Assembly (NCBI RefSeq): GCF_001269925.1
Contig: NZ_LHVO01000002.1
Coordinates: forward strand, 310,001 to 374,000
Direction of reading: 5' to 3'
Length of the DNA stretch: 64,000 nt
Source of the DNA: Pseudomonas sp. MIACH
Lineage (GTDB): Bacteria > Pseudomonadota > Gammaproteobacteria > Pseudomonadales > Pseudomonadaceae
Shown here one piece after another: positions 1-64,000 of this stretch (the stretch's first letter is position 1; each line of letters starts with the position of its first letter). The notes beneath the pieces are model-generated. The model saw only the letters and a list, made by a program, of their open reading frames with translations, was not told where the DNA came from and made no database searches. The translations under genes were made by a program, and so were the position numbers.

Positions 1-1354
1 CGGTTGGCTTGGCAGCGTAGTTCATGCGCAGGCAATTCCTGTACTTGCCCGAGGCGGAAAAGATGCTGCCCACCGCCACCTGAACACCTTGTTCCACCAG
101 CACACGGTTGAGCTTCAACGTATCAAAACCTTCCGGCAGTTCGATCCACAGCATAAAACTGCCCTGCGGGCGGCTGGCACGGGTACCCGCTGGGAAATAG
201 CGGCTGACCCAGTCGAGCATCAAGTCGCGATTACGTTGATATTGCGTGCGCATTCGCCGTAGATGCGGCTCGAAATGCCCGCCCTTGAGAAACTCGGCAA
301 TGGCGATCTGTGGCTGTGTGGCGGTGGAACCGGTGCTGATGTACTTCATGTGCAGCACCCGCTCCAGGTACCGGCCCGGCGCCACCCAACCAATACGCAG
401 GCCCGGCGCCAGGGTCTTGGAGAACGAGCTGCACAGCAGCACGCGGCCGTCTTCGTCGAAGGATTTAATGGTGCGCGGGCGCGGGTAGCTGTAGGCAAGC
501 TCGCCATACACGTCGTCTTCGATAATCGCCACGTCAAAGCGCTGGGCCAGGTTCAGCAGCGCTCGCTTGCGTGCCTCCGGCATGATGTAGCCCAGGGGGT
601 TGTTGCAGTTTGGGGTCAGTTGGATGACCTTGATCGGCCACTGCTCCAATGCCAGTTCCAGGGCTTCGAGGCTGATGCCGGTGATCGGGTCGGTGGGGAT
701 TTCCAGGGCTTTCATGCCCAGGCCCTTGAGGGTCTGCATGGCGCCGTGGAAGCTGGGCGAGTCCACCGCAACGATGTCGCCGGGCTCACAGATGGCGTGG
801 ATGCTGGCGGACAGCGCCTCGTGGCAACCAGTGGTAATCACAATGTCCTCGGCCGTCAGTTGGCAGCCGGAGTCCAGTGACAGTCGGGCAATCTGCTCGC
901 GCAACTCCATACAGCCGAGGATGTTGTCGTAATACAGCCCCGGCAAGTCCTGGCGCCGGCTGACACGGGCCAGGCTGCGCAGCAAAGGCTTGATGGTGGG
1001 CGACAATACATCCGGCATGCCGCGACCCAACTGTATGACGTCTTTGCGCGGAACCGCGCGAATCAGTTCCAACACCAGGTCCCATTGCGAAATCTCCACC
1101 GGGCGCTGGGCCGGGCGGCTGACCTCAGGCAGCGCCGGTAACTCACGGCCCACCGGTACAAAGTAGCCGGACTTGGGCTTGGGCATCGCCAGGCCATTGT
1201 CTTCCAGCAACCGATAAGCCTGCTGCACGGTGCTCAGGCTGACCCCGTGCTCCACGCTCAAGGCGCGTACGGACGGCAGTCGATCACCGGGGCGATAGAA
1301 ACCCTGCTCGATGCGCGTGCCCAGCAATTCGGCGAGGTTGACGTAAAGCGTCAT
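1..1354 (-). CDS. MocR-type GntR/aminotransferase regulator (C-terminus cut by window edge)
   Basis: I translated this by eye from an ATG at 1354; the frame stays open to base 1, so the last few residues lie outside the window. The N-terminal ~70 residues are a GntR winged helix (GVSLSTVQQAY recognition region). The rest is a fold-type I aminotransferase domain with the PLP-binding lysine in SSFSKTLAPGLRIGW and a NCNNPLGY substrate/cofactor loop. Members of the MocR/PdxR/GabR family are PLP-sensing transcription regulators, not metabolic enzymes. It is divergent from the DUF1127 gene, and the intergenic region carries three copies of ATCTGTA that look like its operator. The effector and targets cannot be read from the sequence. 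Confidence 0.9.
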   Translation of the reverse strand, partial: MTLYVNLAELLGTRIEQGFYRPGDRLPSVRALSVEHGVSLSTVQQAYRLLEDNGLAMPKPKSGYFVPVGRELPALPEVSRPAQRPVEISQWDLVLELIRAVPRKDVIQLGRGMPDVLSPTIKPLLRSLARVSRRQDLPGLYYDNILGCMELREQIARLSLDSGCQLTAEDIVITTGCHEALSASIHAICEPGDIVAVDSPSFHGAMQTLKGLGMKALEIPTDPITGISLEALELALEQWPIKVIQLTPNCNNPLGYIMPEARKRALLNLAQRFDVAIIEDDVYGELAYSYPRPRTIKSFDEDGRVLLCSSFSKTLAPGLRIGWVAPGRYLERVLHMKYISTGSTATQPQIAIAEFLKGGHFEPHLRRMRTQYQRNRDLMLDWVSRYFPAGTRASRPQGSFMLWIELPEGFDTLKLNRVLVEQGVQVAVGSIFSASGKYRNCLRMNYAAKPT

Positions 1355-1377
1355 GGCGGTCGCTCCCAGGGGACCAG

Positions 1378-1458
1378 TACAGATAGCGGGAAAATACAGG
1401 GTTCAGCCACGTAAAGGCAGTATCTGTATGGATTTAATAAAGATTGGTTGAATCTGTA
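1378..1458. promoter_or_regulatory. Candidate MocR operator: one inverted and two direct ATCTGTA copies
   Basis: TACAGATA at 1378-1385 is an exact inverted copy of TATCTGTA at 1421-1428. ATCTGTA recurs at 1452-1458, exactly 30 bp (about three helical turns) after the second copy. MocR regulators such as GabR and PdxR bind direct and inverted repeats of this size in divergent promoters, so these are the likely binding sites. The assignment is inference from spacing and position. Confidence 0.55.
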
Positions 1459-1520
1459 ATGGTTTTGCTCGCTCACCCATTCTAGTCACTCATGGCAACA
1501 GGCAAATGAGGGGCAGCAAA

Positions 1521-1745
1521 ATGAACGGCATGAGCGATGTGCGGCTGATGTTACACAGTCAGGAATTGCAGGCTGGGCAAGAGCGGGCGACGTCGCCGCG
1601 CGAGATCAGCCGCTGGAGTCTGTTCTGGCACCGCCGTCATACGCGCAAGGCCCTGCTGCACTTGACCTGCGAGCAATTGCGCGACGTTGGATTGACTCCT
1701 GAGCAAGCGCGCCAGGAAGGCCTGAAACCCTTCTGGCGCGATTGA
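1521..1745 (+). CDS. DUF1127 domain small protein
   Basis: A 74-residue basic protein. The C-terminal half (WHRRHTRKALLHLTCEQLRD, then a conserved Gly-Leu-Thr) is the DUF1127 (YjiS-like) domain, an Arg-rich helical segment. I start it at ATG 1521 because GAGGGG at 1508-1513 is correctly spaced; an in-frame ATG at 1506 has no such site. Small DUF1127 proteins in other bacteria have been linked to RNA turnover and phosphate or stress physiology, but no function is fixed for this one. It is transcribed away from the MocR regulator, which probably controls it, and its stop codon directly abuts the end of the convergent oxidoreductase gene. Confidence 0.8.
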   Translation: MNGMSDVRLMLHSQELQAGQERATSPREISRWSLFWHRRHTRKALLHLTCEQLRDVGLTPEQARQEGLKPFWRD

Positions 1746-3038
1746 TCAGGCCAGCTCTTTGAGGCGGTGCCAGAGCATTCCCAAGGCCAGCAGCGGCGAG
1801 CGCAGGTATTTGCCGCCGGGGAAGGTGATGTGTGGCACCTGGGCGAACAGGTCGAAACGTCCCTGCTGCTGGCCACTGATGGCTTCGGCCAGCAACTTGC
1901 CCGCCAGGTGCGTGGCGTTGAGGCCATGGCCTGCATAGGCCTGGGCGTAATACACGTTGGGCTGATCCGCCAAGCGGCCGATCTGCGGCAGGCGGTTGGC
2001 GCCGATGCCGATCATGCCGCCCCATTGGTAATCGATCTTCACCTCTGCCAGCTGTGGGAATACCTGCAGCATCTTTGGCCGCATGTAGGCGCCGATGTCC
2101 TTGGGGTCGCGTCCGGAGTAGTGGCAGGCGCCGCCGAATAACAGGCGGCGGTCGGCGGACAGGCGGAAGTAATCCACCGTCACGCGCTGGTCACACACCG
2201 CCATGTTCTGCGGCAGCAGGTTGGCGGCTTGTGCTTCGCTCAACGGTTCGGTGGCGATGATGTAGCTGCCGGCGGGCAGCACCTTGCCGCTCAATTGCGG
2301 GTTCAGCCCATTCAGGTAGGCATTGCAGGCCAGCACCAGGGTCTTGGCGCGCACATGGCCCTGGGCGGTGTGCACCTTGACCTCGGGGCCGTAGTCGATA
2401 CGCGTGACTTCGGACTGTTCGAACAACTGCACACCCCATTGCTGCGCGGCGGCGGCTTCGCCGAGAGCCAGATTCAACGGGTGCAGGTGGCCGGAACCCA
2501 TGTCGATCATGCCGCCCACATAGCGGTCGGAGCCGATGACGCTGCCCATTTCGCTCGCTTGCAGCAAGCGTACTTCGTGGCGATAGCCCAGGCTGCGCAG
2601 TTCTTCGGCGTCTTCGGCCAGGCCGTGCAGGTCGCGAGGCTTGTTGGCCAGGTCGCAGTAGCCCCAGGTCAGGTCACAGGGGATCTGGTAGCGTTCGACA
2701 CGTTCACGCACGATCTCCACGGCTTCCAGGCCCATCAGCTTCATCTGGCGCACGCCATCGGTGCCGATCACGTTGGTGAACTGCTCCAGGCCATGGCCGA
2801 CGCCGCGAATCAACTGGCCGCCATTGCGCCCGCTGGCGCCCCAGGCGATCTTGCGCGCCTCCAGCAGCACCACACTGAAGCCGCGCTCAGCCAGCTCCAG
2901 GGCCGTGTTGAGCCCGGAGAAACCGCCGCCGATCACGCACACATCGGCGCTCACTTCGCCCGTCAACGCTGGGTAATCGGGTTGCGGCACGCTGCTGGCG
3001 GCGTAGTAGGAAGCGGTGTGCCGGGTGCTGGCAGTCAT
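1746..3038 (-). CDS. pauB4: FAD-dependent gamma-glutamylputrescine oxidoreductase-like (PauB/PuuB family)
   Basis: A 430-residue DAO-family flavoprotein. The Rossmann FAD motif VCVIGGGFSGLNTALELAER lies near residue 35, followed by the GASGRNGGQL segment typical of PuuB/PauB oxidases; the C-terminal YYAQAYAGHGLNATHLAGKL is the second FAD/substrate region. The family oxidises gamma-glutamylated polyamines, releasing H2O2. I chose ATG 3038 because AGGG lies nine bases upstream; ATG 3047 would sit on top of that site. The neighbourhood (dad genes, PauR-type repressor) matches the P. aeruginosa locus where this gene is called pauB4, so the symbol is assigned by synteny. The exact polyamine cannot be read from sequence. 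Confidence 0.8.
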   Translation of the reverse strand: MTASTRHTASYYAASSVPQPDYPALTGEVSADVCVIGGGFSGLNTALELAERGFSVVLLEARKIAWGASGRNGGQLIRGVGHGLEQFTNVIGTDGVRQMKLMGLEAVEIVRERVERYQIPCDLTWGYCDLANKPRDLHGLAEDAEELRSLGYRHEVRLLQASEMGSVIGSDRYVGGMIDMGSGHLHPLNLALGEAAAAQQWGVQLFEQSEVTRIDYGPEVKVHTAQGHVRAKTLVLACNAYLNGLNPQLSGKVLPAGSYIIATEPLSEAQAANLLPQNMAVCDQRVTVDYFRLSADRRLLFGGACHYSGRDPKDIGAYMRPKMLQVFPQLAEVKIDYQWGGMIGIGANRLPQIGRLADQPNVYYAQAYAGHGLNATHLAGKLLAEAISGQQQGRFDLFAQVPHITFPGGKYLRSPLLALGMLWHRLKELA

Positions 3039-3153
3039 GGGGAGCATCCCTGTTTGGAAAATTTGACGCAGGATACAGCGGTCGGACGAAGCTGTCTGCG
3101 CAGGGCGTTTTGCTTCAGAATCCACCTCTATTTGCCGTTCGGTACGTGTTTCG

Positions 3154-3507
3154 ATGAGTTGCAACAGTCAGAAAATCAGCGCGCTGCGCCGTCAGATTCC
3201 TTCGTTCGAGTGCGTCCCTGGCTGCCACGACTGCTGTGGGCCGGTCACCACTTCGCCCGAGGAAATGTCGCGCCTGCCACGCAAGACCGCTGCCGAGCAG
3301 GACGCGGCGATGGACGAGCTGAACTGCGTGCACCTGGGCCCCAACGGCTGCACCGTGTATGACGAGCGGCCGCTGATCTGTCGGCTGTTCGGCACCACCA
3401 AGACCTTGCCTTGCCCCAATGGGCGCGGGCCGGTGGAGCTGATTCACCCTCGGGTGGAGAAGCAGATCCATGAGTACATGGCGAGCACCCGGCAGGTGCT
3501 GGTCTGA
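3154..3507 (+). CDS. YkgJ family cysteine cluster protein
   Basis: A 117-residue protein with the UPF0153/YkgJ cysteine pattern: CVPGCHDCC near the N-terminus, then NCVHLGPNGCTVYDERPLICR, typical of proteins coordinating zinc or an Fe-S cluster. There are no membrane segments or signal peptide. It is divergent from the PauB-like oxidase (115 bp between starts) and convergent with dadR. No clear Shine-Dalgarno precedes ATG 3154. The biochemical role of the family is unknown; the metal-binding cysteines are the only reliable functional cue. Confidence 0.8.
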   Translation: MSCNSQKISALRRQIPSFECVPGCHDCCGPVTTSPEEMSRLPRKTAAEQDAAMDELNCVHLGPNGCTVYDERPLICRLFGTTKTLPCPNGRGPVELIHPRVEKQIHEYMASTRQVLV

Positions 3508-3517
3508 CAGGCGTATG

Positions 3518-3540
3518 TGCCGATCAGTCAGGGATCGGCA
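3518..3540. terminator. Hairpin between convergent YkgJ and dadR genes
   Basis: TGCCGATC (3518-3525) and GATCGGCA (3533-3540) form a perfect 8-bp stem with a 7-base loop across the dadR stop codon, 11 bp after the ykgJ stop. There is no U-tract on either side, so it may be a weak bidirectional terminator or 3'-end stabiliser. Confidence 0.35.
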
Positions 3541-4012
3541 GGTTCAGGCTCTCTTTCACCTCTTCCATCACGATATAGCTCTTCGATTCCCGCACATGGG
3601 GCAGCTTGAGCAGGATATCGCCGAGCAATTTGCGGTACGAGGCCATCTCGGAAATTCGCGCTTTCACCAGGTAGTCGAAGTCTCCCGAGACCAGGTGGCA
3701 CTCCAAGACATGGGGCAGTTTCAGCACGGCGCGGCGGAACTCTTCAAAGGTGTCGCCGGATTTGTAATCGAGGCTGATCTCGACAAATACCAGCAAACTT
3801 CCCTTCAAATGCTGTGGGTTTAGACGCGCGTTGTAGCCCATGATGATCCCCTCGCGCTCCAGTCGCCGTACCCGCTCGGTACACGGCGTGGTGGAGAGCC
3901 CGACCTTTTCCCCCAGCTCGGTGAACGAAATTCGCCCGTCGGTTTGCAGGATGCGCAGGATGTTGCGGTCGATCTTGTCCAGCTCCCGCTTGGTCTGGGT
4001 GTTGGTACGCAT
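3524..4012 (-). CDS. dadR: Lrp/AsnC family regulator of the D-alanine catabolic genes
   Basis: A 162-residue protein. An AsnC-type helix-turn-helix occupies residues ~10-70 (GRISFTELGEKVGLSTTPCTERVRRL region), and an RAM/Lrp ligand-binding alpha-beta sandwich follows (GDFDYLVKARI). Length matches Lrp (~160). ATG 4012 has AGAGG ten bases upstream; a longer frame to 4135 reads through the promoter region and is unlikely. It is divergent from dadA. In P. aeruginosa the Lrp-type regulator of this locus (DadR) activates dadAX in response to alanine, and synteny supports the same role here. Annotation as plain lrp would also be defensible. Confidence 0.88.
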   Translation of the reverse strand: MRTNTQTKRELDKIDRNILRILQTDGRISFTELGEKVGLSTTPCTERVRRLEREGIIMGYNARLNPQHLKGSLLVFVEISLDYKSGDTFEEFRRAVLKLPHVLECHLVSGDFDYLVKARISEMASYRKLLGDILLKLPHVRESKSYIVMEEVKESLNLPIPD

Positions 4013-4168
4013 AGGGGATACGCCTCTGTGAAAAGGGTTTTTGCCGAGAATTGTCGCCAAATATAGGCATTTATATAGTGAAATGCACTGGTGATTGCTT
4101 TTTATACTGCGCCCATCATTGCTCGAATAACACACGTCAGCGGCTAAGCCCGTGATGAGGATATAAAA

Positions 4169-5470
4169 ATGCGCGTTCTGGTCTTAGGTAGCGGCGTCAT
4201 TGGTGTGACCAGTGCCTACTATTTGGCGCGGGCCGGCTTTGAAGTCGTTGTAGTCGACCGTCAGCCTGCGGCTGCCATGGAAACCAGTTTCGCCAACGCC
4301 GGCCAGGTGTCCCCAGGCTATGCATCGCCATGGGCCGCGCCGGGCGTGCCGCTCAAGGCCATCAAGTGGCTGCTGCAACGCCACGCGCCGCTGGCGATCA
4401 AGGCCACTGCCGATATCGACCAATACCTGTGGATGGCGCAGATGCTGCGCAACTGCACCGCCAGCCGTTATGCGGTGAACAAGGAGCGCATGGTGCGCCT
4501 GTCCGAGTACAGCCGTGACTGCCTCGACGAATTACGTGCCGAAACCGGCATCGCCTACGAAGGCCGCAGCCTCGGGACTACCCAGTTGTTCCGCACCCAG
4601 GCCCAGTTGGATGGCGCCGCCAAAGACATCGCCGTGTTGAAAGAGTCCGGCGTGCCATTCGAACTGCTCGACCGCGCCGGTATCGCCCGTGTTGAGCCGG
4701 CCCTGGCCAGTGTCACCGATATTCTCGCCGGTGCCCTGCGCCTGCCCAACGACCAGACCGGCGACTGCCAGATGTTCACCTCCCGCTTGGCCGAGATGTG
4801 CAAGCAGTTGGGCGTGGAGTTCCGCTTCGAACAGGACATCCAGCGCCTCGACTACGCCGGCGAGCGCGTCAACGGCGTGTGGATCGACGGCAAGCTGGAA
4901 ACCGCCGACCGCTACGTGCTGGCCCTCGGCAGCTACTCGCCGAAGCTGCTCAAGCCGCTGGGGATCAAGGCGCCGGTGTACCCGCTCAAGGGTTACTCGC
5001 TGACGGTGCCGATCACCAACCCGGCGATGGCGCCAACGTCGACCATTCTCGATGAGACCTACAAGGTCGCCATCACCCGTTTCGACAACCGCATCCGCGT
5101 CGGCGGCATGGCTGAAATAGCCGGTTTTGACCTGTCGCTTAACCCGCGTCGGCGTGAAACCCTGGAGATGATCGTCAACGACCTTTATCCTCAGGGCGGC
5201 GATCTGGCCGAAGCCACGTTCTGGACCGGCCTGCGTCCGACCACACCCGACGGCACGCCGATTGTCGGTGCCACGCCATTCAAGAACCTGTTCCTGAACA
5301 CCGGCCATGGCACCCTCGGTTGGACCATGGCGTGCGGCTCCGGGCGCTTGCTGGCTGATCTGATGGCGAAGAAAACGCCGCAGATCAGCGCCGAAGGCCT
5401 CGATATTTCCCGTTATGGCAACCACCAGGAGTCTGCAAAACATGTCAATCCAGCGCCAGCTCACCAATGA
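4169..5470 (+). CDS. dadA: D-amino acid dehydrogenase small subunit
   Basis: A 433-residue FAD enzyme that oxidises D-alanine and other D-amino acids to 2-oxo acids, feeding electrons to the respiratory chain at the inner membrane. The FAD fingerprint [19 protein letters not shown] lies at residues ~4-22. The signature [20 protein letters not shown] and the C-terminal [19 protein letters not shown] are diagnostic of DadA. GAGGATAT precedes ATG 4169. It heads dadA-ridA-dadX: the ridA start lies 29 bp inside its 3' end. The divergent dadR regulator is presumably its activator. Confidence 0.97.
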
Positions 5471-5795
5471 GCGCATGAGCCAGATCGTTGTTCACAGCGG
5501 TACCGTGTATCTGGCCGGGCAAGTCGGTGACGACATGAACGCCGGGATCGAACAGCAGACCCGTGAAACCCTGGCCAATATCGAGCGTTTGCTGGACTTG
5601 GCGGGCACCGACAAAACCAAGCTGCTGTCGGTGACGATCTACCTGAAAGACATCGACGCCGACTTCGCCGGCATGAACGCGGTGTGGGACAAGTGGCTGC
5701 CCAAAGGCTTCGCCCCGGCCCGTGCCACGGTTGAAGCCAAGCTGTGCGAACCGCAAATCCTGGTAGAGCTGTCCGTCGTGGCTGCATTGCCTTAA
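5442..5795 (+). CDS. RidA family reactive imine/enamine deaminase
   Basis: A 117-residue RidA/YjgF protein. Family hallmarks are [10 protein letters not shown], the helix [19 protein letters not shown] and the C-terminal PARATVEAK with the catalytic arginine. RidA proteins hydrolyse 2-aminoacrylate and related imines made by PLP or FAD enzymes, which fits its place between a D-amino acid dehydrogenase (imine producer) and an alanine racemase. Start ATG 5442 has AGGAG ahead of it and overlaps the dadA 3' end by 29 bp, implying translational coupling. An in-frame upstream ATG at 5415 lacks a ribosome site. Confidence 0.92.
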
Positions 5796-5875
5796 ACAAC
5801 GATCCCTCTCCCGGTGCCGAAGCTGTTAGGCGGTGCCGGTTTTTTCATCATTTTGCCGCCTAGAAGCCTGCCGCC

Positions 5876-6949
5876 ATGCGTCCTGCCCGTGCCCTGATCG
5901 ACCTCCAAGCCCTGCGCCACAACTACCAATTGGCCCGTGAAGTCACGGGCGCCAAGGCCCTCGCGGTGGTCAAGGCCGACGCCTACGGCCATGGTGCCGT
6001 GCGCGTCGCCCAGGCGCTCGAAGCCGAGGCCGACGGGTTTGCCGTGGCGTGCATCGAAGAAGCGTTGGAGCTGCGCGCCGCCGGTATTCGCGCGCCAGTG
6101 CTGCTACTGGAAGGCTTTTTCGAGGCCGATGAGCTGCCGTTGATCGTCGAGCATGACTTCTGGTGCGTGGTGCATTCGCTGTGGCAACTGGAGGCCATCG
6201 AACAGGCCAGCCTGCTCAAGCCGCTGACTATCTGGCTCAAGCTCGATTCGGGCATGCACCGCGTTGGCCTGCACCCCAAGGATTACCACGAGGCTTACCA
6301 GCGCCTGCTGGCCAGCGGTAAAGTCGCGAAGATTGTGTTGATGAGCCATTTTGCCCGCGCCGATGAACTCGATTGCGTCAGCAGCACCGAGCAAGTGGCG
6401 GTATTTGAGGCCGCGCGCCAAGGTCTGGTGGCTGAAGTCAGCCTGCGCAATTCGCCGTCGGTGCTGGGCTGGCCGAGCGTGTCCAGCGACTGGGTGCGTC
6501 CGGGCATCATGCTTTACGGTGCCACACCGTTTGGTGAGGGCCAGGCCTTGGCTGCGCGCTTGCAGCCGGTGATGACCCTGGAATCGAAAGTGATCTGCGT
6601 GCGTGAACTGCCAGCCGGCGAGCCGGTGGGCTACGGCGCCCGGTTCATCACACCTAAACCGATGCGTATCGGCGTGGTTGCCATGGGTTATGCCGACGGC
6701 TACCCGCGCCATGCGCCCACCGGCACGCCGGTACTGGTGGCGGGGCAGCGCAGCCAATTGCTGGGGCGCGTGTCCATGGACATGCTGTGCATCGATCTGA
6801 CGGACGTGCCTGAGGCGGGTCTTGGCTCCACGGTAGAGCTGTGGGGCAAAAACATCCTCGCCAGTGACGTCGCCGTCGCCGCTGAGACCATTCCGTACCA
6901 GATCTTTTGCAACCTGCGTCGTGTGCCAAGGCTCTATTCCGGCGCTTGA
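5876..6949 (+). CDS. dadX: Catabolic alanine racemase
   Basis: A 357-residue fold-type III PLP enzyme interconverting L- and D-alanine. The PLP lysine is K33 in [11 protein letters not shown]; the RNSPS loop and the catalytic tyrosine in GYGARF are present, as is the C-terminal beta domain ([14 protein letters not shown]). Its place behind dadA marks it as the catabolic racemase that feeds L-alanine to DadA. The 80-bp gap after ridA holds no clear terminator, so it is probably co-transcribed. Confidence 0.95.
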
Positions 6950-6991
6950 CCGTCAGGCACGAACACCGCTCCCTGGGATTTAGGCCCAAGT

Positions 6992-7037
6992 GTTGTAAAT
7001 ACTGAACGCTGTCGCCATGATAACGCTCAATTACAAC
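6992..7037. promoter_or_regulatory. Inverted repeat upstream of the pauR-like gene (possible autoregulatory operator)
   Basis: GTTGTAA at 6992-6998 and TTACAAC at 7031-7037 are perfect inverted copies, enclosing the near-inverted pair TGAACGCT / AACGCTCA. It lies 28 bp upstream of the start codon. Repressors of the PauR/PuuR class usually control their own promoters, so this is a plausible operator. Confidence 0.4.
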
Positions 7038-7065
7038 AAAGCCTGAATCCTAGGAGGCACCTGCA

Positions 7066-7614
7066 TTGGACGTCGGCGAACGACTGCAATCCATCCGTAA
7101 ACTGAAGGGTCTTTCCCAGCGTGAGCTCGCCAAGCGCGCGGGTGTCACCAACAGCACCATTTCGATGATCGAAAAAAACAGTGTCAGCCCTTCCATCAGC
7201 TCCTTACGCAAGGTGCTGGGCGGCATTCCCATGTCGATGGTCGAGTTCTTTTCCGAAGAGATCCTCCAGGAAATACCGACGCAGATCGTCTATAAAGCCA
7301 ATGAGCTGATCGACATCTCTGACGGCGCCGTCACCATGAAACTGGTGGGCCGGGCGCACCCGAGCCGGGCAATTGCATTTCTCAACGAGATCTACCCGCC
7401 TGGCGCCGACACCGGCGAAGAAATGCTCACCCACGAGGGCGAAGAAACCGGGATTCTGGTGGAAGGCCGTTTGGAATTGGTGGTCGGTCTTGAAACTTTT
7501 GTGCTCGAAGCCGGCGATAGCTACTACTTTGAAAGCACCAAGCCTCATCGTTTCCGTAATCCGTTCGATGTGCCGGCGCGACTAATCAGCGCAGCCACAC
7601 CCGCGAACTTTTAA
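7066..7614 (+). CDS. pauR: XRE/cupin polyamine-catabolism repressor (PauR/PuuR family)
   Basis: A 182-residue two-domain regulator. An XRE helix-turn-helix lies at residues ~5-60 (LSQRELAKRAGVTNSTISMIEKN) and a C-terminal cupin at ~110-180 (HEGEETGILVEGRLELVVG, then ESTKPHRFRNP). The start is TTG 7066, chosen because TAGGAGG at 7051-7057 is ideally spaced. The size and the position next to dadX and cytochrome c5 match P. aeruginosa PauR, the repressor of gamma-glutamylated putrescine/cadaverine catabolism; the pauB4-like oxidase ~4 kb upstream is a likely target. Symbol given by synteny and family. Confidence 0.85.
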   Translation: MDVGERLQSIRKLKGLSQRELAKRAGVTNSTISMIEKNSVSPSISSLRKVLGGIPMSMVEFFSEEILQEIPTQIVYKANELIDISDGAVTMKLVGRAHPSRAIAFLNEIYPPGADTGEEMLTHEGEETGILVEGRLELVVGLETFVLEAGDSYYFESTKPHRFRNPFDVPARLISAATPANF

Positions 7615-7783
7615 CAAAAGAGGCGTCCTGCCAGCGTTGCAGAGACACCCGAGCAGCATTCCGCGAGACTGAATCTCCCTTTGTTTAATAGGGTTGTTTC
7701 GGCCGGACGGGCTAACCGTTATACTTTCGCCGCCTGCGAAACCGTGGCCGCAGGCGTGAATAGCCACCATTGAGGGTGAACGC

Positions 7784-8209
7784 GTGAACCTAATTATGAA
7801 AATGCTGGCTGCACCAGCAACCGTACTGGCCCTATGGGCTGTCAGCGCTCAAGCTGCGACCAATGATGAAATTGCCAAGCGCCTGGAGCCTGTGGGCCAG
7901 GTGTGCGTTCAGGGGCAAGAGTGCAAGGGGATGGAAGTGGCTGTGGCAGCGGGCGGCGGCGGTGGAGCGAAAACACCAGATGACGTGATCGCCAAACACT
8001 GCAACGCGTGCCACGGCACCGGTTTGCTGGGCGCGCCGAAAATCGGCGACACCGCTGCCTGGAAAGAACGCGCTGATCACCAAGGCGGTCTCGACGGCAT
8101 CCTGGCCAAGGCGATCACCGGTATCAACGCCATGCCGCCAAAAGGCACCTGTGCTGATTGCTCGGATGATGAGCTTAAAGGTGCAATCAAGAAGATGTCC
8201 GGCCTGTAA
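7784..8209 (+). CDS. cycB: Cytochrome c5 (periplasmic monoheme)
   Basis: A 141-residue exported protein. A signal peptide (residues ~1-25, ending AQA) is followed by a linker with a Gly run, then one class I c-type heme site, CNACH, with a downstream methionine ligand in ITGINAMPPKGTC. Two further cysteines near the C-terminus (CADC) form the disulfide typical of cytochrome c5. The start is GTG 7784 with GAGGGTG just upstream; ATG 7796 would also leave a signal peptide. It probably shuttles electrons to terminal oxidases or periplasmic reductases. Confidence 0.9.
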   Translation: MNLIMKMLAAPATVLALWAVSAQAATNDEIAKRLEPVGQVCVQGQECKGMEVAVAAGGGGGAKTPDDVIAKHCNACHGTGLLGAPKIGDTAAWKERADHQGGLDGILAKAITGINAMPPKGTCADCSDDELKGAIKKMSGL

Positions 8210-8230
8210 CCGTCGATCTTCGCCAAAAAC

Positions 8231-8252
8231 GCCGCTTACGAGCGGCTTTTTT
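8231..8252 (+). terminator. Rho-independent terminator after cytochrome c5
   Basis: GCCGCT-TACG-AGCGGC (8231-8246) forms a 6-bp stem with a tetraloop followed by a run of T, 22 bp after the cytochrome stop. Confidence 0.9.
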
Positions 8253-8345
8253 GTGCCCGTAATTTGTGTTTCGAAGCTGTTCTTTGCAGCAAAGACCCGC
8301 CACTCTCTGTCCAACCCCTAATCACGGAATGTTCAGGAGGGTCGG

Positions 8346-10268
8346 ATGGTGCAGTTGTGTTCAATCGAGCAAGCAGTTGACGACGTACTGGCGCGGTTAC
8401 CGGCGCATATCCACATGGGCATGCCCCTGGGCCTGGGTAAGCCGAACCTGTTCGCCAATGCACTGTACCGGCGTATCGCCAAGTTGCCGGATCGCGCGCT
8501 GACGATTTACACCGCGTTGAGCCTGGGCCGCCCCACCTTGGGCGATGGCTTGCAGAAGCGCTTTCTCGAACCCTTTATCGAGCGGGTGTTTGGCGACTAT
8601 CCCGAGCTGGATTTCCTCGCTGACCTGCACAAGGACAGCCTGCCGAAGAATATCCATGTGCAGCAGTTCTTCATGCAGCCCGGCAGCCTGCTCCACAGCA
8701 CGTCGGCCCAGCAGGACTACGTGAGCAGCAACTACAGCCATGCCGCCCGCGACATCAATGCCGCCGGCCTGAACCTGGTGGCGCAGTTGGTCGCGAGCAG
8801 CGCCGAACACCCGGATCGCCTGAGCCTGAGCTGCAACCCCGACATCACCCTCGACCTGCTGCCCATGATCGCCAAGCGACGTGAAGCGGGCGAAACCGTT
8901 TTGATCGTTGGCCAGGTTCACACTGACTTGCCCTACATGCCGGGCGACTCCGAGTTGGGCATGGACGCGTTCGACTACCTGATCGATGCAAAGGACAGCA
9001 GCACGTTGTTCTCCACGCCGAACATGCCGGTGGGGTTCCAGGACCATTTCATCGGCTTGCACGCCAGCACCCTGGTGCGCGATGGGGGCACCTTGCAGAT
9101 AGGTATCGGTTCCATGGGCGACGCACTGACCGCCGCTTTGCTGGCGCGCCAGGCCGATAACGAAGCTTATCGCCTGCTACTGACTGACCTGGATGTGTAC
9201 CAATGGGCCCCGCTGATCAGCCGTGAAGGCGGTGTCGACCCCTTCGCCCGTGGCCTCTACGGTTGCAGCGAAATGTTCGTCAACGGCCTGCTGGTGCTGG
9301 CGGATGCGGGGATTATCCGGCGCAAGGTCTACCCGGATGTGGCCACTCAGGAACAAGCCAACGCCGGTTTGCTGGACGATGCGGCGCAGCCCGATGGCGT
9401 TTCGATCCACGGCGGTTTCTTCCTGGGGCCGCGCAGTTTTTACCAGCGTTTGCAGGAGATGACCCACGCCAAGCGTCTGGAATTCAACATGACCCGTATC
9501 AGCTACATCAACGAGCTGTACGGCCAGGAAGAGCTCAAGCGCCTGCAGCGCCAGGATGCACGGTTTATCAACAGCGCGATCACGGTGACGTTGCTGGGCG
9601 CAGGCGTGGCCGACCAGTTGGAGGACGGCCGCGTGCTCAGCGGTGTGGGCGGGCAATACAACTTTGTGGCCCAGGGGCATGCGCTGGAGGGCGCGCGTTC
9701 GATCCTGATCCTGCGCAGCTGGCGCGAGTCGGCGGGTGAGGTCAGTTCCAATATCGTCTGGGAGTATGGGCATTGCACCATCCCCCGGCACCTGCGGGAT
9801 ATTGTCATCACCGAGTATGGAATTGCCGACTTGCGTGGTCAGACGGATGCCAAGGTGATCGAGGCGTTGCTCAACATTACCGACTCACGCTTCCAGGCCG
9901 ACTTGATCGAGCAGGCGCAAAAAGCCGGCAAGTTATCCAAGGATTTCCAGCTGGATCCGCGCTTTGGCGACAACACGCCGGAGCGGCTCCAAGGTATCCA
10001 GGCGCGGCATCGGCGGCTGTTCCCGGAATATCCGCTGGGCAGCGACTTCACGGATGAAGAGCGGGACCTGTTGCGTGCATTGAACTGGCTCAAGAGCAAA
10101 TTCAAGCTCACGGAGATTCTGGAGTTGGGCAAGGCGGCGCTGGATGCACCGGAGCCGGAGGCGTTTCCAGCGCATTTGAGGCGGATGCGGTTGGATAAAC
10201 CGGAGGGGCTGAAAGAGGATCTCTATCAGCGCCTATTGCTCGCTGGCTTACAAGCAACCGCATACTAA
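8346..10268 (+). CDS. Acetyl-CoA hydrolase/transferase family protein
   Basis: A 640-residue class I CoA-transferase. The C-terminal half has the family loops: LQIGIGSMGDALTAAL, VLSGVGGQYNF, and ITEYGIADLRG. The family moves CoA between acyl groups or hydrolyses acyl-CoA. It is longer than the ~500-residue acetate/succinate:CoA transferases, with an extended N-terminal region and a ~100-residue C-terminal tail, so the substrate should not be assumed. AGGAGGGTCGG precedes ATG 8346. It is monocistronic, between the cytochrome terminator and a REP hairpin. Confidence 0.85.
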   Translation: MVQLCSIEQAVDDVLARLPAHIHMGMPLGLGKPNLFANALYRRIAKLPDRALTIYTALSLGRPTLGDGLQKRFLEPFIERVFGDYPELDFLADLHKDSLPKNIHVQQFFMQPGSLLHSTSAQQDYVSSNYSHAARDINAAGLNLVAQLVASSAEHPDRLSLSCNPDITLDLLPMIAKRREAGETVLIVGQVHTDLPYMPGDSELGMDAFDYLIDAKDSSTLFSTPNMPVGFQDHFIGLHASTLVRDGGTLQIGIGSMGDALTAALLARQADNEAYRLLLTDLDVYQWAPLISREGGVDPFARGLYGCSEMFVNGLLVLADAGIIRRKVYPDVATQEQANAGLLDDAAQPDGVSIHGGFFLGPRSFYQRLQEMTHAKRLEFNMTRISYINELYGQEELKRLQRQDARFINSAITVTLLGAGVADQLEDGRVLSGVGGQYNFVAQGHALEGARSILILRSWRESAGEVSSNIVWEYGHCTIPRHLRDIVITEYGIADLRGQTDAKVIEALLNITDSRFQADLIEQAQKAGKLSKDFQLDPRFGDNTPERLQGIQARHRRLFPEYPLGSDFTDEERDLLRALNWLKSKFKLTEILELGKAALDAPEPEAFPAHLRRMRLDKPEGLKEDLYQRLLLAGLQATAY

Positions 10269-10283
10269 AAACCAACACAAAGC

Positions 10284-10316
10284 CAAATGTGGGAGGGTGC
10301 TTGCCCCTCCCAGATG
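10284..10316. repeat. REP singlet (Pseudomonas GTGGGAGGG type)
   Basis: TGGGAGGG (10290-10297) pairs with CCCTCCCA (10305-10312) around TGCTTGC. This is the fluorescent-pseudomonad REP core, placed between convergent genes, where it may also serve as a bidirectional terminator. Confidence 0.8.
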
Positions 10317-10338
10317 TTTAACCGCGTGCAGGCAACGA

Positions 10339-10923
<585 letters not shown>

Positions 10924-10969
10924 CTAATGGCGCGTTGTGCGCCGAAAGTAGATTAAAAAGTAGTCGATT

Positions 10970-12979
10970 CTAGCGCTTTAACATCGCGCGTATATCCGCC
11001 AGGGCGGTGTTGCCGCGAACGGCCTTCACTTCGGTCGGTGTGTCGTCATTGCCTTCCCAGGCCAGGTCATCCGGAGGCAATTCGTCCAGGAACCGGCTGG
11101 GGGCGCAATCGATGATTTCGCCGTATTGCTTGCGCTTGGCGGCAAAGGTGAAGGCCAGTGTCTGACGCGCGCGGGTAATACCCACGTAGGCCAGGCGCCG
11201 TTCTTCCTCAATGGTGTCGGCTTCGATGCTGGAGCGGTGCGGGAGGATTTCCTCTTCCATGCCCATGATGAACACGTAGGGAAATTCCAGGCCCTTGGAC
11301 GCATGCAAGGTCATCATCTGTACACCTTCGGCGCCATCTTCCTCTTCCTGCTGGCGCTCGAGCATGTCGCGCAGCACCAGCTTGCCGATGGCGTCTTCGA
11401 CGGTCATTTCGCCGTCTTCGTCTTTTTCCAGGGTGTTCTTCAGCGCTTCGATCAGGAACCAGACGTTGCCCATTCGGTAATCCGCGGCCTTGTCGCTGGA
11501 ACTGTTGGTGCGCAGCCAGTTTTCATAGTCGATGTCCATGACCATGCTGCGCAGGGCGCTGATCGGGTCTTCGCCGGCGCACTGCTCACGTACCTTGTCC
11601 ATAAAGCGCTTGAAACGTGACAGGCGATCGGTGAAGCGCGTGTCCAAGTGTTCGCCCAAGCCGATTTCGTCGGTGGCGGCGTACATCGAGATCTTGCGTT
11701 CGGTGGCGTAGTTGCCGAGCTTTTCCAGGGTGGTGGAACCGATCTCGCGGCGCGGCACGTTGATCACGCGCAGGAAGGCGTTGTCGTCGTCCGGGTTCAC
11801 GATCAGACGGAAGTAGGCCATCAGGTCTTTCACTTCCTGGCGTCCGAAAAAGCTGTTGCCGCCCGACAGACGATACGGCACCTGGTGGTGCTGCAACTTC
11901 AGTTCGATCAGCTTGGCCTGGTAGTTGCCGCGATAGAGGATTGCGAAGTCGCTGTAAGGGCGGTCGGTGCGCAGGTGCAGGCTGAGGATTTCGACGGCAA
12001 CACGCTCAGCCTCGGCGTCTTCGTTACGGCAGCGGATCACGCGGATCTCATCGCCGTGACCCATCTCGCTCCACAGTTGTTTTTCAAACTCGTGGGGGTT
12101 GTTCGAGATCAGCACGTTGGCGCAACGCAGGATGCGGCTGGTGGAGCGGTAGTTCTGCTCCAGCATCACCACTTTCAGGGACGGGTAGTCGTCCTTGAGC
12201 AGCATCAGGTTTTCCGGGCGGGCGCCGCGCCAGGCGTAGATCGACTGGTCGTCGTCGCCCACCACGGTGAACTGGTTGCGCGTACCGATCAGCAACTTTA
12301 CCAGCAGGTATTGGCTGGCGTTGGTGTCCTGGTATTCGTCTACCAGCAGGTAGCGCACCTTGTTCTGCCACTTTTCGAGGATGTCGGCGTGTTCCTGGAA
12401 CAGCTTCACCGGCAGCAGGATCAGGTCGTCGAAGTCCACCGCGTTGAACGCCTTGAGCGTTCGCTGGTAGTGGGTGTAGACGATGGCGGCGGTCTGTTCC
12501 TTGGGGTTGCGCGCGTTTTCCAGGGCTTCGGGCGGCAGGATCAGGTCGTTTTTCCAGGCGCCGATCATGTTCTTGATCTCGTCGACGCCGTCGTCGCCCG
12601 CGTATTCCTTCTGCATGATGTCGGTCATCAGGGCCTTGACGTCGGTCTCGTCGAAGATCGAGAAGCCCGGCTTGTAGCCCAGCCGCACATGCTCCTTGCG
12701 GATGATGTTCAGCCCCAGGTTGTGGAAGGTACACACAGTGAGGCCACGGCCTTCGCCACCCTTGAGCAGGGTGCCGACACGCTCTTTCATCTCGCGCGCG
12801 GCCTTGTTGGTAAAGGTCATGGCGACGATGTACTGGGCGCGGATGCCACAGTTCTGGATCAGGTGCGCGATCTTGCGGGTGATCACGCTGGTCTTGCCGG
12901 AGCCAGCACCGGCGAGCACCAATAGAGGGCCGCCGACGTAGTTCACGGCTTCTTGCTGCCGGGGATTGAGTCGGGACAT
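10970..12979 (-). CDS. rep: ATP-dependent DNA helicase Rep (UvrD family)
   Basis: A 669-residue superfamily 1A 3'-5' helicase that helps replication forks past obstacles. Motifs in order: Walker A AGAGSGKTSVITRKI near residue 23; motif II LLVDEYQDTN; motif III VVGDDDQSIYAWRGA; motif VI (YVGITRARQTL) near residue 570. Length matches E. coli Rep (673). ATG 12979. Divergent from the GGDEF-EAL gene. Confidence 0.97.
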   Translation of the reverse strand: MSRLNPRQQEAVNYVGGPLLVLAGAGSGKTSVITRKIAHLIQNCGIRAQYIVAMTFTNKAAREMKERVGTLLKGGEGRGLTVCTFHNLGLNIIRKEHVRLGYKPGFSIFDETDVKALMTDIMQKEYAGDDGVDEIKNMIGAWKNDLILPPEALENARNPKEQTAAIVYTHYQRTLKAFNAVDFDDLILLPVKLFQEHADILEKWQNKVRYLLVDEYQDTNASQYLLVKLLIGTRNQFTVVGDDDQSIYAWRGARPENLMLLKDDYPSLKVVMLEQNYRSTSRILRCANVLISNNPHEFEKQLWSEMGHGDEIRVIRCRNEDAEAERVAVEILSLHLRTDRPYSDFAILYRGNYQAKLIELKLQHHQVPYRLSGGNSFFGRQEVKDLMAYFRLIVNPDDDNAFLRVINVPRREIGSTTLEKLGNYATERKISMYAATDEIGLGEHLDTRFTDRLSRFKRFMDKVREQCAGEDPISALRSMVMDIDYENWLRTNSSSDKAADYRMGNVWFLIEALKNTLEKDEDGEMTVEDAIGKLVLRDMLERQQEEEDGAEGVQMMTLHASKGLEFPYVFIMGMEEEILPHRSSIEADTIEEERRLAYVGITRARQTLAFTFAAKRKQYGEIIDCAPSRFLDELPPDDLAWEGNDDTPTEVKAVRGNTALADIRAMLKR

Positions 12980-13162
12980 ACGGAATTCAGGGAGTCGTTG
13001 TTCAAAAGGGCGGGCATTTTAACAGGCTGGCAAGATTCTGCTGCGCTGGATCGACGGTGTGACGTACCACTCGATCTAAATTTGCCGGTTTTGTTACTTT
13101 GCCGCAGGATGTCGGGGCTTCTTGTGGTTAAAGCAGCGACAATTGCTTACACCTGCGTATTT

Positions 13163-13188
13163 GATAACCCCTATCATTGGTGATTATC
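13163..13188. promoter_or_regulatory. Imperfect dyad upstream of the GGDEF-EAL gene
   Basis: GATAA (13163) and TTATC (ending 13188) flank ATCA-TTGG-TGAT, giving nested inverted repeats 58 bp upstream of the TTG start. It could be an operator; only about half the positions match a Fur box, so no regulator is named. Confidence 0.3.
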
Positions 13189-13246
13189 AGGCCGCACGTC
13201 ATAATGCCCTCCGCCAACGAAACTTTGCAGAGTCTAGGGAGCTAGC

Positions 13247-14920
13247 TTGTCTACGCCTGTCGAACCCTTGCGTTTGCTGCTACTGGCCGATGCGCCTGAG
13301 TGGGCAGCGTTGTTGCGCGAGTGCCTGGCGCCGATGGGCGATGGGGCTGTGCTGATCAGCGCCCCCAACTGGGACTCGGTGAGTCGTCTGTTCGATGACG
13401 ACGACAGCGCCGTGCTGCTGACCACGCCCAGCCTGCAACCCGGCCCTGGCCGTTGCAGCTTGCCGTGCGTGTTGTTGCTGGAGCAGGAGCCGCTGGTTTC
13501 GCCGCTGGGCGTCAGTGACTGGCTGATCCGCGATGTTCTGGACGCCGACACATTGCGTCGCTGCCTGCGCCATGTGCGCGAGCGTGGTGTGTTGGAAACC
13601 ACCCTGCAACGCCTGGCCGAGCAAGACCCGCTCACCGGCATCGCCAACCGCCAGGGCTTCCAGACCCTGCTGGCCGCGCGGCTGGCCGAGAATGAAGGTC
13701 GCGGCCTGGCCCTCGGTCACCTGGACCTCGATAACTTTCGCCATGCCAACGATGCCCTCGGTCACCAGGCCGGCGACCGCCTGATCCTGCAGGTGGTGTC
13801 GCGCCTCAAGAGCCAACTCGAAGCCGGCGATCAACTGGCGCGGCTGGGCAGCGACGAATTTGCCCTGCTGATCGATACCCGCCGCGCGCCGCAGCGTGCA
13901 GAGTGGATGGCCGAGCGCATCACCGAAGCGATGGCCGAGCCTTACTGGGTGGATGGCGAAAGCCTGTTGATCGGTTGCAGCCTGGGCGTGGCCCATGCCC
14001 GCGCCCGTGCCGGCGCCGACCCACTGATGTGGCACGCCCATATCGCCATGCAGCAAGCCAAGAGCACCCAGGGCTGCACCTTTCATATCTTCAACGAACG
14101 CATCAACCGCAACGCGCGCAGCCTGGCCGACCTGGAAAGCGAGCTGCGCCGTGCCTTGCGCCGCGATGAACTGGAACTGCATTACCAGCCGCGCCTGGAC
14201 CTGGACGACGGGCATATCGTCGGCCTGGAAGCCCTCGTTCGCTGGCGTCACGGCGAGCGCGGCCTGTTGCCGCCGAGCGAATTCGTGCCCCTGGCCGAAC
14301 AGAGTGGCCTGATTGTGCCCCTGGGTTACTGGGTGATTTCCCGGGCCCTGCGTGACATGCAAGACCTGCGCGAACGCGGCCTGCCGCCGCTGCATATGGC
14401 GGTCAACCTGTCGTTCCGTCAGTTCCAGGACAGCCAATTGCTGTCCACCCTCAGTCGGCTGATTGCCGAGCGTGGGGTAGAAGCCCAATGGTTGGAATTC
14501 GAACTGACCGAAACCGCCGTGATGCGCCGCAGTGACTTGGTCAAGCAGACCATGGACGCCCTTGGCCGCCTGGGTGTGCGGTTTTCCCTGGATGACTTCG
14601 GCACCGGTTTCTCGTCCTTCGTGCACCTCAACAGCCTGCCGATTGCGTTGCTGAAGATCGACAAGAGCTTTGTCGGCGGCATGGAAGAGCGCGAGGAAAA
14701 CCGCAAGCTGGTGCACGCCATGATCAACCTGGCGCACAACCTCAATCTGGAAGTGGTGGCCGAAGGTGTCGAGACTCCCGAGCAACTGGCACTGTTGCGG
14801 CTGTTCGGCTGCGACCAGGCCCAGGGTTACCTGATCAGCAAGCCGCTGCCCTTGCCGGAACTGGTGGAATACCTGACCTTCGGCAACGGCCAGCACACCC
14901 GCGTGGGGGAGGGGCTCTAG
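13247..14920 (+). CDS. GGDEF-EAL cyclic-di-GMP protein, likely phosphodiesterase
   Basis: A 557-residue cytosolic protein. Residues ~1-120 resemble a degenerate receiver-like region, ~125-285 are a GGDEF domain with the altered signature GSDEF (201-205), and ~300-545 are an EAL domain. The EAL catalytic set looks intact: E328-A329-L330 with RWRH, a Glu in ELTETAVMRR, DDFGTG, the lysine in LLKIDKSFV, and EGVET. This predicts c-di-GMP hydrolysis, with the GGDEF domain possibly binding GTP only. Start TTG 13247 has GGGAG upstream. Location beside rep matches P. aeruginosa PA5295 (ProE), a phosphodiesterase affecting exopolysaccharide. Its stop overlaps that of the convergent MATE gene. Confidence 0.9.
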   Translation: MSTPVEPLRLLLLADAPEWAALLRECLAPMGDGAVLISAPNWDSVSRLFDDDDSAVLLTTPSLQPGPGRCSLPCVLLLEQEPLVSPLGVSDWLIRDVLDADTLRRCLRHVRERGVLETTLQRLAEQDPLTGIANRQGFQTLLAARLAENEGRGLALGHLDLDNFRHANDALGHQAGDRLILQVVSRLKSQLEAGDQLARLGSDEFALLIDTRRAPQRAEWMAERITEAMAEPYWVDGESLLIGCSLGVAHARARAGADPLMWHAHIAMQQAKSTQGCTFHIFNERINRNARSLADLESELRRALRRDELELHYQPRLDLDDGHIVGLEALVRWRHGERGLLPPSEFVPLAEQSGLIVPLGYWVISRALRDMQDLRERGLPPLHMAVNLSFRQFQDSQLLSTLSRLIAERGVEAQWLEFELTETAVMRRSDLVKQTMDALGRLGVRFSLDDFGTGFSSFVHLNSLPIALLKIDKSFVGGMEEREENRKLVHAMINLAHNLNLEVVAEGVETPEQLALLRLFGCDQAQGYLISKPLPLPELVEYLTFGNGQHTRVGEGL

Positions 14921-16329
14921 TCGGTCTGTGCAGCCTGAAACCCGGTGTCGGCTTCGGGCTCTGAGCCTTCCCGCCGAATCATCCGCTTCATCTTTGCTTC
15001 AAACGCCCAGGTCAGGCTTATCGCCGCGCAGGCCAGGCCCAGTGCCAGGCCCCACCACACGCCGGTCGGCCCCCAGCCCAGGGTGAAAGCCATCAACCAG
15101 GCCGACGGAGCGCCAATCAACCAGTAGCAGCCCGCACCGATCAAGAAGGTGGTCTTGGCGTCTTTGAGCCCGCGAATGCAACCCATGGCGATGGTTTGCA
15201 CGCCGTCGAACAGCTCGAACCAGGCGGCGACGGCGAGCAGGCTCACGGCCAGGACGATCACGTCGTGGAACGCCGGGTTGTTGTGGTCGATAAGCAGTCC
15301 TATGAGCGGATCGGAAAACAGCCACAACACGGCGGCAAATCCCAACATGATTGCCGCGCCAAAGCCTATGCCAACGCGCCCGGCCATGCGTGCCTGCAGC
15401 AATTGTCCGGCGCCGTAATGCTGGCCGATGCGCATGGTCACCGCGTAGGACATCCCCGCCGGCACCATAAAGGCTACCGACACGATTTGCAGGGCGACCT
15501 GATGTGCCGCCAATTGCGTGCTGCCCATGGTGCCCATGCACAGTGCCGCAAAGGCAAACAGCCCGACCTCCACCGCGTAGGTGCCACCAATGGGCAGGCC
15601 CAGGCGCCACAACTCACGCAGATAGTGGGTGTTGAGGCGCAGCAGCCCGGCGCTCAGCGGGTAGGCTGCATAGGCCCGGTTGCTGCGGATGTACCACATC
15701 AACGCCAGCGCCATGCTGTTGGCGACAATCGCCGTGACTAAACCAATGCCCATCAAGCCGAGTTTGGGCAGGCCGAACATGCCTTCGATCAGCGCGTGGT
15801 TGAGCAGGTAGTTGACCACCGTGCCACCGACGCTGATCACCATCACCGGAGTGGCTTTGCCGATGGCGCTGGTAAAACCGCGCAGCGCCATGAAGCTCAG
15901 GTAGCCGGGCAGGGCGAACGGCAGCAGGGTCAGAAATTGCCCTGCCGAGTGCACGTTGGTGTCGGTCTGGCCGAACATCAGCAACACGGGCTTGAGGTTC
16001 CACAGCAGCAGGGCCGCCGCCAAGGCCATCAGCCAGGCCAGCCACAGCCCTGCCTGGGTCAGGCGGGTGGCGCCTTCGATATCGCCCGCGCCATGGCGGA
16101 TGGCAACCAGGGTGCCCACGGCGGCAATCACGCCGATGCAGAAAATCGCGACGAACGAATAACTCGCCGCGCCCAGGCCGCCACCGGCCAGGGCTTCGGG
16201 GCTCAGGCGCGCCATCATCAGGGTGTCGGTCAACACCATCAGCATGTGCGCCAACTGCGAGGCAATCAACGGCCCTGACAGCCGCAGAATGGCCCAGAGC
16301 TCGGTACGTGCCGGATGCTGCATGATCAT
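14917..16329 (-). CDS. MATE family multidrug efflux transporter
   Basis: About 470 residues with twelve predicted membrane helices arranged as two homologous bundles, as in NorM. It begins LSGPLIASQLAHMLMVLTDT and contains the mid-protein EVGLFAFAALCMG region characteristic of the family. MATE proteins expel cationic drugs in exchange for Na+ or H+ at the inner membrane. The start is uncertain: ATG 16329, ATG 16323 and TTG 16338 are all in frame, and none has a good ribosome site. Divergent from a LysR regulator that may control it. Confidence 0.88.
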   Translation of the reverse strand: MIMQHPARTELWAILRLSGPLIASQLAHMLMVLTDTLMMARLSPEALAGGGLGAASYSFVAIFCIGVIAAVGTLVAIRHGAGDIEGATRLTQAGLWLAWLMALAAALLLWNLKPVLLMFGQTDTNVHSAGQFLTLLPFALPGYLSFMALRGFTSAIGKATPVMVISVGGTVVNYLLNHALIEGMFGLPKLGLMGIGLVTAIVANSMALALMWYIRSNRAYAAYPLSAGLLRLNTHYLRELWRLGLPIGGTYAVEVGLFAFAALCMGTMGSTQLAAHQVALQIVSVAFMVPAGMSYAVTMRIGQHYGAGQLLQARMAGRVGIGFGAAIMLGFAAVLWLFSDPLIGLLIDHNNPAFHDVIVLAVSLLAVAAWFELFDGVQTIAMGCIRGLKDAKTTFLIGAGCYWLIGAPSAWLMAFTLGWGPTGVWWGLALGLACAAISLTWAFEAKMKRMIRREGSEPEADTGFQAAQTD

Positions 16330-16481
16330 CACGCTCAAAAAGTCAGAGGGTTGGGGAGGGGTTGATTCTCGGCGCTCTCAGCCGATTGCACAAAGGGATA
16401 AATGCGATCACTTGCATGATTAAAACTCATGCCTGATTGATTCTGGTAGGGTTTCGGTATTGCGCTGTCGGAGCTTTCCTC

Positions 16482-17402
16482 ATGCATCGTCGTCTTCCTC
16501 CCCTTTATGCCTTGCGCGCATTTGAAGCGGCCTCCCGGCACAGCTCCTTCACCCGGGCAGCCGAGGAGTTGTCGATCACCCAAAGTGCGGTGAGCCGGCA
16601 TATCCGCACACTTGAAGAGCATTTCGCCTGCCGCCTGTTCCTGCGCAGTGGCCGTACCCTGCAGCTCACTGAATCGGCGCGCCTGTTGTTGCCCGGCGTG
16701 CGCGAAGGGTTTGCGGCGCTGGAGCGGGCCTGTCATACCTTGAATGCTGAAGATGACATCCTGCGCATGAAGGCCCCCTCCACATTGACCATGCGCTGGC
16801 TGCTCGCGCGGCTCAGCCGCTTCCGGGCACTGCAGCCCGGCAATGAGGTGCAACTGACCAGCGCCTGGATGAACGTGGATGAGGTGGACTTCAATCAGGA
16901 GCCTTTCGACTGTGCGGTGCTGTTGAGCTACGGGCATTTTCCAGTGGACTGGGAGGCCAGCTACCTGTTCCCCGAACTGTTGATCCCTGTCGGTGCGCCG
17001 AACCTGTTGGAGGATGGGCCCTGGGATGCCTCGCGCCTGGCCACCACCGAGCTGCTGCATCCCACCCCCGACCGCAGGGACTGGCGCAAATGGCTGGAGC
17101 GCATGGGGCTGTCATCCCAGGTATCACTCAAGGGCGGGCAGGTGTTCGATACCCTGGAGCTGGGCATGATCGCCGCAGCGCGGGGGTATGGCGTGTCCAT
17201 GGGCGACTTGTTGATGGTGGCCGAGGACGTGGCGCAGGGACGGCTGAGCCTGCCGTGGCCAACCGCAGTCGCCAGTGGGGAGAATTACTATCTGGTGTGG
17301 CCGAAAACCCGCCCCGGCGGTGAGCGTTTGCGGCGCCTGGCGGACTTCCTCCAGAGCGAAGTGCAGGCCATGGTTCTGCCCGGCGTCGAACGCCTCTATT
17401 GA
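16482..17402 (+). CDS. LysR family transcriptional regulator (GcvA-like)
   Basis: A 306-residue regulator. The N-terminal winged helix-turn-helix is FTRAAEELSITQSAVSRHIR, preceded by LPPLYALRAFEAASRH as in the GcvA/AmpR branch; a periplasmic-binding-protein-like effector domain follows. ATG 16482 has GGAG nine bases upstream; an earlier in-frame ATG extends into the promoter. It is divergent from the MATE pump, the usual layout for a LysR regulator and its target, but the regulated gene and ligand are inference. Confidence 0.9.
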   Translation: MHRRLPPLYALRAFEAASRHSSFTRAAEELSITQSAVSRHIRTLEEHFACRLFLRSGRTLQLTESARLLLPGVREGFAALERACHTLNAEDDILRMKAPSTLTMRWLLARLSRFRALQPGNEVQLTSAWMNVDEVDFNQEPFDCAVLLSYGHFPVDWEASYLFPELLIPVGAPNLLEDGPWDASRLATTELLHPTPDRRDWRKWLERMGLSSQVSLKGGQVFDTLELGMIAAARGYGVSMGDLLMVAEDVAQGRLSLPWPTAVASGENYYLVWPKTRPGGERLRRLADFLQSEVQAMVLPGVERLY

Positions 17403-17453
17403 GTGGTTCAGGCCTCAACGCGCAACCGTTTGCCTGGTACCCCTGCGATTCGC

Positions 17454-17480
17454 TCAAGTATTGTCGCCTGCCGCCGAAGT
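17454..17480 (+). promoter_or_regulatory. Candidate sigma-28 (FliA) promoter of the chemoreceptor gene
   Basis: TCAAGT (17454-17459) is separated by 13 bp from GCCGAAGT (17473-17480). The Pseudomonas FliA consensus is TCAAG(T) then GCCGATAA at this same spacing, so the -35 matches fully and the -10 matches in its first five bases. It lies 100 bp upstream of the chemoreceptor ATG. Confidence 0.6.
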
Positions 17481-17579
17481 AGGTGTGTTGGAACCATCGT
17501 GCACCAACGTTTCCCACCAGATAATTTGCCGAGCAGCGCTATGAGATCAGGATGATCCTGGCCTCGGCCAGGAGCTGTC

Positions 17580-19556
17580 ATGTCTCAACCTCGCGCCCGG
17601 ATTGCCTCACAGTTAGGCCTCGCATTAGCCGTGATACTGGCTGTCGCTATTGGCGGCAGTACGGTGTTTGCCTTGCGCTCCCTCGACTCTGCCAACCTCG
17701 ATACCCGCGAGGAACACCTGGCCAGCGAGGCGCGCCTGCTCGCCGACCAGCTCAACACTTTCCACAGCACCTTGCGCGAGAGCACTCAGCGCCTGACAGG
17801 GTTGTTCGAGAAGCGCTTCAGCGCCGGGTTGACGGTGCAGTCGGATCAGATGATCACTGTCGCCGGGGTTCAGACACCGAGTCTGCTGTTGGGCAGCGAA
17901 GTGCTCAACAACAACTTCAGCGAAGTTGACGAGTTCAAGCAGATGTCCGGCGGCGTGGCTACGGTATTCGTGCGCAGCGGTGACGACTTCATCCGCGTCA
18001 GCACCTCCCTGACCAAACAGGACGGCAGCCGTGCGATCGGCACCGTGCTTGATCGCCAGGGCCCGGCTTACCAGCGTGTACTGGGTGGCCAGGCCTATAT
18101 CGGGCGCGCGGTATTGTTCGATCGGTCCTACATGACCCAGTACAGCCCCGTACGGGACTCCAGCGGCAAGGTAATTGCCGTGCTGTTCATCGGTTTTGAC
18201 TACACCGATGCGCAAGCCGCGCAGTTCGAAAACCTCAAGCGCTTCCGCATTGGCCAGACGGGTTCCCTGGCGTTGCTGGATGAGCAGAAGCGTTGGCTGG
18301 TGCCGCCGGCGGGCGTGCAGGCGTTGGATCAGTCGGTTCCTGTGATGCTGGACCTGGCCAAGAGTCCAGGCAAAGGCCGCTTCTGGAGCGACAAGAACGA
18401 AGACTTCTACAGCGTTTCGGTGCCCTTCGAGGGCGGTCCTTGGGCCGTGGTCGCGAGCATGCCGAAAGCTGAAATCCGCGCGGTCACCTGGGCGGTGGGT
18501 ACTCGCCTGGTGATCGGCAGCGTGCTGGCGATGTTGCTGGCGGTGGGCGCCACGGTCTGGCTGCTGCGCAGCAAGCTGCAACCCCTGAGTGACCTTGTGC
18601 GTCAGGCCGAAGCCTTGGGCGCGGGTGACTTGAGTGCACGCCTCAACGTGTCCAGCCATGACGAAATCGGCCAGTTGGCGCGTAGTTTCAACCAGATGGG
18701 CGAAGCGCTGTCGACCATGGTTTCGCATATCCGCAAGGCGGCCGAAGACGTCAACAGCCGCGCCCAGGCGTTGTCCGGCCTGTCCGGCGGTGCCTATGAC
18801 GGCATGGAGCAACAGTCCGGTGAGATCACCAGCATGGCTGGCGCGGTCGAAGAATTCAGCGCCACTTCGCTGAACATCGCCGACAACATGGGCGCCACCG
18901 AGCGCCTCGCCCAGGAAAACGCCCAGCAAACCCGCATTGGCCGCAACTCGATGCAGGAAGCCTCGTCGTCTCTGGAACATATCGCCACGGCGCTGAACAG
19001 CACTGCCACCGTGATCAACACTTTGGGCCAGCGCTCCCAGGAAATCGGCGGGATCGTCGGCGTGATCACCTCGATCGCCGAACAGACCAACCTGCTGGCG
19101 CTCAACGCTGCCATCGAAGCCGCCCGCGCCGGTGAGCAGGGCCGTGGGTTTGCCGTGGTCGCCGATGAGGTACGTAACCTGGCGTCGCGTACCCGCGAAG
19201 CCACCGATGAAATTTCCGGGATGATCCAGAGCATCCAGAAGGAAACCGGCAACGCCATCAGCACCATGGAGCACGGTAATGCGCTGATGCAGGAAGGCCT
19301 GTCGCGCAACGCCGACGTGGCCTCGGCCCTGGCGCGCATCGACGAGCAAAGCCGCTCGGCCGGTCAGCAGTTCGCCGCGATCACCACCGCCACCCAGGAG
19401 CAGAGCAGCACCGCGACCTTGCTCAGCAGCAACTTGCAAAGTATCGCGCTGGCCAACAGCGAGCAGCGTGAAGTGGTGTCCAACCTGGCAATTACCGCCA
19501 AGGAGCTGGAGACGCTGGCGGCGAGTTTGCGCCATGAGGTGGATCGCTTTCGCTGA
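17580..19556 (+). CDS. Methyl-accepting chemotaxis protein with periplasmic Cache domain
   Basis: A 658-residue receptor. TM1 lies at residues ~10-32, followed by a ~270-residue periplasmic region of the Cache_3/Cache_2 type ([15 protein letters not shown]-like segment, then [15 protein letters not shown]). TM2 is at ~307-327, a HAMP domain at ~330-380 ([20 protein letters not shown]) and the signalling domain to the C-terminus, with the hairpin [20 protein letters not shown]. There is no C-terminal CheR-tethering pentapeptide. Cache receptors usually bind small carboxylates or amino acids; the ligand is not predictable here. GGAG precedes ATG 17580. The FliA-like promoter ties it to the flagellar regulon. 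Confidence 0.93.
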
Positions 19557-19570
19557 GCCACCGCTGTACA

Positions 19571-19604
19571 AAATGTGGGAGAGACCCAGCCCCCTCCCAC
19601 ATTT
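19571..19604. repeat. REP-like dyad between convergent genes
   Basis: AAATGTGGGAG (19571-19581) and CTCCCACATTT (19594-19604) form an 11-bp perfect inverted repeat of REP type in the 63-bp gap between the chemoreceptor and comM stops. The A/T flanks make it a likely bidirectional terminator. Confidence 0.75.
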
Positions 19605-19619
19605 GGATCTGCGCCACGC

Positions 19620-21116
19620 TTAAGTGATCGCCGCCGGGCGGTATTGCAGGGCCTCTTTCAGATGATCACGGGTGATGGCATCCACCTGATCCAGGTCCGC
19701 CAGGGTACGTGCCACTTTGAGCAGTCGATGGGCTGCGCGCAGCGATAGCGTCAGTCGTTCACAGGCCGTTTCCAGCCAGCCTTCATCCACCTTCGCGAGC
19801 TTGCAGTGCTCGCGCAGCCCTGGCAGGTCAAGAAAGGCATTCGCACAACCCTGGCGCTTTTGTTGATGCTCGCGGGCCTGGGCGACCCGTGCTGATGCAT
19901 GGGCGGTATCCTCGCCAGCCTGTTGGATCGGGTTCAGCGCAGTCGTTTCCCTTGCCACTGTCAGGTGCAGGTCGATTCGGTCCAGCAGCGGCCCGGAGAG
20001 CTTGTTGCGATACCGCTGAATCTGTTCCGGCGTACAGCGACAGCGCCCGCTGGGTTCTCCCATGTAGCCGCAGGGGCAGGGATTCATCGCGGCCACCAGC
20101 TGAAAGCGCGCGGGGAAGCTTACCCGGTCGCGAGCGCGGGAAATCACGATATGCCCCGATTCCAGGGGCTCGCGCAGCACCTCAAGCACCTTGCGATCAA
20201 ACTCCGGCAGCTCATCGAGAAACAGCACCCCATGGTGAGCCAGGGTGATTTCTCCCGGCTGTGGTTTCGAGCCGCCGCCCACCAGTGCCGGACCTGATGC
20301 CGAATGATGCGGTTGGCGGAACGGTCGATGGGGCCAATGGCTCAGCGGTGCCAGACTTACAACCGATTGAATCGCGGCAACTTCCAGCGCCTCCTGTTCG
20401 CTCAACGGGGGCAATAAACCTGGCAGGCGGCTGGCGAGCAAGGTTTTGCCGGTGCCGGGCGGTCCGCTGAACAGCAGGTTATGCGCGCCGGCCGCCGCAA
20501 TCAGCAGCGCCCGCTTGGCCGCCAATTGGCCCTGCACCTCACTCAAGTCCGGGTACGGCTTGTTCAAGTACATCAAGCCATCGGACTTGTAAGGCTCGAT
20601 CGGCACGTGCCCATTCAGGTGCGCCACCACTTGCAGCAGGTGGTCCACTGCTATCACCTTCAACCCGGAAGCCAGGCACGCTTCCTCGGCATTCGCCCGT
20701 GGCACTATCACGGTGCGCCCGGCCTTGCGTGCCGCCAGGGCCGCCGGCAACACGCCTTTTACCGCACGCACCTCGCCGGACAGCGCCAACTCCCCCAGGC
20801 ATTCCACGTCATCGAGCATCAACGCCGGCACCTGCACACTGGCTGCCAGGATCCCCAGGGCAATCGCCAGGTCAAAACGGCCGCCGTCCTTGGGCAGGTC
20901 GGCGGGCGCGAGGTTGAGGGTGATGCGGCGGGCGGGATATTGCAGCGCGGAGTTGAGGATGGCGCTGCGTACGCGGTCCTTGCTTTCCTTGACCGCCGTT
21001 TCGGGCAGACCCACCAGCGTCAGGGACGGCAGACCATTGGCCATATGCACTTCGACGGTGACGGCAGGGGCTTCGACGCCGATCTGGGCGCGGCTGTGGA
21101 CGATGGCGAGGGACAT
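19620..21116 (-). CDS. comM: ComM/YifB family Mg-chelatase-like AAA+ ATPase
   Basis: A 498-residue protein with an N-terminal Lon-protease-like (ChlI) domain (~20-140), an AAA+ Mg-chelatase core with Walker A FSGPPGTGKTLLASRLPG and Walker B HHGVLFLDELPEF, a zinc-like CPCGYMG...CRC motif, and a C-terminal helical domain. ComM is a hexameric branch-migration helicase that aids integration of DNA during natural transformation in Vibrio and Acinetobacter; it is widespread in non-competent bacteria too. ATG 21116. It ends against the REP dyad. Confidence 0.93.
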   Translation of the reverse strand: MSLAIVHSRAQIGVEAPAVTVEVHMANGLPSLTLVGLPETAVKESKDRVRSAILNSALQYPARRITLNLAPADLPKDGGRFDLAIALGILAASVQVPALMLDDVECLGELALSGEVRAVKGVLPAALAARKAGRTVIVPRANAEEACLASGLKVIAVDHLLQVVAHLNGHVPIEPYKSDGLMYLNKPYPDLSEVQGQLAAKRALLIAAAGAHNLLFSGPPGTGKTLLASRLPGLLPPLSEQEALEVAAIQSVVSLAPLSHWPHRPFRQPHHSASGPALVGGGSKPQPGEITLAHHGVLFLDELPEFDRKVLEVLREPLESGHIVISRARDRVSFPARFQLVAAMNPCPCGYMGEPSGRCRCTPEQIQRYRNKLSGPLLDRIDLHLTVARETTALNPIQQAGEDTAHASARVAQAREHQQKRQGCANAFLDLPGLREHCKLAKVDEGWLETACERLTLSLRAAHRLLKVARTLADLDQVDAITRDHLKEALQYRPAAIT

Positions 21117-21229
21117 GCTCGTTCCTTGAATGGGGGAGGCCGCTTCCTGCGGTTTTTCAAGGGTAGACGAGGTAGGGAAGAGCGAGGCGGGGAGGTTTTA
21201 CAGAACGTATCCAGAGCAAAAGGTGGAGC

Positions 21230-21261
21230 AAATGTAGGAGGGGACTTGTTCCCTCCCACAC
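21230..21261. repeat. Degenerate REP singlet upstream of comM
   Basis: The sequence GTAGGAGGG, then ACTTGTT, then CCCTCCCAC is a REP core with one altered base in the left arm. It sits in the 154-bp gap between ubiK (upstream) and comM, both on the minus strand. Confidence 0.65.
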
Positions 21262-21270
21262 TGATCGCAT

Positions 21271-21531
21271 TTATTCAGCAGGAGGGGTCAACCGCGCTTC
21301 CAGCTCGGCAACTTTCGCCTCCAGGCTCTCCAATCGCGCACGGGTGCGGGCCAAAACCACCATCTGACTATCAAACTCTTCCCGGCTCACCAGGTCGAGC
21401 TTGCTGAAGCCGCTTTGCAGCAAGGCCTTGAACTGGCTTTCGATTTCATTGCGGGGCAGCGGGGTGTCGCCGCTGAACAGGCGAGAGGCGTGGCCGCTCA
21501 GGGCATCGAGGAGGTCTTTGGGCGCGAGCAT
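21271..21531 (-). CDS. ubiK: Ubiquinone biosynthesis accessory factor UbiK
   Basis: An 86-residue protein with an N-terminal amphipathic region and a C-terminal coiled coil (LARTRARLESLEAKVAELEA), matching the UbiK/YqiC (BMFP) family. UbiK helps UbiJ and the Ubi complex in aerobic ubiquinone synthesis and binds lipid. ATG 21531. It is divergent from glnK across a 422-bp regulatory region. Confidence 0.9.
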   Translation of the reverse strand: MLAPKDLLDALSGHASRLFSGDTPLPRNEIESQFKALLQSGFSKLDLVSREEFDSQMVVLARTRARLESLEAKVAELEARLTPPAE

Positions 21532-21604
21532 GGGGAATATTCCGGAAAACTGTTGGCGGGCAGTGTATCACGCAGCGTCTATAGTCTTTTTCACGACCTC
21601 GGGC

Positions 21605-21619
21605 GCACGGTTTTCGCGC
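21605..21619. promoter_or_regulatory. Candidate NtrC site 1 (distal)
   Basis: GCAC-GGTTTTC-GCGC matches the NtrC half-site pattern GCAC-N7-GTGC with one mismatch. Its centre lies 33 bp, about three helical turns, upstream of the second site. Confidence 0.55.
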
Positions 21620-21637
21620 AGGGGGACGGGCGGCGGC

Positions 21638-21652
21638 GCACTGTTTTTGTGC
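21638..21652. promoter_or_regulatory. Candidate NtrC site 2 (proximal, perfect half-sites)
   Basis: GCAC-TGTTTTT-GTGC matches the NtrC consensus half-sites exactly and extends to a GGCGCAC/GTGCGC dyad. It is about 110 bp upstream of the predicted start of transcription, like the enhancer sites of enteric glnA. Confidence 0.7.
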
Positions 21653-21727
21653 GCATTGCCCTCGTCGCAAAGCCCGGCAATTGGGCGTACGTGGCCAAAG
21701 GACTGATTTCAGTGATTTTTACGGAGC

Positions 21728-21743
21728 TGGCAAGGTTTCTGCT
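21728..21743 (+). promoter_or_regulatory. Sigma-54 promoter of glnK-amtB
   Basis: TGGCAAGGTTTCTGCT matches the sigma-54 consensus TGGCACGRNNNTTGCW at all but two positions, with GG (21729-21730) and GC (21741-21742) exactly 10 bp apart. Transcription would start near 21754. Confidence 0.75.
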
Positions 21744-21782
21744 TAGACGATCATGACCCATGCACTGATGCAGTCGCTGTGA

Positions 21783-22292
<510 letters not shown>

Positions 22293-22326
22293 GCCGCCAA
22301 ACCCCAACGCCCCAGGAGAAAACAAT

Positions 22327-23664
22327 ATGACTCTGCGTAAATTCGCAGGGCTCGGAGCCCTGTTGTCCATCGTAATGCCAAGCCTGGCCATGGCGGCAGA
22401 CGAAGTGGCTGCTCCAGTCCTCAACTCCGGCGACACCGCCTGGATGCTGACCGCCACCGCACTGGTGCTGTTCATGACCATCCCCGGCCTGGCGCTGTTC
22501 TACGGCGGCATGGTCCGCTCCAAAAATATTCTGTCGGTGATGATGCAGTGCTTCGCCATCACCGGCCTGATCAGCATCCTGTGGGTCGTCTACGGCTATA
22601 GCATCGCGTTCGATACCACGGGTATGGAACAGGGTGTGGTCAACTTCAACTCCTTCTTCGGCGGCATGGGCAAGGCGTTCCTGGCGGGTGTGACCCCGGC
22701 CAGCATCACCGGGCCTGCGGCGCTGTTCCCTGAAGCGGTGTTCGTCACCTTCCAGATGACCTTCGCCATCATCACCCCGGCGCTGATCGTCGGTGCTTTC
22801 GCCGAGCGCATGAAGTTTTCCGCGATGCTGATCTTCATGGCTATCTGGTTCACCCTGGTCTATGCACCCATCGCCCACATGGTGTGGAGCGGCAACGGTG
22901 GCCTGCTGTGGGACTGGGGCGTGCTGGACTTCGCTGGCGGCACCGTGGTGCATATCAACGCCGGTGTGGCTGGCCTGGTGGCGTGCATCGTGCTCGGCAA
23001 GCGCAAAGGCTTCCCGACTACCCCAATGGCACCGCATAACCTGGGTTACACCTTGGTAGGTGCGGCGATGCTGTGGATCGGCTGGTTCGGTTTCAACGCC
23101 GGTTCCGCTGCTGCGGCCAACGGCACCGCCGGCATGGCGATGCTGGTGACTCAGATTGCTACCGCTGCTGCAGCGCTGGGCTGGATGTTCGCCGAGTGGA
23201 TCACTCACGGTAAGCCAAGCGCACTGGGCATCGCCTCGGGTGTAGTGGCCGGCCTGGTAGCCGTTACGCCGGCCGCCGGCACCGTTGGCCCGATGGGCGC
23301 CCTGGTGATCGGCCTGGTGGCGGGTGTGATCTGCTTCTTCTGCGCGACCAGCCTCAAGCGCAAGCTGGGCTATGACGACTCCCTGGACGCATTCGGCGTG
23401 CACGGTATCGGCGGTATCGTCGGCGCGATCCTCACGGGTGTGTTTGCAGCCCCTGCATTGGGCGGCTTCGGCACCGTGACAGATATCGCGGCTCAAGTCT
23501 GGATCCAGTGCAAAGGTGTCGGTTTCACCGTGATCTACACGGCCATCGTTACCTACGTCATCCTCAAGGTGCTGGACATGGTCATGGGCCTGCGCGTCAC
23601 CGAGGAGGAAGAGGCTGTCGGCCTTGATCTGGCGCAACACAACGAACGCGGCTACAACCTGTAA
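22327..23664 (+). CDS. amtB: Ammonium transporter
   Basis: A 445-residue Amt channel with a signal peptide (residues ~1-22, SLAMA cleavage) and 11 membrane helices. Family landmarks: ALFYGGMVRSKN after the first helix, the twin-His pore region (FAGGTVVHINAGVAGL and DAFGVHGIGGIVGAI). The C-terminal tail that contacts GlnK follows the last helix. AGGAGAAAAC precedes ATG 22327. It imports ammonium at the inner membrane when nitrogen is scarce and is co-transcribed with glnK. Confidence 0.97.
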   Translation: MTLRKFAGLGALLSIVMPSLAMAADEVAAPVLNSGDTAWMLTATALVLFMTIPGLALFYGGMVRSKNILSVMMQCFAITGLISILWVVYGYSIAFDTTGMEQGVVNFNSFFGGMGKAFLAGVTPASITGPAALFPEAVFVTFQMTFAIITPALIVGAFAERMKFSAMLIFMAIWFTLVYAPIAHMVWSGNGGLLWDWGVLDFAGGTVVHINAGVAGLVACIVLGKRKGFPTTPMAPHNLGYTLVGAAMLWIGWFGFNAGSAAAANGTAGMAMLVTQIATAAAALGWMFAEWITHGKPSALGIASGVVAGLVAVTPAAGTVGPMGALVIGLVAGVICFFCATSLKRKLGYDDSLDAFGVHGIGGIVGAILTGVFAAPALGGFGTVTDIAAQVWIQCKGVGFTVIYTAIVTYVILKVLDMVMGLRVTEEEEAVGLDLAQHNERGYNL

Positions 23665-23679
23665 GTACGCAAAAAAAAG

Positions 23680-23705
23680 ATGCCCGGCTTGCCGGGCATT
23701 TTTTT
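23680..23705. terminator. Rho-independent terminator after amtB
   Basis: ATGCCCGGC (23680-23688) pairs with GCCGGGCAT (23691-23699), followed by seven T and preceded by eight A, so it could work in both directions. Confidence 0.95.
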
Positions 23706-23875
23706 GTCTGGTGTTTGTCAGTCTTAACAAGCTGTGTCGGTTTTTGCGTCGAGTTTGTGATGGTACGCATGCGGCACTTTCCTGCGTGCAAATGTCTTAC
23801 AGGCATGTAGGCGTATTCGGCACTTTGTTTTTTCCCAGAGCGCGCTAGAATGCGCGCCGATGGGCGGAGAACTGT

Positions 23876-24301
23876 ATGTGGCAACAGACCCTGATTACCC
23901 TGCGGGCCAAGCCCCGAGGCTTTCACCTGGTGACCGACGAGTTGCTTGCCGGCTTGCCTGAGTTGAAGGCCTGTCGCGTGGGCCTGTTGCATCTGTGGTT
24001 GCAGCACACCTCGGCCTCGTTGACCGTCAACGAGAATGCCGATCCGGCGGTTCGCCGTGACTTCGAACGGTTTTTCAACTCGCTGGTGCCGCAAGGCCGT
24101 GCCGGGTTTGAACATAACGACGAAGGTCCGGATGATCTGCCGGCGCACTTCAAGGCCAGTCTCCTGGGCTGCCAGCTGAGTTTGCCGGTCAAGGCCGGCC
24201 GCTTGGCGATGGGAACCTGGCAAGGTGTTTATCTGGGCGAGCACCGTGATCATGGCGGTGCTCGTAAAGTCCTCGCCACCTTGCAGGGTGATGAGGCATA
24301 A
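23876..24301 (+). CDS. YjbQ family (UPF0047) protein, secondary thiamine-phosphate synthase type
   Basis: A 141-residue protein matching the YjbQ family: [37 protein letters not shown] and [16 protein letters not shown], with the conserved histidines that bind metal. E. coli YjbQ has weak thiamine phosphate synthase activity, but the physiological role is unknown. GGCGGAG precedes ATG 23876. Monocistronic. Confidence 0.9.
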
Positions 24302-24403
24302 GCCACTGGTTATCCGGTGGATGTTGATTTTTTCCCGGCGGCCTCGACAGAGGATGAAGCTGGGCTATAACTAATCTGCTTTTCGCAAGTCATGAGGTAG
24401 AAC

Positions 24404-24739
24404 ATGAGCGACGATGATCTGGAAAACGACGACCTTGAAGTAGGTGACGACGACGAGGCCGAAGATAATCTTGACGCGGCAGCAGTTGACGACGTTGCTG
24501 ACGAGGCCGATGACGCTGGTGGCGATGACGCGGCTCCCAAAGCCAAGGGCAAAGCCAAGGCTGCGGTTTCGGTAGACGAATTGCCGAGCGTTGAAGCCAA
24601 GAACAAAGAGCGCGATGCGCTGGCCCGTGCGATGGAAGAGTTTCTTGCCAAAGGCGGCAAAGTGGTCGAAGTCGAGCCCAATGTGGTTGCAGACCCGCCC
24701 AAGAAGCCGGATAACAAGTACGGCAGCCGACCTATCTAA
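24404..24739 (+). CDS. sutA: RNA polymerase-binding transcriptional regulator SutA
   Basis: A 111-residue protein. The first ~50 residues are extremely acidic and disordered (Asp/Glu/Ala-rich), then comes a lysine-rich linker, a helix (NKERDALARAMEEFLAKGG) and a C-terminal tail ending in PDNKYGSRPI. This layout is that of SutA, found in P. aeruginosa as a slow-growth factor that binds the RNA polymerase beta subunit and raises transcription of rRNA and maintenance genes. Position downstream of amtB agrees with PAO1. Followed by a strong terminator. Confidence 0.88.
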   Translation: MSDDDLENDDLEVGDDDEAEDNLDAAAVDDVADEADDAGGDDAAPKAKGKAKAAVSVDELPSVEAKNKERDALARAMEEFLAKGGKVVEVEPNVVADPPKKPDNKYGSRPI

Positions 24740-24760
24740 GGTCAGCCACCTGCTTGTAAG

Positions 24761-24789
24761 AAAAAACCCGCCGTCGCTGCGGGTTTTTT
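24761..24789. terminator. Rho-independent terminator after sutA
   Basis: AAAAAACCCGC (24761-24771) and GCGGGTTTTTT (24779-24789) form an 11-bp stem that ends in T on one strand and A on the other, so it is bidirectional. Confidence 0.92.
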
Positions 24790-24823
24790 CATGCCTGATG
24801 ATTTGTTTGAGCCTTGTGGTGAT

Positions 24824-24850
24824 CCAAATGTGGGAGGGGGGCTTGGATCT
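24824..24850. repeat. Half REP sequence
   Basis: CCAAATGTGGGAGG followed by GGGGCTTGG is the left arm of a REP without its right arm. It abuts the 3' end of the HAD gene. Confidence 0.55.
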
Positions 24851-24856
24851 CTGGTG

Positions 24857-25552
24857 CTACTGCCAACTGCGCAGCAACTCCGGTAGCTCAGTCAGGCTAC
24901 GAATCTCCGCGTCGGGGTGCTTATCTGCTTCCCACACCTTGGCGGTGGGGTTGAACCACACCGCCCTCAGCCCCGCCTGCTGCGCCCCAGCAATGTCATC
25001 CCCAGGATGGTCGCCAACATGCACCGCCGCGCTGGCATCCACTCCGCCGCGTTGCAGCGCTTCCTGGAACAGTCGTGCGTCCGGCTTGGCGATGCCGATA
25101 TCTTCAGCGCGCAAGGCAAAGTGAAAGTAGTCCGCCAGGCCCACACGCTGCACATCGGCATTGCCATTGGTGATCACACCCAGCAGGAAATGCTGGCGCA
25201 GCGCTCGCAACATCGGCTCGGCCTCAGGGAATGGCGTGAGCTGATGGCGGGCGTGAATGAACGCTTCGAAACACACATCGGCCATTTCGGTGGCCTCAGG
25301 CTGTGGATAACCGGCCTCTTCAAACGCGTGCATCAACACCCGGTGGCGCAGGATACTGATGCGGTGCTTGAGTTCGGGATGGCGTTGCAGCACCTGCTGG
25401 CGAAGATTGGCGAAATGCTCCAGGGGCAGGTCGCCGACTTTGGCAGCGTGGGTGGCCAGCCATTCGCGCATCGACGCTTCGGCGCTGATGATGACGGGTA
25501 CGTTGTCCCAGAGCGTGTCGTCCAGGTCGAAGGTGATCAGCTTGATACTCAT
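24857..25552 (-). CDS. HAD family hydrolase (YigB-like phosphatase)
   Basis: A 231-residue HAD-superfamily protein: motif [11 protein letters not shown] with the nucleophile Asp, motif [13 protein letters not shown], the lysine in [11 protein letters not shown] and motif [15 protein letters not shown]. It has a small helical cap. The order dapF-DUF484-xerC-HAD is the same as in E. coli, where the HAD gene yigB encodes an FMN phosphatase, so that activity is plausible. It overlaps the end of xerC by four bases (ATGA), the last gene of the operon. Confidence 0.9.
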
Positions 25553-26448
25553 GAGTCGCCGCCCTTGATGCGTTTGGCCCGTGGATGGGCACTGTCGTAC
25601 ACCGTTGCCAGGTGTTGGAAGTCCAGATGGGTATAGATCTGTGTGGTCTTGATGTCGGAGTGGCCGAGCAGTTCCTGCACCGCGCGCAGGTCCTGGGACG
25701 ATTCCAGCATATGGCTGGCAAAGGAGTGGCGCAGCATATGCGGGTGCAGGTTCTGCCCCAGCTCGCGCTCGCCGGCGGCCTTGACCCGTATCTGGATGGC
25801 CCGTGGGCCCAGGCGCCGGCCTTGCTGGCTGATAAACACCGCGTCGTCCACCGGGTTGGCCAGGGCGCGCAGCGGCAGCCAGGTTTGCAGGGCTTCGCGG
25901 GCTTTCCTGCCGACCGGCAGCACTCGGGTCTTGCTGCCTTTGCCGAGCACTTGCACCAGGCCGTCCGCCAGGTCCAGTTGATCGAGGTTCAGGCCGGTCA
26001 GCTCCGACAGGCGCAGGCCTGAAGAGTAAAACAGTTCGAGGATCGCCTGGTCGCGGTGGGCGAGGAAATCGTCCTCTACTGCACCATCGAGCAATTGCAG
26101 GGCACGGTCGGTATCCAGGGTCTTGGGCAGGCGCCGCTCGCCTTTCGGCGGGGACAGGCCATTGGCCGGGTCGTGGTCGCAGAGGCCTTCGCGATTGAGG
26201 TAGTGATAGAGACCGCGCACCGCCGACAGCAGCCGCGACAGGCTGCGCGAAGACTGGCCCGCCTGGTGCAGCCGTGCGATCAGGCTGCGCAGGTTCTGGA
26301 TATCCAGGGTCTTCCAGCTGCTGATCTGCTGTTTTTCGCAGTAGGCCAGGACCTTGTTCAAGTCCCGCCGATAGGCTTCCAGCGTATGGGGTGACACCTG
26401 GCGCTCATTGCGCAGGTGAGCGCAATAAGCGTCCAGTTGCCGTTCCAT
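25549..26448 (-). CDS. xerC: Tyrosine recombinase XerC
   Basis: A 299-residue site-specific recombinase that, with XerD, resolves chromosome dimers at dif. The N-terminal SAM-like domain ([16 protein letters not shown]) is followed by the catalytic domain with Arg in [13 protein letters not shown], Lys in [25 protein letters not shown] and [16 protein letters not shown] holding the nucleophilic Tyr. Length is that of XerC. Overlaps the HAD gene by ATGA and starts 2 bp after the DUF484 stop, so the three are translationally coupled. Confidence 0.97.
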
Positions 26449-26450
26449 GG

Positions 26451-27167
26451 TTAGCGCACCGCGCGCAGGGCGGTGGTGAAGCGTGGCAGGACGCGGCCCA
26501 GCACTTCGGCGATATAGGTCAGGAACAGCGTGCCCACCGAGCTCTTGTAGTGCGCGGGATCACGGCTGGCAATGGCCAGCACGCCATGCAGGCCTTGATG
26601 GCTGAGGGCGACTACGGCCGTAGAGCCGATCTGCTTGCGCTGTTCGGCGCCGAACAGGAAGTCCAGTTCATGCTCGCGTAGCGTGCCGCTGATGGTCTTG
26701 CCTTCGGAAAGCAGGCCGCCAATGGCCGTCTGTGCTTCGCTGCCGCTGACCCAGCGACCCACCGGCATCGGGTTGTCGCTGAACAGAATCAGGCTGACAA
26801 ACGGCACCTGGAAGTCCTGACGCAGGCTGTCTTCCACGGCGATCACGGTTTCTTCCAGGCTGGTGGCGTCCATCAGCGTCAGAATCAGGCGACGGGTCTT
26901 GTCGAACAGGCGATCGTTGTCGCGCGCGACGTCCATCAACTGCGAAAGTCGATGGCGCATTTCGATATTGCGCTCGCGCAGGATCTTCATCTGTCGCTCC
27001 ACCAGCGACACGGTATCGCCGCGCTGGTGGGGGATGCGCAGGGCCGGCAGCAGTTCTTCGTGTTCGACGAAGAAGTCCGGATTAGCCTCAAGGTACGCCG
27101 CGACAGCAGCGGCCTCCAGACTATCGCTCGGGGTTGCGTGTGCGGGTACTTGAGGCTTATCGGTCAT
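26451..27167 (-). CDS. DUF484 family protein
   Basis: A 238-residue cytosolic protein of the DUF484 family, with a helical/coiled-coil N-terminal half ([20 protein letters not shown]) and a GAF-like C-terminal half ([21 protein letters not shown]). Nearly always found between dapF and xerC in gammaproteobacteria; its function is not established. It lies 13 bp after dapF. Confidence 0.9.
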
Positions 27168-27180
27168 TCGCTTGGCTCAC

Positions 27181-28011
27181 TCATAGACGGACCTGTCCTT
27201 CGTATACGCGCGAGGCCGGCCCGGTCATCATCACCGGGTGGCCAGGGCCTGCCCATTCGATGGACAAGCGTCCACCGGGCAGGTCGATCAGCAGTGGCGA
27301 ATCCATCCACCCCTGGCTGATCGCGGCCACGGCAGCGGCGCAAGCACCGGTACCGCAGGCCTGGGTTTCGCCGGCGCCGCGTTCCCACACACGCAATTGC
27401 GCGCGGGAACGGTCGATCACCTGCAGGAAACCCACATTGACCCGCGCCGGAAAGCGCGGGTGGTGTTCGATTTTCGGCCCCAGTTCATGCACGGGGGCAT
27501 TGTTGATGTCGTTGACCCGTAGCACCGCATGGGGGTTGCCCATGGACACGGCAGCGATGTCGACGGTCTGGCCGTCAACGTCCAGCGGGTAGCTGGCGGC
27601 CTGCTCGGTCGCCTGGAACGGAATATCCGCCGGGACCAGGCGTGGCGCACCCATGTTGACGCTGATCTGGCCGTCGCTGCGGATATCCAGCTCGATCACG
27701 CCGCTCTTGGTCTCGACGCGGATCTGCCGCTTGGCGGTCAGGCGCTTGTCCAGCACAAAGCGTGCAAAGCAGCGCGCGCCATTGCCGCACTGTTCCACTT
27801 CGGAGCCATCGGAGTTGAAGATCCGATAACGGAAATCCACCTCCGGGTTGCTTGGCGCCTCGACGATCAGTAACTGGTCGAAACCAATCCCGGTATGACG
27901 GTCGCCCCACTGTTTAGCGTGCTTGGGCAGGATGTGTGCGTGCTGGCTGACCAGGTCGAGGACCATGAAATCATTGCCCAGCCCGTGCATCTTGGTAAAA
28001 CGCAGCAGCAT
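27181..28011 (-). CDS. dapF: Diaminopimelate epimerase
   Basis: A 276-residue enzyme converting LL- to meso-diaminopimelate for lysine and peptidoglycan. The two catalytic cysteines are in [13 protein letters not shown] and [13 protein letters not shown]. The N-terminus [12 protein letters not shown] is diagnostic. It starts 3 bp after lysA ends, putting consecutive steps of the same pathway in one operon. Confidence 0.97.
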
Positions 28012-28014
28012 GGC

Positions 28015-29262
28015 TTACTCCGGCAGCAGGCTTTCGCCAGCATACAACTCGGCTACCGTCTCGCGGCGACGCACTTCAAACGCTTGATCACCGTCCACCA
28101 GCACCTCGGCGGTACGCCCGCGGGTGTTGTAGTTGGAACTCATGACAAACCCGTAGGCACCGGCCGAATGCACGGCCAGCAGGTCGCCTTCTTCCAGGGC
28201 CAGTTGACGATCCTTGGCCAGGAAGTCACCGGTCTCACAGATCGGGCCGACAATGTCGTACGCGCGGGCTTGGGTGTCACGAGGCGTCACGGCGGTGACG
28301 TTCATCCAGGCCTGGTACAGCGCCGGGCGGATCAGGTCGTTCATCGCCGCATCGACGATGGCGAAATCCTTGTGCTCGGTGTGCTTGAGGTACTCGACCT
28401 GGGTCAGCAGCACGCCAGCGTTGGCGACGATATAGCGGCCCGGCTCGAACATCAGCGTCAGGTCGCGGCCTTCGATGCGCTCGCGCACCGCCTGGATATA
28501 GTCGGCGATCGCCGGTGGCTCTTCATCGCGATAACGCACGCCCACGCCACCACCGAGGTCGATGTGGTGCAGGTAGATGCCGCATTCGCCCAAGCGGTCG
28601 ATCAAAGCCAGCAGGCGGTCGAGGGCGTCCAGGAACGGCGGCAGCGTAGTCAGTTGCGAACCGATGTGGCAGTCGACACCCAGCACTTCCAGGTTCGGCA
28701 GTTGGGCGGCACGGATGTACACGTCTTCGGCGTCGGCAATGGCGATGCCGAATTTGTTCTCTTTGAGACCGGTGGAAATGTACGGGTGGGTGCCGGCATC
28801 GACGTCCGGATTGACGCGCAGGGAGATCGGCGCACGAACGCCCATTTCGGCGGCAACGACTTGCAGGCGTTCCAGCTCGTCGGTGGATTCGACGTTGAAG
28901 CAATGCACGCCGACTTCCAGGGCGCGGCGCATGTCTTCGCGGCTCTTGCCGACGCCGGAGAACACGATCTTGTCAGCCTGGCCGCCAGCGGCCAGTACCC
29001 GTTCCAGCTCGCCACGGGAGACGATGTCGAAACCGGCGCCCAGACGCGCCAGGACATTCAGTACGCCCAGGTTGGAGTTGGCCTTGACCGCGTAGCACAC
29101 CAGGTGCGGTACGCCATCGAGCGGGTCGGTGAACGAGCGGTACTGAGCTTCGATATGCGCACGGGAGTACACGTAGGTCGGGGTACCAAAGCGCTGGGCA
29201 ATCGCGGACAACGCCACGCCTTCCGCGAACAGCTCGCCGTCCCGGTAGTTAAAAGCGTCCAT
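28015..29262 (-). CDS. lysA: Diaminopimelate decarboxylase
   Basis: A 415-residue fold-type III PLP enzyme making L-lysine from meso-diaminopimelate. The PLP lysine is in VCYAVKANSNLG, the phosphate loop in DLGGGVGVRY, and the second active-site cysteine in PICETGDFLAKDR. Starts 9 bp after the small lipoprotein gene lptM. Confidence 0.97.
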   Translation of the reverse strand: MDAFNYRDGELFAEGVALSAIAQRFGTPTYVYSRAHIEAQYRSFTDPLDGVPHLVCYAVKANSNLGVLNVLARLGAGFDIVSRGELERVLAAGGQADKIVFSGVGKSREDMRRALEVGVHCFNVESTDELERLQVVAAEMGVRAPISLRVNPDVDAGTHPYISTGLKENKFGIAIADAEDVYIRAAQLPNLEVLGVDCHIGSQLTTLPPFLDALDRLLALIDRLGECGIYLHHIDLGGGVGVRYRDEEPPAIADYIQAVRERIEGRDLTLMFEPGRYIVANAGVLLTQVEYLKHTEHKDFAIVDAAMNDLIRPALYQAWMNVTAVTPRDTQARAYDIVGPICETGDFLAKDRQLALEEGDLLAVHSAGAYGFVMSSNYNTRGRTAEVLVDGDQAFEVRRRETVAELYAGESLLPE

Positions 29263-29271
29263 GGAGCTCCC

Positions 29272-29442
29272 TTATTCGTAGGTGTCGTGCTTATGCGCTT
29301 TGGATGGCTTTTGCGACGATTGTGCCTGTTCGTTCGGGTCTTTGCTGTCATCGGGCAGGTACAGCGGGCCTTTTTGACCACAGGCACTAACGAGGCAAGC
29401 GACCGCGACGAGCGCAGCAAGGGAAGAGATCAGGCGCTTCAT
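29272..29442 (-). CDS. lptM: Small lipoprotein LptM (YifL/LppL)
   Basis: A 56-residue lipoprotein read directly from the minus strand. It has a signal sequence, a lipobox LVSAC with the lipidated cysteine at 21, then [11 protein letters not shown], the conserved block of the YifL family, and a charged, disordered tail. LptM (YifL) in E. coli acts in the outer membrane to help the LPS translocon LptDE mature. It is the first gene of the lysA-dapF-DUF484-xerC-HAD operon, as in many gammaproteobacteria. Confidence 0.92.
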
Positions 29443-29680
29443 GGCGAAATCCTTGAATATGCATTAATTGCGCCCGAGTATACCGACCACCCGCCAGCTT
29501 GCCTATGCGCTGAAATACCCGTCCGGCGGGGGTTTGCCGAGATGGTCTGGAGGCGGACTACGCTGGTTGAGGATATTTCCCGCCGTCAATCGCGTTGAAA
29601 TCGGTATCCTTTGCAATCGGCGAGGCTCGCCCGTATCGTGCGGCGCTTGAGCAAAACCAGACACTTTTGAGGTTGCCACA

Positions 29681-30013
29681 ATGAGTTTGACCGAAGCCCG
29701 TTTTCACGACCTGGTGGATGCGACCCAGCAGGCACTGGAAGATATTTTCGACGACAGCGGCCTGGACGTGGACCTGGAAAACTCGGCCGGCGTGCTGACC
29801 GTCAAGTTCGAGAACGGCACCCAGTTGATCTTCAGTCGCCAGGAGCCGTTGCGTCAGCTGTGGCTGGCTGCACGTTCCGGTGGTTTTCACTTCGACTACG
29901 ACGAAGAAGAAAGTCGTTGGGCACACGACACCACTGAGGAACTGCTGAGCGAAATGCTGGCTCGTCTCACGAAGGAACAGTCCGGCGCTGACCTGGACTT
30001 CGACGAGATTTGA
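29681..30013 (+). CDS. cyaY: Frataxin homologue CyaY
   Basis: A 110-residue frataxin: acidic first helix (FDDSGLDVDLENSAGVLTVK), strands with FENGTQLIFSRQEPLRQLWLA and the GGFHFDY strand. It binds iron and regulates IscS during Fe-S cluster assembly. Divergent from lptM-lysA with 238 bp between. The following DUF1289 gene starts 2 bp after its stop. Confidence 0.96.
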   Translation: MSLTEARFHDLVDATQQALEDIFDDSGLDVDLENSAGVLTVKFENGTQLIFSRQEPLRQLWLAARSGGFHFDYDEEESRWAHDTTEELLSEMLARLTKEQSGADLDFDEI

Positions 30014-30015
30014 TC

Positions 30016-30234
30016 GTGACGCAACCTGTACCCGCACGCCCACCCAAGCCGCTGTTCAGTAATGTCAGCCCGGCGGTGCCGTCACCTTGTATCAGTTTGT
30101 GTCGCCTGGACGAGCAAAAAGTCTGCCTCGGCTGCTTCCGCCATGTGGAAGACATCCGTGAATGGCGCTCCGCCGATGATCAGCGGCGGCGAGTGATCGT
30201 GGCCCAGGCCGAGCAACGCAAAGCCACGCCTTGA
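30016..30234 (+). CDS. DUF1289 domain protein
   Basis: A 72-residue protein with the DUF1289 cysteine motif: SPCISLCRLDEQKVCLGCFR followed by the EIxxW-like DIREW. Four cysteines suggest a metal or Fe-S site. The start is taken as GTG 30016, just after the cyaY stop; TTG 30010 also lies in frame but overlaps it. Pairing with cyaY hints at iron or Fe-S metabolism, but no function is known. Confidence 0.82.
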   Translation: MTQPVPARPPKPLFSNVSPAVPSPCISLCRLDEQKVCLGCFRHVEDIREWRSADDQRRRVIVAQAEQRKATP

Positions 30235-30277
30235 GCCCGTCTTGTTTATTTGCGGTGCTGTGGTAGTGTCCGGATAC

Positions 30278-30337
30278 GCCTCAACTCATCGAGGCCCGTG
30301 AGAACCCCGCCTTTTCCTGGCGGGGTTTTGCTTTTTT
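30278..30337 (+). promoter_or_regulatory. rnk leader attenuator (hairpin plus intrinsic terminator)
   Basis: GCCTC (30278-30282) pairs with GAGGC (30291-30295); then AACCCCGCC (30303-30311) pairs with GGCGGGGTT (30319-30327), followed by TTTTGCTTTTTT. The terminator lies 29 bp upstream of the rnk ATG, after the DUF1289 stop. The 131-bp gap probably also holds the rnk promoter, so this fits a premature terminator in the rnk leader. Attenuator-like rnk leaders have been predicted computationally in enterics and Pseudomonas. It may alternatively just terminate cyaY. Confidence 0.65.
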
Positions 30338-30365
30338 GTGCAGAAAAAAGGAGTCTGCCTGAATC

Positions 30366-30776
30366 ATGACCGCACCTTCCATCATCCTCACCCGTCTTGA
30401 TGTGCAGCGTCTTGAGCAATTGATCGACCGTATGGACGAGACGCAGCCGGGCGTTATTGCATTGCAAGCCGAACTCGACCGCGCCGAAGAAGTGGTTGGC
30501 CACGATGAAGTGCCTGCAACGGTCGTGACCATGAATTCCAGCGTGCATTGCCGTGAGCAAGGCAGCGGTAAGGACTACCACCTGACCCTGGTCTATCCGA
30601 AGGATGCTAATGCCGATGAAGGCAAGATCTCGGTCCTGGCCCCGGTGGGCAGTGCCTTGCTTGGCTTGCAGGTAGGGCAGCACATCGATTGGCCGGCACC
30701 GGGTGGCAAGACCCTCAAGCTTGAGCTGCTCAGTGTTGACGGTCAGCCCAAGGACGGCGGTGCCTTCCCGCTCTAA
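30366..30776 (+). CDS. rnk: Regulator of nucleoside diphosphate kinase (GreA/GreB-like)
   Basis: A 136-residue Rnk protein: short N-terminal coiled coil (LDVQRLEQLIDRMDE) and a GreA C-terminal-like FKBP domain (TLVYPKDANADEGKISVLAPVGSALLGL). Rnk binds RNA polymerase near the secondary channel and affects Ndk levels; in P. aeruginosa Ndk and Rnk were tied to alginate production. AAGGAG precedes ATG. Its stop overlaps that of the convergent cyaA gene by four bases. Confidence 0.93.
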   Translation: MTAPSIILTRLDVQRLEQLIDRMDETQPGVIALQAELDRAEEVVGHDEVPATVVTMNSSVHCREQGSGKDYHLTLVYPKDANADEGKISVLAPVGSALLGLQVGQHIDWPAPGGKTLKLELLSVDGQPKDGGAFPL

Positions 30777-33613
30777 ACCTGATTCAACGCTGCATTGAGT
30801 GACTGTTCCAGCTCGGCTTTGTAGCGCAGGTACAGGTTGCTCGGGCTTTGCACATCACCGAGCAGCCCCGACAGGTCGAGGTCGGTGATGTAGCAGCGGT
30901 AGCGCTCGGTTTCCCGGCGTTGCCCGACGATTTCCTGGGCGACCACCGCAAACAGTTGGTCGCCAAACTCCAGTTCGGAAAACTCCCGCTGATTGCAGTA
31001 CAGGGTAATGCCCACCTGGCCTGGCGCTGCCTTGCCGATAATCGCCTGCACGTCGTAAAACGGTTTGTTCGCGGGGTTCTGCGGGGCCGGCCGAGGTTCG
31101 ATACCGCGCGCGCGGCCGTTGCCTGTCGGCAATAGCTGGTAATACAAGGTCTGCACTGCGCCCAACGGTTCCTGCGGATCCAGCGGCGATAACGCATCCC
31201 GGCGATAAATGATCGATTGCAGGAAGCGCTGCAGCGGTGCCAACAGGCTCTGCTCATCGTGAAACGGCAAGCTCTGCTGCCAGAGCGCGTTGAACTCATC
31301 CAGCACATACAGCTCGGCGAAGCCTTCATTGACCCGGTAGAACACTTGCACGCAATCGGCCATACCCATGGGCAAAAGCAGCGCCAGGTCGTGGTCTTCC
31401 AGGGCCATCGCGTCCAGGTGCAGCGGGCTGTAGCTGGCCAGTTCTTCGCTGAGGTAGGCGATCAGCGCATCCTGGGTTGCCAGTGATACGTGGGTGGCCT
31501 GGCCCGGTATCAACTCCATCACGTGGTAGTGCTGCTGTACCTGGAGCAGGTAGCGGTGATTGCCTTGACTCAGTAGCAGGTTCTGCGCGGTGTCGAAGAT
31601 TTCTTCTACGCGTTGGGCAATGAACTGCGCACGGTTATGGCAAAAGCAGCGCACCCGCAGGCGCGGCAAGTGATCCGAGGGCAGTTGATTGAGGTAGTCG
31701 CGCAGGCAATCGAGCAGGGCGTGCGGGCCGTCGTAGCGGCTGACCATCACCTCGTTCCAGCTGTTGAGCGTGACCTGGTCCAGGGTCAGTACCAGATTGT
31801 CGCGGACCCCTGCATAGCTCAGGGAGTCGGTGCGCTCGGTGGTCATCAGGATGTTCAGGTCGCGGTGATGCTTGAGCGGGTCGACGCCGACGTTGATCAG
31901 CAGCAACACCTCCTCGGGTACCGCCGAGCGCAACAGGCGCGTCTCATCGACGCTGGCCAAGGGCAGCGCGACAGTCTGTTGCAGGCTGCCCAGCAGGTTG
32001 AACAGCTCGAATTCGGTCATGTCGCTGGTGCCAGGGTGCAGAGCCAGGCGCGTGCTGCTGTCGATCACGCCGTTGCGATGGCACCAGGTGAGCATTTCCA
32101 GCAGGTCGCGGCTGCGCTTGATCGGCGCGAAATGCTCCCACTCCAGGGCCGTGAGGTTGCCGTTGTACAGGCCCCAATGGTGCTGGCCGGGCTCCTTGCG
32201 GTTAGGCGATTGCACCAGTGTCAGGGTGTCTTCGGCCAGATCGGGGGCGATCCCGGGGTTGATGAATTCGACTTTGCCGGCCTTGCGTTCAAAGGCGGCA
32301 TACAGGCGCCGTCCCAGCACATTGAGGTCGCGCTTGTTGATCAGGCTGACGGTCTGTTCGGTCCGGGCGAACTGGGTCAGGAAGCGATAGCTGTAGTTCA
32401 GCTCGCTGACCAGGGCGCGGCGCTCGGAGGCCACCTGGCGGACTTTCCACTGGCTGCGGCTGTCCAGCAGCGCCAGTTGGCGTTGGTCCCAGCCCCACTC
32501 GTGGGCCAGGCGCTCCAGCAATAAGCGTTGCCAACTGCTGCTGCGCTGGCCGGCACTGAGCTTGCGGTTGACCTTCAGGTACAGCGCACGGCGCACCAGT
32601 TCCAGGCGCTCCGGCTCGTTGCGTGCCTGGAGGTATTCCTCGATGCGGCGGTACACCACGATGTACGGGTCCAGCTCATCCAGGTCCATCTGGTTGGCGA
32701 ACACCGCACGCTTGAAGCGCAGGCTCAGGCAATGCACGTTCGGGTGCTCGCTGGCATAAACCTCGGTCAGCAGCAGCTTGAGTACCGACTTGTAGGGCGA
32801 CTCGATGCCTTTGAACAGTTGCCACAGCCCGGCACCGATAAATTCGCCCGGGGGGATGTGCGCCAGGTGACCCAAATCGAGGGTTTCATCGGCCCGGATA
32901 AACCGCTTGGAAATCAGCGCGTGGGTGAATTCTGCATAGCGGGTCTCTTCATACACCGGCACCAGCCACCAGATCGGCGTGCGCCCGGCCAGCCAGATGG
33001 CGGTGCGGTAGAACTCGTCCAGCAACAGGTAATGCTGGGTGGTGCCGCAGTCGTCGGAGCTCAGTTGCGTGTCGCGCTCACCGAGCACGAAGCGCGTCGG
33101 CTCGATCAGGAAGAAGTGCGCCTCGGCGCCCATGGTCAGGGCCCAGGCTTCCAGCAGTTGGCATTTTTTGCGCAGTTCGACGAGCTCGTTGTCACCCAGG
33201 TCGGGGGCGTGGCATACCCACACATCCATGTCGCTCTGGTCGGCCTGGGCCAGGGTGCCGAGGCTGCCCATCAGGAACAGGCCGTGGATCGGTTTGGGTT
33301 GATTGACTGGACGCGGCTTGTAAGAGAACGAGCGGGTCAAGCGCTGGGCTTCGGTCAGGGCCTGGGCGTCGGGCTCGAAGTTCGACAGCCCGGCCGGCGT
33401 GCTGCCCGATACGTAGCCTGGCAACAGCGGATGATTAACGTGAAAAAACAGTGGCAGCAAGGTCAGCACGCTTTGCTGGCGCGGCGTCAGCCCTTCGATG
33501 GCACGAGCCATGCGACCTTCATTGAGGGCCATGAAGCGCGCACGCAATTGGGCCAGCACCTTGCGGTCGATGCCTTCGTCCAGGTCAGGGCGGATTTCAT
33601 GGGTGCGGGTCAT
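30773..33613 (-). CDS. cyaA: Class I adenylate cyclase
   Basis: A 946-residue enzyme making cAMP from ATP, the ligand for Vfr/Crp. The N-terminal catalytic domain (~1-550) includes the nucleotidyltransferase motif GSLGTLAQADQSDMDVWVCH with the paired aspartates. The C-terminal ~400 residues are the regulatory region as in enteric CyaA (848 residues) and Pseudomonas CyaA. ATG 33613. Monocistronic. Confidence 0.95.
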   Translation of the reverse strand: MTRTHEIRPDLDEGIDRKVLAQLRARFMALNEGRMARAIEGLTPRQQSVLTLLPLFFHVNHPLLPGYVSGSTPAGLSNFEPDAQALTEAQRLTRSFSYKPRPVNQPKPIHGLFLMGSLGTLAQADQSDMDVWVCHAPDLGDNELVELRKKCQLLEAWALTMGAEAHFFLIEPTRFVLGERDTQLSSDDCGTTQHYLLLDEFYRTAIWLAGRTPIWWLVPVYEETRYAEFTHALISKRFIRADETLDLGHLAHIPPGEFIGAGLWQLFKGIESPYKSVLKLLLTEVYASEHPNVHCLSLRFKRAVFANQMDLDELDPYIVVYRRIEEYLQARNEPERLELVRRALYLKVNRKLSAGQRSSSWQRLLLERLAHEWGWDQRQLALLDSRSQWKVRQVASERRALVSELNYSYRFLTQFARTEQTVSLINKRDLNVLGRRLYAAFERKAGKVEFINPGIAPDLAEDTLTLVQSPNRKEPGQHHWGLYNGNLTALEWEHFAPIKRSRDLLEMLTWCHRNGVIDSSTRLALHPGTSDMTEFELFNLLGSLQQTVALPLASVDETRLLRSAVPEEVLLLINVGVDPLKHHRDLNILMTTERTDSLSYAGVRDNLVLTLDQVTLNSWNEVMVSRYDGPHALLDCLRDYLNQLPSDHLPRLRVRCFCHNRAQFIAQRVEEIFDTAQNLLLSQGNHRYLLQVQQHYHVMELIPGQATHVSLATQDALIAYLSEELASYSPLHLDAMALEDHDLALLLPMGMADCVQVFYRVNEGFAELYVLDEFNALWQQSLPFHDEQSLLAPLQRFLQSIIYRRDALSPLDPQEPLGAVQTLYYQLLPTGNGRARGIEPRPAPQNPANKPFYDVQAIIGKAAPGQVGITLYCNQREFSELEFGDQLFAVVAQEIVGQRRETERYRCYITDLDLSGLLGDVQSPSNLYLRYKAELEQSLNAALNQV

Positions 33614-33781
33614 GTCGAACTCGGTGGCTCGCAGGGCCCGACGTGGGCGGCCGTGTAGGAGTTTACAGCCAGTCGCGTAGGAGGTTTAGAGGGAAATGAT
33701 TGTTGACGTCAAAAATCGAGCCGTTGCGCAGCAATGCCCTCGGAGTCCGCAAGAGGCGGACTCCATGGGCGTTGTACGGTT

Positions 33782-34036
33782 TCAGGCTGCTTCTTTGGTG
33801 TTGGCGGTGGTCAAGATGGTCAGCAGGGTTTGTGCCTGCTCTGCAGCGTCCCGGCCAAGGCTGGTCAGGTAGCCCCCGTCCGCTTGGTCGATAAGTCCTT
33901 TCGCATGGAGGCGCTTGGCAGCGGCGATGGCAGTGGGAGCGGCGGTCTGATGGACTTTCAGACCTTCCTTGGTGCTGTCCAAGGGGAAGAGTACAAGGAT
34001 TTCCAGTTCGGCAACCAACTCAGGGGTATACGACAT
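33782..34036 (-). CDS. TIGR02647 family small protein
   Basis: An 84-residue protein starting MSYTPELVAELEILVLFPL, matching the TIGR02647 family restricted to gammaproteobacteria. Predicted all-helical, possibly winged-helix-like (IAAAKRLHAKGLIDQADGGYLTSLG resembles a DNA-binding wing). GGAG is well placed before ATG 34036. No function is known. Confidence 0.8.
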   Translation of the reverse strand: MSYTPELVAELEILVLFPLDSTKEGLKVHQTAAPTAIAAAKRLHAKGLIDQADGGYLTSLGRDAAEQAQTLLTILTTANTKEAA

Positions 34037-34131
34037 AAGGACTCCAGACTTTCTAAAATTTATTAGAGGCTAGCAGGCCATAAGGTGAACGCACTTTGCC
34101 GAACTGTCCAGCGTGTTGCGGTGTGCCGGGA

Positions 34132-34416
34132 TTATTCCTTTTCGGGCGGCAGCTCAGGCAGTGCCCGCAACGCGGTTTCATACCACTCGGTATTGAATGC
34201 GCGGTCTTCGTCCAGCATCGCGTCGATTTCGAAAGCGAGCACGTGAGCCATGAGATTCAGGATTTCGTCACGCTCATAGCCCACCAGCGTCAGCTTGTTG
34301 AAAGTAGCCTTGGCAGCAGGCGGGTTGTCACTTTCGATCTGGTTTTCGATCGCTTCGATCAAGGTGTTCTCGGTGAACTCTTCTTCGTCGTTGTCGATAT
34401 CGGTCGGCTCGCTCAT
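34132..34416 (-). CDS. Conserved hypothetical acidic protein
   Basis: A 94-residue acidic protein (MSEPTDIDNDEEEFTENTLI...), predicted mostly helical, without signal peptide, cysteines or known motif. AGGAG six bases upstream fixes ATG 34416; a longer frame reaches 34455. I do not recognise a family; codon use is like its neighbours. It is divergent from the GST gene. Confidence 0.75.
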   Translation of the reverse strand: MSEPTDIDNDEEEFTENTLIEAIENQIESDNPPAAKATFNKLTLVGYERDEILNLMAHVLAFEIDAMLDEDRAFNTEWYETALRALPELPPEKE

Positions 34417-34541
34417 GGCAGGCTCCTCAAGGAAAGGGCGCCAGTCTACCCCCATTCAGGCAGGTGATGCTGCTGGTCAGGCCGGGCCCAGGGATCTATA
34501 ACTCTTGCAGCCAACCCCGCACACGGCCTGGAGGCTTTGCG

Positions 34542-35201
34542 ATGCTCAAGCTTTACGGATTTTCGGTCAGCAACTACTACAACATGGTGAAACTGGCATT
34601 GTTGGAGAAGGGCCTGCCCTTTGAGGAGGTGCCTTTTTATGCCGGGCAAACCCCCGAGGCCCTGGCGGTCAGTCCGCGCGGCAAAGTCCCCGTTCTGCGC
34701 GTGAAGCAGGGATTTATCAATGAAACCAGCGTGATCCTCGAATACATAGAACAGACCCAGGAAGGTCGTTCGCTGCTGCCGGCCGATCCTTTCCAGCGCG
34801 CTCAGGTGCTGGCGCTGTGCAGGGAGATCGAGCTGTACATCGAATTACCCGCCCGTGCGTGTTTTGCCGAGGCATTTTTCGGCATGCCGGTACCGGAGGC
34901 GATCAAGGAGAAAACCAGGGCCGAGTTGTCGCTTGGGATCGCGTCTTTAGGGCGGCACGGGCGGTTCGCGCCGTATGTGGCGGGGGAGAGCTTCACGATT
35001 GCGGATCTGTATTTCATGTACAGCGTGAACCTCGCCTGTGCGGTGGGCGAGAAGCTGTTTGGGCTGGACCTGTTGGCTGAACTGCCGGCGGCCAAAGCGT
35101 TGCTGGAGCGACTGCATGCCATGCCTAATGCGCAGAAGGTGGCGGCGGACAGGGAGGCCGCGATGCCGGCGTTCATGGCGATGATTGCGGCCAAAAAGTG
35201 A
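34542..35201 (+). CDS. Glutathione S-transferase family protein
   Basis: A 219-residue GST: N-terminal thioredoxin fold (LYGFSVSNYYNMVKLALLEKG, then SPRGKVPVLRVKQGFINETS with the cis-Pro and glutathione gamma-glutamyl site) and a C-terminal helical domain (GESFTIADLYFMYSVN). GGAGG precedes ATG 34542. It is convergent with argH across a REP hairpin. Substrate unknown. Confidence 0.9.
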   Translation: MLKLYGFSVSNYYNMVKLALLEKGLPFEEVPFYAGQTPEALAVSPRGKVPVLRVKQGFINETSVILEYIEQTQEGRSLLPADPFQRAQVLALCREIELYIELPARACFAEAFFGMPVPEAIKEKTRAELSLGIASLGRHGRFAPYVAGESFTIADLYFMYSVNLACAVGEKLFGLDLLAELPAAKALLERLHAMPNAQKVAADREAAMPAFMAMIAAKK

Positions 35202-35203
35202 TC

Positions 35204-35237
35204 AAGTGTGAGAGGGGGCAAGCCCCTCCCACATTTT
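35204..35237. repeat. REP singlet between GST and argH
   Basis: AAGTGTGAGAGGGGGCAAGC then CCCTCCCACATTT is a REP core with one changed base in the left arm, in the 63-bp gap between convergent stops, followed by T on the plus strand. Confidence 0.75.
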
Positions 35238-35264
35238 TGACCGAGTTGTCTGAGATAACTCGGA

Positions 35265-36659
35265 TCAGCGACTGGCGAGCAGGGCCTGGCCGCGCACGAC
35301 CGCAGCCTTCACCTGTGCCGGCGCGGTACCGCCGACGTGGTTGCGGGCATTCACCGAGCCTTCCAGCGTCAGCACGGCAAACACGTCCTGTTCGATCTGG
35401 TCACTGAACTGACGCAGTTCTTCCAGGCTCATTTCTGCCAGGTCCTTGCCGGTGTCGACGCCGTATTTCACCGCATGCCCGACGATCTCGTGGCAATCGC
35501 GGAACGGCAGGCCACGGCGCACCAGGTAGTCCGCCAGGTCTGTCGCCGTGGAGAAACCGCGCAAAGCCGCTTCCCGCATGATGGCGTGCTTGGGTTTGAT
35601 CGCCGGGATCATGTCGGCAAACGCGCGCAGCGAGTCACGCAGGGTGTCGGCGGCGTCGAACAGCGGTTCCTTGTCTTCCTGGTTGTCCTTGTTGTAGGCC
35701 AGGGGCTGGCCTTTCATCAGGGTCAGCAGGCCCATCAGCGCGCCGAATACGCGACCGCTCTTGCCGCGCACCAACTCTGGCACGTCGGGGTTTTTCTTTT
35801 GCGGCATGATCGAGCTGCCGGTGCAGAAGCGATCAGGCAGGTCGATGAACTGGAATTGCGCGCTGGTCCACAGCACCAGCTCTTCGGAGAAGCGCGACAG
35901 GTGCATCATCGCGATGCTGGCGGCGGCGCAGAATTCGATGGCGAAGTCGCGGTCCGACACGCCGTCCAGGGAGTTGCCGCCGACGGCGTCGAAACCCAGC
36001 AGTTGTGCGGTGTACTCGCGGTCGATCGGGTAGGTGGTGCCGGCCAGGGCAGCGCTGCCGAGCGGCATGCGGTTGGCGCGCTTGCGGCAATCGACCAGGC
36101 GCTCGTAGTCGCGGCTGAGCATCTCGAACCAGGCCAGCAGGTGGTGGCCGAAGGTGACCGGCTGTGCGGTTTGCAGGTGGGTGAAGCCGGGCATGATGGT
36201 GCCCGATTCGCGCTCGGCCTGCTCCAGCAAACCTTTCTGCAAGCGGGTGATTTCGGCCAGGATCAGGTCGATTTCGTCACGCAGCCACAGGCGGATGTCG
36301 GTAGCTACCTGGTCGTTACGGCTACGACCGGTGTGCAGCTTCTTGCCGGTCACACCGATACGGTCGGTGAGACGGGCCTCGATATTCATGTGCACGTCTT
36401 CCAGGTCGACACGCCAGTCGAACGTACCGGCTTCGATTTCACCGCGAATGGTGGTCAGGCCTTCGATGATGCTGTCGCGCTCGGCGTCGGTCAGCACGCC
36501 GACTTTGGCCAGCATCGTGGCGTGGGCAATCGAGCCCATGATGTCGTGGCGGTACAGGCGCTGGTCGAAGGTGACGGAGGCGGTGAAGCGGGCGACGAAG
36601 GCGTCGACGGGTTCACTGAAGCGGCCGCCCCAGGACTGGTTGGTCTTGTCGGTGCTCAT
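35265..36659 (-). CDS. argH: Argininosuccinate lyase
   Basis: A 464-residue fumarase/aspartase-superfamily enzyme producing arginine and fumarate. The signature [15 protein letters not shown] holds the catalytic serine; [13 protein letters not shown] and [18 protein letters not shown] are the other conserved regions. I chose ATG 36659, giving [17 protein letters not shown] as in Pseudomonas ArgH; a longer frame runs into non-coding sequence. In P. aeruginosa algZ/fimS and algR lie next to argH. Confidence 0.97.
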
Positions 36660-36833
36660 GGATTCGCTCGTGGTCTGCTTATTAAGAGGCATGAAAGTGT
36701 GCCGGCGATAATAACAGGGTTGCCCGTGGAGGCGGTGCTGCGGGTCGTCGGCATTTTTATTTGTGCAAAGGATGGCTAAGTGCCTTGCCCCCGCTCGCGT
36801 CCGGGAAGAGACTGGAGACAGGTGCTTATTGAT

Positions 36834-36861
36834 ACGATATTTGACGATTGAGCAATATCGT
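36834..36861. repeat. Nested inverted repeat in the argH-algR gap
   Basis: ACGATAT (36834-36840) and ATATCGT (36855-36861) are perfect inverted copies, and GACGAT / ATCGTC (36843-36848 / 36857-36862) form a second overlapping dyad. Possible operator; no regulator can be named. Confidence 0.35.
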
Positions 36862-37054
36862 CTCGGCGAGCGTCTACAGTTGGACTGAGAGTGTGTGAAT
36901 GCACCAAAGTCGGGTAACGCGGTCAGAACCTGACTATCCATTTAAAAGGGGGATATTCGGATTGTGTATCAGCAAACCCTACGACGATGCCCGAAGGCAG
37001 CAGGTCTTGGGCGCTATTGAACAGGTCCGGGTAAATTTGGGTGCCGCTGCCGGG

Positions 37055-37082
37055 GCACTTTTTGCCGCTCGCGCTAGTCTTA
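37055..37082 (+). promoter_or_regulatory. Candidate AlgU (sigma-22) promoter of algR
   Basis: GCACTT (37055-37060), 17 bp, then TCTTA (37078-37082) matches the AlgU/RpoE consensus GAACTT-N16/17-TCTGA with one mismatch in each hexamer/pentamer. It is 79 bp upstream of the algR ATG. P. aeruginosa algR has an AlgU-dependent promoter. Confidence 0.5.
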
Positions 37083-37161
37083 GCGTGGATCGCTGTGACG
37101 CAAGTCACCGCACCTGTCTACGCTATCCTTGTGCGAGACTCACGCAGGAATCCAGCGCAAT

Positions 37162-37908
37162 ATGAATGTCCTGATCGTTGATGACGAACCCCAAGCCCGC
37201 GAGCGACTGAGCCGTTTGGTCAGTGAACTCGAGGGTTATACAGTCCTTGAGCCGAGCGCCACCAGCGGAGAGGAGGCGTTGACGTTGATCGACAGCCTCA
37301 AGCCGGACGTGGTGTTGCTCGATATCCGCATGCCGGGCCTTGATGGCCTGCAAGTTGCCGCCCGCCTGAGTGAGCGTGAATCGCCACCCGCCGTGGTGTT
37401 ATTTGCTGCGCAGGAAGAGTTTGCCGCGCAGACACTCGAAGCCAGTGGTGTCAGCTTCGTGATCAAGCCAGTGACTGCCGAGGCCTTGCTCAGGGCCCTG
37501 AAGAAAGCTGAACGCCCCAATCGCACCCAGCTGGCAGCCTTGACCCAGCCGGCCGCCCAAAGTGGTAACGGGCCGCGCAGCCATATCAGCGCCCGCACAC
37601 GCAAAGGGATCGAGCTGATTCCTTTGAACCAGGTGGTCTACTTCATTGCCGATCATAAATACGTGACCCTGCGGCATGAGGCTGGTGAAGTGTTGCTCGA
37701 TGAGCCGCTCAAGGCCCTTGAGGATGAATTCGGTGACCGCTTCGTGCGTATCCACCGTAACGCGCTGGTGGCCCGCGAGCGAATCGAGCGCCTGCAGCGC
37801 ACGCCTCTTGGACACTTTCAGTTATTTCTTAAAGGGCTCAACGGTGATGCGTTGATCGTCAGCCGGCGCCACGTCGCTGGCGTGCGCAAGATGATGCAGC
37901 AGCTTTAG
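37162..37908 (+). CDS. algR: LytTR response regulator AlgR
   Basis: A 248-residue regulator, exactly the size of AlgR. The receiver domain (1-125) has D7-D8, the phospho-acceptor D54 in VLLDIRMPG, and a lysine in FVIKPV. The C-terminal LytTR DNA-binding domain (~145-245) has IELIPLNQVVYFIADHKYVTL and FVRIHRNALVAR. AlgR controls alginate, type IV pili, rhamnolipid and other genes in P. aeruginosa. I start at ATG 37162 (MNVLIVDDEP); the upstream in-frame codon is not supported. It is followed by hemC, also as in PAO1. Confidence 0.95.
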   Translation: MNVLIVDDEPQARERLSRLVSELEGYTVLEPSATSGEEALTLIDSLKPDVVLLDIRMPGLDGLQVAARLSERESPPAVVLFAAQEEFAAQTLEASGVSFVIKPVTAEALLRALKKAERPNRTQLAALTQPAAQSGNGPRSHISARTRKGIELIPLNQVVYFIADHKYVTLRHEAGEVLLDEPLKALEDEFGDRFVRIHRNALVARERIERLQRTPLGHFQLFLKGLNGDALIVSRRHVAGVRKMMQQL

Positions 37909-38045
37909 ACCGAGGTTTTTCGCGAGCCTGCATTCATTATCCCGGTGCGACGTGGCCAGGGAGGCCCCGCACTTGCTGATTCAAATCAAAGCGTATTTAC
38001 CTGAGCTGTTATTATCTGCCGTATCTATTCAGTACGGATTGATCC

Positions 38046-38987
38046 ATGTCCTCTCGCGAAATCCGCATCGCTACCCGTAAAAGCGCCCTGGCCTTGTGGC
38101 AGGCCGAATACGTCAGAGCACGCCTTGAACAGGCCCACCCCGGCCTCAAGGTGACCCTGGTGCCCATGGTCAGTCGCGGCGACAAGCTGCTCGACTCGCC
38201 GCTGTCGAAAATCGGCGGCAAGGGTTTGTTCGTCAAGGAACTGGAAACCGCGCTGCTGGAAAACGAAGCCGATATCGCCGTGCATTCGATGAAAGATGTG
38301 CCCATGGACTTCCCCGAAGGCCTGGGCCTGTTTTGCATCTGCGAGCGTGAAGACCCGCGCGACGCCTTCGTTTCCAACACGTATGCGTCCTTGGACGACC
38401 TACCCCTGGGCAGCATTGTCGGCACCTCCAGTTTGCGTCGCCAGGCACAGTTGTTGACCCGTCGTCCGGACCTGCAGATTCGCTTCCTGCGCGGTAACGT
38501 CAACACCCGCCTGTCCAAGCTGGACGCCGGTGAGTATGACGCGATCATCCTTGCCGCCGCTGGCTTGATCCGCCTGGGCTTTGAAGACCGCATCACCTCC
38601 GCGATCAGCGTTGAAGACAGCTTGCCTGCCGGTGGGCAGGGTGCCGTGGGCATTGAATGCCGCACCGCTGACAGTGAAATCCACGCGCTGCTCAAACCCC
38701 TCGATCACCACGACACCGAAGTGCGTGTCACGGCCGAACGGGCCCTCAACAAGCACCTCAACGGTGGCTGCCAGGTACCGATCGCCTGCTACGCCGTGCT
38801 CGAAGGTGAAAACCTATGGCTGCGCGGCCTTGTCGGGGATCCGGAAGGGGGCACTCTGCTGACTGCCGAAATCCGTGGCCCGCAGCGTGACGCTACGGCC
38901 CTGGGTATCCAGGTGGCGGAAGCGCTGCTGGACAAGGGCGCCGGCGCCATCCTGCAGAAAGTCTACGGCGAGGCCGGCCCGCAGTGA
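38046..38987 (+). CDS. hemC: Porphobilinogen deaminase (hydroxymethylbilane synthase)
   Basis: A 313-residue enzyme polymerising four porphobilinogens. The dipyrromethane cofactor cysteine is in [13 protein letters not shown]; conserved arginines are in [11 protein letters not shown] and [14 protein letters not shown]. It starts [19 protein letters not shown]. The stop overlaps the hemD start by GTGA. It heads the hemC-hemD-hemX-hemY heme cluster. Confidence 0.97.
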
Positions 38988-39733
38988 CCGACTGGCGAGT
39001 GCTGCTGACACGGCCTGCCGAGGAATCGGCGGCCCTGGCGGCGGCGTTGTCCGACGCCGGTATCTTCAGCAGCAGCTTGCCTTTGCTGGACATCGAGCCG
39101 TTACCGGTGACTGCCGAACAACAGGTCATCCTTGGCGATCTTGGCCGCTATTGCGCGGTGATCGTGGTGAGTAAGCCCGCCGCACGGCTTGCCCTGGATC
39201 AATTGAATCAAACCTGGTTGCAACTGCCGTGGTTCAGCGTCGGCGCGGCTACCGCGCAGGTGCTGGCTGATCACGGTCTCCAGGTTCACTTCCCCCAGAC
39301 GGGCGACGACAGCGAGGCCTTGCTTCAATTGCCTGCGTTGCGCGAGGCTATTGCACGGCCCGGCGCGCGGGTGTTGATCCTGCGCGGCGAAGGTGGTCGC
39401 GAGCTGCTGGCTGAGCGTTTGCGCGAGCAAGGTGCTAGTGTCGACTACCTGGAGTTGTATCGCCGTTTCCTTCCGGCTTATGACCCCGGAGTGCTGAGCC
39501 AACGCATCCAGTTGGAACGCTTGAACGGCCTGGTGGTCAGCAGTGGGCAGGGTTTTTTGCACCTGCAAGCCTTGGCCGGAGCTGATTGGCCACAGGTGGC
39601 ACAGCTGCCGTTGTTCGTGCCCAGCCCGCGAGTCGCCGAGATGGCGCGAGCCGCTGGCGCAGAAAAAGTTGTGGATTGTCGCGGCGCGAGTGCTGCGGCT
39701 TTGTTAGTGGCGTTACGCAGCTCTGCCCTATGA
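38984..39733 (+). CDS. hemD: Uroporphyrinogen-III synthase
   Basis: A 249-residue HemD: two-domain fold that closes and inverts ring D of hydroxymethylbilane. Starts at GTG 38984 ([19 protein letters not shown]), overlapping hemC by four bases. Segments [18 protein letters not shown] and [19 protein letters not shown] are typical. Sequence conservation in this family is low, so operon context supports the call. Confidence 0.94.
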
Positions 39734-39774
39734 GGCACGCCGTAGCCACTCTCTGATACGCAAAGGACGAATAC

Positions 39775-40887
39775 GTGAGCGAAACAGCCTTGCCTAAAGA
39801 TGAAACCCAACCCGCACTTGATGCGCCGGTTGAGTCACCGGTCACCGCGCCGCGCCGTGGCAATGGCCTGGCAGTTGTCGCCCTGCTGCTTGGTGCCGCC
39901 GGGGTTGCCGCCGGTGGGTGGGGGATCTGGCAGGTCCGTGCCCTGCAAGCCAGCAGTCAGCAGCAGTTGGGCCAGGTACAGACCCTCGATGACCAATCCC
40001 AGTCCCTCAAGCAGAGTCAGCAGCAGTTGGCGGCGCGCTTGGCGCAGTTGCCGGGCGCGGATGAGCTGGAGGAGCGCCGTCGTCTGGTAGCCCAGTTGCA
40101 GGGTGATCAGCAGCATTTGAGCCAGCGTCTGGAAACCGTGCTGGGTGCCAGCCGCCAGGACTGGCGACTGGCCGAGGCTGAGCACTTGATCCGCCTCGCA
40201 AGCCTGCGGCTGTCAGCCCTGCAGGATATCAACAGTGCCCAGGCGCTGGTCCAGGGCGCCGATGAGATTCTTCGCGAGCAGAGCGACCCAGGTTCCTACG
40301 CCGCCCGTGAACAATTGGCCAAGAGCCTGGCCGCGCTGCGCAGTACCGAGCAGCCGGACCGGACTGGGCTGTATCTGCAATTGGCAGCCTTGCGTGACCA
40401 GGTTGTGCAGTTGGCGGCGATTGCTCCCGAGTATCAACTCACCGATCCCGCATCCGCGGGGCGCCCAAGCACCGATACGGATAGCCGCTGGAACCAGTGG
40501 TGGGAACAGATCTCCCGCTATTTCCGCATCGATTTCAACCCTGATGACAATATCCGGCCGTTGCTTGCCGGGCAGGGCTTGAACCAAGTACGCCTGGCCC
40601 TGAGCCTGGCCCTGGAGCAAGCTCAATGGGCGGCGCTCAATGGGGAGTCGGCGGTATACAGCCGTTCGTTGGGTGAAGCGCGCAGCGTGTTGCAGGATAA
40701 CTTCAACCAAGACAACCCGCAGAGCAAGGCGATGCTGGCGCGTGTCGCCGAGCTTGAGCCCAAGGCTGTCTCGGTGGTGACACCGGACCTGGCGGCGAGC
40801 CTGGCTGCGGTGCAGGCGTACCTTGAGCGTCGTCACCTGTCTGCCGACGAAGCCAAGGCGGCGTCCACGCCAGCGAAGCAGGAGTAG
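39775..40887 (+). CDS. hemX: HemX-like inner-membrane protein
   Basis: A 370-residue protein with a proline-rich cytosolic start, one membrane helix (VVALLLGAAGVAAGGWGIWQ, residues ~37-56) and a long helical/coiled-coil periplasmic part (QQQLGQVQTLDDQSQSLKQS). This is the HemX family, sometimes mislabelled uroporphyrinogen-III methyltransferase; no methyltransferase domain is present. Start is GTG 39775 with AAAGGACG. Its role in heme supply is unproven. Confidence 0.9.
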   Translation: MSETALPKDETQPALDAPVESPVTAPRRGNGLAVVALLLGAAGVAAGGWGIWQVRALQASSQQQLGQVQTLDDQSQSLKQSQQQLAARLAQLPGADELEERRRLVAQLQGDQQHLSQRLETVLGASRQDWRLAEAEHLIRLASLRLSALQDINSAQALVQGADEILREQSDPGSYAAREQLAKSLAALRSTEQPDRTGLYLQLAALRDQVVQLAAIAPEYQLTDPASAGRPSTDTDSRWNQWWEQISRYFRIDFNPDDNIRPLLAGQGLNQVRLALSLALEQAQWAALNGESAVYSRSLGEARSVLQDNFNQDNPQSKAMLARVAELEPKAVSVVTPDLAASLAAVQAYLERRHLSADEAKAASTPAKQE

Positions 40888-40892
40888 AGCCG

Positions 40893-42134
40893 ATGAAGCG
40901 TTTCTATGTGATCCTGGTGCTGGCGATTGCGATTGCCCTGGCACTGGCCGTGGGCATTTCGAAACACACCGGCTACGTGCTGATTACCTACCCTCATGTG
41001 CTGCATTACGAATCAAGCCTGTGGGCAACCGTGGTGGCAGTGTTTGTCTTCTGCCTGGCAATCTACTTGATCCGCGTATTGCTGAGCCTGGTCACTACCT
41101 CGGGCGGCGTGGTCAACCCGTGGTCGCGGCGTAACCGTAGTCGTCGCGTGCAGATCGCCATCGAACAGGGCCAGATGGACCTCGCCGAAGGCCGCTGGGC
41201 GAGTGCCGAACGTCACTTGCACCGTGCCGCCGAGGCCGAGCGCCAGCCATTGCTGTACTACCTGGGCGCGGCCCGGGCAGCGAATGAGCAGGGTCGTTAT
41301 GAAGAGTCGGACGGTCTGCTCGAGCGCGCCCTGGAGCGTCAGCCCCAAGCCGAGCTGGCGGTTGCCTTGAGCCATGCGCAGTTGCAATTGGACCGTGGCG
41401 ATACTGACGGCGCGCTTACCACCTTGCAGGCCATGCATGAGCGTCATCCCCATAACGCCCAGGTGCTGCGCCAATTGCAGCGCCTGCATCAGCAGCGAGG
41501 CGACTGGTCGTCAGTGATCCGTCTGCTGCCGGAGTTGCGCAAGGACAAGGTGCTGCCCGCCAGCGAATTGTCCGAGCTGGAGCGCCGCGCCTGGGGCGAA
41601 AACCTGAGCCTGGCGGCCCAGCGCGAAGAGCAGGGCGAAGCCGGCTTGCAATCTCTTGAGCGGGCCTGGCAACAACTTACTTCCGCCCAGCGCCAGGAGC
41701 CGCAACTGGTCTTGGCCTATGCCGAACAACTGCGCCAGTTGGGTGCCGATGCCAAGGCAGAGGAGGCGTTGCGCGGTGCTATCAAGCGCGGCTACGACAG
41801 CCACCTGATTCGTCTCTATGGCCTGCTGCGCGGTAGCGATCCGGGCAAGCAATTGAAGTTTGCCGAAGGTTGGCTCAAGGACCATCCAGGTGATGCCAGC
41901 CTGTTGCTGACGTTGGGTCGTCTGTGCCTGCAAAACAGCTTGTGGGGCAAGGCGCGGGATTACCTCGAAAGCAGCCTGCAGGTGCAGCGTAATCCCGAGG
42001 CCTGTGCCGAACTGGCGCGGTTGTTGGCCCAGTTGGGCGACACCGAGCGCAGCAACCAGCTGTTCCAGGAAGGCCTGGGACTCTTGGATAACCGCTTGCT
42101 GGCGTCTCCGCTGCCAGTTCCTGCCCGAGCTTGA
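40893..42134 (+). CDS. hemY: HemY-like TPR membrane protein
   Basis: A 413-residue protein with two N-terminal membrane helices (residues ~4-22 and ~42-62: the HemY N domain), then TPR-like helical repeats (EGRWASAERHLHRAAEAERQ; DASLLLTLGRLCLQNSLWGK). It starts 5 bp after hemX. Not the Bacillus protoporphyrinogen oxidase of the same name. Recent work on E. coli suggests a role around ferrochelatase/coproporphyrin metabolism, but function here is inference. Confidence 0.92.
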   Translation: MKRFYVILVLAIAIALALAVGISKHTGYVLITYPHVLHYESSLWATVVAVFVFCLAIYLIRVLLSLVTTSGGVVNPWSRRNRSRRVQIAIEQGQMDLAEGRWASAERHLHRAAEAERQPLLYYLGAARAANEQGRYEESDGLLERALERQPQAELAVALSHAQLQLDRGDTDGALTTLQAMHERHPHNAQVLRQLQRLHQQRGDWSSVIRLLPELRKDKVLPASELSELERRAWGENLSLAAQREEQGEAGLQSLERAWQQLTSAQRQEPQLVLAYAEQLRQLGADAKAEEALRGAIKRGYDSHLIRLYGLLRGSDPGKQLKFAEGWLKDHPGDASLLLTLGRLCLQNSLWGKARDYLESSLQVQRNPEACAELARLLAQLGDTERSNQLFQEGLGLLDNRLLASPLPVPARA

Positions 42135-42151
42135 TGTAGGAACAAGGGTGA

Positions 42152-42183
42152 GGGTTGGCTCAGATCGGTCTGACAGCCAACCC
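42152..42183 (+). terminator. Long hairpin after hemY
   Basis: GGGTTGGCT (42152-42160) pairs with AGCCAACCC (42175-42183), and CAGA/TCTG (42161-42164 / 42169-42172) extend the stem to 13 pairs around TCGG with an AC bulge. It begins 17 bp after the hemY stop. There is no U-run, so it may protect the hem mRNA 3' end rather than terminate it. Confidence 0.6.
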
Positions 42184-42371
42184 TTCAATGCTACGCATAT
42201 GACGGCCCTGAGGCGCTTTGACGCAAACTCCTACGCTCGTGCGTTTCAAGTCCTCCATGTTCTGACGGGATGTCCCTACGTTCTCACGGAATCGTCTGCT
42301 CCGGTGCGTATTGAAAGGGGTCAGGCCTTTCCTCTACCGTAACGACCTATCTCTCGCGATGCGGATAAAGC

Positions 42372-42923
42372 ATGTCTTTGGCCCCTTCACGCTCCTTGTT
42401 TTTCCTTGCGTTCATGGCGGGTGCTCTGACGTTGGGTGCATCCTTCTATCTTGAGTTCGGTGCATCGTTACGGCCGTGTTTCCTGTGCCAGATGCAACGG
42501 GCCTTCCTGGCTGCATTTACACTGATCAACCTGGCCGCCGCTCTCCACAACCCTCGGCGTTCCACGTTTTACCTGTATGGGGTTGCGAGCATGGTCTGTG
42601 CGTTGCTGGGGGCCATCACGGCGGTGCGCCAGGTGCTGCTGCAAAATGCCGCAGCGGATCTGGCCACCGATTGTTGGCCCAGCCTGAGCCACATGCTCGA
42701 AAACCTGTCGCTGTGGCAGGCACTGCAATTGACGGTGAAAGGCACTGTCGACTGCGTGGACATACGCTGGACGCTGTTTGACTTAAGCCTTCCCGAATGG
42801 AGCCTGTTGTTCTTCCTGGGCATGTTGATCCTCGGTGCCATGCAGTTTTCACGGCTGTTTTTGAGCCGGCCATGTGCTCCGGGAGGCGCTGAACGAAGGT
42901 CGCAGTTTGTAGGAATGGATTAA
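42372..42923 (+). CDS. dsbB: Disulfide bond formation protein DsbB family (DsbH)
   Basis: A 183-residue inner-membrane protein with four predicted helices and two periplasmic cysteine pairs: CFLC at residues ~36-39 and cysteines in LATDCWPS and GTVDCVDI. DsbB reoxidises DsbA and passes electrons to ubiquinone. The PAO1 gene at this position is called dsbH, one of two DsbB-like proteins. Monocistronic; 237 bp of non-coding DNA lies between it and hemY, mostly featureless beyond the hairpin. Confidence 0.9.
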   Translation: MSLAPSRSLFFLAFMAGALTLGASFYLEFGASLRPCFLCQMQRAFLAAFTLINLAAALHNPRRSTFYLYGVASMVCALLGAITAVRQVLLQNAAADLATDCWPSLSHMLENLSLWQALQLTVKGTVDCVDIRWTLFDLSLPEWSLLFFLGMLILGAMQFSRLFLSRPCAPGGAERRSQFVGMD

Positions 42924-43101
42924 ACACTTGTATGAACTTTCTCTCCTGCGTACCTTGAAGGCATAGTCATGGGGGCATAATCTGGCCCGCACGCGTTATT
43001 GAAACCGTTTGTTCAGACGCGGCCTTGTCCCGCTGCTGTTTATCCTTGAAGTGTTGCGCGGGCATCAGGCGGCAGCGCCCCTATAGGGAAGAGAGATCAT
43101 C

Positions 43102-43560
43102 ATGCTGGAAAGTTGTCAGAATGCTCAGGAACGCTGGGGTGGGGTGCACAAGCTGATCGACAGCTGGTTGAAGGCACGTCACGAACTGGTTCGGGCCTTT
43201 GATGCTCTCGGCGCCAAGCCCGAGGCCCTGGCTGAGAATCGCAAGCCGTTGCAGGAATTCTGTGAAGTGTTGGTGGACTACGTGTCGGCTGGCCATTTTG
43301 GTGTCTATGAGCAACTGACCAAAGAAGCGGAAGCTTTCGGTGATAAGCGGGGGCTGGAACTGGCCGAGACCCTCTATCCACGTATCGATGTCATCACTGA
43401 GAAACTGCTCGCGTTCACCGATCTGTGTGATGCCGGCCAATGCGTTGCTGAGAAATTCAAGGAGCTGGGTGGCCTGCTCCATGAGCGTTTCGAACTGGAA
43501 GATTGCCTGATCGAAGTGCTCCACAACGCCCATAAGGAAGAAGCCGCCACTCAGGCCTGA
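43102..43560 (+). CDS. algQ: Anti-sigma-70 factor AlgQ (Rsd family)
   Basis: A 152-residue helical protein matching Rsd/Alg[21 protein letters not shown], then [16 protein letters not shown]. Rsd binds region 4 of RpoD and favours alternative sigma factors; in P. aeruginosa AlgQ affects alginate, pyoverdine and Ndk. GAAGAGAG precedes ATG 43102. It is followed by a strong bidirectional terminator before the convergent FKBP gene. Confidence 0.94.
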
Positions 43561-43576
43561 CCTTTGCTGGCGAGAT

Positions 43577-43607
43577 AAAAACGGTGCGCATGGCGCGCCG
43601 TTTTTTA
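43577..43607. terminator. Bidirectional terminator between algQ and the FKBP gene
   Basis: ACGGTGCGC (43581-43589) pairs with GCGCGCCGT (43593-43601), with one G-U pair, flanked by AAAA and TTTTTT. It serves both convergent genes. Confidence 0.9.
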
Positions 43608-43612
43608 TTGGG

Positions 43613-44290
43613 TCAATGACGGGTGTCGAGCAATTCGATCTCGAATACCAGTGGCGTATAGGGCGGGATCAACTCTCCCGCACCGTCGGCACCATAGGCC
43701 TGGGCCGAAGGGATCACCAGACGCCATTTGGCCCCCACCGGCATCTGCTGCAACGCGCTGCTCCAGCCGCTTATCACACTGTCCAGGCGAAACCACTGGG
43801 GCTGTGTGCTCTGATCGAAGACCGTGCCATCGGGCAATCGTCCAACGTATTTCACTTGAACCTGATCATTCGCACCTGGCTTGGTACCGCTGCCGGGTGC
43901 CAGTTCCGTGAGCAGGATTCCATCGGGTAACTCGCGGACCCCTTTCGCGGCTTTTTCTTTGGCTAAAAACTGCTGTTCGACGGCGAGCGCCTTTTCACTT
44001 TTTGGGGCTTGGATGTCGGCCTCGGCCTGCGCTTCATGCTGGGCGAGAATCTGTTCGATGCGTGCGTTATCCAACGCCAGCGGCTTGCCTTGATAAGCCT
44101 GCTTGAGGCCGTCGATCAAGGCCTGGATCTGCAGGTCCGGGACTTCCTGGCGCAGACGCTCACCAAGGCTGGCGCCCAGGCTGTACGCGAGGTCGTGCTG
44201 GTCTTGGGGCGTGGTTTTTGACGGTGATTGCTCGCTCGCATTGGCCGCGGAAATCGCCAGGCCCAGCACAAGAAAAAGGTAACGCGACAT
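43613..44290 (-). CDS. FKBP-type peptidyl-prolyl isomerase (exported)
   Basis: A 225-residue protein with a signal peptide (residues ~1-18, SAANA cleavage), an N-terminal FkpA/Mip dimerisation domain (QHDLAYSLGASLGERLRQE...) with a long helix, and a C-terminal FKBP domain (GTKPGANDQVQVKYVGRLPDGTVFD... with YGADGAGELIPPYTPLVFEIELL). It assists folding of periplasmic proteins. I start at ATG 44290, because AGGAG is seven bases ahead; ATG 44296 lies too close to it. Confidence 0.93.
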   Translation of the reverse strand: MSRYLFLVLGLAISAANASEQSPSKTTPQDQHDLAYSLGASLGERLRQEVPDLQIQALIDGLKQAYQGKPLALDNARIEQILAQHEAQAEADIQAPKSEKALAVEQQFLAKEKAAKGVRELPDGILLTELAPGSGTKPGANDQVQVKYVGRLPDGTVFDQSTQPQWFRLDSVISGWSSALQQMPVGAKWRLVIPSAQAYGADGAGELIPPYTPLVFEIELLDTRH

Positions 44291-44482
44291 GGGCATTCTC
44301 CTGCCGAAAGTGCGACGGATTATGCCAGTGCGTGAGTGCAAAAAGTGCCGCGTATTTTCGTTATATCGATAAGAATTTTCGCACGGTGCAACGCAACGCA
44401 AACGATACTGTCAACATGCCCTAGCGGCGGTAAGAGCAGAGGGCTAGTATGAGCCGCACCCACGTCAGCCAGGAGGTAAACC

Positions 44483-45421
44483 ATGTCGGCCAAACAGAAG
44501 CCTGTAAATACCCCGTTGCATTTACTCCAACAACTTTCGGGCAGCTTGCTCGAACATCTGGAAAGCGCATGTTCCCAAGCGTTGGCCGATGCAGAAAAAC
44601 TGCTCGCCAAGCTGGAAAAACAACGCGGTAAAGCGCAAGAAAAACTGCACAAATCCCGCACCAAACTGCAAGATGCCGCCACTGCTGGCAAGGCCAAGGC
44701 TCAAGCCAAAGCCAAAGACGCTGTCAAAGAACTTGAGGACCTGCTGGACGCCCTCAAGGATCGCCAAGCTGAAACCCGCACCTACATTTCCCAACTGAAA
44801 AAAGACGCCCAAGAAAGCCTGAAATTGGCCCAGGGTGTTGGTCGTGTTAAGGAAGCTGTAGCGAAAGTGCTGGGTGCTCGTGCACCTGCTAAAGCACCGG
44901 CCAAGCCAGCTGCCAAAACCGCTGCTGTAAAACCAGCCGCCAAGCCAGTTGCTAAAACCGCTGCTGCAAAACCAGCCGCCAAGCCAGTTGCTAAAACCGC
45001 TGCTGCAAAACCAGCCGCCAAGCCAGCTGCCAAAACTGCTGCTGCAAAACCAGCCGCGAAGCCAGTTGCTAAAACCGCTGCTGCAAAACCAGCCGCCAAG
45101 CCAGCCGCTAAAACTGCTGCCGCAAAACCAGCCGTAAAGCCAGTTGCTAAAACTGCTGCTGCAAAACCAGCCGCCAAGCCAGTTGCTAAAACCGCTGCTG
45201 CAAAACCAGCCGCGAAGCCAGCCGCTAAAACGGCTGCCGCAAAACCAGCCGTAAAGCCTGCCGCTGCAAAGCCAGTCGTCAAGCCTGCTGCTGCAAAACC
45301 AGCACCGGCCAAGCCAGCAGCACCTGCTGCTACTCCGGCAGCGTCCACCGCTCCAACCGCATCGGCCAGCAGCACCCCTGCACCGGTTGCGCCAAGCACC
45401 ACCCCAACCAGCGCTTCCTAA
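44483..45421 (+). CDS. algP: Histone H1-like alginate regulator AlgP
   Basis: A 312-residue basic protein. Residues 1-130 form a helical/coiled-coil domain; from residue ~133 to ~285 there is a Lys-Pro-Ala-rich tail of tandem KPAA/KPVA units, ending in a Pro/Ala/Thr/Ser tail. AlgP in P. aeruginosa binds DNA like histone H1 and supports algD transcription; its repeat tract is a known site of length variation. AGGAGG precedes ATG. Its 3' end overlaps the convergent TIGR02444 gene by four bases. Confidence 0.94.
   Translation: MSAKQKPVNTPLHLLQQLSGSLLEHLESACSQALADAEKLLAKLEKQRGKAQEKLHKSRTKLQDAATAGKAKAQAKAKDAVKELEDLLDALKDRQAETRTYISQLKKDAQESLKLAQGVGRVKEAVAKVLGARAPAKAPAKPAAKTAAVKPAAKPVAKTAAAKPAAKPVAKTAAAKPAAKPAAKTAAAKPAAKPVAKTAAAKPAAKPAAKTAAAKPAVKPVAKTAAAKPAAKPVAKTAAAKPAAKPAAKTAAAKPAVKPAAAKPVVKPAAAKPAPAKPAAPAATPAASTAPTASASSTPAPVAPSTTPTSAS
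44903..45253 (+). repeat. 39-bp tandem repeat in algP (nine units)
   Basis: Nine consecutive 13-residue units of the form KP(A/V)AKTAA(A/V)KPA(A/V), residues 141-257, encoded by near-identical 39-bp copies. Degenerate KPAA units continue to ~45320. Such direct repeats are prone to slippage or recombination that keeps the reading frame. Confidence 0.9.
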
Positions 45422-45882
45422 GTGCCGGTGACCATGACGCGCAGCTGCTGCAGCGCGTCATGGTCAAGGTTGGCGGCATTCTCAGCCGCCAGACCTTCCA
45501 GCCACGGCTGTTGAGTCAGTTCCCCTGTCGGCCATGCCCGCGTTAATGCTTCCAGGTGCGCCAGCAATTGCCGTTCGGCATCCAGTTCCAGGGTTTTGAC
45601 CCGTTCGCGTAACGCCTTCAATTGCTCATCCTGCTGTGCCATTGCACGCCATTGCACACGCACTTGCCGCAATGGTTCGATCACCTGCGCCTGCCAAGGA
45701 CGCGCCAATTGTTGCAATGCATGCACGCGCTCGGGCACACACGCCACGCCCCGCTGTTCCAGCCACGCGCCGCAGAGCAGCAGGCACACATCCGCCCCTT
45801 GCTCCTGCAAGCGCAGGCAGGCGGCCTCGACGCCCGGGCGGGCGTAAGTCGAGAGGGCAAAGCTCCACAGGTCAGCGCACAT
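45418..45882 (-). CDS. TIGR02444 family (DUF2390) protein
   Basis: A 154-residue helical protein: CADLWSFALSTYARPGVEAACLRLQEQGADVCLLL is the family signature, followed by a coiled coil (LKALRERVKTLELDAERQLLAHL). ATG 45882 gives the usual M-x-x-D-L-W start; TTG 45906 and GTG 45888 are in frame alternatives. It is divergent from the ABC-F gene (50 bp). Function unknown. Confidence 0.82.
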   Translation of the reverse strand: MCADLWSFALSTYARPGVEAACLRLQEQGADVCLLLCGAWLEQRGVACVPERVHALQQLARPWQAQVIEPLRQVRVQWRAMAQQDEQLKALRERVKTLELDAERQLLAHLEALTRAWPTGELTQQPWLEGLAAENAANLDHDALQQLRVMVTGT

Positions 45883-45932
45883 ATTCACACCCAAGCCAGC
45901 GGCCAACGAAGCTGGTAGACTCCGCCGCCATT

Positions 45933-47843
45933 ATGATCCGACTTCAAAGCCTAACATTACAGCGTGGCCCGCAACGTCTTCTCGAAGACGCCGAGCTGAC
46001 CCTGCACGCCGGTCACAAAGCCGGCCTGATCGGTGCCAACGGCGCCGGCAAATCCACGTTGTTCGCCCTGTTGCTGGGTGAGCTGACCCCGGATTCCGGG
46101 GACTGCTTGCTGCCTGCCGACTGGCGTATCGCCCATATGCGCCAGGAGATCGACACCCTGGACCGCATCGCGATCGACTACGTGCTCGATGGCGACCTGC
46201 GTCTGCGCCAGGTGCAACACGACCTGGCCGAGGCCGAGAAAGCCCAGGACGGCGCCGCCCAGGCCCGCCTGCACGCGGAACTCGACAGCGCCGACGGCTA
46301 CACCGCCGACGCCCGCGCCCGCAAGATGCTAGCCGGCCTTGGCTTCACCAACGAACAGATGGACCGTCCGGTCGCGGACTTTTCCGGTGGCTGGCGCATG
46401 CGCCTGAATTTGGCCCAGGCGCTGATGTGCCCCTCGGACCTGCTGCTGCTCGACGAACCCACCAACCACTTGGACCTCGATGCGATCCTGTGGCTGGAAG
46501 ACTTCCTCAAGAGCTATCAGGGCACTTTGCTGCTGATTTCCCACGACCGGGACTTCCTCGACGCCGTGGTCGACAACATCGCCCACGTCGAACAGAAGAA
46601 GATCACCCTCTACCGTGGCGGCTACACCGCGTTCGAACGTGCGCGTGCCGAGCGCCTGGCCCAGCAGCAGCAGGCGTTCGAGAAGCAGCAGGCGCAGCGT
46701 GCGCACATGGAAAGCTACATCGCCCGGTTCAAGGCCCAGGCCACCAAGGCCCGCCAGGCCCAGAGCCGGATCAAGGCCCTGGAGCGCATGGAAGAACTGT
46801 CGGCGGCCCACGTCGATTCACCGTTCGACTTTGTGTTCCGCGAGTCGGTGAAGATCTCCAGCCCGTTGCTGGATCTTTCGGATGCCCGCCTGGGTTATGG
46901 CGAGAAAACCATCCTGGAGAAGGTCAAGCTGCAGCTCACTCCGGGTGCACGCATCGGTTTGCTCGGCCCTAACGGTGCGGGCAAGTCGACGCTGATCAAG
47001 AACCTGTCGGGCGAGCTGCAACCCCTGGCCGGTCGCCTGACCCGTGGTGAGAACCTGGTGGTGGGCTACTTTGCCCAGCATCAGTTGGACTCCCTCGACT
47101 CCAAGGCCAGTCCGTTGCTGCACCTGCAACGCCTGGCGCCGACCGAGCGCGAGCAGACCCTGCGCGACTTCCTCGGTGGCTTTGACTTCCGTGGCGCGCG
47201 CATCGATGAGCCGGTGCTGAATTTCTCCGGCGGCGAAAAAGCCCGCCTGGCCCTGGCGTTGATCGCCTGGGACCGCCCGAACCTGCTGCTGCTCGACGAA
47301 CCGACCAACCACCTCGACCTGGAAATGCGCCTGGCGCTGACCATGGCCTTGCAGGAGTTCAGCGGTGCAGTATTGGTGGTGTCTCACGATCGCCACTTGC
47401 TCAAGAGCACCACCGACAACTTCCTGTTGGTGGCGGATGGCAAAGTCGAAGAGTTCGACGGTGACCTGGACGACTACGCCCGCTGGCTGACGGATTATCG
47501 TCTGCGCAACGCACCGGTCAGCAACACCCCGGTCAACCCGGACAAGACCGACAAGAAAGCCCAGCGCCAGGCCGCTGCCGCACTGCGCCAGCAGTTGGCG
47601 CCGCATAAGCGCGAAGCCGACAAGCTTGAGGCGGAGTTGGGCAAGGTGCACGAGCGTCTGGCCAAGATCGAAGCCAGCCTGGGCGACAGTGCCGTGTACG
47701 AGGCCGCACGCAAGGATGAGTTGCGCGACCTGCTGGCTGAACAGGCCAAGCTCAAGGTGCGCGAAGGGCAATTGGAGGAAACCTGGATGGAGGCCCTCGA
47801 ACTGCTGGAAACCCTGCAAGCGGAGCTGGAGGCGCTGTCCTGA
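45933..47843 (+). CDS. ABC-F family ATPase (YheS-like ribosome-associated)
   Basis: A 636-residue protein with two ABC domains and no membrane helices: Walker A GANGAGKST and GPNGAGKST, signatures FSGGWRMRLNLAQAL and FSGGEKARLALALI, Walker B LLLLDEPTNHLD twice, the interdomain linker, and a C-terminal coiled coil. This is the YheS type (E. coli 637 residues); ABC-F proteins act at the ribosomal E site to relieve stalled elongation. I start at ATG 45933 (MIRLQSLTLQRG). The mscS gene overlaps its stop (TGATG). Confidence 0.94.
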   Translation: MIRLQSLTLQRGPQRLLEDAELTLHAGHKAGLIGANGAGKSTLFALLLGELTPDSGDCLLPADWRIAHMRQEIDTLDRIAIDYVLDGDLRLRQVQHDLAEAEKAQDGAAQARLHAELDSADGYTADARARKMLAGLGFTNEQMDRPVADFSGGWRMRLNLAQALMCPSDLLLLDEPTNHLDLDAILWLEDFLKSYQGTLLLISHDRDFLDAVVDNIAHVEQKKITLYRGGYTAFERARAERLAQQQQAFEKQQAQRAHMESYIARFKAQATKARQAQSRIKALERMEELSAAHVDSPFDFVFRESVKISSPLLDLSDARLGYGEKTILEKVKLQLTPGARIGLLGPNGAGKSTLIKNLSGELQPLAGRLTRGENLVVGYFAQHQLDSLDSKASPLLHLQRLAPTEREQTLRDFLGGFDFRGARIDEPVLNFSGGEKARLALALIAWDRPNLLLLDEPTNHLDLEMRLALTMALQEFSGAVLVVSHDRHLLKSTTDNFLLVADGKVEEFDGDLDDYARWLTDYRLRNAPVSNTPVNPDKTDKKAQRQAAAALRQQLAPHKREADKLEAELGKVHERLAKIEASLGDSAVYEAARKDELRDLLAEQAKLKVREGQLEETWMEALELLETLQAELEALS

Positions 47844-48415
47844 TGGAAGCGTTGCAATTGCCGCTGCCGGCGCAATGGATCGAGCCTGTGTGGATCGGCG
47901 TGCAAATCCTGCTGATCCTGTTGGCCGGTTACGTTGCCCAGCGATTCGTCGCCAAAGGCCTGACCCGCCTGGGTGAGCGCTACCCGTTCCCGCCGCAACT
48001 GCTGATGCCGCTGCGCGGTGGTCTGCGCTGGTTGATCATGGGCAGTGCGCTGATCTTTGTGCTGGAACGCCTGGGCGTGTCCGCTACGGTGCTGTGGACG
48101 GCGCTGTCGGGGTTTGTCGCGGTGGCGGCAGTGGCGTTCTTCGCCATGTGGTCGGTGTTGTCCAACCTGCTGTGCGCGATCCTGATCTTCACGGTGGGGC
48201 CGTTTCGCCTCGGTGACATCGTCGAGTTGGTCGATACCGTCGACAAGCCAGGCGTGAAGGGCAGGGTGGTGGCGATCAACTTGCTCTACACCACGCTGAT
48301 CGAAGTGGAAGCAGCAGGCACCGACAGCGCCATCGTGCAGGTGCCTAACAGCCTGTTCTTCCAGCGCTCGGTACGGCGTTGGCCCGGCACCCATGTGTTC
48401 CCTGGCGACCGCTAG
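47843..48415 (+). CDS. Small-conductance mechanosensitive channel (MscS family, short)
   Basis: A 190-residue MscS protein with three membrane helices; the pore helix is the Gly/Ala-rich WTALSGFVAVAAVAFFAMWSVLSN and the beta domain has PFRLGDIVELVD and VVAINLLYTTLIE. It lacks most of the C-terminal cage, so it is shorter than E. coli MscS (286). ATG overlaps the ABC-F stop by one base, implying coupled translation. Confidence 0.9.
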   Translation: MEALQLPLPAQWIEPVWIGVQILLILLAGYVAQRFVAKGLTRLGERYPFPPQLLMPLRGGLRWLIMGSALIFVLERLGVSATVLWTALSGFVAVAAVAFFAMWSVLSNLLCAILIFTVGPFRLGDIVELVDTVDKPGVKGRVVAINLLYTTLIEVEAAGTDSAIVQVPNSLFFQRSVRRWPGTHVFPGDR

Positions 48416-48506
48416 CGTTTACATCCTGTAAAAACCTATAGCCAGCCTCTGGCCAGCGGAGTTAGCTTAAGGCACAACAACCGCTGACTCTTTCCCGAGG
48501 TGTGCA

Positions 48507-49139
48507 ATGGCACTCGACACTTGGCTGGCCTTTTTCCTGGCCAGTTGGATCATCTCCCTTTCCCCTGGTGCCGGCGCCATCGCGTCGATGTCCAGCGGCC
48601 TGCAATATGGTTTTGTACGTGGCTACTGGAACGCTATCGGCCTGCAACTGGGCCTGGCGATGCAGATTGCCGTGGTCGCGGGCGGCTTGGGCGCCATTCT
48701 GGCGGCATCGTCGACCGCGTTCTATGCGATCAAATGGTTTGGCGTGGCGTACCTGGTGTACCTGGCCATCAAGCAATGGCGCGCCTTGCCCATGGACCTG
48801 GCCGATGACGCGGCGATACGCCCGATCGGCAAGCCGCTGGCGATGATGTTCCGGGGTTTCCTGGTCAACGCCAGCAACCCCAAGGCCCTGGTGTTCATGC
48901 TCGCGGTGCTGCCGCAGTTCGTGAATCCCCAGGCGCCGTTGCTGGTCCAGTACCTGATCATCGGTGCGACGATGATCAGCGTCGATATGATCGTGATGGC
49001 GGGGTACACGGGGTTGGCGTCGAAAGTCTTGCGCCTGTTGCGCACGCCTAAGCAGCAGAAGCGTGTGAACCGCACGTTTGCCGGCTTGTTCGTGGGGGCT
49101 GCGGGTTTTCTGGCCAGCTTGCATCGCGCAACGGCGTAA
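48507..49139 (+). CDS. LysE/RhtB family amino-acid exporter
   Basis: A 210-residue inner-membrane protein with about six helices and the family start LAFFLASWIISLSPGAGAIA. LysE/RhtB proteins export amino acids or homoserine lactones; the substrate is unknown. GAGGTG precedes ATG 48507. Monocistronic, followed by a small dyad (CTCGGT/ACCGAG, 49142-49165) and a REPIN. Confidence 0.9.
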   Translation: MALDTWLAFFLASWIISLSPGAGAIASMSSGLQYGFVRGYWNAIGLQLGLAMQIAVVAGGLGAILAASSTAFYAIKWFGVAYLVYLAIKQWRALPMDLADDAAIRPIGKPLAMMFRGFLVNASNPKALVFMLAVLPQFVNPQAPLLVQYLIIGATMISVDMIVMAGYTGLASKVLRLLRTPKQQKRVNRTFAGLFVGAAGFLASLHRATA

Positions 49140-49168
49140 ACCTCGGTACCTCTGAAGAAACCGAGTTA

Positions 49169-49263
49169 AATGTGTGGGAGGGGGCTTGCTCTCGATGGCG
49201 GCGTCTCAGTTACAGCTAAGCTGACTGACACCCTGCTATCGGGAGCAAGCCCCCTCCCACATA
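49169..49263. repeat. REPIN (inverted REP pair)
   Basis: Left arm TGTGGGAGGGGGCTTGCT (from 49173) and right arm ATCGGGAGCAAGCC then CCCTCCCACAT (to 49262) are inverted REPs separated by ~40 bp of degenerate spacer. It lies between the convergent lysE-like gene and the envelope operon. Confidence 0.9.
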
Positions 49264-49290
49264 GGTTGTGTGTTTCCAAAGGATTACCCT

Positions 49291-50031
49291 TCAGCGCAGG
49301 ATCTTCGGCGCTTCATCCCTTGGCAGGTTATTGCGCAACACCGGCTGGCCAGGCTCTTGATAGCCGCCGCCCAACTGTTCTGCCAGTTGCCGTGCCACGT
49401 CCTCACCCAGTGCCTTCGACACTTCCTTCACCACACGCGGTCGGTTCAGGCTCACGCGCATGTCGCGGCTGTTCACCAGCTTGGTGTCCTGGCCTTCGCC
49501 CATGGCGGTGAACGCCGAGGTGATTTCGTAGGTGCGCGTATTGATCAGGCTGAAATCCGCCACCAGCGTCAGGCCCAGCACTGCCGAGTAGCTGTTGGTG
49601 TGGTCCAGGGCGTTGATGTCCTGGGTGAAGTCGATGTCTGACAGCGTGCCGAACAGCACGTAGTCCGCACCCTTGAAGTCACCGGCCTTGATGCGCTTGA
49701 TCACGTCATAGACGTCACCCTTGGCATCGGCGGTGTAGGGCGTGCCCTGCACCAGTTGGAACTGGCGGGACTTGAGAATCTCCCCCTTGATATCACCGCT
49801 GAATTTGCGCAGCTCGATCTGCTCGATGTAGCTGCTACGGCTCTCGTACTCGCTGTAGTTCGATGCACCGCTGGCGTTATAAGCGCTGGCCTGGAAGTTG
49901 TTGCTGGCCGAAACCTGGTGGATGTACTCCTCGACCCGCGCCTGGTAGGCAAGGTCGGTCACCGCGATCTTCGGCGCGGCCGATGCGCCAAAGGCGCACA
50001 GCAGGCCGATCAAACCAATCCATGCACGCAT
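49291..50031 (-). CDS. Exported LpoB/CsgG-like protein
   Basis: A 246-residue protein with a cleavable signal (ending GASAA) and no lipobox. The body (IAVTDLAYQARVEEYIHQVSA..., ADYVLFGTLSDIDFTQ, VADFSLINTRTYEITSAF) resembles the LpoB/CsgG alpha-beta fold. Last gene of a four-gene operon, 3 bp after the LpoB-like lipoprotein. Its role is unknown; a partner in an envelope assembly is likely from context. Confidence 0.78.
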   Translation of the reverse strand: MRAWIGLIGLLCAFGASAAPKIAVTDLAYQARVEEYIHQVSASNNFQASAYNASGASNYSEYESRSSYIEQIELRKFSGDIKGEILKSRQFQLVQGTPYTADAKGDVYDVIKRIKAGDFKGADYVLFGTLSDIDFTQDINALDHTNSYSAVLGLTLVADFSLINTRTYEITSAFTAMGEGQDTKLVNSRDMRVSLNRPRVVKEVSKALGEDVARQLAEQLGGGYQEPGQPVLRNNLPRDEAPKILR

Positions 50032-50034
50032 TGC

Positions 50035-50622
50035 TTAGCGCTCCGTGGTCTTGCGGATTTCTTTTTCGTCCATCCATTCAGCCAGGCCGCTCTCGACGTC
50101 GATCAGCTGCAGGCTGAACTTGTAGAACACGTCCTTGTAGTCCGAGCTGCGCTTGACGATGGAGCTGATGGAGCCTTCCAGGCGGTACTTGGCCGCGACC
50201 ATGTTGCCGGTCTTGCTGACGGTGGACTTCTTGTACAAGCCGCTCTGGTTCTGCAGCTTGAGCTGGTCGACCTGGCTCTGCATGTCGGTGTTGTCGCTGG
50301 CGAAGCGGGCGGTGCCAGTCTTCATCAGCTGGGTCTTGATCGACGTGGTGATCTCGCGGGTGTCGATGTACTCGCTGGTCTTGTTCTTCACATCATACAC
50401 CTGCACCACCGGGCGGCCTTGCAGGATGCCGGACTGGGCCAGGGAGCGGGTCATGCTTTCGGCGATCATCTGCAGGTCGGTGGATCCGAACTCGTTGGTC
50501 ACCAACTCCACGGCCTTGGTGTCGCCGTAGCTGATGTTTTTACCGCCCAGTACCGGGGAGGTGTTCGCGCAACCGCTGGCCAGGACGGCCACCACGGCGA
50601 GAATCGAGAAGCGTGCAAGCAT
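50035..50622 (-). CDS. LpoB-like lipoprotein (penicillin-binding protein activator family)
   Basis: A 195-residue lipoprotein: lipobox VLASGC near residue 19, then the LpoB core (STDLQMIAESMTRSLAQSGI, GNMVAAKYRLEGSISSI, YKFSLQLIDVESGLAEWMDEKEIRK). E. coli LpoB stimulates PBP1b from the outer membrane. The YcfL-LpoB pair also occurs in E. coli. ATG 50622 is used (MLARFSILAVVAVLA). In P. aeruginosa the known PBP1b activator is LpoP, an unrelated protein, so the target here is open. Confidence 0.85.
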   Translation of the reverse strand: MLARFSILAVVAVLASGCANTSPVLGGKNISYGDTKAVELVTNEFGSTDLQMIAESMTRSLAQSGILQGRPVVQVYDVKNKTSEYIDTREITTSIKTQLMKTGTARFASDNTDMQSQVDQLKLQNQSGLYKKSTVSKTGNMVAAKYRLEGSISSIVKRSSDYKDVFYKFSLQLIDVESGLAEWMDEKEIRKTTER

Positions 50623-50657
50623 GGGGAAATCTCTCAGCAGCAAAAAGGATGAACGGC

Positions 50658-51029
50658 TCAAGGGGTTTTGACTTCAAGGCGGAAGTCCGCAGCCTGGGGC
50701 AAGTTGGCAATCGCCGGCAGGAAAGTCGCCTGGTTGGCGTACAGGTTGAGCACTTTCCAGGTCTCTTCATCGCCCACCGGGAATCCGTCGGCGCCCAGCC
50801 AGGCGAAGCGGTAATACATCATCTGGTTACTGCTGGTGATGTTGCTCAGTTGCACCTTGGCGGTGAGGAAGCCGTTCTCGCGGGCCACACGAATGGCACC
50901 CACGGCGATGCCCTTGAACTTGCCCATCACCACGATCTTGCTCGCGGCGCTGCCAGGCTCCGGCGGCGGTGGGGTGGCGCAGCCGGCGAGCAGGACCAGC
51001 GCCAGGGCGCCGAGGATGAAGTGACGCAT
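50658..51029 (-). CDS. YcfL family (DUF1425) lipoprotein
   Basis: A 123-residue lipoprotein: lipobox VLLAGC (Cys ~17), a Pro-rich linker, then a beta-rich domain (SNQMMYYRFAWLGADGFPVG...). YcfL sits just upstream of lpoB in E. coli and has no known role. AAGGAG precedes ATG 51029. It starts 10 bp after the COG3014 gene. Confidence 0.85.
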   Translation of the reverse strand: MRHFILGALALVLLAGCATPPPPEPGSAASKIVVMGKFKGIAVGAIRVARENGFLTAKVQLSNITSSNQMMYYRFAWLGADGFPVGDEETWKVLNLYANQATFLPAIANLPQAADFRLEVKTP

Positions 51030-51039
51030 AGCGTGCTCC

Positions 51040-52437
51040 TTAAGGTTGTTTGAGGGTGGCAATGGCCTGGGGCGGATAGCTCTGCACCACATGGGCGGCC
51101 AGACCGCCCGCGAACACCTGGTTGCCGACCACGCGCAGGGTGATCACCTGGTAGCGTTGATCGGCCTTGACCGTCACCAGCGTGCCGCCCAAGGCGTTGG
51201 GGAGGCTGACCTGGTGGTCGCCGTGCTTGAGGCGCAGGCGCGTGACCTGGGTCATGTCCGGCAGGGTGCGCCAGGTGCGGGTGTCGGCGCCTTCAGTCAC
51301 GGCCGAGGCGATCCCCAGTACCAGGCCTGCCATGGGGTTGGTCTTGTTCAGGTTGTTCTGCGCCACACCACGGCTTACCGCGCGCACGGTGGTGCGCAGG
51401 ATGATTCCCGGCATGTCGTCACGCAGGGCGCGGCGGGACATGGCCGTGGTGCTGTTGAGCGCAGTGAGGTTCTGTTGCTGGCCGTCGACACCGATCTGGG
51501 CGAAGGTCGCCGTGGAGGTGTCGGCCTTGATCACCGGGAACGACAGCGGGGTGATCACCAGGTTGCCATTGATCGGGATCGGCAGTGGCAGGCGGATCGA
51601 GTCGCGGGCGGGCGCGAGGCCACTCTGCACGACGATCAGCACGTCGGTTTCATCGGCGCCGACCTTGGATTTGTCCAGATCGAGCAGCGCTTTTTCCAGC
51701 AATGGCGTGTTAGGACGCAGCTCAATGGCCTTGCGATAACCGGGGGCGGCCAGGTCTTTTTCGCCCAGGGCTTCGTAGACGAAGCCCGCCAGGTAATGGC
51801 TGAACGCACTCTGGTAGCTGTTTTTCAGGCCGACCACTTCCGGCGCGTCGAGGGCTTGCACCGGGTAGCCGTGCAGGTCCTTGATCTGGGTGGTCACGCC
51901 TTGGCGCTCGGCTTCGTCTTCGCGCTTGAGGTATTCCTTGTCGCGCAGGTCGGCGATCACCGCTTCGCGTTCGTGGGTCTTCTTGATTTCGGTACGGGCG
52001 CCGTCGAAGTCATTCAGGGCCAGCAGGTTCAGGGCCATCTGTGTGGTCAGCATGACTTTTTCGTAGTCATACCCTTCGTAGCGACGCACCTTGTCGTTGG
52101 CCAGGAAGCTGCCGAATTGGGACAGGTACTTTGCGCTGTCGAACTTGACCGACTCTTCCCACTTGTAGACTTGCAGGTCGGCGCTGCGCCAGGCGGTCTG
52201 GCTGCCGGTCAGGTCGCCCTTGGCCCGCAACAACTCACCCTTTTCGAAGAAATACAGCAGGTCTTTGTCTTCGCCGGTGTTGTTCTTTTCCAGCAGGGTC
52301 AGGGCGGCGTCGACATTGCCGCTGGCCAGCTGCTGGTTGGTGGCTTGCAGCTCGGTGTCGTAGCTGCGGAACATCGAGCAGCCGGACAGTAAGGTGACCG
52401 CCGTGAGCGCAAGCGGAGTTAAGGCGCGAAAAGCCAT
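51040..52437 (-). CDS. COG3014-type TPR lipoprotein
   Basis: A 465-residue protein with lipobox LLSGC near residue 19, an N-terminal TPR-like region (LQATNQQLASGNVDAALTLL; EALGEKDLAAPGYRKAIEL) and a C-terminal beta-rich domain (ITPLSFPVIKADTSTATFAQ...). It matches the COG3014 family of unknown function. It heads the operon that continues with the YcfL- and LpoB-like proteins; TPRs suggest a scaffold. Confidence 0.83.
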   Translation of the reverse strand: MAFRALTPLALTAVTLLSGCSMFRSYDTELQATNQQLASGNVDAALTLLEKNNTGEDKDLLYFFEKGELLRAKGDLTGSQTAWRSADLQVYKWEESVKFDSAKYLSQFGSFLANDKVRRYEGYDYEKVMLTTQMALNLLALNDFDGARTEIKKTHEREAVIADLRDKEYLKREDEAERQGVTTQIKDLHGYPVQALDAPEVVGLKNSYQSAFSHYLAGFVYEALGEKDLAAPGYRKAIELRPNTPLLEKALLDLDKSKVGADETDVLIVVQSGLAPARDSIRLPLPIPINGNLVITPLSFPVIKADTSTATFAQIGVDGQQQNLTALNSTTAMSRRALRDDMPGIILRTTVRAVSRGVAQNNLNKTNPMAGLVLGIASAVTEGADTRTWRTLPDMTQVTRLRLKHGDHQVSLPNALGGTLVTVKADQRYQVITLRVVGNQVFAGGLAAHVVQSYPPQAIATLKQP

Positions 52438-52527
52438 GTAACTTCTTCCCTGAAAGTGGTCGATCGACGTGGTAATTCCTCATAAAAACGAGAAACTAAA
52501 TTCCCTTTCGCACTAACAGGGCGCGGC

Positions 52528-52555
52528 ATTATAAGCACCGTTACTGGCAAAACAA
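52528..52555 (-). promoter_or_regulatory. Sigma-70 promoter of the envelope lipoprotein operon
   Basis: On the minus strand TTGTTT (52555-52550), a 16-bp spacer, and a perfect TATAAT (52533-52528). It lies ~90 bp upstream of the COG3014 start. Confidence 0.55.
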
Positions 52556-52705
52556 TGGCTTTTTGCTTTGATTGAGTTGACGTGGATGCCACTACTGCGC
52601 CGCTGAAATTTCCCGCCCTCGCAAACGGCAAATCACTAACGCCTTGAGTCAAACCCTTTAAGGCTTAACAATGTGTTACTTCGTATTTCCACTTGAGATT
52701 CATTC

Positions 52706-54601
52706 ATGATTGCCCCTTTCCGTTTTCTCGCCTGGCTGCTGTTGCCGGCATTGATGTCGTGCAGCGTCAATCTGTTGGCCGCGACTGCCGAGGGCGCCCC
52801 ACAAGCCCTGCATTTGCTGGACTACATTGGCGCTGACTACCCACCGACGGTGGCGGCGGGCAAGGTTGTGGATGATGGGGAATACCGCGAGCAGGTGGAG
52901 TTTCTCGGGGTGTTGCAGGGGTTGGTGGCTGATTTACCGCAAAAGCCCGAGCGTGCGGAGCTGGTGAAGGGCGTCGACGAGCTGCTGGCGGCGGTTACCG
53001 CTCACGCAGACGGCGCCGGCGTTGCTCGCCAGGCCCGGCAACTGGGTGCCAAGCTGGCGGTCGCGTATGAAGTCAGCCAAGCCCCGGCCATCACGCCCGA
53101 CCCAACGCGCGGCGCACCGCTGTACGCCCAACATTGCTCGGTGTGCCACGGCACTGTCGGTGCCGGCGATGGCCCGGCCGGCGTGGGGATGACCCCGCCG
53201 CCGGCCAACTTGACGGATGCTGCGCGCCTGGATCGCCTGAGCCTCTACGCGATCTACAACACCCTGGGCCTGGGCGTCGAAGGCACCGATATGCCGTCCT
53301 TTGCCGACCAACTGGATGACCGCCAGCGCTGGGACCTGGCCACCTACATCGCCGGCTTCACCGCCGACCCGGCTGCGGCCAAGAGTGAACAGCCTTTCAA
53401 CCTCGCCGACCTGGCCCGCCAGACGCCCAATGAAGTACTGGCCGCAAACGGCCCGGCAGCTGCCGCAACCTTCCGCGCCCAGCGTGCGCAACCGCCGCAG
53501 GTCAAGCGTGGACCGGCGCAGCTGCTCGATTACACCGCGACCACCCTGGACAAAAGCCTCGCGGCGTTCCGTAACGGAGACCACGAACAAGCCTATGACT
53601 TGTCGGTAGCGGCCTACCTGGAAGGCTTCGAGCTGGTGGAAAGCTCACTGGATAACGTCGACGCCAACGTGCGCAAGGACACCGAGAAGGCGTTGATGGC
53701 TTATCGGCAGTCATTGCAGGACGGCCTGCCGATCGAGCAGGTGCAGCAACGCTTGGACGTGGCCAAGGGCAAGCTCACCGAATCCGCAGGCTTGCTGGGC
53801 AGCGATGGCCTGAGCTGGTCGTTGAGCTACATCTCGGGCCTGCTGATCCTGCTGCGCGAAGGCCTGGAAGCGATCCTGGTGCTGGCAGCGATCCTCGCGT
53901 TCCTGCGCAACACCGGCCAGCAATCGGCGGTGCGCAGCGTCAACGTCGGCTGGGGCCTGGCGCTATTGGCCGGCTTGGCCACCTGGGCGTTGGCGGCGTA
54001 TGTGATTGACGTCAGCGGCGCCCAGCGCGAACTGCTCGAAGGCTGCACGGCGCTGTTCGCCAGCGTAATGGTGCTGTGGCTGGGTGTGTGGATGCACGAC
54101 CGTCGCCATGCCGCGGCGTGGCAGGATTACATCAAGAGCAGCCTGGTGGGCGGCGGTGGGCGTTTCGGTTTTGCGATATTGGCGTTCTTCTCGGTCTACC
54201 GCGAGCTGTTCGAAGTGATCCTGTTCTACGAAACCCTGTGGCTGCAAGCCGGCCCGGCTGGGCACAACGCGGTGCTGGCGGGTGGCGCCACGGCGTTGGT
54301 GCTGCTGGTGGGCCTGGCCTGGGTGATCCTGCGCGGTTCGGCGAAACTGCCGCTGGCGCTGTTTTTCGGCATCAATGCGGCGCTGCTGTGTGCGCTGTCG
54401 GTGGTGTTTGCTGGCCATGGCGTCAAGGCGTTGCAGGAAGCCGGTATCTTCGGCACGCGGCCGGTGGCGTTCTTTGACTTCGACTGGCTGGGCATCCATG
54501 CCGATGCGTATTCGTTGAGTGCACAGGCCGTGGCGATCCTGGCGATTGTGGTGCTGTATGGCCGCAGTCGTCTGGCCGAAAAACGCCGTGTGGCGGCCTG
54601 A
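52706..54601 (+). CDS. Cytochrome c-FTR1 iron permease fusion
   Basis: A 631-residue protein: signal peptide (~1-26), a periplasmic segment with one c-type heme site CSVCH (near residue 145) and a methionine ligand in GTDMPSFADQL, a helical linker, then an FTR1 permease of seven helices with REGLEAILVLAAI and YRELFEVILFYETLW, the ferric-iron exchange motifs. In the fungal Fet3-FTR1 system an oxidase is paired with the permease; here heme c may play that part. No clear Fur box is seen upstream. Followed 2 bp later by yaiI. Confidence 0.92.
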   Translation: MIAPFRFLAWLLLPALMSCSVNLLAATAEGAPQALHLLDYIGADYPPTVAAGKVVDDGEYREQVEFLGVLQGLVADLPQKPERAELVKGVDELLAAVTAHADGAGVARQARQLGAKLAVAYEVSQAPAITPDPTRGAPLYAQHCSVCHGTVGAGDGPAGVGMTPPPANLTDAARLDRLSLYAIYNTLGLGVEGTDMPSFADQLDDRQRWDLATYIAGFTADPAAAKSEQPFNLADLARQTPNEVLAANGPAAAATFRAQRAQPPQVKRGPAQLLDYTATTLDKSLAAFRNGDHEQAYDLSVAAYLEGFELVESSLDNVDANVRKDTEKALMAYRQSLQDGLPIEQVQQRLDVAKGKLTESAGLLGSDGLSWSLSYISGLLILLREGLEAILVLAAILAFLRNTGQQSAVRSVNVGWGLALLAGLATWALAAYVIDVSGAQRELLEGCTALFASVMVLWLGVWMHDRRHAAAWQDYIKSSLVGGGGRFGFAILAFFSVYRELFEVILFYETLWLQAGPAGHNAVLAGGATALVLLVGLAWVILRGSAKLPLALFFGINAALLCALSVVFAGHGVKALQEAGIFGTRPVAFFDFDWLGIHADAYSLSAQAVAILAIVVLYGRSRLAEKRRVAA

Positions 54602-54603
54602 CC

Positions 54604-55059
54604 ATGCGGGTATGGATCGACGCCGACGCCTGCCCTCGGGCCGCCAAGGATCAGGTGGTGAAGTTTGCCCTCAAGCGCCAGTTTGAGGTCGTGCTGGTGG
54701 CCGGGCAGAGCCAGATCAAGCCGAGCTTCTCGTGTGTGAAGTTGATCGTGGTGCCCAGCGGCCCGGACGCAGCGGATGACTACCTGGTGGAACATGCAGT
54801 GCCCGGTGAATTGGTGATCTGCAGCGATGTGCCCCTGGCCGACCGGCTGGTGAAGAAGGGTGTCACTGCCCTCGACCCGCGTGGCAAGGAATTCAGCCCC
54901 GCGAACATGAGCGAGCGATTGGCGGTGCGTAACCTCTTCACCGATCTGCGTGAGCAAGGCCAGATGGGCGGTGGTCCACCGCCCCATGGGGAAAAGGACA
55001 AGCAGGCGTTTGCCAATGCGTTGGACCGGATCCTCACCCGTTTGATGAAGCCCGTGTAG
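54604..55059 (+). CDS. YaiI/YqxD family (UPF0178) protein
   Basis: A 151-residue protein starting VWIDADACPRAAKDQVVKFA, with ICSDVPLADRLVKKG and a C-terminal GGGPPPHGEKDKQAFANALD; these are the UPF0178 signatures, with conserved acidic residues like PIN/NYN nucleases. Function is unproven. It starts 2 bp after the FTR1 stop. Confidence 0.9.
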   Translation: MRVWIDADACPRAAKDQVVKFALKRQFEVVLVAGQSQIKPSFSCVKLIVVPSGPDAADDYLVEHAVPGELVICSDVPLADRLVKKGVTALDPRGKEFSPANMSERLAVRNLFTDLREQGQMGGGPPPHGEKDKQAFANALDRILTRLMKPV

Positions 55060-55068
55060 GCGCGGGCT

Positions 55069-55734
55069 TCAGTCGTTCTCGTGGGTCAGTTCCAGCACCC
55101 GATCCACCAGCTTGTTGATACCGGAAGCCACCTCGCTGATGCTTTTACCGAGCATATAGGCCGGGGTGCTTACCAGTTTGCGGGCCTTGTCTTCTACGAT
55201 GTCTTCAACCGTGCATTCCTGGTGGGTGGCGCCCATCTTGTCGAGGGCGGCGGCGGTATCGGTGTCGTTGCCGATGGTGCAGGTCACGCCCGGGCCGTAG
55301 ATCTTCGCGGCCAGAGCCGGCGAAATGCAGATCAGGCCCACCGGCTTGCCAGCTTCGGCAAAGGCTTCAGCCAACGCCAGTACCTGCGGATTGACGCTGC
55401 AAGCAGCGCCCTCCAGCGCAAAGTCCGATAGGTTCTTCGCCGCACCAAACCCGCCGGGCACGATCAACGCATCGAAGTCTTCTGCATTCGCCTCGGCAAT
55501 GTCCTGCACGGCGCCTCGGGCAATCCGCGCCGACTCCACCAGTACATTGCGCGACTCGGGCATTTCCTCGCCGGTGAGGTGGTTGATCACGTGCAACTGC
55601 GCAATGTTCGGTGCAAAGCATTGGACCTGAGCGCCGCGCTGATCCAGGCGCAGCAGGGTGATCACGCTTTCGTGGACCTCTGCGCCGTCGTACACGCCAC
55701 AGCCGGAAAGGATCACTGCAATTTTTTTGCTCAT
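55069..55734 (-). CDS. elbB: Isoprenoid biosynthesis glyoxalase ElbB
   Basis: A 221-residue DJ-1/PfpI-superfamily protein: VILSGCGVYDGAEVHESV, DALIVPGGFGAAKNLSDFA and the nucleophile elbow LICISPALAAKI with its cysteine. ElbB has weak glyoxalase activity and was linked to isoprenoid synthesis in E. coli. ATG 55734 has AGGAG eight bases upstream; ATG 55740 is too close. Confidence 0.92.
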   Translation of the reverse strand: MSKKIAVILSGCGVYDGAEVHESVITLLRLDQRGAQVQCFAPNIAQLHVINHLTGEEMPESRNVLVESARIARGAVQDIAEANAEDFDALIVPGGFGAAKNLSDFALEGAACSVNPQVLALAEAFAEAGKPVGLICISPALAAKIYGPGVTCTIGNDTDTAAALDKMGATHQECTVEDIVEDKARKLVSTPAYMLGKSISEVASGINKLVDRVLELTHEND

Positions 55735-55850
55735 GGGCATTTCTCCTGGGGTCTTGGCGTTAAATGTCTACTAATTTGTAACCTGTTGCCAATGGGATCT
55801 CACGCCGCTGCACCTAATCTTGATGTAACAAAAATAGACCGGACCAGACC

Positions 55851-57086
55851 ATGGACTTCGTGCCTTACGCGGTACCGTTTTTCATTGCCTTGATCGTGGT
55901 GGAGCTGCTCGCGGACCGTTGGCGTGGCCAGCGCAACTACCGCGTGGCAGATGCCATCAACAGCCTCAGCACCGGCGTGCTGTCCACCACCACTGGCTTG
56001 TTGACCAAGGGCGTGGGGCTTTTGACCTATGCGTTCGCCCTCAAGCACCTGGCGTTGATCGAGCTGCCTGCCCAGAGTGTCTGGACCTGGGTGTTCGCAT
56101 TTGTGTTCTACGACTTCTGTTATTACTGGCTGCACCGGATGGGGCACGAGCGCAACATCCTCTGGGCCGCGCATTCGGTGCATCACCAGAGCGAGGACTA
56201 CAACCTCAGCACCGCCCTGCGCCAGACCAGCACCGGCTTCCTGCTGAGCTGGATTTTCTACCTGCCCCTGGCCGTGCTTGGCGTGCCGCTGGTGGTGTTT
56301 ATCAGCGTGGCGTCCCTCAACCTGCTGTATCAATTCTGGGTGCATACCCGGCACGTGCCCAAGCTTGGCTGGTTCGAGTGGTTTTTCGTCACGCCATCCA
56401 ATCATCGGGCCCACCATGCACAGAATGCTCTCTACATGGATCGCAACTACGGCGGGGTGTTCATTCTTTGGGACCGGCTGTTCGGTACCTTCCAGGAAGA
56501 AGACGACAACGAACCGGTGATTTTCGGCGTGACCACACCCTTGGCCAGTTGGAACCCGCTGTGGGCCAACCTGCAGTTTTATGCACAGCTTTGGAGTGAT
56601 GCACGGCGTACCGAGAGTCGGTGGGACAAGCTGCGCATCTGGTTTATGCGCACCGGTTGGCGCCCGGCGGACGTGAAGGCCAAGTATCCATTGGCCAAGC
56701 CCGACTTGAGCCAGTTCCGCAAATTCGAAGTGCCGCTGGACACGCGCCAACAGGTCTATATCGCCCTGCAGTTCGCGGCGTATGTGGGGTTTGGCAGCTA
56801 CTTGATGAATTTCGGCGAGGGGCTGCCCAGTGCAGCGCTGATTGTCGGCTGGAGTGCGATGGCGCTTGGGTTGTTTACCCTCGGCGTGGCCCTGGAGAAT
56901 CGCCCATGGGCCTTAAAGGCCGAGCTGATGCGCCTGGCGCTGAATGTGCCGTTGGTGTGGCTGGCGCCGCTGGTCGGGCTGTGGCCGGCCAGCAACCTGG
57001 GCTGGCTGGGGCTGGCGAGCTACAGCCTGCTCAGCGGGATTGGCCTCTACTGCTGCAGAGGCCGGCTTACTCGACTGATGTCTTAG
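55851..57086 (+). CDS. Sterol desaturase/fatty acid hydroxylase family protein
   Basis: A 411-residue membrane protein with several N-terminal helices and the diiron histidine clusters HRMGH, HSVHHQ and NHRAHHAQN. C-terminal ~120 residues add more helices. The family hydroxylates or desaturates lipids; bacterial members act on fatty acids or ornithine lipids, and the substrate here is unknown. Its 3' end overlaps the convergent dedA-like gene by 20 bp. Confidence 0.88.
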   Translation: MDFVPYAVPFFIALIVVELLADRWRGQRNYRVADAINSLSTGVLSTTTGLLTKGVGLLTYAFALKHLALIELPAQSVWTWVFAFVFYDFCYYWLHRMGHERNILWAAHSVHHQSEDYNLSTALRQTSTGFLLSWIFYLPLAVLGVPLVVFISVASLNLLYQFWVHTRHVPKLGWFEWFFVTPSNHRAHHAQNALYMDRNYGGVFILWDRLFGTFQEEDDNEPVIFGVTTPLASWNPLWANLQFYAQLWSDARRTESRWDKLRIWFMRTGWRPADVKAKYPLAKPDLSQFRKFEVPLDTRQQVYIALQFAAYVGFGSYLMNFGEGLPSAALIVGWSAMALGLFTLGVALENRPWALKAELMRLALNVPLVWLAPLVGLWPASNLGWLGLASYSLLSGIGLYCCRGRLTRLMS

Positions 57087-57705
57087 GGGGGGCTGCCGGG
57101 GCCGGCTCGGCGGCTGCGAGCCGTGCCTTGGCATCGGCACAGGCCTGGCGGGCGATGCGTGCGTTCTTGAAGCGGCGGCGCAGCCACAGGCCAAAGCCCA
57201 GCAACAGCAAGGCGCCCAGTACCCACAGCTCGTATTTCTTGACGCTGCCAAGCATGCCTTCCAGCACCGCGCCAAAGTGATAAGCCGCAGCCCCCAACGC
57301 GGCAGCCCAGATCGCGGCGCCGATACCGTTGAGGATCAGGTAGCGCATCGGTGGGTAACCGGAAAGACCAATGGCCACCGGCATCACCGTGCGCAATCCG
57401 TAGACGAAGCGGAAGCTCAGCACCCAGATATCCGGGTGCTTGCGGATGTGCTCCAGGGCCTTGTCGCCCATCAATTGCCAGCGCGGCTTGCGCGCCAACA
57501 GTTTGCGGCCGTGCTTGCGCCCCATGTAGTACCAAAGCTGATCGCCGGCGTAGCTGCCAAAGAAGGCAACGACCACCACCAGGTTGATATCCATGTATCC
57601 ACGGAACGCCAGGAAGCCTGCGAGAACCAGGATGGTTTCGCCTTCGAAGAACGTGCCTAGGAAGAGGGCAAAGTAGCCGAAGTCATGCAGAAATTGTTGA
57701 AGCAT
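57067..57705 (-). CDS. DedA family (SNARE-associated) membrane protein
   Basis: A 212-residue DedA protein: FGYFALFLGTFFEGETILVL, GSYAGDQLWYYMGRKHG, and FRFVYGLRTVMPVAIGLSG with the conserved arginines, plus a basic C-terminal tail. DedA proteins flip undecaprenyl phosphate or phospholipids and maintain proton motive force. ATG 57705; a longer upstream frame reads antisense to hemB and is rejected. Divergent from hemB. Confidence 0.9.
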   Translation of the reverse strand: MLQQFLHDFGYFALFLGTFFEGETILVLAGFLAFRGYMDINLVVVVAFFGSYAGDQLWYYMGRKHGRKLLARKPRWQLMGDKALEHIRKHPDIWVLSFRFVYGLRTVMPVAIGLSGYPPMRYLILNGIGAAIWAAALGAAAYHFGAVLEGMLGSVKKYELWVLGALLLLGFGLWLRRRFKNARIARQACADAKARLAAAEPAPAAPPKTSVE

Positions 57706-57839
57706 GGTCTGGGTGCTGGCGAAATGAACGCGCAGCCTACGCCTTCGTGAACATTCGTGAAAGTATCGAGATGTGTCACGAAGTGAACAATTCCTACATA
57801 AACGACGAATGCGGCTACAGGTCGCGTCGATAAGCACAA

Positions 57840-57873
57840 CTGTCATACCTTCGTCATAATGCCCGCTTATAAC
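57840..57873 (+). promoter_or_regulatory. Candidate PhoB box and -10 of hemB-ppk
   Basis: CTGTCAT (57840-57846), a 4-bp spacer, then TCGTCAT (57851-57857) matches the direct-repeat Pho box CTGTCAT-N4-CTGTCAT at 12 of 14 positions. A -10-like TATAAC follows exactly 10 bp later (57868-57873), the canonical layout of PhoB-activated promoters. It lies 40 bp upstream of the hemB start. Confidence 0.6.
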
Positions 57874-57891
57874 TGCAACGCTCGCCCGTAA

Positions 57892-58926
<1,035 letters not shown>

Positions 58927-58944
58927 CCCTCACAGGAACACTCG

Positions 58945-61170
58945 ATGAATACCGAAGGACTCTCCGAAGTTGCCGTAAAAGACGCTCACCCGGTGGTGGA
59001 ACAAGTCACCGAGACGCCCCCGGAACATGAGCCGGCCCCGCCTGCCGTGGTAGCCGAAGCGCCAACCCCGGCCCCGGTGGCCGCGGTGGTGACCAACCTG
59101 GATGACAGCAGCCTGTACATCCACCGTGAGCTGTCACAATTGCAATTCAACATCCGCGTGCTTGAACAGGCGCTGGATGAGTCCTACCCGTTGCTGGAAC
59201 GCCTGAAATTCCTGCTGATTTTCTCCAGCAACCTGGACGAGTTCTTCGAGATCCGTGTCGCCGGCCTCAAGAAACAGATCACCTTCGCCCGTGAACAAGC
59301 CGGCGCCGACGGCCTGCAGCCGCACCAGGCCCTGGCGCGCATCAGCGAGCTGGTGCATGGTCATGTGGACCGCCAATACGCGATCCTCAACGACATCCTG
59401 CTGCCGGAACTGGAAAAACATCAGGTCCGCTTCATTCGTCGCCGCCACTGGACCACCAAGATCAAAACCTGGGTGCGCCGGTACTTCCGTGACGAGATTT
59501 CACCGATCATCACCCCCATCGGCCTCGACCCGACGCACCCGTTCCCATTGCTGGTGAACAAGAGCCTCAACTTTATCGTCGAGCTGGAAGGCATCGATGC
59601 CTTCGGCCGCGATTCGGGCCTGGCGATCATCCCGGCACCGCGTCTGCTGCCACGGATCATCAAGGTACCGGAAGAGGTGGGGGGCGCTGGCGACAACTAT
59701 GTATTCCTGTCGTCAATGATCCACGCTCACGCCGATGACCTGTTCCAAGGCATGAAGGTCAAGGGCTGCTACCAGTTCCGCCTGACCCGTAACGCCGACC
59801 TGGCGCTGGACTCCGAAGACGTCGAAGACTTGGCCCGTGCCCTGCGCGGCGAGCTGTTCTCGCGGCGCTACGGCGATGCGGTGCGCCTGGAAGTGGCCGA
59901 TACCTGCCCGAAACATCTGTCGGACTACCTGCTCAAGCAGTTCAACCTGGCCGAATCCGAGCTGTACCAGGTCAACGGCCCGGTGAACCTCACACGCCTG
60001 TTCAGCATCACTGGCCTGGACAGTCATCCGGAACTGCAATACACGCCGTTCACCCCGCAGATCCCGAAACTGCTGCAAAACAGCGAGAACATCTTCAGCG
60101 TGGTGAGCAAGCAGGACATCCTCCTGCTGCACCCGTTCGAGTCCTTCACTCCGGTGGTCGACCTGCTGCGCCAGGCCGCCAAGGACCCGCATGTATTGGC
60201 CGTACGCCAGACCCTGTACCGCAGCGGCGCCAACTCGGAAATCGTCGATGCCCTGGTAGACGCCGCGCGTAACGGCAAGGAAGTCACGGCGGTGATTGAG
60301 TTGCGGGCGCGCTTTGACGAAGAGTCGAACCTGCAACTGGCCAGCCGTCTGCAAGCGGCCGGTGCGGTCGTGATCTACGGCGTGGTCGGCTTCAAGACCC
60401 ACGCCAAGATGATGCTGATCCTGCGTCGCGAAGCCGGTGAAATCGTGCGCTACGCCCACCTCGGTACTGGCAACTACCACGCCGGCAACGCCAAGCTCTA
60501 CACCGACTACAGCCTGCTGACCTCCGACGATGCCTTGTGCGAAGACGTCGGCAAGTTGTTCAGCCAGTTGATCGGCATGGGCAAGACCTTGCGCATGAAG
60601 AAGCTGCTGCACGCGCCGTTCACCCTCAAGAAGGGCATGCTCGACATGATTGCCCGCGAGACCCAGTTCGCCCTCGACGGCAAACCGGCGCACATCATCG
60701 CCAAGTTCAACTCGCTGACCGATCCGAAGATCATCCGCGCGCTGTACAAGGCCAGCCAGTCCGGTGTGCGCATCGACCTGGTGGTGCGTGGCATGTGCTG
60801 CCTGCGTCCGGGCATTGTCGGTGTGTCGCATAACATCCATGTGCGCTCGATCATCGGCCGCTTCCTGGAGCACACCCGGGTGTTCTACTTCCTCAATGGG
60901 GGCGAAGAGCAGATGTTCCTCTCCAGCGCCGACTGGATGGAGCGCAACCTCGATAAGCGCGTGGAGACCTGCTTCCCGGTGGAAGGCAAGAAGCTGATCA
61001 TGCGGGTCAAGAAGGAGCTGGAAAGCTACCTCACCGACAACACCCACAGCTGGAGCCTGCAGTCGGATGGCCGCTACGTGCGTAACACGCCGACCGGCAA
61101 CCAGAACCCGCGCAGCGCCCAGGCGACGTTGCTGGAGAAGTTGGGCAGCCCGATTCTGTCGGTGAACTAA
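58945..61170 (+). CDS. ppk: Polyphosphate kinase 1
   Basis: A 741-residue PPK1. A Pro/Ala/Glu-rich N-terminal extension of ~45 residues precedes the conserved core ([19 protein letters not shown]). The autophosphorylated histidine is in [19 protein letters not shown] and the second catalytic histidine in [19 protein letters not shown]. It makes polyphosphate from ATP. CAGGAACACTCG precedes the ATG. A REPIN separates it from the convergent ppx. Confidence 0.97.
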
Positions 61171-61187
61171 CAGACAACACGCTCTGA

Positions 61188-61282
61188 AAATGTGGGAGGG
61201 GGCTTGCTCCCGATTACGGTGGTTCAGTCAAAGTATTCGCGACTGACACACCGTAATCGGGGGCAAGCCCCCTCCCACATTT
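61188..61282. repeat. REPIN with 34-bp arms between ppk and ppx
   Basis: The arms at 61188-61221 and 61249-61282 are inverted copies with a single mismatch: they begin AAATGTGGGAGGGGGCTTGC and end in ATTACGGTG. The 27-bp loop carries GTCA/TGAC-type partial complementarity. It fills most of the gap between the convergent stops. Confidence 0.95.
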
Positions 61283-61307
61283 GTTTTGCAGTGTTCTTTA
61301 GATCGGG

Positions 61308-62810
61308 TCAGCGCAGGTTCAGGCTGAACCCCACCCGTGTCAGCCACTCCGCTTCCTGGGCGAAGTCCGCCTGGGTCAGTTGGTTCTCATCCAGCCAGCC
61401 TTTCGGGAACACCACATCCAGGCTGTCGCCGTTGGCGCGCAGTGTCACCTGGGGCATTTCCTGGGTGCCACGGATATGGTGGAACAGGATCGCAAAGCGC
61501 AGCAGCACGCACAGGCGGATCAGCTTGATGCCTTCATCGCCGAACTCGGCAAACTTGTCCTTGGGGATATTGCGACGATGGCCGCGCACCAGCAGCGCGA
61601 GCATCTGCTGGTCTTCCCGGGAGAAGCCGGCCAGGTCGGAGTGCTCGATCAGGTAGGCGCCGTGCTTGTGATAATGGTAGTGGGCGATGTCCAGGCCCAC
61701 TTCATGCACCTTGGCGGCCCAGCCCAGCAGTTCGCGCCATACGCCATCTTCCAGGTCCCAGTCCTCGGCCACCTGATCGAAGGCATGCAGGGCTTTGCGC
61801 TCCACACGGGCGGCCTGCTCCAGATCGACGTGATAACGCTCCATCAGCGAGCTGAGCGTGCGCTCACGCACGTCCTCGTGGTGATGGCGACCGAGCAGGT
61901 CATACAGCACGCCTTCACGCAGGGCGCCGTCACAGTGGTCCATGCGTTGCAGTTCGAGGGCGTCGAAGATCGCCTCAAGAATCGCCAGGCCGGCCGGGAA
62001 GATGGTGCGGCGGTCGGGCTTGATGCCGTCGAAGTCGATCTTTTCGGCATCCCCCAGCTTGAACAGCTTGCGTTTGAGCCACGCCAGGCCTTCGGCGTTG
62101 ACCTCACCGGTGCCATGGCCGCCGGCTTTCAACGCCAGGCCGATGGCACGGATGGTGCCGGACGAGCCGATGGCTTCATCCCAGGTCAGGCGGTGCAGGG
62201 CGTGCTCGATACTCATGATCTCCAGCCGCGCCGCGGTGTAGGCCTGGGCATAGCGCGCCGGAGTGATCTTGCCGTCCTTGAAATAGCGTTGGGTATAGCT
62301 GACACAACCCATCTGCAGGCTTTCACGCAGCAGCGGCTCAAAGCGCTGGCCGATGATGAACTCGGTACTGCCGCCACCGATATCCGCCACCAGGCGCTTG
62401 CCGGGGGTATCGGCCAGGGTGTGGGACACGCCGAGATAGATCAGGCGTGCTTCTTCACGGCCGGAGATGACTTCTACAGGGTGTCCGAGGATCTCTTCGG
62501 CGCGGCGGATGAATTCGCCACGGTTGCGGGCTTCGCGCAAGGCGTTGGTGCCGACGATTCGCACGGCGCCCAGGGGCATGCCGTTGATCAGTTGAGCAAA
62601 ACGCTTGAGGCAATCGAGCCCGCGCTGCATGGATTCTTCATTGAGCTGGCGCTCATCGTCGATCCCGGCAGCCAGTTGCACTTTCTCTCCGAGCCGCTCA
62701 AGGATGCGGATTTCGCCGTTCTGGGCCTTGGCCACGACCATGTGAAAGCTGTTGGAGCCCAGGTCGATGGCGGCGATCAGGGACAGATTCTTGGCTTGGA
62801 ATTGCGGCAT
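61308..62810 (-). CDS. ppx: Exopolyphosphatase
   Basis: A 500-residue Ppx/GppA phosphatase that releases phosphate from polyphosphate. The ASKHA-fold loops are [18 protein letters not shown] and [16 protein letters not shown]; a C-terminal HD-like domain follows ([19 protein letters not shown]). ATG 62810. Convergent with ppk. In PAO1 trxA and rho follow beyond ppx; here the next gene is a DUF1120 protein. Confidence 0.96.
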
Positions 62811-63315
62811 GGTTAGGGGGTCTCGGTCGATAACCTTGCCATCGTGCCACGATCGACCGCTGACGCCAACGCGTAGCGCCAGAGGATTTCCAATCAGCGC
62901 CTCGCGGGTAATCGTCGAGGCGGGTTGTAGGAAATGTTTGTGACAGTTGTATTACAAGAGCGACCCATGCGTAGTCTTTGTTTTTAGAAGCCTCTGTTTG
63001 CCGGATGAGTAACTAATTCCTACGTGGTTTTTTATTAGTCCTCCTGATTGTTATTTCAATTCGTACAGTAATTGTGCCGGTGTGGGAGGGCGGCTGCCGA
63101 TTGCTCTTACGATGATTGAGATTTCTCCTGTTTTACTGAAGGGGCGAAGTGTTAATACTTTGGCTCGGCAATTGTGCCGTGGTGGTATTTGTTTATAGGT
63201 CGGGATCTCGGGTGGCGCTATGTTTTGAACGCCGGCTTGTGGAGTCTGTTTTTGCGGTTTTTGAAAGTTTAGCTGCGCACCTGTAAATGATTTCTGAGAG
63301 TGAGGTGATTGACAG
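62811..63315. other. A+T-richer intergenic region between ppx and the DUF1120 gene
   Basis: No convincing gene is seen. The stretch holds the ppx promoter region on the minus strand, a REP fragment at 63078-63103, and T-rich sequence whose composition departs from the flanking core genome. An open frame at 63051-63437 on the minus strand overlaps the DUF1120 gene and has no features of a real protein. Confidence 0.6.
63078..63103. repeat. REP fragment
   Basis: CCGGTGTGGGAGGGCGGCTG then CCGATT is a diverged left arm of a REP with no right arm. Confidence 0.5.
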
Positions 63316-63966
63316 ATGATAAATAAAAGTACTCTGTTGGTGGGGATGATTCTTGCAGTTTCTGGCCTGAGTGCCCAAGCTGCGGATTTACGTGTCAAGG
63401 GCTCTATTGCCCCGGCCAGTTGTAGTTTTTCCATCACTCATTCGACCATTGATTATGGGCGAATCAATCCTGGTTCGTTGAGCGATACGAACTACACCAA
63501 GTTGGAAAAAAAAGGCACACCGTTTACTGTCAATTGCTCAGCGCCGATGATGGTTGGCATCAAGACGCTGGATAATCGTGCTTCCAGCAAAGTGCCTGGC
63601 ATGATGCAGACCATGTATAACAAGACCTATCACGATGGGTTCAATTACGGGCTGGGTACTACGGCTAAAGGTGAAAACATCGGCGGTTATGTTGTTTTCA
63701 TGGAAAATAACGTTGCCGATGGAAAAGCAGTTCTTCTTGCGCGATCCTTCAATAATGGCGGGGCGTGGCACTACACAGATCAAGTCCTGGGGCAACCGCC
63801 GGAGTTGGGCAGTTGGCGTTCAGGGTCCGCGTATACGCCTATCAGGTTGAAAGTTGTCTCGGGCAACCTGAGGGTGCAGCCAGTTATTAACAAGACCTCT
63901 GCGTTGACGATGAACAGCGAAATACGCCTGGATGGTCATACTACGCTGGAATTGGTCTATCTCTAA
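63316..63966 (+). CDS. Secreted DUF1120 domain protein (fimbrial-subunit-like)
   Basis: A 216-residue exported protein: signal peptide (1-22, ending AQA), then ADLRVKGSIAPASCSFSITH and FTVNCSAPMMVGI, giving two cysteines in the spacing of a pilin-type disulfide. It matches the DUF1120 family, often found near chaperone-usher genes. GAGGTGA precedes ATG 63316. Its A+T content and codon use (many AAT, GTT, TCT) differ from the rest of the window, suggesting more recent acquisition or weak expression. A chaperone-usher cluster may follow beyond the window. Confidence 0.83.
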   Translation: MINKSTLLVGMILAVSGLSAQAADLRVKGSIAPASCSFSITHSTIDYGRINPGSLSDTNYTKLEKKGTPFTVNCSAPMMVGIKTLDNRASSKVPGMMQTMYNKTYHDGFNYGLGTTAKGENIGGYVVFMENNVADGKAVLLARSFNNGGAWHYTDQVLGQPPELGSWRSGSAYTPIRLKVVSGNLRVQPVINKTSALTMNSEIRLDGHTTLELVYL

Positions 63967-64000
63967 GAAACCTATCTGCGGTGTTCGCTGCAGTGAATCG

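Follow-up and report, generated by a model that had tools for sequence, protein, structure and literature searches.

A Four-Gene Pseudomonas Operon as a Possible Complete and Ancestral Form of the LpoB Module

The Pseudomonas Locus Comprises Four Closely Spaced Genes

The window analyzed in this study is a stretch of 64,000 nucleotides from Pseudomonas sp. MIACH. Between positions 49291 and 52437, it harbors four uninterrupted open reading frames, all located on the minus strand and separated by 10, 35, and 3 bp between successive genes. The genes are real and intact, which confirms the first-pass annotation of a four-gene set spaced by 3–35 bp. The same annotation had placed the genes behind a TATAAT promoter. 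A TATAAT hexamer is indeed present on the minus strand (52528..52533, read from 52533 to 52528) roughly 90 bp before the start codon of the first gene, but it lacks a matching –35 element, and a promoter scan found no σ70-like site (0 found versus 0.9 expected).

The first gene (51040..52437, minus strand) encodes a lipoprotein of 465 amino acids, which we take to be a COG3014 protein, with a lipobox cysteine (Cys20) recognized by eye and a single TPR that scores at the Pfam cut-off (TPR_2). In the AlphaFold2 model (pLDDT 87.3, pTM 0.87), a helical TPR part (residues ∼26–255) is followed by a C-terminal part of strands and helices (residues ∼263–451), in which an A-D-x-R-x-W-x-x-L-P stretch stands out among the conserved columns. 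Assigning a function to this protein by its fold was abandoned, since the Foldseek and VIA-align matches listed are generic TPR or helical-repeat proteins. The terms "COG3014" and "DUF6844" were not found in the open-access literature searched.

The second gene (50658..51029, minus strand) encodes a lipoprotein of 123 amino acids that belongs to the DUF1425/YcfL family (PF07233, E 3.2e-18; 65.8 bits, curated cut-off 28.3). An alternative in-frame ATG upstream, at position 51092, would make ycfL overlap the preceding gene. Relatives of this protein in the PDB are 3o0l and 4gio, neither of which names a function in its entry. The third gene (50035..50622, minus strand) encodes a lipoprotein of 195 amino acids with a lipobox cysteine at position 18. 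Its scores of 141.2 bits for PF13036 (cut-off 22.3) and 135.5 for TIGR02722 (cut-off 110.55) place it in the LpoB family. The last gene (49291..50031, minus strand) encodes a protein of 246 amino acids, termed G4 below, for which inspection by eye indicates a signal peptide but no lipobox.

Conservation and Distribution of the Gene Set

Co-occurrence of the four genes had been set beforehand as a check. They are found in identical order in 16/16 Pseudomonas-type loci retrieved and in all of the best 80 named loci listed, which derive from Pseudomonas and one Stutzerimonas, and the set is therefore linked beyond chance. A second COG3014 gene is present in 35 of these best 80 loci. Within the family, the distribution is patchy, with a COG3014 match in 28 of 198 sampled genomes; for comparison of the loci, 20 of the other 27 matching genomes were retrieved.

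A sample of 185 gammaproteobacterial genomes shows that the association extends to the class level. Among the 36 genomes encoding LpoB, 33 carry a linked COG3014 gene, and all 30 genomes with a real COG3014 match also possess LpoB (three of 33 matches, in G085, G114, and G131, were dropped as short TPR matches). A search with a single sequence undercounts COG3014, as the genes in G051, G052, G053, and G038 were found only via the neighborhood of LpoB. Phage records searched with a Vibrio-like COG3014 sequence (from locus L217) gave no match, and the only plasmid record matching COG3014 of the present locus is a chromosome-size Aeromonas caviae entry.

Related clusters in other Gammaproteobacteria (L070, L071, L086, L120–L122, L209, L214, and L222) share COG3014, LpoB, and often YcfL with this locus, but instead of G4 they encode a DUF6844-like protein together with a FlgT/CsgG-like protein of 327–439 amino acids. 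These larger partners show weak FlgT_C matches.

The E. coli lpoB Locus and the Proline-Rich Linker

LpoB is known from textbooks as the activator that stimulates peptidoglycan synthesis from the outer membrane. Based on stringent cut-offs, it was formerly described as restricted to enterobacteria (PMC3060616). In E. coli K-12, the gene order is hinT-ycfL-lpoB-thiK-nagZ-ycfP-ndh, and neither COG3014 nor G4 is encoded there, in agreement with the earlier statement that E. coli has just the YcfL-LpoB part. Other members of the order to which E. coli belongs carry more. In 8 of 20 retrieved regions, COG3014-ycfL-lpoB precedes ycfP-ndh, arranged either as hinT-COG3014-ycfL-lpoB-ycfP-ndh (L208, L211, L212, and L219), as COG3014-ycfL-lpoB-nagZ-ycfP-ndh (L215, L216, and L221), or as hinT-COG3014-ycfL-lpoB-thiK-ycfP-ndh (L217). 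In the remaining 12 regions, ycfP-ndh was not seen downstream. Because of these eight regions, the E. coli locus looks like the module minus COG3014: it shares with them the PF13036 family, the YcfL neighbor, and the chromosomal site, with hinT upstream and nagZ, ycfP, and ndh downstream. Both states, with and without COG3014, occur beside hinT even within a single family (f189; L207 versus L242 and L246). Of the families referred to by number, f189 is probably Aeromonadaceae, while f182, f191, and f185 appear to be Enterobacteriaceae, Pasteurellaceae, and Vibrionaceae, respectively.

The second difference from E. coli concerns LpoB itself. In E. coli, LpoB bridges the periplasm by means of a proline-rich linker. 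Such a linker is missing from the Pseudomonas protein, in which 31 residues separate the lipidated cysteine from the Pfam domain, compared with 52 in E. coli, and only two prolines precede the anchor asparagine, compared with 17. The N-terminus of E. coli LpoB is described as unstructured over 54 residues (PMC9593243).

The presence of a linker and the presence of COG3014 are reciprocal. We counted prolines between the lipidated cysteine and the anchor asparagine in 109 rows, namely 85 LpoBs adjacent to COG3014 (82 distinct sequences), 19 of E. coli type, and five others; one of the latter (L100) is CsgG-like and not an LpoB, and L117 was left out because its frame was wrongly called. LpoBs adjacent to COG3014 contain 0–5 prolines (median 2), those of E. 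coli type 5–21 (median 14). Exceptions exist: four LpoBs without adjoining COG3014 (L088, L095, L097, and L099) nevertheless have short N-termini with 3–6 prolines, and those of the Pasteurellaceae-like family f191 are only modestly longer (62–72 residues to the anchor versus 55–63, with one of 72). In a tree of LpoB sequences, 11 E. coli-type rows group together on a branch as long as 2.46, but the E. coli-type rows form one clade in no more than 36% of the bootstrap trees.

Models for the Function of the LpoB Module

What the analysis shows is gene linkage, the shared chromosomal site, the reciprocal pattern, and the predicted folds. From there, we propose that the operon is a complete, ancestral LpoB module, a reading to which we assign a probability of roughly 45%. 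COG3014, YcfL, and LpoB would act as a single complex anchored in the outer membrane, to which Pseudomonas adds the exported, FlgT/CsgG-like G4 as a putative fourth component. COG3014 would be the original partner of LpoB and serve as a spacer that holds the globular domain of LpoB against a peptidoglycan synthase of class A, presumably PBP1B where this is present. In the line leading to E. coli, COG3014 may have been lost, and the long disordered linker would let LpoB reach its target alone. The spacer idea draws on the reciprocal occurrence of linker and COG3014 across sequences rather than on geometry, and it predicts that the two are interchangeable. If the linker did take over the role of a lost COG3014, textbook LpoB would be a reduced derivative.

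A more elaborate version of this scenario appears less likely: LpoB would have arisen as a subunit of a periplasm-crossing COG3014-YcfL-LpoB complex, the proline-rich linker would have replaced a COG3014 lost from this locus in Enterobacteria and possibly, as an independent event, in one genus of f189, and the full complex would be an uncharacterized activator of class A PBPs, with DUF6844/FlgT-like proteins or G4 as add-ons in some lineages.

The association with PBP1B can be followed in the genomes. The present genome encodes PBP1B with a UB2H domain (G000:C52:9648-9899, E 5.0e-25). In the order of E. coli, PBP1B with UB2H occurs in 60/60 genomes with COG3014 (three weak matches of 63, in G386, G470, and G514, having been dropped) versus 67/88 others; as genomes are related, p values in comparisons of this kind are overstated. 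LpoB surface residues in contact with PBP1B were sought in PMC6220978, which gave UB2H residues only. In V. cholerae, lpoB acts genetically in the PBP1B pathway (PMC4063736), and judging from Vibrio-like genomes this gene is probably of the COG3014-linked type.

The first-pass annotation had considered it probable that the set serves another envelope machine. On that view, COG3014, YcfL, the LpoB-like protein, and G4 would assemble beneath the outer membrane into a scaffold or ring with no action on PBP1B, and E. coli LpoB would have been recruited to PBP1B later, upon loss of COG3014 and gain of the linker. The short N-terminus of the Pseudomonas LpoB, the long branch of the E. coli-type clade, and the DUF6844 and FlgT_C-like partners of related clusters all agree with this idea, as does the class sample, in which 9 of 36 LpoB genomes (eight of them at least 98% complete) lack a UB2H match at E 1e-14 or better. 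It is at odds with the V. cholerae pathway and with the presence of UB2H wherever COG3014 occurs in the sampled genomes of the E. coli order. Since E. coli ycfL-lpoB also occupies the same locus, we do not regard a separate machine as probable and would put it at about one chance in three. A different target in Pseudomonas is nevertheless possible because of the nine LpoB genomes without detectable UB2H.

The presence of LpoP in this genome likewise fits a separate machine. The annotation was right to bring in this unrelated activator, which it named for P. aeruginosa: an ortholog of 244 amino acids (PDB 6w5q, E 7.5e-50) adjoins PBP1B here. LpoP of P. aeruginosa, a lipoprotein of the outer membrane, has a TPR part and activates PBP1B via UB2H (PMC7267771). 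It resembles COG3014 as a TPR-bearing outer-membrane lipoprotein, but its gene lies beside that of PBP1B. Moreover, LpoP consists of a disordered arm and a TPR part with a fold unlike that of LpoB, whereas COG3014 combines TPR and a C-terminal domain in a model without a long low-confidence arm. As LpoP already serves PBP1B in Pseudomonas, the ancestral module would there either feed into PBP1B as an additional input or have a different class A PBP as its target. Counting against the ancestral-module reading are the nine genomes without UB2H, the position of LpoP beside PBP1B, the exceptions with short N-termini, and the 12 regions without ycfP-ndh. Should the module prove older, with a TPR partner as its usual component, work on E. 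coli has examined a reduced form, and the unexplained LpoB and COG3014 genes of many Gammaproteobacteria would constitute a defined, testable complex.

G4 had been called an exported, LpoB/CsgG-like protein. The signal peptide, a weak match to the LpoB family (PF13036, 21.3 bits, below the cut-off of 22.3), and a CsgG-related fold bear this out, but the Pfam search gave no match to CsgG (PF03783, at E up to 1) or to FlgT. The monomer model (pLDDT 65.6, with 130 residues at 70–90) most closely resembles the FlgT middle domain (Z 14.1), followed by PelC (12.0), CsgG (11.7), and TraT (10.6), while the sequence identity of G4 to these proteins is merely ∼5–15%. We conclude that the predicted fold of G4 is of the FlgT-middle/PelC/CsgG/TolB-N type. 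Several members of the FlgT/PelC/CsgG fold assemble into rings, judging also from the titles of PDB entries, which again suits a separate machine.

The fold could also point to a secretion pore, in which G4 or the LpoB-like proteins would form a CsgG-kind outer-membrane channel for an exported substrate. CsgG tops the Foldseek list for the G4 model (best E 6.4e-8, but with TM-scores of ∼0.35), and the G103 cluster includes a true PF03783 CsgG protein (E 7.3e-17). G4 itself, however, lacks a lipobox, and its best match by Z is FlgT; we rejected the pore as improbable because PF03783 does not match G4. Most unlikely of all is an accessory to the flagellar outer-membrane ring, akin to the H-ring formed by FlgO, FlgP, and FlgT, since a general flagellar role is contradicted by 12 of 36 LpoB genomes without FlgI (a count that applies to the LpoB clusters as a whole and not to G4 alone), even though G4 matches FlgT best, the larger partners show weak FlgT_C similarity, and FlgI occurs in 24/36 LpoB genomes versus 69/149 others (p 0.04).

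Conserved four-gene operon in Pseudomonas

The operon (49291-52437, minus strand) lies in a genome of 6.8 Mb and 73 contigs. Its tight spacing, put at 3-35 bp by the first-pass annotation, was confirmed: the four genes are consecutive and intact, with intergenic gaps of 10, 35 and 3 bp. The first encodes a 465-aa lipoprotein with one TPR recognized by Pfam, which we take to be of the COG3014 type; its good AlphaFold2 model (pLDDT 87.3, pTM 0.87) divides it into a helical TPR part and, after that, one of strands and helices. YcfL (DUF1425) comes second and LpoB third, the latter above the cut-off for both LpoB models, PF13036 and TIGR02722. The fourth protein, G4 (246 aa), is apparently exported, carries no lipobox and is LpoB-like by sequence just marginally. 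Its model (pLDDT 65.6 overall) most resembles the middle part of FlgT by Z score (14.1), followed by CT253 (13.5), an LPHT ring chain (13.3), PelC (12.0), CsgG (11.7) and TolB (11.1). As to the proposed TATAAT promoter, the hexamer is present ∼90 bp upstream of the operon, but a promoter scan scored no promoter-like site. Two inverted pairs of GTGGGAGGGGGCTTGC, resembling REPINs, occupy window positions 49174-49260, just downstream of the operon, and 61192-61278; the window holds 6 matches to GTGGGAGGGGGCTTGC at ≤2 mismatches versus 0.1 expected.

Because just 28 of the 198 genomes sampled from the family match COG3014, that of the window included, the operon is patchy. Where present, the four genes are a conserved unit. 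Neighborhoods were fetched for 20 of the 27 other COG3014-positive genomes, and the order COG3014-YcfL-LpoB-G4 was found in all 16 Pseudomonas-type loci; the remaining four are more distant clusters. The same order is seen at 80/80 named loci (79 Pseudomonas, one Stutzerimonas), a biased sample since these are the best 80 matches listed and thus the best-scoring relatives. The co-occurrence proposed as a check on the operon was therefore found in both sets. Among the matches listed, Pseudomonas provides the nearest named loci to the COG3014 gene of the window, and in an LpoB tree the eight LpoBs of the Pseudomonas four-gene type form one supported group (99/100). Many Pseudomonas carry a second, diverged COG3014 copy 5′ of the first (35 of the best 80 named loci, within L123-L202; also L105:3488-4885); the window genome has a single copy.

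COG3014 is the usual partner of LpoB

Full LpoB (E ≤ 1e-20) was detected in 36 of 185 sampled gammaproteobacterial genomes, and in 33 of these COG3014 lies in the same cluster. Genome G097 has both on different contigs, and in G075 and G136 COG3014 was not found in the stretch fetched around LpoB. LpoB is present in all 30 genomes with a real COG3014 match (33 matches minus three short TPR matches). Hence, COG3014 is the usual partner of LpoB across the class. Among 14 control genomes, PF13036 matched in E. coli and Bacteroides ihuae. 

Two arrangements predominate, COG3014-YcfL-LpoB and LpoB-COG3014, while a third adds a DUF6844-like and a FlgT/CsgG-like protein (loci L070, L071, L086, L120-L122, L209, L214 and L222; in L071 the DUF6844-like protein, which has no Pfam match, was assigned from position). 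DUF6844 (PF20891), a family of unknown function, scores above its Pfam cut-off in 2/185 genomes of the class sample, both times within clusters of this third arrangement. At L062:5563-8502, two YcfL genes surround LpoB (coordinate order YcfL-LpoB-YcfL-COG3014), in a genome 82% complete and without detectable UB2H.

The E. coli locus lacks COG3014

The earlier statement that E. coli has only the YcfL-LpoB part agrees with the K-12 order hinT-ycfL-lpoB-thiK-nagZ-ycfP-ndh. In the order of genome G139, probably that of E. coli given the E. coli-like loci within it, COG3014 matches occur in 63/148 genomes (60 once three weak matches are dropped). Eight of 20 regions fetched (L208, L211, L212, L215, L216, L217, L219 and L221) show COG3014-ycfL-lpoB and then ycfP-ndh; hinT precedes the set in five of them, and four have nagZ or thiK between lpoB and ycfP. 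In L207 and L225 hinT is the sole shared neighbor; in the other ten, none of hinT, nagZ, thiK, ycfP and ndh was seen nearby, although L206 has ycfJ. Genomes with E. coli-type LpoB show hinT-(ycfL)-lpoB-(thiK)-nagZ, or as much of it as the short loci cover. Thus, the E. coli lpoB locus looks like the same locus minus COG3014, and because COG3014-LpoB is widely distributed, it was probably the E. coli line that lost COG3014.

Family f189, presumably Aeromonadaceae, shows both states beside hinT: L207 has COG3014, whereas L242 and L246 do not. In the latter two, from one genus, an LpoB with a proline linker adjoins hinT (L242:1483-2091, L246:1483-2175). This LpoB, not firmly placed with the E. 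coli clade in the tree, is perhaps an independent change. A named Aeromonas caviae record shares the layout of L207: COG3014, YcfL and LpoB in that order, and hinT where the extended COG3014 frame begins. The plasmid collection searched includes NZ_AP026896.1 (L286), a 4.9 Mb A. caviae entry under the plasmid name pKAM479_3 that appears to be a chromosome with the wrong label. E. coli-type lpoB plus thiK also occurs on several enterobacterial plasmid records, e.g., NZ_CP056259.1 (82 kb, Citrobacter freundii) at 72251-72634.

A long linker and COG3014 are nearly mutually exclusive

E. coli LpoB, whose N-terminal 54 residues are unstructured, is described as ∼145 Å long, so as to reach the UB2H domain of PBP1B (PMC9593243); in P. 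aeruginosa LpoP, residues 20-146 are reported to form an arm that is likewise long and disordered (PMC7267771). Lengths and prolines were counted over the stretch that runs from lipidated Cys to an anchor Asn: in 85 COG3014-adjacent LpoBs (82 distinct sequences) this stretch has a median of 61 residues (range 55-72, only one above 63) and a median of 2 prolines (0-5), versus medians of 79 residues (62-148) and 14 prolines (5-21) in 19 E. coli-type LpoBs. From Cys to the Pfam domain, the window LpoB has 31 residues and that of E. coli 52. Linker and COG3014 are thus near-reciprocal, with four exceptions (L088, L095, L097 and L099) that have no adjacent COG3014, yet short N-termini (63-70 residues, 3-6 prolines).

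COG3014, YcfL and LpoB may form one complex in which COG3014 would do the reaching, with a class A PBP as the candidate target. Literature searches (open-access only) found no paper on the cluster.

Is PBP1B the target?

Genetics in V. cholerae speaks for PBP1B: mrcA and lpoA mutations are reported to be synthetically lethal with mrcB and lpoB, and a csiV lpoB double mutant to be viable where csiV mrcB is not, the interpretation of those authors being that PBP1B keeps some activity when LpoB is absent (PMC4063736). YcfM/LpoB and YcfL are named as belonging to one operon in a paper on V. cholerae vesicles (PMC6883915). The V. cholerae lpoB is likely of the COG3014-linked type, because lpoB is so linked in the Vibrio-like genomes (read from family f185, genus g215) and a CsiV gene (vc1887 in V. 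cholerae) follows shortly after ndh in the Vibrio-like L219 (PF10972, E 4.6e-54). Also in favor, within the E. coli order UB2H PBP1B is found in 60/60 COG3014 genomes versus 67/88 others (p 6e-6, ignoring relatedness).

Against PBP1B stands the class sample, where UB2H (threshold E 1e-14, chosen in this analysis) occurs in 27/36 LpoB genomes versus 78/149 others (p 0.015), so that nine have the module but no detectable UB2H. In the window genome, moreover, an LpoP ortholog (244 aa, L263:1396-2130; PDB 6w5q, E 7.5e-50) lies directly downstream of PBP1B; LpoB is described as absent from P. aeruginosa (PMC9593243).

A flagellar role in general is excluded, as FlgI, somewhat commoner with LpoB (24/36 versus 69/149 genomes of the class sample, p 0.04), is absent from 12 of the 36 LpoB genomes.
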